Shown: one piece after another, positions 1 through 18,848 of the stretch
How positions within the stretch are numbered: the first letter of the stretch is position 1
Layout: each line of letters starts with the position of its first letter
NCBI GenBank assembly: GCA_005223375.1
Contig: RXOD01004720.1
Location: 1 to 18,848, forward strand
DNA: 18,848 nt
Reading direction: 5' to 3'
Source: Amoebophrya sp. AT5.2
Lineage: Eukaryota; Sar; Dinophyceae; Syndiniales; Amoebophryaceae
Translations under genes and position numbers: made by a program
Notes under the pieces: model-generated
Database searches by the model: none
What the model was told of the DNA's origin: nothing
What the model saw: only the letters and a program-made list of their open reading frames with translations

Positions 1-3000
1 GGACAGGCTACTACTCGCGCTCCTGCCGGACGGAGGAGCTGGCCTGCGAGAGTTCGTTTCGCGAGAACGATGTGGCTCGCTTGCAAGCGCTATTCGACTC
101 CGCGCAACTGCCGTGGGAGATTCGCGCCCCGCAGTCGGCGCCGGCGTACGGCCTCCCTGTGTCGGAGTTCACGAGTGAGAGTCAGAACGGTACGCGGTTC
201 GGGTGCGAGGAGCAGCTTCTTGTGCCCGCGGCCGTCCCGGTTCCGCTTCTGCCGAACGGCCCCGACGTCACGCTTGAGATGTGGCTCCGCCTCCACGACG
301 CGCTGCCCGCAAACAGCTACGACGACCCCAGTGGCCGCTTCGCAAACGCCCGTCCCGTGCAAATCCTCACAGGCCGCATCTTCCAGTGGTACCTCGGCAT
401 AGCGGCAGCCGCGGAAGGCAGTACTATTTCATCAGCTGCAGCAGGAGCGGGATCGGTGGGTGCGGCTCCGGTGCAACTCGTGCTGTTTCACGAAGGTTTG
501 ACCAGCGACCGGAGCCGGTTCCCGCAGCGGCGCTTGTACTCGCAAGCCTTCGCGCTCATGGCCAACGCGTGGACGCACGTTGCCGTCAGTGCCGAGAAGC
601 ATAGTAATTCAGCGTCCTGCACTGCTACGTTCTACGTGAACGGCCGGGAGGTTTCCGCGGAAACCAATCTCCCCTGCGCAGCCGCCGCCGCCGACGTCAC
701 GGGCTTTGCGCCGCCTTCCGCCATGTCGCCGGCCCTACTGGACGCGGTGCATCTAGGGGGGCCGAACTTGAAGCCGTATTTCGATATGTACGCAGCTGCG
801 GGGAACGGCGGATCATCGGCGAACCCTTTTCCGTATTACGGGAGGGACCACCCTGTGCTGGTCAATTTCGAACTGGACCTGGTCCGGTTGCACGGGTCCG
901 GCATTCCGGCCCACGCTTTGGGGTTCTTCACCTCGCCCCTCGCCACGCTCCGCATGTGTCGCGCGAACGGCAACGTGCACTCCGCCTCCCCGACGGACGA
1001 GCTCTTCGACGCGGGCAACTGCTTCCGCAGCACTGCGGCGCTGAGTACTGCGGGGATCCTGGAGGTGGCCCAACGCGGATCATCGGGCCCGGGATTGACG
1101 TCGTTGTGTGCAGGAGGTTTTGAGTGGAAGGAGGGGAGGGGGAGCTGCGTGAAGAGCTGCGACGCCAAGTCCGTCACAGTAGACTCCGACTCGTCCCAGC
1201 AGGGAACTACAAGCGTGAACGCAGGCAAGACCATCCGCTACCGCGCGCCCCGGACGTTTGACTTGGCCGCGCAATCTTCGGTGGAGGCGGGTGGGCAGTG
1301 GGCGGGTGGGCAGTGTGACTGCACGCTCGGCGAGTTCGCGGTGTGGCGGGTCGACGCGCTCCGGCTGCGCGGCGACGGTACGGTGGCCAGTGTGGAGGTT
1401 TTCGACGCCTCGTTGAATCTGATTCCGGCGTTTACCTACCAGGATCCCTCCCAGGCCAGCGCGTCCCTGAAGGACCTTTCCTTACCTGCCGGGTTGGTGC
1501 TTTCGGAGGGGGTTAGTAACAATGTAAGGGAGGTCGCTGTGCTCCGCGTGACGAAGGGAGCCGGCTCGGTGTCAAAGCTTACCTCCGTGGAAGTGAAGGG
1601 GGGGCTGGCTGGCTCCTGGCGGCTGGTCGACGCCTTCACCGACCGATGGTCGTTCACGGGTGGAAGCGCGGCGGTGGTCTACCTGCACCACCGGCCCGTG
1701 CACGAAGACGTGGACGCATGCGCGCCCTGTCCCGCAACCGCTGCAGGGGTCTCGAAGTTTCCGCGCACCGACGTCTTCAGCTGCCAGTGCGCGGCCAGCT
1801 ACGGCAAAGACTCGCTGGGGCGATGCCAACTGAAACGACAGGCGCTAGACATGCCCAGGATCGTGGCCGAGGTGACAGGTAGACATATGTCTTCATCCGG
1901 ATTCGGTTGCGATGGCTATGAGTTTTACGATAGAAGAAGTAAAGCCCGTTGTGTTACAAATATGCTGCGTTGTGCTCCTGCTTCTTCGACAATCCATAGC
2001 TCCGCACTCCATCAACAGGTTCCGCTACCACGACCGTCGCGCGCTTCCTCCCACCCTCGACTGCGATTATCCTCAGCCTCCCCGCGAGCATCGATCCCCA
2101 TATCACCGACGTCAGCTTCGCGACCATCCGCTACACGACGAACTACTCGCCCTACGACGAAACGAGCGACGCAGCCACCCCTGCGGCGGATGCGCTTGAC
2201 TGCGACGCTGGCAGCTCCGGAAGTAGCGGAGGTGCTCACGCTCAGACTAGCGGTGGCGGAAACGTCATGGAGGTTGCGGTGGGTGCGAACGTTGATGGAA
2301 GTGCGCGCCTGCAACTGCCTGCATTGACCCACCGCAACATGGTGATCCGGGCAATTGTGTGTCACCCGTTGCACGAGAAATCCGCGGTCACGCAAAGCGT
2401 GTTCACGACGAAAGCGAGTCTGCCCGACCCCAGCTGCGAGGTCGCCGCCGGCGTGGAAAGCGTCGTGCCGCCGGGGTTTGAGTTGAGTATGAGTTCGAGT
2501 TCGTCTTCTTCATCCTCCTCTTCCAGCAGCTCGACGAGTAGTTCGGCAGGTGGTGCAAACAAGGTGTACCGCGACGAGGTCTCCATTTCTTTGAACTCGA
2601 ATACGCCGACGATCGCTGGGGTGGTGATCAGGTACGTCTTCAACGACGACTTCGACAACGTGCACACGTTCAGTACCGCAACCGCCGCCGCGGTCAGTAG
2701 TATAAAAGTGTCAACAGCCGGGGCGACGAAAATCACCGCGTGGTCGCAGCGCGTCAGTTACGAAGACTCGCGGAGGGTGGACTGCGAATTCCGGGTCGAG
2801 AAGGAAAGTGGGGGTGGTTCGCCCGCGTCGTTGCAGTACTTGGGACAGACCCTGGCAGATCGCAGAGGCTACAGCAGCAACGACCAGGCCTGGACGTTTC
2901 TGTTGCCCCCAGAAATAACTGGGACAACTACAACCGGCACGAGCGCGAAAATCGACGTTTCCATCGCACCCGGCGACCCATCGGGAGCGATTGTGCGCAC

Positions 3001-6000
3001 CAAGCTGGTCCGCACCGAGTTGCGCACGTCGTCCGTTCCGGCAAGTACCTCGTTGCAAGTCAAGGATGACGGCCTCCTTGCCGCCCTGCCGGAGGGCGGG
3101 GGCGCGGTTTCGTTCAGTGCGGACAGTTTGCTCGCGAAGCCGGCGACCACCACAAAGGTATCACTTTTCTCCACGGTGAAACGGCCGGGCCTGGTCTGGT
3201 CGCCGGTTGCGCGACACAACTTCGTGCTGATCCGCTCGCGCACGCCGCAGCCGACCGTCGTGTTTGAGCCGACGGACGAGCTGCTGACGCTGCGGAATGG
3301 GCACCCGCACGCGCACTGGTTCGGCCGGAGGGGAACTACGACTTCTGACCAAGTAGCGGGTGTTGTTGCCGAAAGTGACCGCGCGACCATGCTCGCGCAG
3401 CCCCACAAGGCCGTTTTCCTCGGCAGTCCTGCTCCGGGAGGGGCTTCTACTACTTCTCCTTCCCCGCCAACTACACCGAGCCCAACCTTCCTCTTCGCGC
3501 TGCGGAAGCAGATCGCGGGTGAGAACGCACCCGGAATGGTCCCACGGTCGGCGCTTCACCTGGTCCAGGAGCTCTCGGCGAAAAACTTCAGCAGTCTCCA
3601 GGCCGCGGATGCGTTGCAGCTGCCGAAGCAGCGCAAGGTTTACCAAAGTCGCGCGGTGCGGGAGGACTGCAACTTGGCCACGCTTGACAGTTCTTTGACA
3701 ACCCCAACCTTGTCCGGGTTCCAGACGCTGTGTAGTTTCGACGCGAGCAAGGAAATTGTGACCCACATCGGGGACGACGTGGCGGTGTACGGCTGGCACC
3801 AGGACGAACTTGTGTCACAGCCGGCCGTTGCAAGGAGCCCCGGATTGGCGCTGCCACCCCCGAACCACCCTGACTTTGAAGCTGTCGCCCAGCTCACCTC
3901 CGCCTCCCCGGCCCGGGTCGTGCGGGACCAACGCACCCCGACAAAGGCGATCACAGGCACTGCAGGTAGGCAACACAGCGTGGTGGAATTCACGTTAACG
4001 CATCCGACGGCCGAGCGCGAGTACTGTACGCACGCGGTCGGGTTTTCGCTCCTGGGTCAGACCGGGCAGAGCCAGAAGTTGTCGACTTCTGCGGCTGGAA
4101 TATTAAACCCTGGAAACGACCAAAACGACAATCCATGCCTCCTGAATCCGAAGACGAGCGGCGACGCGGTCGGCGCCTGGAAAGCGGTGCCGGCGCACGG
4201 GGGTGCGGTTCAACTGTCCACTTCCCCGAGCGAAGCAAACAGCGTGAGCGCCAATGTTCCGGCAGAACTGAACCTCAACCTCACGATCTACTCGAGCGTG
4301 CGCCGCGACGGGTTTTTGCCCGCCTACCCGTTTCAAGCTTCGGCTCATCTCGTCGTCCTGCGGGAGCGCGCGCCGGCCCCGATTTTGATGCCGATACTTC
4401 CCTCTGCTAGTACGGCTTCTGGCCCGTCGTCCGCCTCCACCGCGCAGCGTCGTATCGCGAAGTTTCTTCTGTGGTCGCCGACCATCGCGCTGTCAACTAC
4501 CGGCGCTTCAGACTCAAAAGCCCAAGACTCAGGGGAAGACGCAGTTGGGGCCGCGCGCACCACCCTGAGCCTGTACGGGGCCGGGAGTGACAACCTGGGG
4601 GCTGCGTCCGGCGCGCCGCCCTCCCCCTGGACGCAAGCGTCCTTCACCACGGTCCCTGCCGACTCCCTCCTCGACGTGGTCACGGTCGCGGAAGGACTCA
4701 CGGACAACATCAACCAAGTCGTCACTTCCATCGACCAGACCTCTGCGAGCGGTACAGGTGGTCCCTGCACCTCGACGTTCCCGAAGGTGTGTCGCTTTGC
4801 GGGGGAGGTGAAGGCGGTGGCGGTGGTTGACGTCTTCAGTAGTGCGTTGAACGCGTTCTGCGGGTGGGTCGTTGGGCCCGGGCTGCGGGAGTCCACGGGG
4901 ACGTGCGTGGAGATCGACCAACCCACTCCTGCCGCTCTTGCCGCCCTCGCCCAAGACAGCATCGCGATCACGCTGCGCGTGAGCAAAATACTGGAGTCTA
5001 CGAGCCTCGCCAACGCGACGGCGAACGCAGCATCCTTCTACCTGGATCCTTCGGACGGTGCCGTGGTCGCGCCGCACTACGTGACCGAGCTCGATCTCGA
5101 GCTGGTGGCGGCGAAGCTCCCCTTCTCGTCTGTGGTACTTCAAGCGGAGGAGGATTCGGGGAGTACAACCTCAAGCGTCAGCGCTACGTTGCTGTCAACA
5201 ACCAACATCAATCTAGGCATCGGTCGCTTGGCGCTACCGCACCCTAGTACCGCACAATTTCGCCCCTACCGCACCTACGGCCTCCACGCCCAGTACGACC
5301 CGAGGCTTCTGCACTACGAAGTTGTCGCGAGAAACGCCGAACACATCAGCAGTGCCGTCGAAGGCGAAGCACAACTTCTCTCCAGCGCTGCAAAATTTTC
5401 TGCGGTGGTCCGCGTCCGGGAAGCCGAAGCGAATGCCGGGGCCGCGGGGAACGGAGTTTTTGGGACTCGTCCTCAGAACGCGTTGGTCACGCTCAAGCGC
5501 CAGGGCGTGCTGTCTCCGCCAGTACCGCGCGTTTCTGCCGCAACAACGAAAACAGGCCGCTTCCTCCGCTTCGGATTCGAAAGTGGATCTTCGACTTCTG
5601 CAGAGGCTTCGCCCCAGGCACCATCAGCAGCTCTCACCTTCGCGTTCATCGTGCTGTCCGACGTCGGGGATGAAAGTTCGAGTTTCAATTGCAGCTCGTT
5701 CGACGCGATCACATCCGTGAGCAGTCTTGAACTTGGGAAGAAGCAAGTCGTCGCGGCGCAGGCATCGCAGGCGGCACTGCTACCTGGGCTCAAGAATATC
5801 GAGTTTGTGGACCTCAACAGTGCTGCAAACTCGGCCTCGGCGGCGATGGAGACCGAAGTCACGACCCCTTCCGAGTCGCCGTCGGAAAGCGGTGGCGAGA
5901 ACCAGACGAATCTTGCCGAAGCTCCGAGTGCGTCATCCTCGCCTTCCGTGAGCATTCACCGCCTGACTAGCCGGCTGACCCAGGAGGGCGGCGAATCCGG

Positions 6001-8794
6001 GAAAACGAAGCTCCTGGTCTGGACGACGGCGAAATGGAGCGTCGAAAATGGCGGAGGTTCTGCCAGCACAAAAACCCTTTCCGGATCCTTCGACCCCTTT
6101 TCCGCCGCAGGCAGGCGCAGGTCCTCGTCGGAGTCCGCCGCTTACTCCGAGAACAATCTCGAGCTTCACCTCGATTTCCTCCCGCCACAGGCGACGGGGA
6201 ATCGCAATGCCGGCTACAACCTCTGCGTCCGCGCGTTCTCCGACGGCAACCTGAATTACGCCGTGTCCCCCACCGCCACGATCCGACAGCTCGGGAAGCA
6301 CGACAACTCCTGGTTCTCGCTCCCCCACAGCCGCGTTGCGGTCTTCGAAGCGATCGTCCGCAACTTCGAATTCCGCGCGGTTGCCGACGGCGGCTACTTC
6401 GACGAAGGCTTTTGGCGCCGCGAGTTGTCCGCGGTTCTACAAAAAGAGTTCGCGCTGCCGACGACGGAGTGGGTCCGGTCGCTGCAGTTTTCGGCGGGCA
6501 GTCTGAAGATAACCGCGGAGATTTTCACGACCGGGGAGCTCACGCGGACACAGGCAGACGCCGTCGTGAACGGAATCGCAACCGACGTGCTGCCGAAGGT
6601 CGTCGGAATAAGTACTAGAGCAGGTGAAGGAGAGTTTTCCGTCGAGCTAACCTCCTTCCACGGAGCGAGCGTTCACCCAGCCGACCAGGTGAACGCCCCG
6701 GGCAGCGGCTCCTCTCCCGTTTCCTCAACTGACAGCACTGGCGCAATCGTCGTCGCCTGTTTGTCTGGCGCCATTCTGCTCGTGCTGGGAGTGATTGGGC
6801 TGTTTTTCTATCATAGGTTCAAGATCAAGCCGGAATTTTGGAGGAGAAAGCAGCAGAAGCTTCTGGACGCAGAGAGCAGGGCCCTGGACGAAGTCAGCAT
6901 CGCGCTCGAGGAGGGGGGGGCAATTGAAGATGACGAGTGCGAAGTCATCGAGCTGTTCGAAGGTCAGGGGAAAGACGCCGTGGTCACGAAGCAGAAAACC
7001 TTCAGCTCGTCGTGGTTCGCTCGGCGGAAAAACCTGATCCCGGAGGGCATGTGCGTGTTTTGCGCGGGCCGGAGAAAAGCGTGCATTCACGGGCTGAAGT
7101 CCGCAATGGCGGACAAAAAAACGGACCAGCGGTTCTCGTGCTGCCAGGAATGCTTCCCACAGTGGTTTCCGCACTACGACGGAAAACTCGACGGTCGGGA
7201 CGAAGACATCTACGCCGAGCAGCTGCCGCCAATGCTGCTGTTGGCAGACGACGGTCGTGAAGCCGCGGTTAAAAAAAAGAAGACCTCCTCCTCCGACCAC
7301 AAGGGTGGCGTTGGTATCGAGGGGAAGATATCGACAGGAACAACAAGCCGAAGCAAGAAAGCCTCCATGAAGGCCTTGGCGTTGACGGACGGCGCGGCCA
7401 CGGAAAGTGAGTATGGTGGAGAAGACGAGGATGGCGATACGGGAGAAGCCGAAAGTGCGAGTGCCGCGCAGGAACACGAAGATCTGGAGCTGGATGAAGG
7501 ACGAAGCGACGACTTCATCGAAGAGAACAACGATGAGTCATCCATTGATGAGGTAGAAGATAAAGATATCGAGGACGGCTACGAGGAGGAAGAGGCGGAG
7601 GAAGAAAGCGGCCTCCTTGGCGAAGATGAAGACGAGGAGCAGCACCTTGAGGGAGATTACGATGAGGACGAGGCTGAAAATGCCGAAAGTCACGCGCTCG
7701 ACATTGCCATAGAAGGTGCGCCAGCTCTACTCGAAGAGGCCCGTGCTGGCAAGGAAACCGCGAGCGCCGGCGGCGTTCTTCTCCCTGTTCCCTGTTCTCC
7801 TGAAGAAGGATTGGGAGCCGAAGCTGCCTCAAGCGGAGTCAGGTCTTCGCAGCGGGACAGCAGGCGGGCAGCTGGGATGCTGTCCCGCTGCGAAGACCTG
7901 GAGCAGGTTTCGCAGTGCGATGCTGTTGCAGCTGCCTCCCACGAAGATTGCAGCCGCGGCTCTCTGGTTGTCGTGCACGGCAGCCGGACGAGCCACAGCG
8001 GCCGCAGAAGCCGTGCTAGTGTGACACAGATGAACCCAGACGATTCGCACGAAGGAGCCGAACCAGAACTAGGGAACCTCCCACTTTCGCCCCCTGGTCT
8101 AAGCCTCGCAGCGGTGGATGCTCTTCTTGCACCCCCCACCGACGCCGGGGAACCCGGGAACAGGAACACTTCTGCCTTCGAGTCGGGAGTCGGGGAGGGA
8201 AATTGGGACTTCCTGTTCACTTCCATGGTGGACGACGCGCCGCTTACGTTTAGGAGGCCGAGCGCTTTGCCCGCGCCTCCAGATGTCGTCGGATTCCTGT
8301 CAGCTGCACCGAGGCCGACACCTCCCACCGCTTCTTTGGAGAAGAAGTCGAAAAATGAGAAGCGGGGGAAAAAATCAGAGAAAAACACTCTGCGCACGGA
8401 CGAGGAGATGGAGAGCAGAACCAGAAGAAGTCGAAGCAGGCGAAGCAACCATAGAAGTACCTCCGGAAGTAGGTGGTCGCGCTTTTCCTATGGGGAGGAA
8501 GATGGAAAAAGGAGGACCCGCAGCAGTGCGAAGAAGAAGAAGAAGAAGGATGAAGACAAGAAGAATAAAAGCAGCGCCTCGTCGGTGTCGAGGTCAAAGA
8601 AGTCGCGGGATGATCGCGATCGCGAGCGGAGCGAAGCAGACCGTAGTTGGGGGAAGTCGGTGCGAGAAAGTAGATCCGGGTCGAAGAAGAAGAAGAAGAA
8701 ATCTTCACTCAGGTCGGACTCGTCCGATGTCGCTGACGCGGATCAGGAAAAAAAGAAAAAGAAAAAAAAGAAATCGCACGCCGCGGAGCCGTAA
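1..8794 (+). CDS. Giant single-pass membrane protein with LamG-like ectodomain (5' partial)
   Basis: Exons run from the window edge (first whole codon at 3) to 1878 and from 2019 to the TAA at 8792-8794, giving 2883 residues here; the start lies upstream. Residues ~75-325 look like a LamG/concanavalin-type domain, with hydrophobic strands, a WTHVAVS motif and FYVNGREV. Cys-rich segments follow, including CAPC to C608 (residues 573-608), which resembles EGF or ephrin-receptor-like modules. The long ectodomain has a Ser run and recurring stretches such as IRYTTNYSPYD followed by VIRAIV, which recall chitobiase C-terminal/Ig-like modules (weak inference). One membrane helix (~2200-2224, nt 6740-6814) is followed by basic residues, so the C-terminal side is probably cytosolic. 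The tail has C2304-x2-C2307-x6-C2314-x-H2316 and CC-x2-C at 2333-2337, possibly zinc-binding, then a Glu/Asp-rich region and a Lys-rich end. It is probably a surface receptor or adhesin; family and ligand are not recognised. Confidence 0.8.
1879..2018 (+). other. Spliceosomal intron (140 bp, GT-AG) in the membrane-protein gene
   Basis: The upstream exon reads in frame 3 and ends GTGACAG|GTAGAC (phase 1). The downstream exon reads in frame 2 from CAACAG|GTTCCG. Removing 140 bp restores one frame (V-T-G-S-A-T-T) that stays open to 8794. Frame 3 stays open by chance past the donor to 2327, but its content becomes Arg/Pro/Thr-rich noise, while frame 2 contains sensible strands such as FATIRYTTNYS. 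Both junctions share ACAGGT. I see no terminal inverted repeat. Confidence 0.8.
2492..2544 (+). repeat. Serine-codon low-complexity tract
   Basis: A run of mixed Ser codons (AGT, TCG, TCT, TCA, TCC, AGC), broken by one Thr, lies in the ectodomain. Codon use is mixed, so it is not a pure trinucleotide expansion. It is probably a flexible linker between two ectodomain modules. Confidence 0.75.
7840..7900. repeat. Perfect 23-bp inverted repeat inside coding sequence
   Basis: The left arm 7840-7862 (CAGGTCTTCGCAGCGGGACA plus GCA) is the exact reverse complement of 7878-7900, with a 15-nt spacer at 7863-7877. The pair could form a 23-bp hairpin in DNA or mRNA. It lies in the cytoplasmic-tail coding region and translates as SSQRDSRRAAGMLSRCEDLE, so it does not break the frame. 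I found no convincing target duplication around it. Confidence 0.9.
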
Positions 8795-10095
8795 CGGGCA
8801 GTTGATGTCAAGAAACAGATTTACCACCAAGTGGGCCAATAAATGAACACACAGAAACCAAGTCCGCCACAATTGCAACGTCTGTGTCATACGAGTTGCT
8901 AGCGAACGAATTCTTCTAGCACAGTGTCTCAACGATAACATCGTCCAGCATATTATCGATTTCTCCGAAACGACACGACGAATTCCCGACTTCATAACTA
9001 ATCCAGAAAAAGCAAAATCCTATTCCTAAGTCGCACCCGCAGCGTTAGCGTATCGCTCACTCTTGTTTTTGAACGAAAAAGCTCAGCTGTTGCTCTCTCT
9101 CGATTGAAACCCTTTTTCAGCAGCGGAAGGCGCACACACGTGACAAATTTTGCCTCATTTCCGAGAAATACACAGCATGCCAATGCGCCCAAGTTTTTGC
9201 AGGGTGAAGTATCCTCTGGGATTCCTTGTCCCAACACCATACACTATGTAACGCATGTGCATGACCGTAACAGCGAACAAATTCAATAAAGCGGACAATG
9301 CGCATAAGCTTCGGAAATGAATGACTTTCCCTCGCCGGCTGGTACTTTATCTACGTACGTGTACTAGCAGTAGCAGCTCCTGCGTCCATAAAAACAAATG
9401 ATCCGCTCCCGTTGAAAGACCTGTCAATCGTGGAAGATGAAGACCTCAAGAAACTTCCGCTGTGGTTCCCTCGTGGTCATCAGTGCGCTCCCTTTGATAT
9501 ATTGACGCCAGAAAGTAGAGTTCTCATGCGTGCAATTCATTGCAAAGAAGTGGCCTTCTTGATTGATAAAGTAATACGTGACGGTTCGTGATCGTGACGC
9601 TGAGGTTGACCACCCCAGACACACCACCTTGATGTAAGCGTAAAGTAGCCAGTAACGGAACTCGACCTCACTCGTTGACGACCTCTTTTTGGCAATATTA
9701 GGCCAAGCGAATACTGCGCCCCGGATTTGTTTCCAGTGCCAATTGATTCTGATTCTCGTGGTCGCGAACTAGCAAACTGAGTAGAGTCGATTTTTGCGCT
9801 GCCGGCTTTACTTTCTTTTACTTTGGATCTTCAAAGGCGTCGAGCGATTCTTTGATCAGCATCACGACATCGGGTAGTATTCCTCGTACCAGAGCATATT
9901 TCTTTCTTCATTTGCACTCACAACAATCTCACAACAATCGCTCGGAAACCCGTTTCTCACGCCGCACATCGGCACAACTACAATCGCGCCATCGCCACGA
10001 CGCCCGCGATTCGCACCACCTACTTTCGATCGGCGCGCTTGTCCCAAACGGCAGGCACGACCAGACAGCTATCGCTGGGCAGGGATTGTATCGGG
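8795..10095. other. Intergenic spacer with presumed 3' and 5' UTRs
   Basis: About 1.3 kb, richer in A and T than the flanking exons. AATAAA occurs at 8838-8843, 44 nt after the receptor stop, and again at 9285-9290; either could be a poly(A) signal, but use of that hexamer in this organism is unknown. Only short unconvincing frames occur (80 aa on the minus strand at 8998-9240, 67 aa at 9424-9627). No tRNA, rRNA, spliced leader or repeat array was recognised. Confidence 0.5.
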
Positions 10096-13000
10096 ATGGA
10101 GCAGAGCCATGGCAGCATCCAGAGTACGCGTCGCGTTGTTCTGGAGGAGAATAGCACCGCCCGCAATAAAAAGCAGATCGGCGGCGAAGAGAGCAGCTCT
10201 TGCGGCGACTACTACATTCCCGAGTGGACGAATGGAAGCGAGGCTTCCGCCCTGGTGGGCGAGGCGGGGAAAAAAATTCAGGGCCTCCTCGCGGATGACT
10301 CGGAGCAAGGCAGTCAAGCATTCGAGGCGAGTGGCGTGAGCCGCTCCCACTGGTCCAAGGAGCCTAGCAAGGTCCTGGAGGCAAGCAAGGTCCAGGAGCC
10401 CAGCCACGTCGAAGAGGAAAGCACAATGGAGGCAGTCGTTATCGGGAAAAGGGCTGCGGACGGGAGCGACAAACAGCAACAGGTGACCGTGGTACTAACA
10501 CCAAAATACAACTCTTACTTTTAGCTGCGCTGCAGTATCAGTGAAGAACTTCAGCTCCAGGATTAGGTCCCCTATAAAGAGGTACTTAAACAGAATGAAA
10601 AATAGGGCGTGCTATCTATCATGCTGCATGTATCCTTTTTATAGATAGACTTTCTGGCTGTCCAGGCGAAGATGAAGCCGAAATCCACCGCGAGGACGCG
10701 TGGCCCGCATATCGAGATGAGTGCGTCGGAGGCTTCGGTGCACCTGCTGAGCCGGAGCGCAAAAAACATCAAGGACGCGATCAAGGCCGACGAGGTGCGC
10801 GCCGGACGCCCCAGGCAGAAGCGCAAATCCTCTTCGTCGGCGATTGTTGACGGGGAGCCGGACGCGAAAAAGGTGAAGCCCACCAAGAAGAGCGACACTT
10901 CTTGCGGGGGTGGAGGGCAGAAGCAGAGTCCTCTTGGCGTCGGCGCAACTACGGTGGCGGGGCTGAGTGCTGCGGAACGCAAGCTCGTGCTACAGGAGCC
11001 ACCGAAGACAGTAGGGACTACGTCGTCTTCCAAGAGGAGCAAAACTGGCGCCCCCAACTCCGACTACTCCACGTTTCCCCCGATGGTTGCTTCGAAGGGC
11101 TCCGCCGGAAAAAATATCAGCTCTTCCTCAGCGAGTCATAAGAAGAGCGGCGGCAAATCTGTGTCCACTTCTACGAAGGTGAAGGCGTCTTGCGACCCTG
11201 GAGGTCACTTCTCCGACAACGGGGGCTACAACAGCAGCGCCACGACCACAACGGGCGTTGGGTCGAGCCACCAGATCAGCAGCGGAATCCCCAGCACGCG
11301 CAGCAGTTACAACTTCTCCAACCACCACTCCGGCGACGACTTCACACCCGTGGCCGCTTCCTCGACCTCTCGCAGTCACCCGAAGGAGCCGCCGGCAACG
11401 CGAACGCGATTGCCGCCGGCTCCGCGCCCGCCGTCGGCTGAGGAGCATGCATCGGCCAGGAGTCAGACGGCAGCGGCGCGCGAAAAAGAAAGAGAACGAG
11501 AACAGCAGACGCAGAACAAGAACACGTCCCGAACAACTACGACCACGGGAAAACGTACCACGGGACGCTGCAAAAATGGCCGCATCCGGGGCTTGTACCT
11601 GCCGGAATACGCGGAAGAGGACGAACGAGACCCGCTTGGAGAGGGGCACAAATTGTCCCACTGCGAGCAAATCATCGTTTACGATCGCGAACAGCGGAAC
11701 CGCACATCAAGAGCACAACGGCAAGCGAGTGGTGGAGATGGGAAGACACGGTGGGACCACAATCCTGCGCCGCTGGTCCCGGTGCAAAAATCCACGGCGT
11801 CGTTTATGTCTGGGGCTACTTCGACGTCACGGCGGATTGCGGCCAGTAGCTCTGCGACCTCGCACGCCGCGGGAAGGGGAACTAGAACTGCAACGGCAAG
11901 CGCCCAGCATGTCAATATTCGAGCAGGGAGCTCGACTGCGCAAATACCGGGGACAGGCGCAAACAACATTGTGGTGAATCCCGTTCTCCCCGGAGATAGC
12001 CAGGGCCAGCAGCCGCGGGGGCGCACCGCGACGCCCAAGAAACAGGCGAAGCCTCCACCGGCTGAAAAATCCGAGTTTGACGAGGAGGATTGCAGGCGGA
12101 ACCCCAAGGACTACCTCTGTAGGGACGAAGAGGTCATCATCACTGCTAGCAGCAAAAACGAGCTCTACCCGCGGTTCAATTACGACGCGGACTGGGATGA
12201 CAATTTTGGCGATAATCGTGGGAGTTCCTCGAATCCTTATTCTCTGAAGCCGCCGTGTCAGTCCGGACGCATGGGACTCGAGACCGCGAGGCGAAAGGCC
12301 GAGAAGCGCGGGTGGATCAAGTTGGACGAGGGAAGCTACATCGCGGGAAAGCTGCAGGATAAGCACTACAAGGAGGACGTTTTTATCGAGCCTGCAACCG
12401 GCAAATACATCCGCCGCGTGACTATGGCCGGACCAGGTGGGAAGTGGGTACCTGGTTAGTGCTAGGTGATGGGTCCCCCCTTTCGGGCGGATTGCCCTAG
12501 GTGGCGACTGCGTCAAGGCGCCCGGCGCGAAGCGCCGGGCAGTTTCAGAGATACCCAATTCTTGTGGGGAGTAGGAACGGCAGGGAAGTGAGCCACTGCG
12601 GGGAGCAGGGAGAGGAAGGTCATGGAATTGACAAGCCGGTAGCTAGAGTGAAGCTAGAGCATGACAGCAGGAGAAAAGGGGACCCCTTCTAGGGCGGCGC
12701 TTCATGGTTAGCTGCGGGGTGGTGCTGCAAGGGTGGCAGGCTTGCCAACCCACCGCAGACGGCCGCTTTTGCCCCTAAAACTCCAGGCTTCCGAGTAGAA
12801 CCACCGAAGGGGACCCCGAAGAGCCCCAAAAAAAAATCGCTTGCCTCTCACTTACTTATCACCTGGTCTCACCATAGTGACCGCGCGCAAGGACGTGCTG
12901 GACGAAAGTGACGAAGCAATTCGGGAGCCGGGAAAGGGACTGGGGATGTGCCGACAACCGCTGGAGGGCACCACCTTCTGGGACAATAACGAGAAATACG

Positions 13001-14274
13001 CGCAGAACTGGGCGCATGACTGGGAGAAGAAGTTGGCTCAGTGCGACACGGAGTTTGAGAACATGCGACCCGTGCCCGGGTTGGACCCAGAATTGAACAA
13101 AGTGGGATATCGCCTCGCATACTTCCTGCGCCACTACATGCACCGGGCGGGGAACGTATCCTCGGACTTCCGAGAGAAATTCAAGTCGGGGTACCACCAT
13201 TTTTCGCAACTTTACTACTTTTAAATGGTTCTTCGTTGAGCTGTTCTGTGATCGTGATGAGCATGAGAGATAAACGAAAGCAGGTACGTACCGTTCGAGA
13301 TGTTGAAGACGGAACACTTTTTGGCTGGGATGTCGTTCACCGAGTCCGACCTGAAAGAAATCGCCGCGAAGTCGGAGGCCGACCGCCAGCGCGAGGACCA
13401 GCACGTATGGCGAGCTTTACGACTTAATTTGCGACTGCTTGAAAAAATTATATGCAACGGGTTCATCTTTCCTCCTCGACGTCGAGGCCTCTGATCCTCG
13501 GGGTGAGGGGTTGGGAGGATCAGGGGCCTAGACTTCTAGGGTTGCTCACAACAAGAGGGGAGGCATCCGCTATGCCTCTTGGGTCAGCATGCTTCGGACA
13601 GCGGACTCATCTAGCTGGGACCGCATGCAGACAGGTGGCTTCCTTTGTAGACCTATGCCAACGGGGGTTCGCAAAGAGTCTCTAGACCCACCCCTCTCCT
13701 CGGCCCTCGCCTACCCGATTCTCGTGCAGCGTCCAGAGGCAGAACAACATCGGCCGCCAGGTCAAAATACTATATCCTCCGCCATCGCCTCACTTGTTGA
13801 TGGTGATAGAATTGTTATAAGTTTTTTGTTGTTTGCTGATAGCTTTTTTCCAGTTTTTCGATTGATTAAGTCGCAATCGGCTCGCCATAGCACGATGGGC
13901 ACCTTTACAACGAGCGGGTCTTCCGGTTCGAGGTCTGGCCCAAGGTCTTGAGCTTCAAGACCACCGCGTCCAAAAGCAGCGGCGGCCTCACCGACACCTA
14001 CGAAAGAGAAGTGCTTTTCGTGCGCGCGACCGACAAGCACTGCAAGAGCATGACGCCGTGGCTAAACCTGAGCCTCACGCCGGCGTCGGATCGGAACGTA
14101 CTGGAGTGGTTCACGAAGGAGGCCATTCCGAAGCACGCGCGCGCGTCGGATCGTATGGGCACGCACTCGCCGATCAAACACGTGCCGCACCTCCACGAAA
14201 AACGCCCGCCGCACGTGGAGGGGGCGGCAAGGGTAAGGGGCCATAAATCGGTGGCGAGGGACAGGAAGTATTAA
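10096..14274 (+). CDS. Disordered basic protein with C-terminal KptA/Tpt1-like region
   Basis: Proposed exons are 10096-10482, 10666-12454, 12878-13190, 13284-13404 and 13891-14274, totalling 2994 nt in one frame (997 aa, stop TAA). The start is the first ATG of the first open exon. Residues 1-~660 are low complexity, rich in Ser, Thr, Lys and Arg, with NLS-like KRK and KKVK clusters. From ~665 the protein is folded-looking. KVGYRLAYFLRHYM (R810, H811), GYVPFEML, FTESDLKEI, VFRFEV (R882) and VRATDKH (R915, H920) follow the order of the KptA/Tpt1 N-lobe: LRH, G-x-VP, RFE, then R-A-x-Q-G-H. That family removes the 2'-phosphate left by tRNA splicing using NAD+. The C-lobe with the last catalytic Arg is short or unrecognisable, so activity is doubtful. 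The link to exon 1 is the weakest join; translation could instead begin at 10672. Confidence 0.65.
10366..10416 (+). repeat. Short tandem 18-bp coding repeat
   Basis: AGCAAGGTCCTGGAG at 10366-10380 recurs with one change at 10384-10398, and a diverged third unit follows. The protein reads SKVLEA, SKVQEP, SHVEEE, a six-residue period. This is slippage-type growth of a disordered region in the first exon. Confidence 0.6.
10483..10665 (+). other. Probable intron (183 bp) joining exon 1 to exon 2 of the KptA-like gene
   Basis: The donor CAACAG|GTGACC and acceptor CTGTCCAG|GCGAAG are both phase 0 and join two frame-1 ORFs. A branch-like TACTAAC at 10493-10499 lies only ~10 nt from the donor, which is odd. 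It sits better before the alternative TTTTAG acceptor at 10524, but that route soon meets stops in most frames. The two ORFs may therefore be separate genes or alternative 5' ends. Confidence 0.45.
12423..12876 (+). mobile_element. Introner-type element, family A copy 1, within intron of KptA-like gene
   Basis: A 454-bp non-coding element flanked by perfect 5-bp target duplications GTGAC (12418-12422 and 12877-12881). Terminal inverted repeats match 18/23: TATGGCCGGACCAGGTG at the left, and TATGGTGAGACCAGGTG as the reverse complement of the right. The acceptor is CCATA|G, the element's last TA plus the first G of the duplication, with the exon starting at 12878. The donor is inside the element: CCTG|GTTAGT (12455), or alternatively CCAG|GTGGGA (12437); both are phase 1. 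Left-end element sequence therefore becomes coding (12 or 6 extra residues). The empty site would read R-R-V-T-A-R-K. Shared blocks with the copy at 16383 include GGCGGATTGC and AAGGGGACCCC. Confidence 0.88.
12520..12540. repeat. 9-bp stem hairpin inside family A copy 1
   Basis: GCCCGGCGC (12520-12528), loop GAA, then GCGCCGGGC (12532-12540), a perfect stem. A hairpin occupies the equivalent place in the copy at 16383 with a different stem sequence. Confidence 0.8.
13191..13283 (+). other. Spliceosomal intron (93 bp) in KptA-like gene
   Basis: The donor AGTCGGG|GTACCA (phase 2) and acceptor AAAGCAG|GTACGT join F-K-S-G to Y-V-P-F-E in one frame. Without splicing the frame ends at TAA 13222-13224. 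The join rebuilds the G-x-VP stretch expected in the KptA/Tpt1 winged helix. GGTAC occurs at both junctions. No terminal inverted repeat is visible. Confidence 0.75.
13406..13889 (+). mobile_element. Introner-type element, family C; element and intron ends coincide
   Basis: A 484-bp element between perfect 5-bp duplications GCACG (13401-13405 and 13890-13894). Its ends are perfect 10-bp inverted repeats, TATGGCGAGC (13406-13415) and GCTCGCCATA (13880-13889). A second inverted pair lies inside: CGACTTAAT (13420-13428) and ATTAAGTCG (13865-13873). The intron is 13405-13890: donor GT is the last G of the left duplication plus the element's first T, and acceptor AG is the element's last A plus the first G of the right duplication. 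Splicing leaves CAC|CAC where the empty site had one CAC, so one His is added and the frame is kept. It encodes no protein, so it is presumably non-autonomous and MITE-like. Confidence 0.92.
13485..13529. repeat. Internal inverted repeat in the 13406 element
   Basis: AGGCCTCTGATCCTC (13485-13499) pairs with GAGGATCAGGGGCCT (13515-13529), 14 of 15 positions, around a 15-nt G-rich loop. Confidence 0.8.
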
Positions 14275-15097
14275 TTAAATTCTAGAACCCGCTACGATGA
14301 AATTGATGATGTTGATGAAAAGGAAAACTACCCGTATATAGATAGTTACTGGCAGAGCTGATGCTCCGATGGCGGTGCATTAGTCGGCACAAGTACCAAT
14401 GCGACAGCTGTGTGATTTCCTCCACAGTCGTTCTCAGTCTACGGATGGGCTTTATTCGCGATCATCTCTGTTTCGGACCGCTCTTCTTGTTGGCGCTGGA
14501 TAGATGCATTCCAAGAATGTTGACCTGTCGCGACGTCCACGCCCATACGATCCATAGTTTTGATTTTCTCAAGGAAAAACGCGCGCTCCCATGTGCGACG
14601 AATAAACAAATCAAATGACACAAGGAAGGAGCCCAAGACAAAACAGGGGAAGAGGCAGAACACATCTTCATTTCATCAGCAAAGTATGCGTCATCGTCAT
14701 GGTCATCCCTGCAAAAATAAAAGCTGCCGCCGGGCATGTGATTCATAGACGCAGGAAAACAAAGCCGTGGTGTTCGCGCGGGTCACTTGCTCTGCCAACT
14801 ATAGCAAGATCCGGATCTACGTCTGGCTCTGGCGCGCACAAACTAGAAAATGAACCCCTACTTGATGTTGATGCATTATCGTATCACGCATTCTAGTTCC
14901 TCCGCTTTTGATATCAATCTCATTCTTGCTCTTGTTCTTCCCGAAAGATTGATGAATAGGTTCTCATCCGACGCGGACGCGCTCACGTGGGAACATAAAA
15001 ACTTGTAGCATACTTACTTACATTCCCCCCCTACTAAAAAAGCTAAAAAAAAAATAAGTCAGTACTCGAACTCCACCACTGACGAGATCAACAAGAG
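14275..15097. other. Intergenic spacer between KptA-like gene and PGAM5
   Basis: About 820 bp holding the presumed 3' UTR of the upstream gene and 5' UTR of PGAM5. AATAAA occurs at 14601-14606 and 14716-14721. The open frames here (longest 94 aa, minus strand) have no recognisable content. No RNA gene, introner end or promoter element was identified. Confidence 0.5.
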
Positions 15098-17359
15098 ATG
15101 GCTACCTTCCTCCGTCCGTCCTCGGTACTTACTTCGGCAGCGCCCCTCGCGGCGTCCTTCGCTAAGCTGTGTGGCGGCAACGCAAACGGAGCATCGGACA
15201 GTGCCGGAGCACCAGACGAAAGAACGCCGCAAGGGCCAGGAGAAGTTTCTGCAAGTAGAATCTTTGGCGGCTTGCGGTTGCCAGGAAGGCAGAAACCGGT
15301 CAGTTGCGAAGAGAAGCTGACCCTCGACGCAAGGTGGCGCGCGAAGCCGGCAGCCGAAAGAACCAATACAGGTAATGGTACTAGTACGTAGTGTCCTTCG
15401 GTTCAACCCCCTAGCGTTAGTAAACACCGTTGTTTAGCAAAAAGCATTTTCCTAAAAAGTTCCACCGCTACTTCACAGACTACTATGTGGCGACGCAGAA
15501 GGATTGGTCTCGCGCGTGGGACGACGACTGGGACGGGCGCCACGTGGTGGACCGCGGGCAGTCTGCGGAGGAAGTGCGCGCCGAGATGAAGCAGCGCAAG
15601 GAAAAGGACGGCAAGTCCAGCGTGGTGCGGCACATCTTTCTCATTCGCCACGGCCAATACGAGCTCGACACCGACGAGGAGGGTCTCACGGAACTCGGAC
15701 GCCACCAAGCCCGAAAAACCGGCGACCGGCTGAAGCAGATGGCGGACGGCCTCAAAAAGGACCACTACGGCGAAATCAAGGTGACATGGAAAAAGGTGAC
15801 CACTAGGTTTTTGAGCAAATACTTAAGACCCAATGCTTTAGAGGTCCGATGGTGCTAGCTCTGTCCGATGACCCCCCTTGAACAACCATGGCTCGGGAGG
15901 ATTAATTGGCCGACTGTTGGGATTGATTGTGATTGGATTGATTGCCCGATCTGGCTAGGACGCTGGCGCAGATTGATTCGTACGGGGCAGTCTGCGACAT
16001 AACCAGCAGGGACTTTGATCAGAGACAGACGGCAGCTAACTGCGGGAAGGGTGTAGCCTACAATAGACTTCCGTGATCTGACTTCGAGGGGTTTTTCCCC
16101 CCCCCCCGAAAGGGGTAAGTCTAAGTACTGTAAATGGCTTACACTTGACACAGCCTAGACCATCGAGTCTCGCCGTCGCCGCATTGAGTTCAATATCAAT
16201 ATGGTCTCTAAGACTAGCTCGGGGCTGTTGCGAGCGAAGCAGACAGCGGACATAATCGCGGAGAAACTGGGGTTCGCGGGGGATTCTGGGAAGAATGGCA
16301 ACACGAGCGGGGTGGACGAGTATGACCCGCTGTTGAACGAGGGCCGGCCGTGCGTGATGCACCCTGGTGCGGGGGTGGACTTTATGAAGAGACCAGATGG
16401 TAAGTGAGGAAGTGGTAAGTGCTGTGTAATCTAATGGGTTCCCTTGGCGGTGGCGGATTGCACTAGCGATGGCGAATACCGATCAGGGCGCTCTGAAGTC
16501 TGCCCGGGTCGATGAAACACCCGGGCGGTTTTTAGAAATGGGCCCCATTGTGGGGGGAAGGAGGCCGGCGGCACTAGAGCTGTGGGGGTAGAGGGGGCAG
16601 GTCACAGCAAGTCAGTGGCTAGAACAATGGTGATAGAGCTTGGAAGTAGGGCAAGCGAGGGCGTGTAGAGTGGTGCTTTCCTCCTGGTGTCAGCGGTAGG
16701 CGCGCGCAAGGGTGCCAGCCCATGCCATAGCCGCAGAAAGCCGCCTGCTCCCTCTCCTTTTTAGGACCACCAAAGGGGACCCCAAAAAGCCCCCCACAAA
16801 ATTCACTCACCACTTGCCCACTCACCATCTGGTCTCTCCATAGACTTGGACAGCTCGAAGCTGGCGAAACTCGGCACCGACCCGCCGCGCATCGAGGCCG
16901 CTTTTCGTAAATACGTGCACCGGAAGGAGAACTGGAAGCGGAAGGAAGGGAAGAAGGAGAAAGTCACCGAGATCTACACGGGGCGGTCGGACTCCACCGG
17001 AGGAACTGGTGGGGGCGAGAACAGCAGCGACGGCGCCGCGAAAAAAGAGTATGTTACTAGCCAATGATCTACATTTCTTCGCTTCAGAAGCAGTCTGCGC
17101 TGGAGCCCTGGTGCAGAATCGATGGTCTCTTAACTCCAACAACAGGGTGAAGCACGAGTACGAGATCATTGTGTGCCACATGAACGTGATCCGGTATTTT
17201 GTGTGCCGCGCGCTGCAAATTCCCCCGGAAGCGTGGTTACGGTTTCGCGGCGACAACTGCGGCATCACGGAAATCATCGTCTACGACGACGGCCGCGTCT
17301 CGCTCGCCAGGTTTGCCGACCAGGGGCACCTCACCATCGAAGAAACCACCTTCCATTGA
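15098..17359 (+). CDS. PGAM5: PGAM5-type mitochondrial serine/threonine phosphatase
   Basis: Histidine-phosphatase superfamily. PGAM5 proteins are mitochondrial Ser/Thr/His phosphatases with a phosphoglycerate-mutase fold. Preferred exons are 15098-15371, 15479-15795, 16159-16399, 16844-17048 and 17146-17359 (416 aa; human ~289). Visible features: an N-terminus MATFLRPSSVLTSAAPL rich in Ser/Ala with one Arg, like a mitochondrial presequence; WDDDWD at 105-110, matching the WDxNWD activation motif with D for N; RHGQY (R148, H149 phospho-acceptor); SSGLLRA (R222); LLNEGRP (E258); VCHMNVIRYFVCRAL (H357); and PPEAWLRF with a C-terminal GRVSLARFADQGH. All core catalytic residues are present. Insertions in the middle include seven residues from an intron element and a Lys/Glu-rich loop near 300-330. 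The exon 1/2 join is uncertain. The frame ends at TGA 17357-17359. Confidence 0.9.
15372..15478 (+). other. Intron 1 of PGAM5 (boundaries ambiguous)
   Basis: Exon 1 is in frame 2 and exon 2 in frame 1, so an intron is required. Option A, ATACAG|GTAATG to TTCACAG|ACTAC (107 bp, phase 1), has the better splice sites. Option B, AGTAC|GTAGTG to TTGTTTAG|CAAAA (15388-15437, 50 bp, phase 2), keeps an extra 19 residues including KKHFPKKFHRYF and gives a 435-aa protein. Both preserve the frame. Confidence 0.6.
15803..16157 (+). mobile_element. Probable introner-type element, family D, in PGAM5 intron 2
   Basis: The intron is 15796-16158 (AAAAAG|GTGACC to GCCTAG|ACCATC, phase 0). Within it, GACCA at 15798-15802 and again at 16158-16162 fits a 5-bp target duplication around an element starting CTAGG and ending CCTA. 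Beyond those few bases the ends are weakly inverted: TACTTAAGACCC (15820-15831) against GGGGTAAGTCTAAGTA (16112-16127). The acceptor is again the element's terminal TA plus the duplication's first G. The empty site would read W-K-K-V-T-I-E-S; splicing drops the Val, a net change of -3 nt. It also contains a C12 run at 16096-16107 and GATTGATT repeats. The evidence is weaker than for the other three. Confidence 0.6.
16383..16842 (+). mobile_element. Introner-type element, family A copy 2, within PGAM5 intron 3
   Basis: A 460-bp non-coding element between perfect duplications GACTT (16378-16382 and 16843-16847). The terminal inverted repeats are 39 bp with 34 matches (16383-16421 and 16804-16842); the outer part reads TATGRAGAGACCAGATGG. 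The donor GATG|GTAAGT (16400) is inside the left repeat and the acceptor CCATA|G is at the right junction, giving intron 16400-16843. The spliced reading V-D-F-M-K-R-P-D-D-L-D contains seven residues (272-278) absent from the inferred empty site V-D-L-D. A TGA at 16405-16407 rules out the second GTAAGT at 16415 as donor. It is the same family as the copy at 12423, at clearly reduced identity. Confidence 0.93.
16502..16526. repeat. 8-bp stem hairpin inside family A copy 2
   Basis: GCCCGGGT (16502-16509) pairs perfectly with ACCCGGGC (16519-16526) across a 9-nt loop. It is at the same place as the 12520 hairpin in copy 1, but stem bases and loop differ. Confidence 0.8.
17049..17145 (+). other. 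Intron 4 of PGAM5 (97 bp)
   Basis: The donor AAAAGA|GTATGT (phase 2) and acceptor CAACAACAG|GGTGAAG join K-K-E to V-K-H-E-Y-E-I-I, restoring the conserved strand before the catalytic His. A branch-like CTTAACT lies ~10-15 nt upstream of the acceptor. There is no terminal inverted repeat. Confidence 0.85.
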
Positions 17360-17970
17360 GAGCCGCAGGATCGCGCTCCACACGGCGGATCAATTGGGCC
17401 GCACGCAGCGGTAATGTCACGCCTACTCTCAAGCATGGGTTCATGTTGAGAAAAGACGAAAGCCGAAAGGCCGAACTTGATTCTTCTCTGGACCGTCAAA
17501 CCTCGGTGTTCTCATTCTACTGCGTTGTTCGCAATGAGGAGAATGCTCAACACAATCTCCACACCGATAACCTCGCGATTCAAAACGGCGCTTATTACGA
17601 AAAAGTGTGGAAATGATGAGCAGCTCACATAGGGGACGAAGCGTAAAATGTAGTCCGACCATTCACCGAGCGAACAACAAGCGCGTCAAATTCGGAAAGC
17701 ATGACTATCGGCGCGGATTTTCCCTTCAAAAGCGGCCGCTTTTACCATTACCGGTAGATAGCGCGCTCCTACAGCTCCTACTTCTTCCTGTAGCGCGCGG
17801 CACCAGGCAGCAGCAGCTGTAAAAATGTTATTAAAGCAACGAAGCATCTATTTCCTTCCTCTTCTTCTGCATCGCATCGGTCCATCGATCCACGATCGGA
17901 CCAGCGCGGCGGCAAGTGTGTAGTGAAGACGCGACTCTAGTTCCGAAACTACAGCAACCCCGAAAAAAAG
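17360..17970. other. Intergenic spacer after PGAM5
   Basis: About 610 bp containing the presumed PGAM5 3' UTR and the 5' UTR of the next gene. The only frames running into it are read-ons from shadow frames of the PGAM5 last exon. I see no RNA gene, repeat array or introner ends. The stretch just before 17971 (CCCGAAAAAAAG) is A-rich. Confidence 0.5.
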
Positions 17971-18848
17971 ATGTCTGACGAGGAGCAGGAGGACGAGGAG
18001 ATGGGACCTCAGGCTGAGTCCCCGCGGCTTGCGTGGTGCTACGAACACGACACGGGCAGCCCCCTCGCCGTGATCCAGCTGCGGATACCCGCGAACTACA
18101 TAAAGAAGCACCTGGCGGACAAAGTGGTGCAGCGCGAGGAAGTCGGGGAGGTGAGTGAGCGCAAGCAGGAGATGATCAAGCTGTGCCTGGAGGCGCCGCT
18201 GGAGGAGTTGCTGGAGGCGGAGGATAGAATTTCTAGCTCATCGTCTACTTCTCGAGGCGTTCTTGCTGGAGGTGGAACGACTTCAAGCTCCTCGTCCTCG
18301 AGCTCGGGGCAGAAGCTGCCAGAAGGAGGGGGGGTGAAACTGAAAACTGTATTTTCGAGTCGAGCGGACGCCAGCGGCAACAACTCGCACTCAGAGTCGT
18401 GCAGCGGCGAATCCACCACGGCAAGCGAAAGAATAGAAGTGGACGAAACCGAAGTGCGTCGAAAACGGCTGGAGGCGTTGGTGGCAGAACTGCCGTCGGC
18501 GGGCGCGGTCGCTGAAGACGGGAGTTGCGCTGCAGGGAACAGGAGTCTAATGCCGTCATGGCAGCACAGCGACTACTGCCCGCTGGTGAACCTAATCCGT
18601 CCAGCCTCCGACTGCGTCCTGTACCGACTCGTCCTGGACGTGCAGAAGGCACACAGAGCAGGTAGTAACCATTTAGCTTCGTTTGAGTAATTGAATTTGA
18701 AATCGATACGCAACTACTGCCGGAAAACGATATACTAATCGATGGCTGATCGATACAGGTTTCCAGTTCAACCCCATGGTTTATTTCCACCACCGCGGCG
18801 CGGAAGGGGAGGGTCGCGAGCCGGAGTTACATCTCAAAAAAATGCATT
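17971..18848 (+). CDS. Unrecognised acidic Ser-rich protein (3' partial)
   Basis: The product is not recognised. Exon 1 (17971-18661) starts at an ATG followed by SDEEQEDEEM. Exon 2 (18759 to the window end) continues G-F-Q-F-N-P-M-V-Y-F-H-H-R in frame. In total, 260 residues are visible. Residues ~17-75 look folded (LAWCYEHDTGSPLAVIQLRI, then KQEMIKLCLEAPLEELLEAE, probably helical). Residues ~86-165 are Ser/Gly/Thr-rich and probably disordered. A second ordered block begins at ~195 with SDYCPLVNLIRPASDCVLYR and runs into exon 2. There is no signal peptide or membrane helix, so it is probably intracellular. Confidence 0.75.
18662..18758 (+). other. Spliceosomal intron (97 bp) in the last gene
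   Basis: The donor GAGCAG|GTAGTA and acceptor GATACAG|GTTTCC are phase 1 and join A-G to F-Q-F-N-P. A branch-like TACTAAT at 18732-18738 sits ~20 nt before the acceptor. Without splicing the frame stops at TAA 18688-18690. CAGGT occurs at both junctions. Confidence 0.8.

Follow-up and report, generated by a model that had tools for sequence, protein, structure and literature searches.

The origin of introns and the removal of introns that lack GT-AG borders are open questions. Introners with terminal inverted repeats and target duplications were reportedly described by Huff and colleagues in 2016. For algae and other protists, the part of Gozashti et al. 2022 (PMC9860276) available to us presents introners that originate from DNA transposons, usually leave the length of the mRNA unchanged and recruit their splice sites partly from the target duplication. 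Within Amoebophrya, the consulted portion of Farhat et al. 2021 (PMC7789003) reports introners in A25 and A120; these are non-canonical, carry hairpin-capable inverted repeats at both ends, show direct repeats of 3-5 nt over the exon/intron boundaries, spread in a transposon-like manner and fall into strain-specific families. The same portion gives the introns of AT5 as 99.98% canonical, and a 2025 paper (PMC12005148, seen in excerpt) proposes that only part of the genus has these strange introns. Nonconventional introns of euglenids, a different lineage, likewise have borders that are not conserved and a secondary structure that joins the two junctions (PMC6221363, in the text at hand).

The elements analyzed here are real and represent new families of this already known kind. 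Like the introners of A25 and A120, they are apparently non-canonical, have inverted repeats at both ends that could form hairpins, have direct repeats over the boundaries (5 bp in our case) and show transposon-like spread. The inverted repeats of A120 begin with TAT, as they do here, whereas the A120 motifs published in PMC7789003, as far as that text was available, end in at least three As; because such a run is absent here, we do not file the family as an A120 family, although the TAT start matches. The elements also resemble MITEs, i.e., they are short, have terminal inverted repeats and duplications, occur in many copies and, at 229-548 bp, are too short for the usual transposase gene; unlike MITEs, they are apparently removed from transcripts with exact restoration of the reading frame. 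Our literature search, in the texts available, found no report of such elements in AT5, which is not proof of their absence. The value of the present data lies in a probable host for these elements, in the rejection of an acceptor rule proposed for them (see below) and in evidence at the protein level that removal is seamless and non-canonical; moreover, as many insertions lie in conserved genes for which the uninterrupted protein is known, each copy can serve as a separate test of splicing rules.

Elements and host genes in the window

The window, i.e., the whole stretch of DNA analyzed, is one complete contig of 18,848 nucleotides from a 50.7-Mb assembly and is eukaryotic judging from its genes. 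The earlier note on this DNA had described four introns in it as transposon-like, each with a 5-bp duplication at the element ends. This description holds for three of them (E1, E2 and E4; Table 1), which are introners by their ends, their duplications and their relatives in the genome, but not for the fourth ("E3"). E1, E2 and E4 are each bounded by terminal inverted repeats (TATG...CATA) and flanked by a perfect 5-bp duplication; their inverted-repeat ends match at 9, 10 and 11 of 12 bases, respectively, as compared to a best value of 8 among 20 shuffled windows. When the whole window was scanned for TAT...ATA pairs located 250-600 bp apart and flanked by a perfect 5-bp repeat, exactly three pairs were returned, i.e., E1, E2 and E4. 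In E1, the internal GTAAGT motif is altered to GGAAGT.

Table 1. Elements, target duplications and genes in the window (coordinates are those of the window)
Feature	Position	Strand	Basis or remark
E1 and E2 host gene	10096..14274	+	exon chain 10096-10482, 10666-12417, 12877-13190, 13284-13400, 13890-14274 (our reading)
E1 target duplication, 5' copy GTGAC	12418..12422	+	perfect 5-bp repeat
E1, family-1 introner, 454 bp	12423..12876	+	inverted ends, genome relatives
E1 target duplication, 3' copy GTGAC	12877..12881	+	perfect 5-bp repeat
E2 target duplication, 5' copy GCACG	13401..13405	+	perfect 5-bp repeat
E2, family-2 introner, 484 bp, ends TATGGCGAGC...GCTCGCCATA	13406..13889	+	
E2 target duplication, 3' copy GCACG	13890..13894	+	perfect 5-bp repeat
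PGAM5-like phosphatase gene (His_Phos_1), host of E4	15098..17359	+	exon chain is our reading
Region claimed as "E3": single-copy GT-AG intron (AAAG/GTGACC...CTAAG/ACTA), 417 bp	15796..16212	+	PGAM5 homologs
E4 target duplication, 5' copy GACTT	16378..16382	+	perfect 5-bp repeat
E4, family-1 introner, 460 bp, within PGAM5-like gene	16383..16842	+	
E4 target duplication, 3' copy GACTT	16843..16847	+	perfect 5-bp repeat

A similarity search of the genome with the region claimed as E3 (15805-16158) found no relative. The junction that the earlier note had placed at 16158/16159 implies 18 residues that are missing from all 14 PGAM5 homologs aligned (of 120 among the matches listed); the homologs place the acceptor at approx. 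16212/16213, which gives an ordinary GT-AG intron. E3 as an element is thus ruled out by the absence of relatives and by the acceptor shift that the PGAM5 homologs call for.

A homolog search with residues 600-960 of the E1 and E2 host gene scored no homolog. Elsewhere in the window (2000-8794), there is an open frame of 2264 residues without a Pfam match, the C-terminal part of which is acidic and rich in lysine.

Two element families in the genome

E1 and E4 are members of the same large family (family 1). The inner end motif of this family has 939 matches with up to 2 mismatches in the 50.7 Mb (485 forward and 454 reverse), as compared to 35 for a control, and its 18-bp end pattern has 390 exact matches genome-wide, as compared to 0 for a control; assuming two ends per copy, family 1 would comprise about 450 copies. 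Long matches of this family are 66-86% identical to E1. E2 represents a second, smaller family, for which a search scored 20 candidates, most of them covering the interior of E2 alone. Three of the four copies fetched had perfect 5-bp duplications (AACCC, GAGGA and ACTTC), and in these three the two ends agreed at 20-22 of 22 bases. Both families start with TATGG. The further copies that the earlier note had proposed to search for are thus present for both families.

Family 1 was sampled at 71 end pairs, from loci picked either for their end motifs or because they resemble E1, so that the sample is not random. After filtering on end score and on a duplication with at most one mismatch, 62 copies were retained, and nine with more than one duplication mismatch or with weak ends were left out. 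The end caller slides the ends to seek a repeat, and a repeat with at most one mismatch was also obtained in 175 of 296 swapped pairs; for this reason the pass rate of 62/71 is not itself evidence for a duplication. With unshifted ends, placed by the end motif only, an exact 5-bp repeat was present in 40/62 copies and a repeat with one mismatch in 12/62 (expected with swapped partners: 0.67 and 1.24, respectively), i.e., in 52 copies as compared to 1.9 expected. The 5-bp duplication therefore holds across family 1.

A codon model, for which part of the training data came from the loci that it scored, called 38 of the 62 copies coding and 24 not. The analyses of coding copies below use the 36 with clean ends (L008 and L016 were excluded), 33 of which required no sliding of the ends. 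At least three of the 62 copies have doubtful ends (L010 at 120, L037, and L046 at 2130), none of them among the 36. Many element ends are located near contig ends (e.g., in the first ~120 bases of C13, C542, C797, C910, C1070, C1418 and C1441); these repeats thus probably interrupt the assembly, and our copy counts are minimum values. Part of the inverted repeat also matched a viral contig exactly, but the second end is absent there and the match was dismissed as due to chance.

Reading frame, proteins and splice signals across the junctions

The coding frame was scored independently on either side of each copy. When the element and one copy of the duplication were removed, the frame was kept in 30 of the 32 strongly coding copies (chance 1/3; P = 1e-12), in agreement with the frame continuity that the earlier note had described; the two exceptions were L052 and L010. 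Among the 30 copies with a weaker coding signal, the frame was kept in 19 and lost in 11. Simple translation of the elements is excluded, as their length plus 5, modulo 3, was random (13/11/9 in 33 copies).

Twenty joined proteins, chosen by us partly for their conserved look, were submitted to Pfam. In nine of these, a domain above the cut-off spans the restored junction (SPC25, Cys/Met PLP enzyme, dynein AAA, kinase, Rpb2, NUDIX, ABC membrane, thioredoxin and, only just, cNMP binding). Compared to solved structures, the junction is free of gaps in RPC2, cystathionine beta-lyase (at YDYTRSGNPTR), MAP kinase, DNA polymerase epsilon and axonemal dynein, with gaps away from the junction in all of these alignments except that of RPC2. 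For the NUDIX copy, the match to a solved structure stops short of the junction, and a search of solved structures with the SPC25 query found no homolog. The PGAM5 homolog closest to the host of E4 is colinear with a seamless join and has no extra residues.

The only gene model from the same species that we saw is P0121 (EukProt, SPC25), which maps to this genome at 99, 95 and 89% identity by exon. This model is not seamless, which counts against seamless removal: it contains 36 extra residues from both ends of the element (L046, C69), a GT-AG intron being taken inside the element. P0121 is 99% identical in the alignment; its local alignment shows 85% over 95% of the query because of this insert. 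The SPC25 homolog P0122, from another genome (66-72% by exon), shows no interruption where the element is inserted.

Six cut positions within the duplication yield an identical mRNA, so the exact cut can not be read from the DNA. A GT-AG pair is available at any of the six cuts in only one of the 36 coding copies (L022, dynein); GC-AG is offered by one copy (L107) and AT-AC by one (L065), and an AG at the intron end is available in 21/36. A canonical splice site formed with the duplication is thus not a general feature of these elements. As GT-AG is absent from every possible seamless cut in 35/36 copies, removal would have to be mostly non-canonical, and as judged from the DNA this would apply to nearly all coding copies. 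By comparison, in the examples of PMC9860276, as far as its available text describes them, splice sites come from the element, the duplication or the exon. In L022 (C2684), a dynein heavy chain gene, the two duplication copies differ at position 1 (A vs. G), and solved homologs have K or R at the corresponding residue, which fits either. A search for U1 snRNA in this genome gave no match, and control genomes likewise gave none.

Proposed mechanism and rival explanations

We consider it likely that E1, E2 and E4 represent two families of non-autonomous DNA transposons, i.e., MITE-like introners, and that the transcripts lose the element together with exactly one copy of the duplication. A copy would insert into coding DNA and duplicate 5 bp; the short elements may be moved by a transposase acting in trans, which would also make the 5-bp duplications. 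The loss of the element and one duplication copy from the transcript, probably at the RNA level, would leave the mRNA unchanged. The paired inverted repeats would bring both copies of the duplication together and probably define the junction, with the cut presumably falling within the duplication copies. A hairpin may thus guide removal, and the predicted folds of E1, E2 and E4 show the last 40 bases paired with 24-26 of the first 30 (one base out of register in E4). A G after the terminal TA would help or be favored and would not be required.

The earlier note had proposed a stricter role for this G, namely that each of its four duplications begins with G, that the terminal TA plus this G supply the acceptor TAG, and that the family prefers sites with an initial G or persists only there. 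G is indeed present in the three real elements of the window, and it occupies position 1 of the duplication (3' copy in gene sense) in 19 of the 36 coding copies, as compared to 10.9 expected by codon phase (P = 0.003), while C at position 5, used as a mirror control, is at background (9/36, expected 10.4; paired sign test 15:5, P = 0.041). The claim fails for the family, however, as the other 17 coding copies have a different base there, including those in SPC25 (TTCTA) and NUDIX (CACTG), where the domain runs through the junction; even where G is present, GT-AG at that cut needs the duplication to read GGTNN. The genome-wide data likewise show no target preference for G, which follows 161 of 558 matched element ends (28.9%), as base composition predicts (approx. 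27.9% expected, the sampled loci having a GC content of 55.7%); among the 24 non-coding calls, with both directions counted, G was found at 11/48. These data reject TA plus G as a general acceptor rule, and we regard an acceptor of this kind as unlikely. They give some support to the notion, also raised in the earlier note, that selection within genes favors G, although not to survival at G sites only; there is probably mild selection for G at position 1 in genes. A different possibility is that ordinary GT-AG introns lie inside the elements and that both element ends are kept in the mRNA as short extra peptides, as in the model P0121, which combines an AG inside the element with a second donor. 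In the inverted repeat, GTAAGT is located approx. 17 bp from each end; 42/62 copies have a second GGTAAG at 26-50 bp from one end or both, and, besides the intron at 15796-16212, five other introns of the window are in our reading also GT-AG. GTAAG is intact on the 5' side in 31/36 coding copies and on the 3' side in 27/36, and some donor use is possible in phases 0 and 1. On the other hand, the 5' GTAAG is broken in 5/36 coding copies, including E1, the eight phase-2 copies would carry in-frame stops (5' TGA in 3/8; 3' TAG in 6/8, i.e., those with G at position 1), and the added residues would interrupt YDYTRSGNPTR, the RPC2 core and Pol epsilon. Internal GT-AG introns as a general solution are disfavored by these in-frame stops and conserved proteins, and we consider them quite improbable.

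The insertions could also be unspliced, i.e., inactivating or polymorphic. This appears very unlikely, as copies that have diverged to the extent given above are still flanked by open, coding frames, and as conserved genes such as those for RPC2 and Pol epsilon are hit. Excision at the DNA level in some life stage, similar to that of ciliate internal eliminated sequences, would account for exact removal that is independent of GT-AG, and both element termini have a TA. Ciliate excision, however, keeps a TA, which would not restore the frame here, and we know of no precedent for DNA-level excision in dinoflagellates. Amoebophrya introners are moreover described as RNA-supported introns in the part of PMC7789003 that was available, and of all the explanations weighed we give DNA excision the smallest chance.

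Two further features of the insertion sites were recorded in the 36 coding copies. T at position 4 of the duplication (gene sense) was found in 18/36 (expected 6.3); this excess had not been predicted and emerged among 20 combinations tested. Insertion phase (18/10/8) did not deviate significantly (P = 0.10).

Genome context and AT5

We lean slightly towards the view that intron removal is sequence-independent and repeat-guided in AT5 also, i.e., beyond A25 and A120, and that the "canonical" AT5 gene set is in part an annotation artefact. If this is true, gene predictors limited to GT-AG would read through the element ends, as in P0121, and hide hundreds of introner introns, and the excess of G at position 1 on the sense strand would be the footprint of insertions drifting toward AG acceptors. 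If the elements are in AT5, the suggested restriction to a subset of the genus (PMC12005148) and the 99.98% canonical figure (PMC7789003), both as worded in the portions available, would need revising, and the protein set would contain spurious element-coded peptides. Other proteins of the set that includes P0121 may also carry introner-coded residues.

A 21-mer that we take to be the dinoflagellate spliced leader has 18 exact matches in the genome and 33 with at most one mismatch, as compared to 0 for a control. These 33 places are scattered, mostly one per contig, and could be leader genes or reinserted spliced transcripts. For comparison with the GC content of the sampled loci, published GC values for Amoebophrya are 47.8 (A25), 51.2 (A120) and 55.92% (AT5) in Table 1 of PMC7789003, and an Amoebophrya strain from Karlodinium is given as 65.2% AT in the excerpt of PMC12005148 at hand. 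Together with the putative spliced leader and with P0121, the GC content points to Amoebophrya AT5 as the probable host. The AT5 column in Table 1 of the latter paper (AT 54.5%, maximum scaffold 1.914 Mb) has the values of Fugacium kawagutii in Table 1 of PMC7789003 (GC 45.5%, 1.914 Mb), which, judging from these tables, is probably a copying slip.
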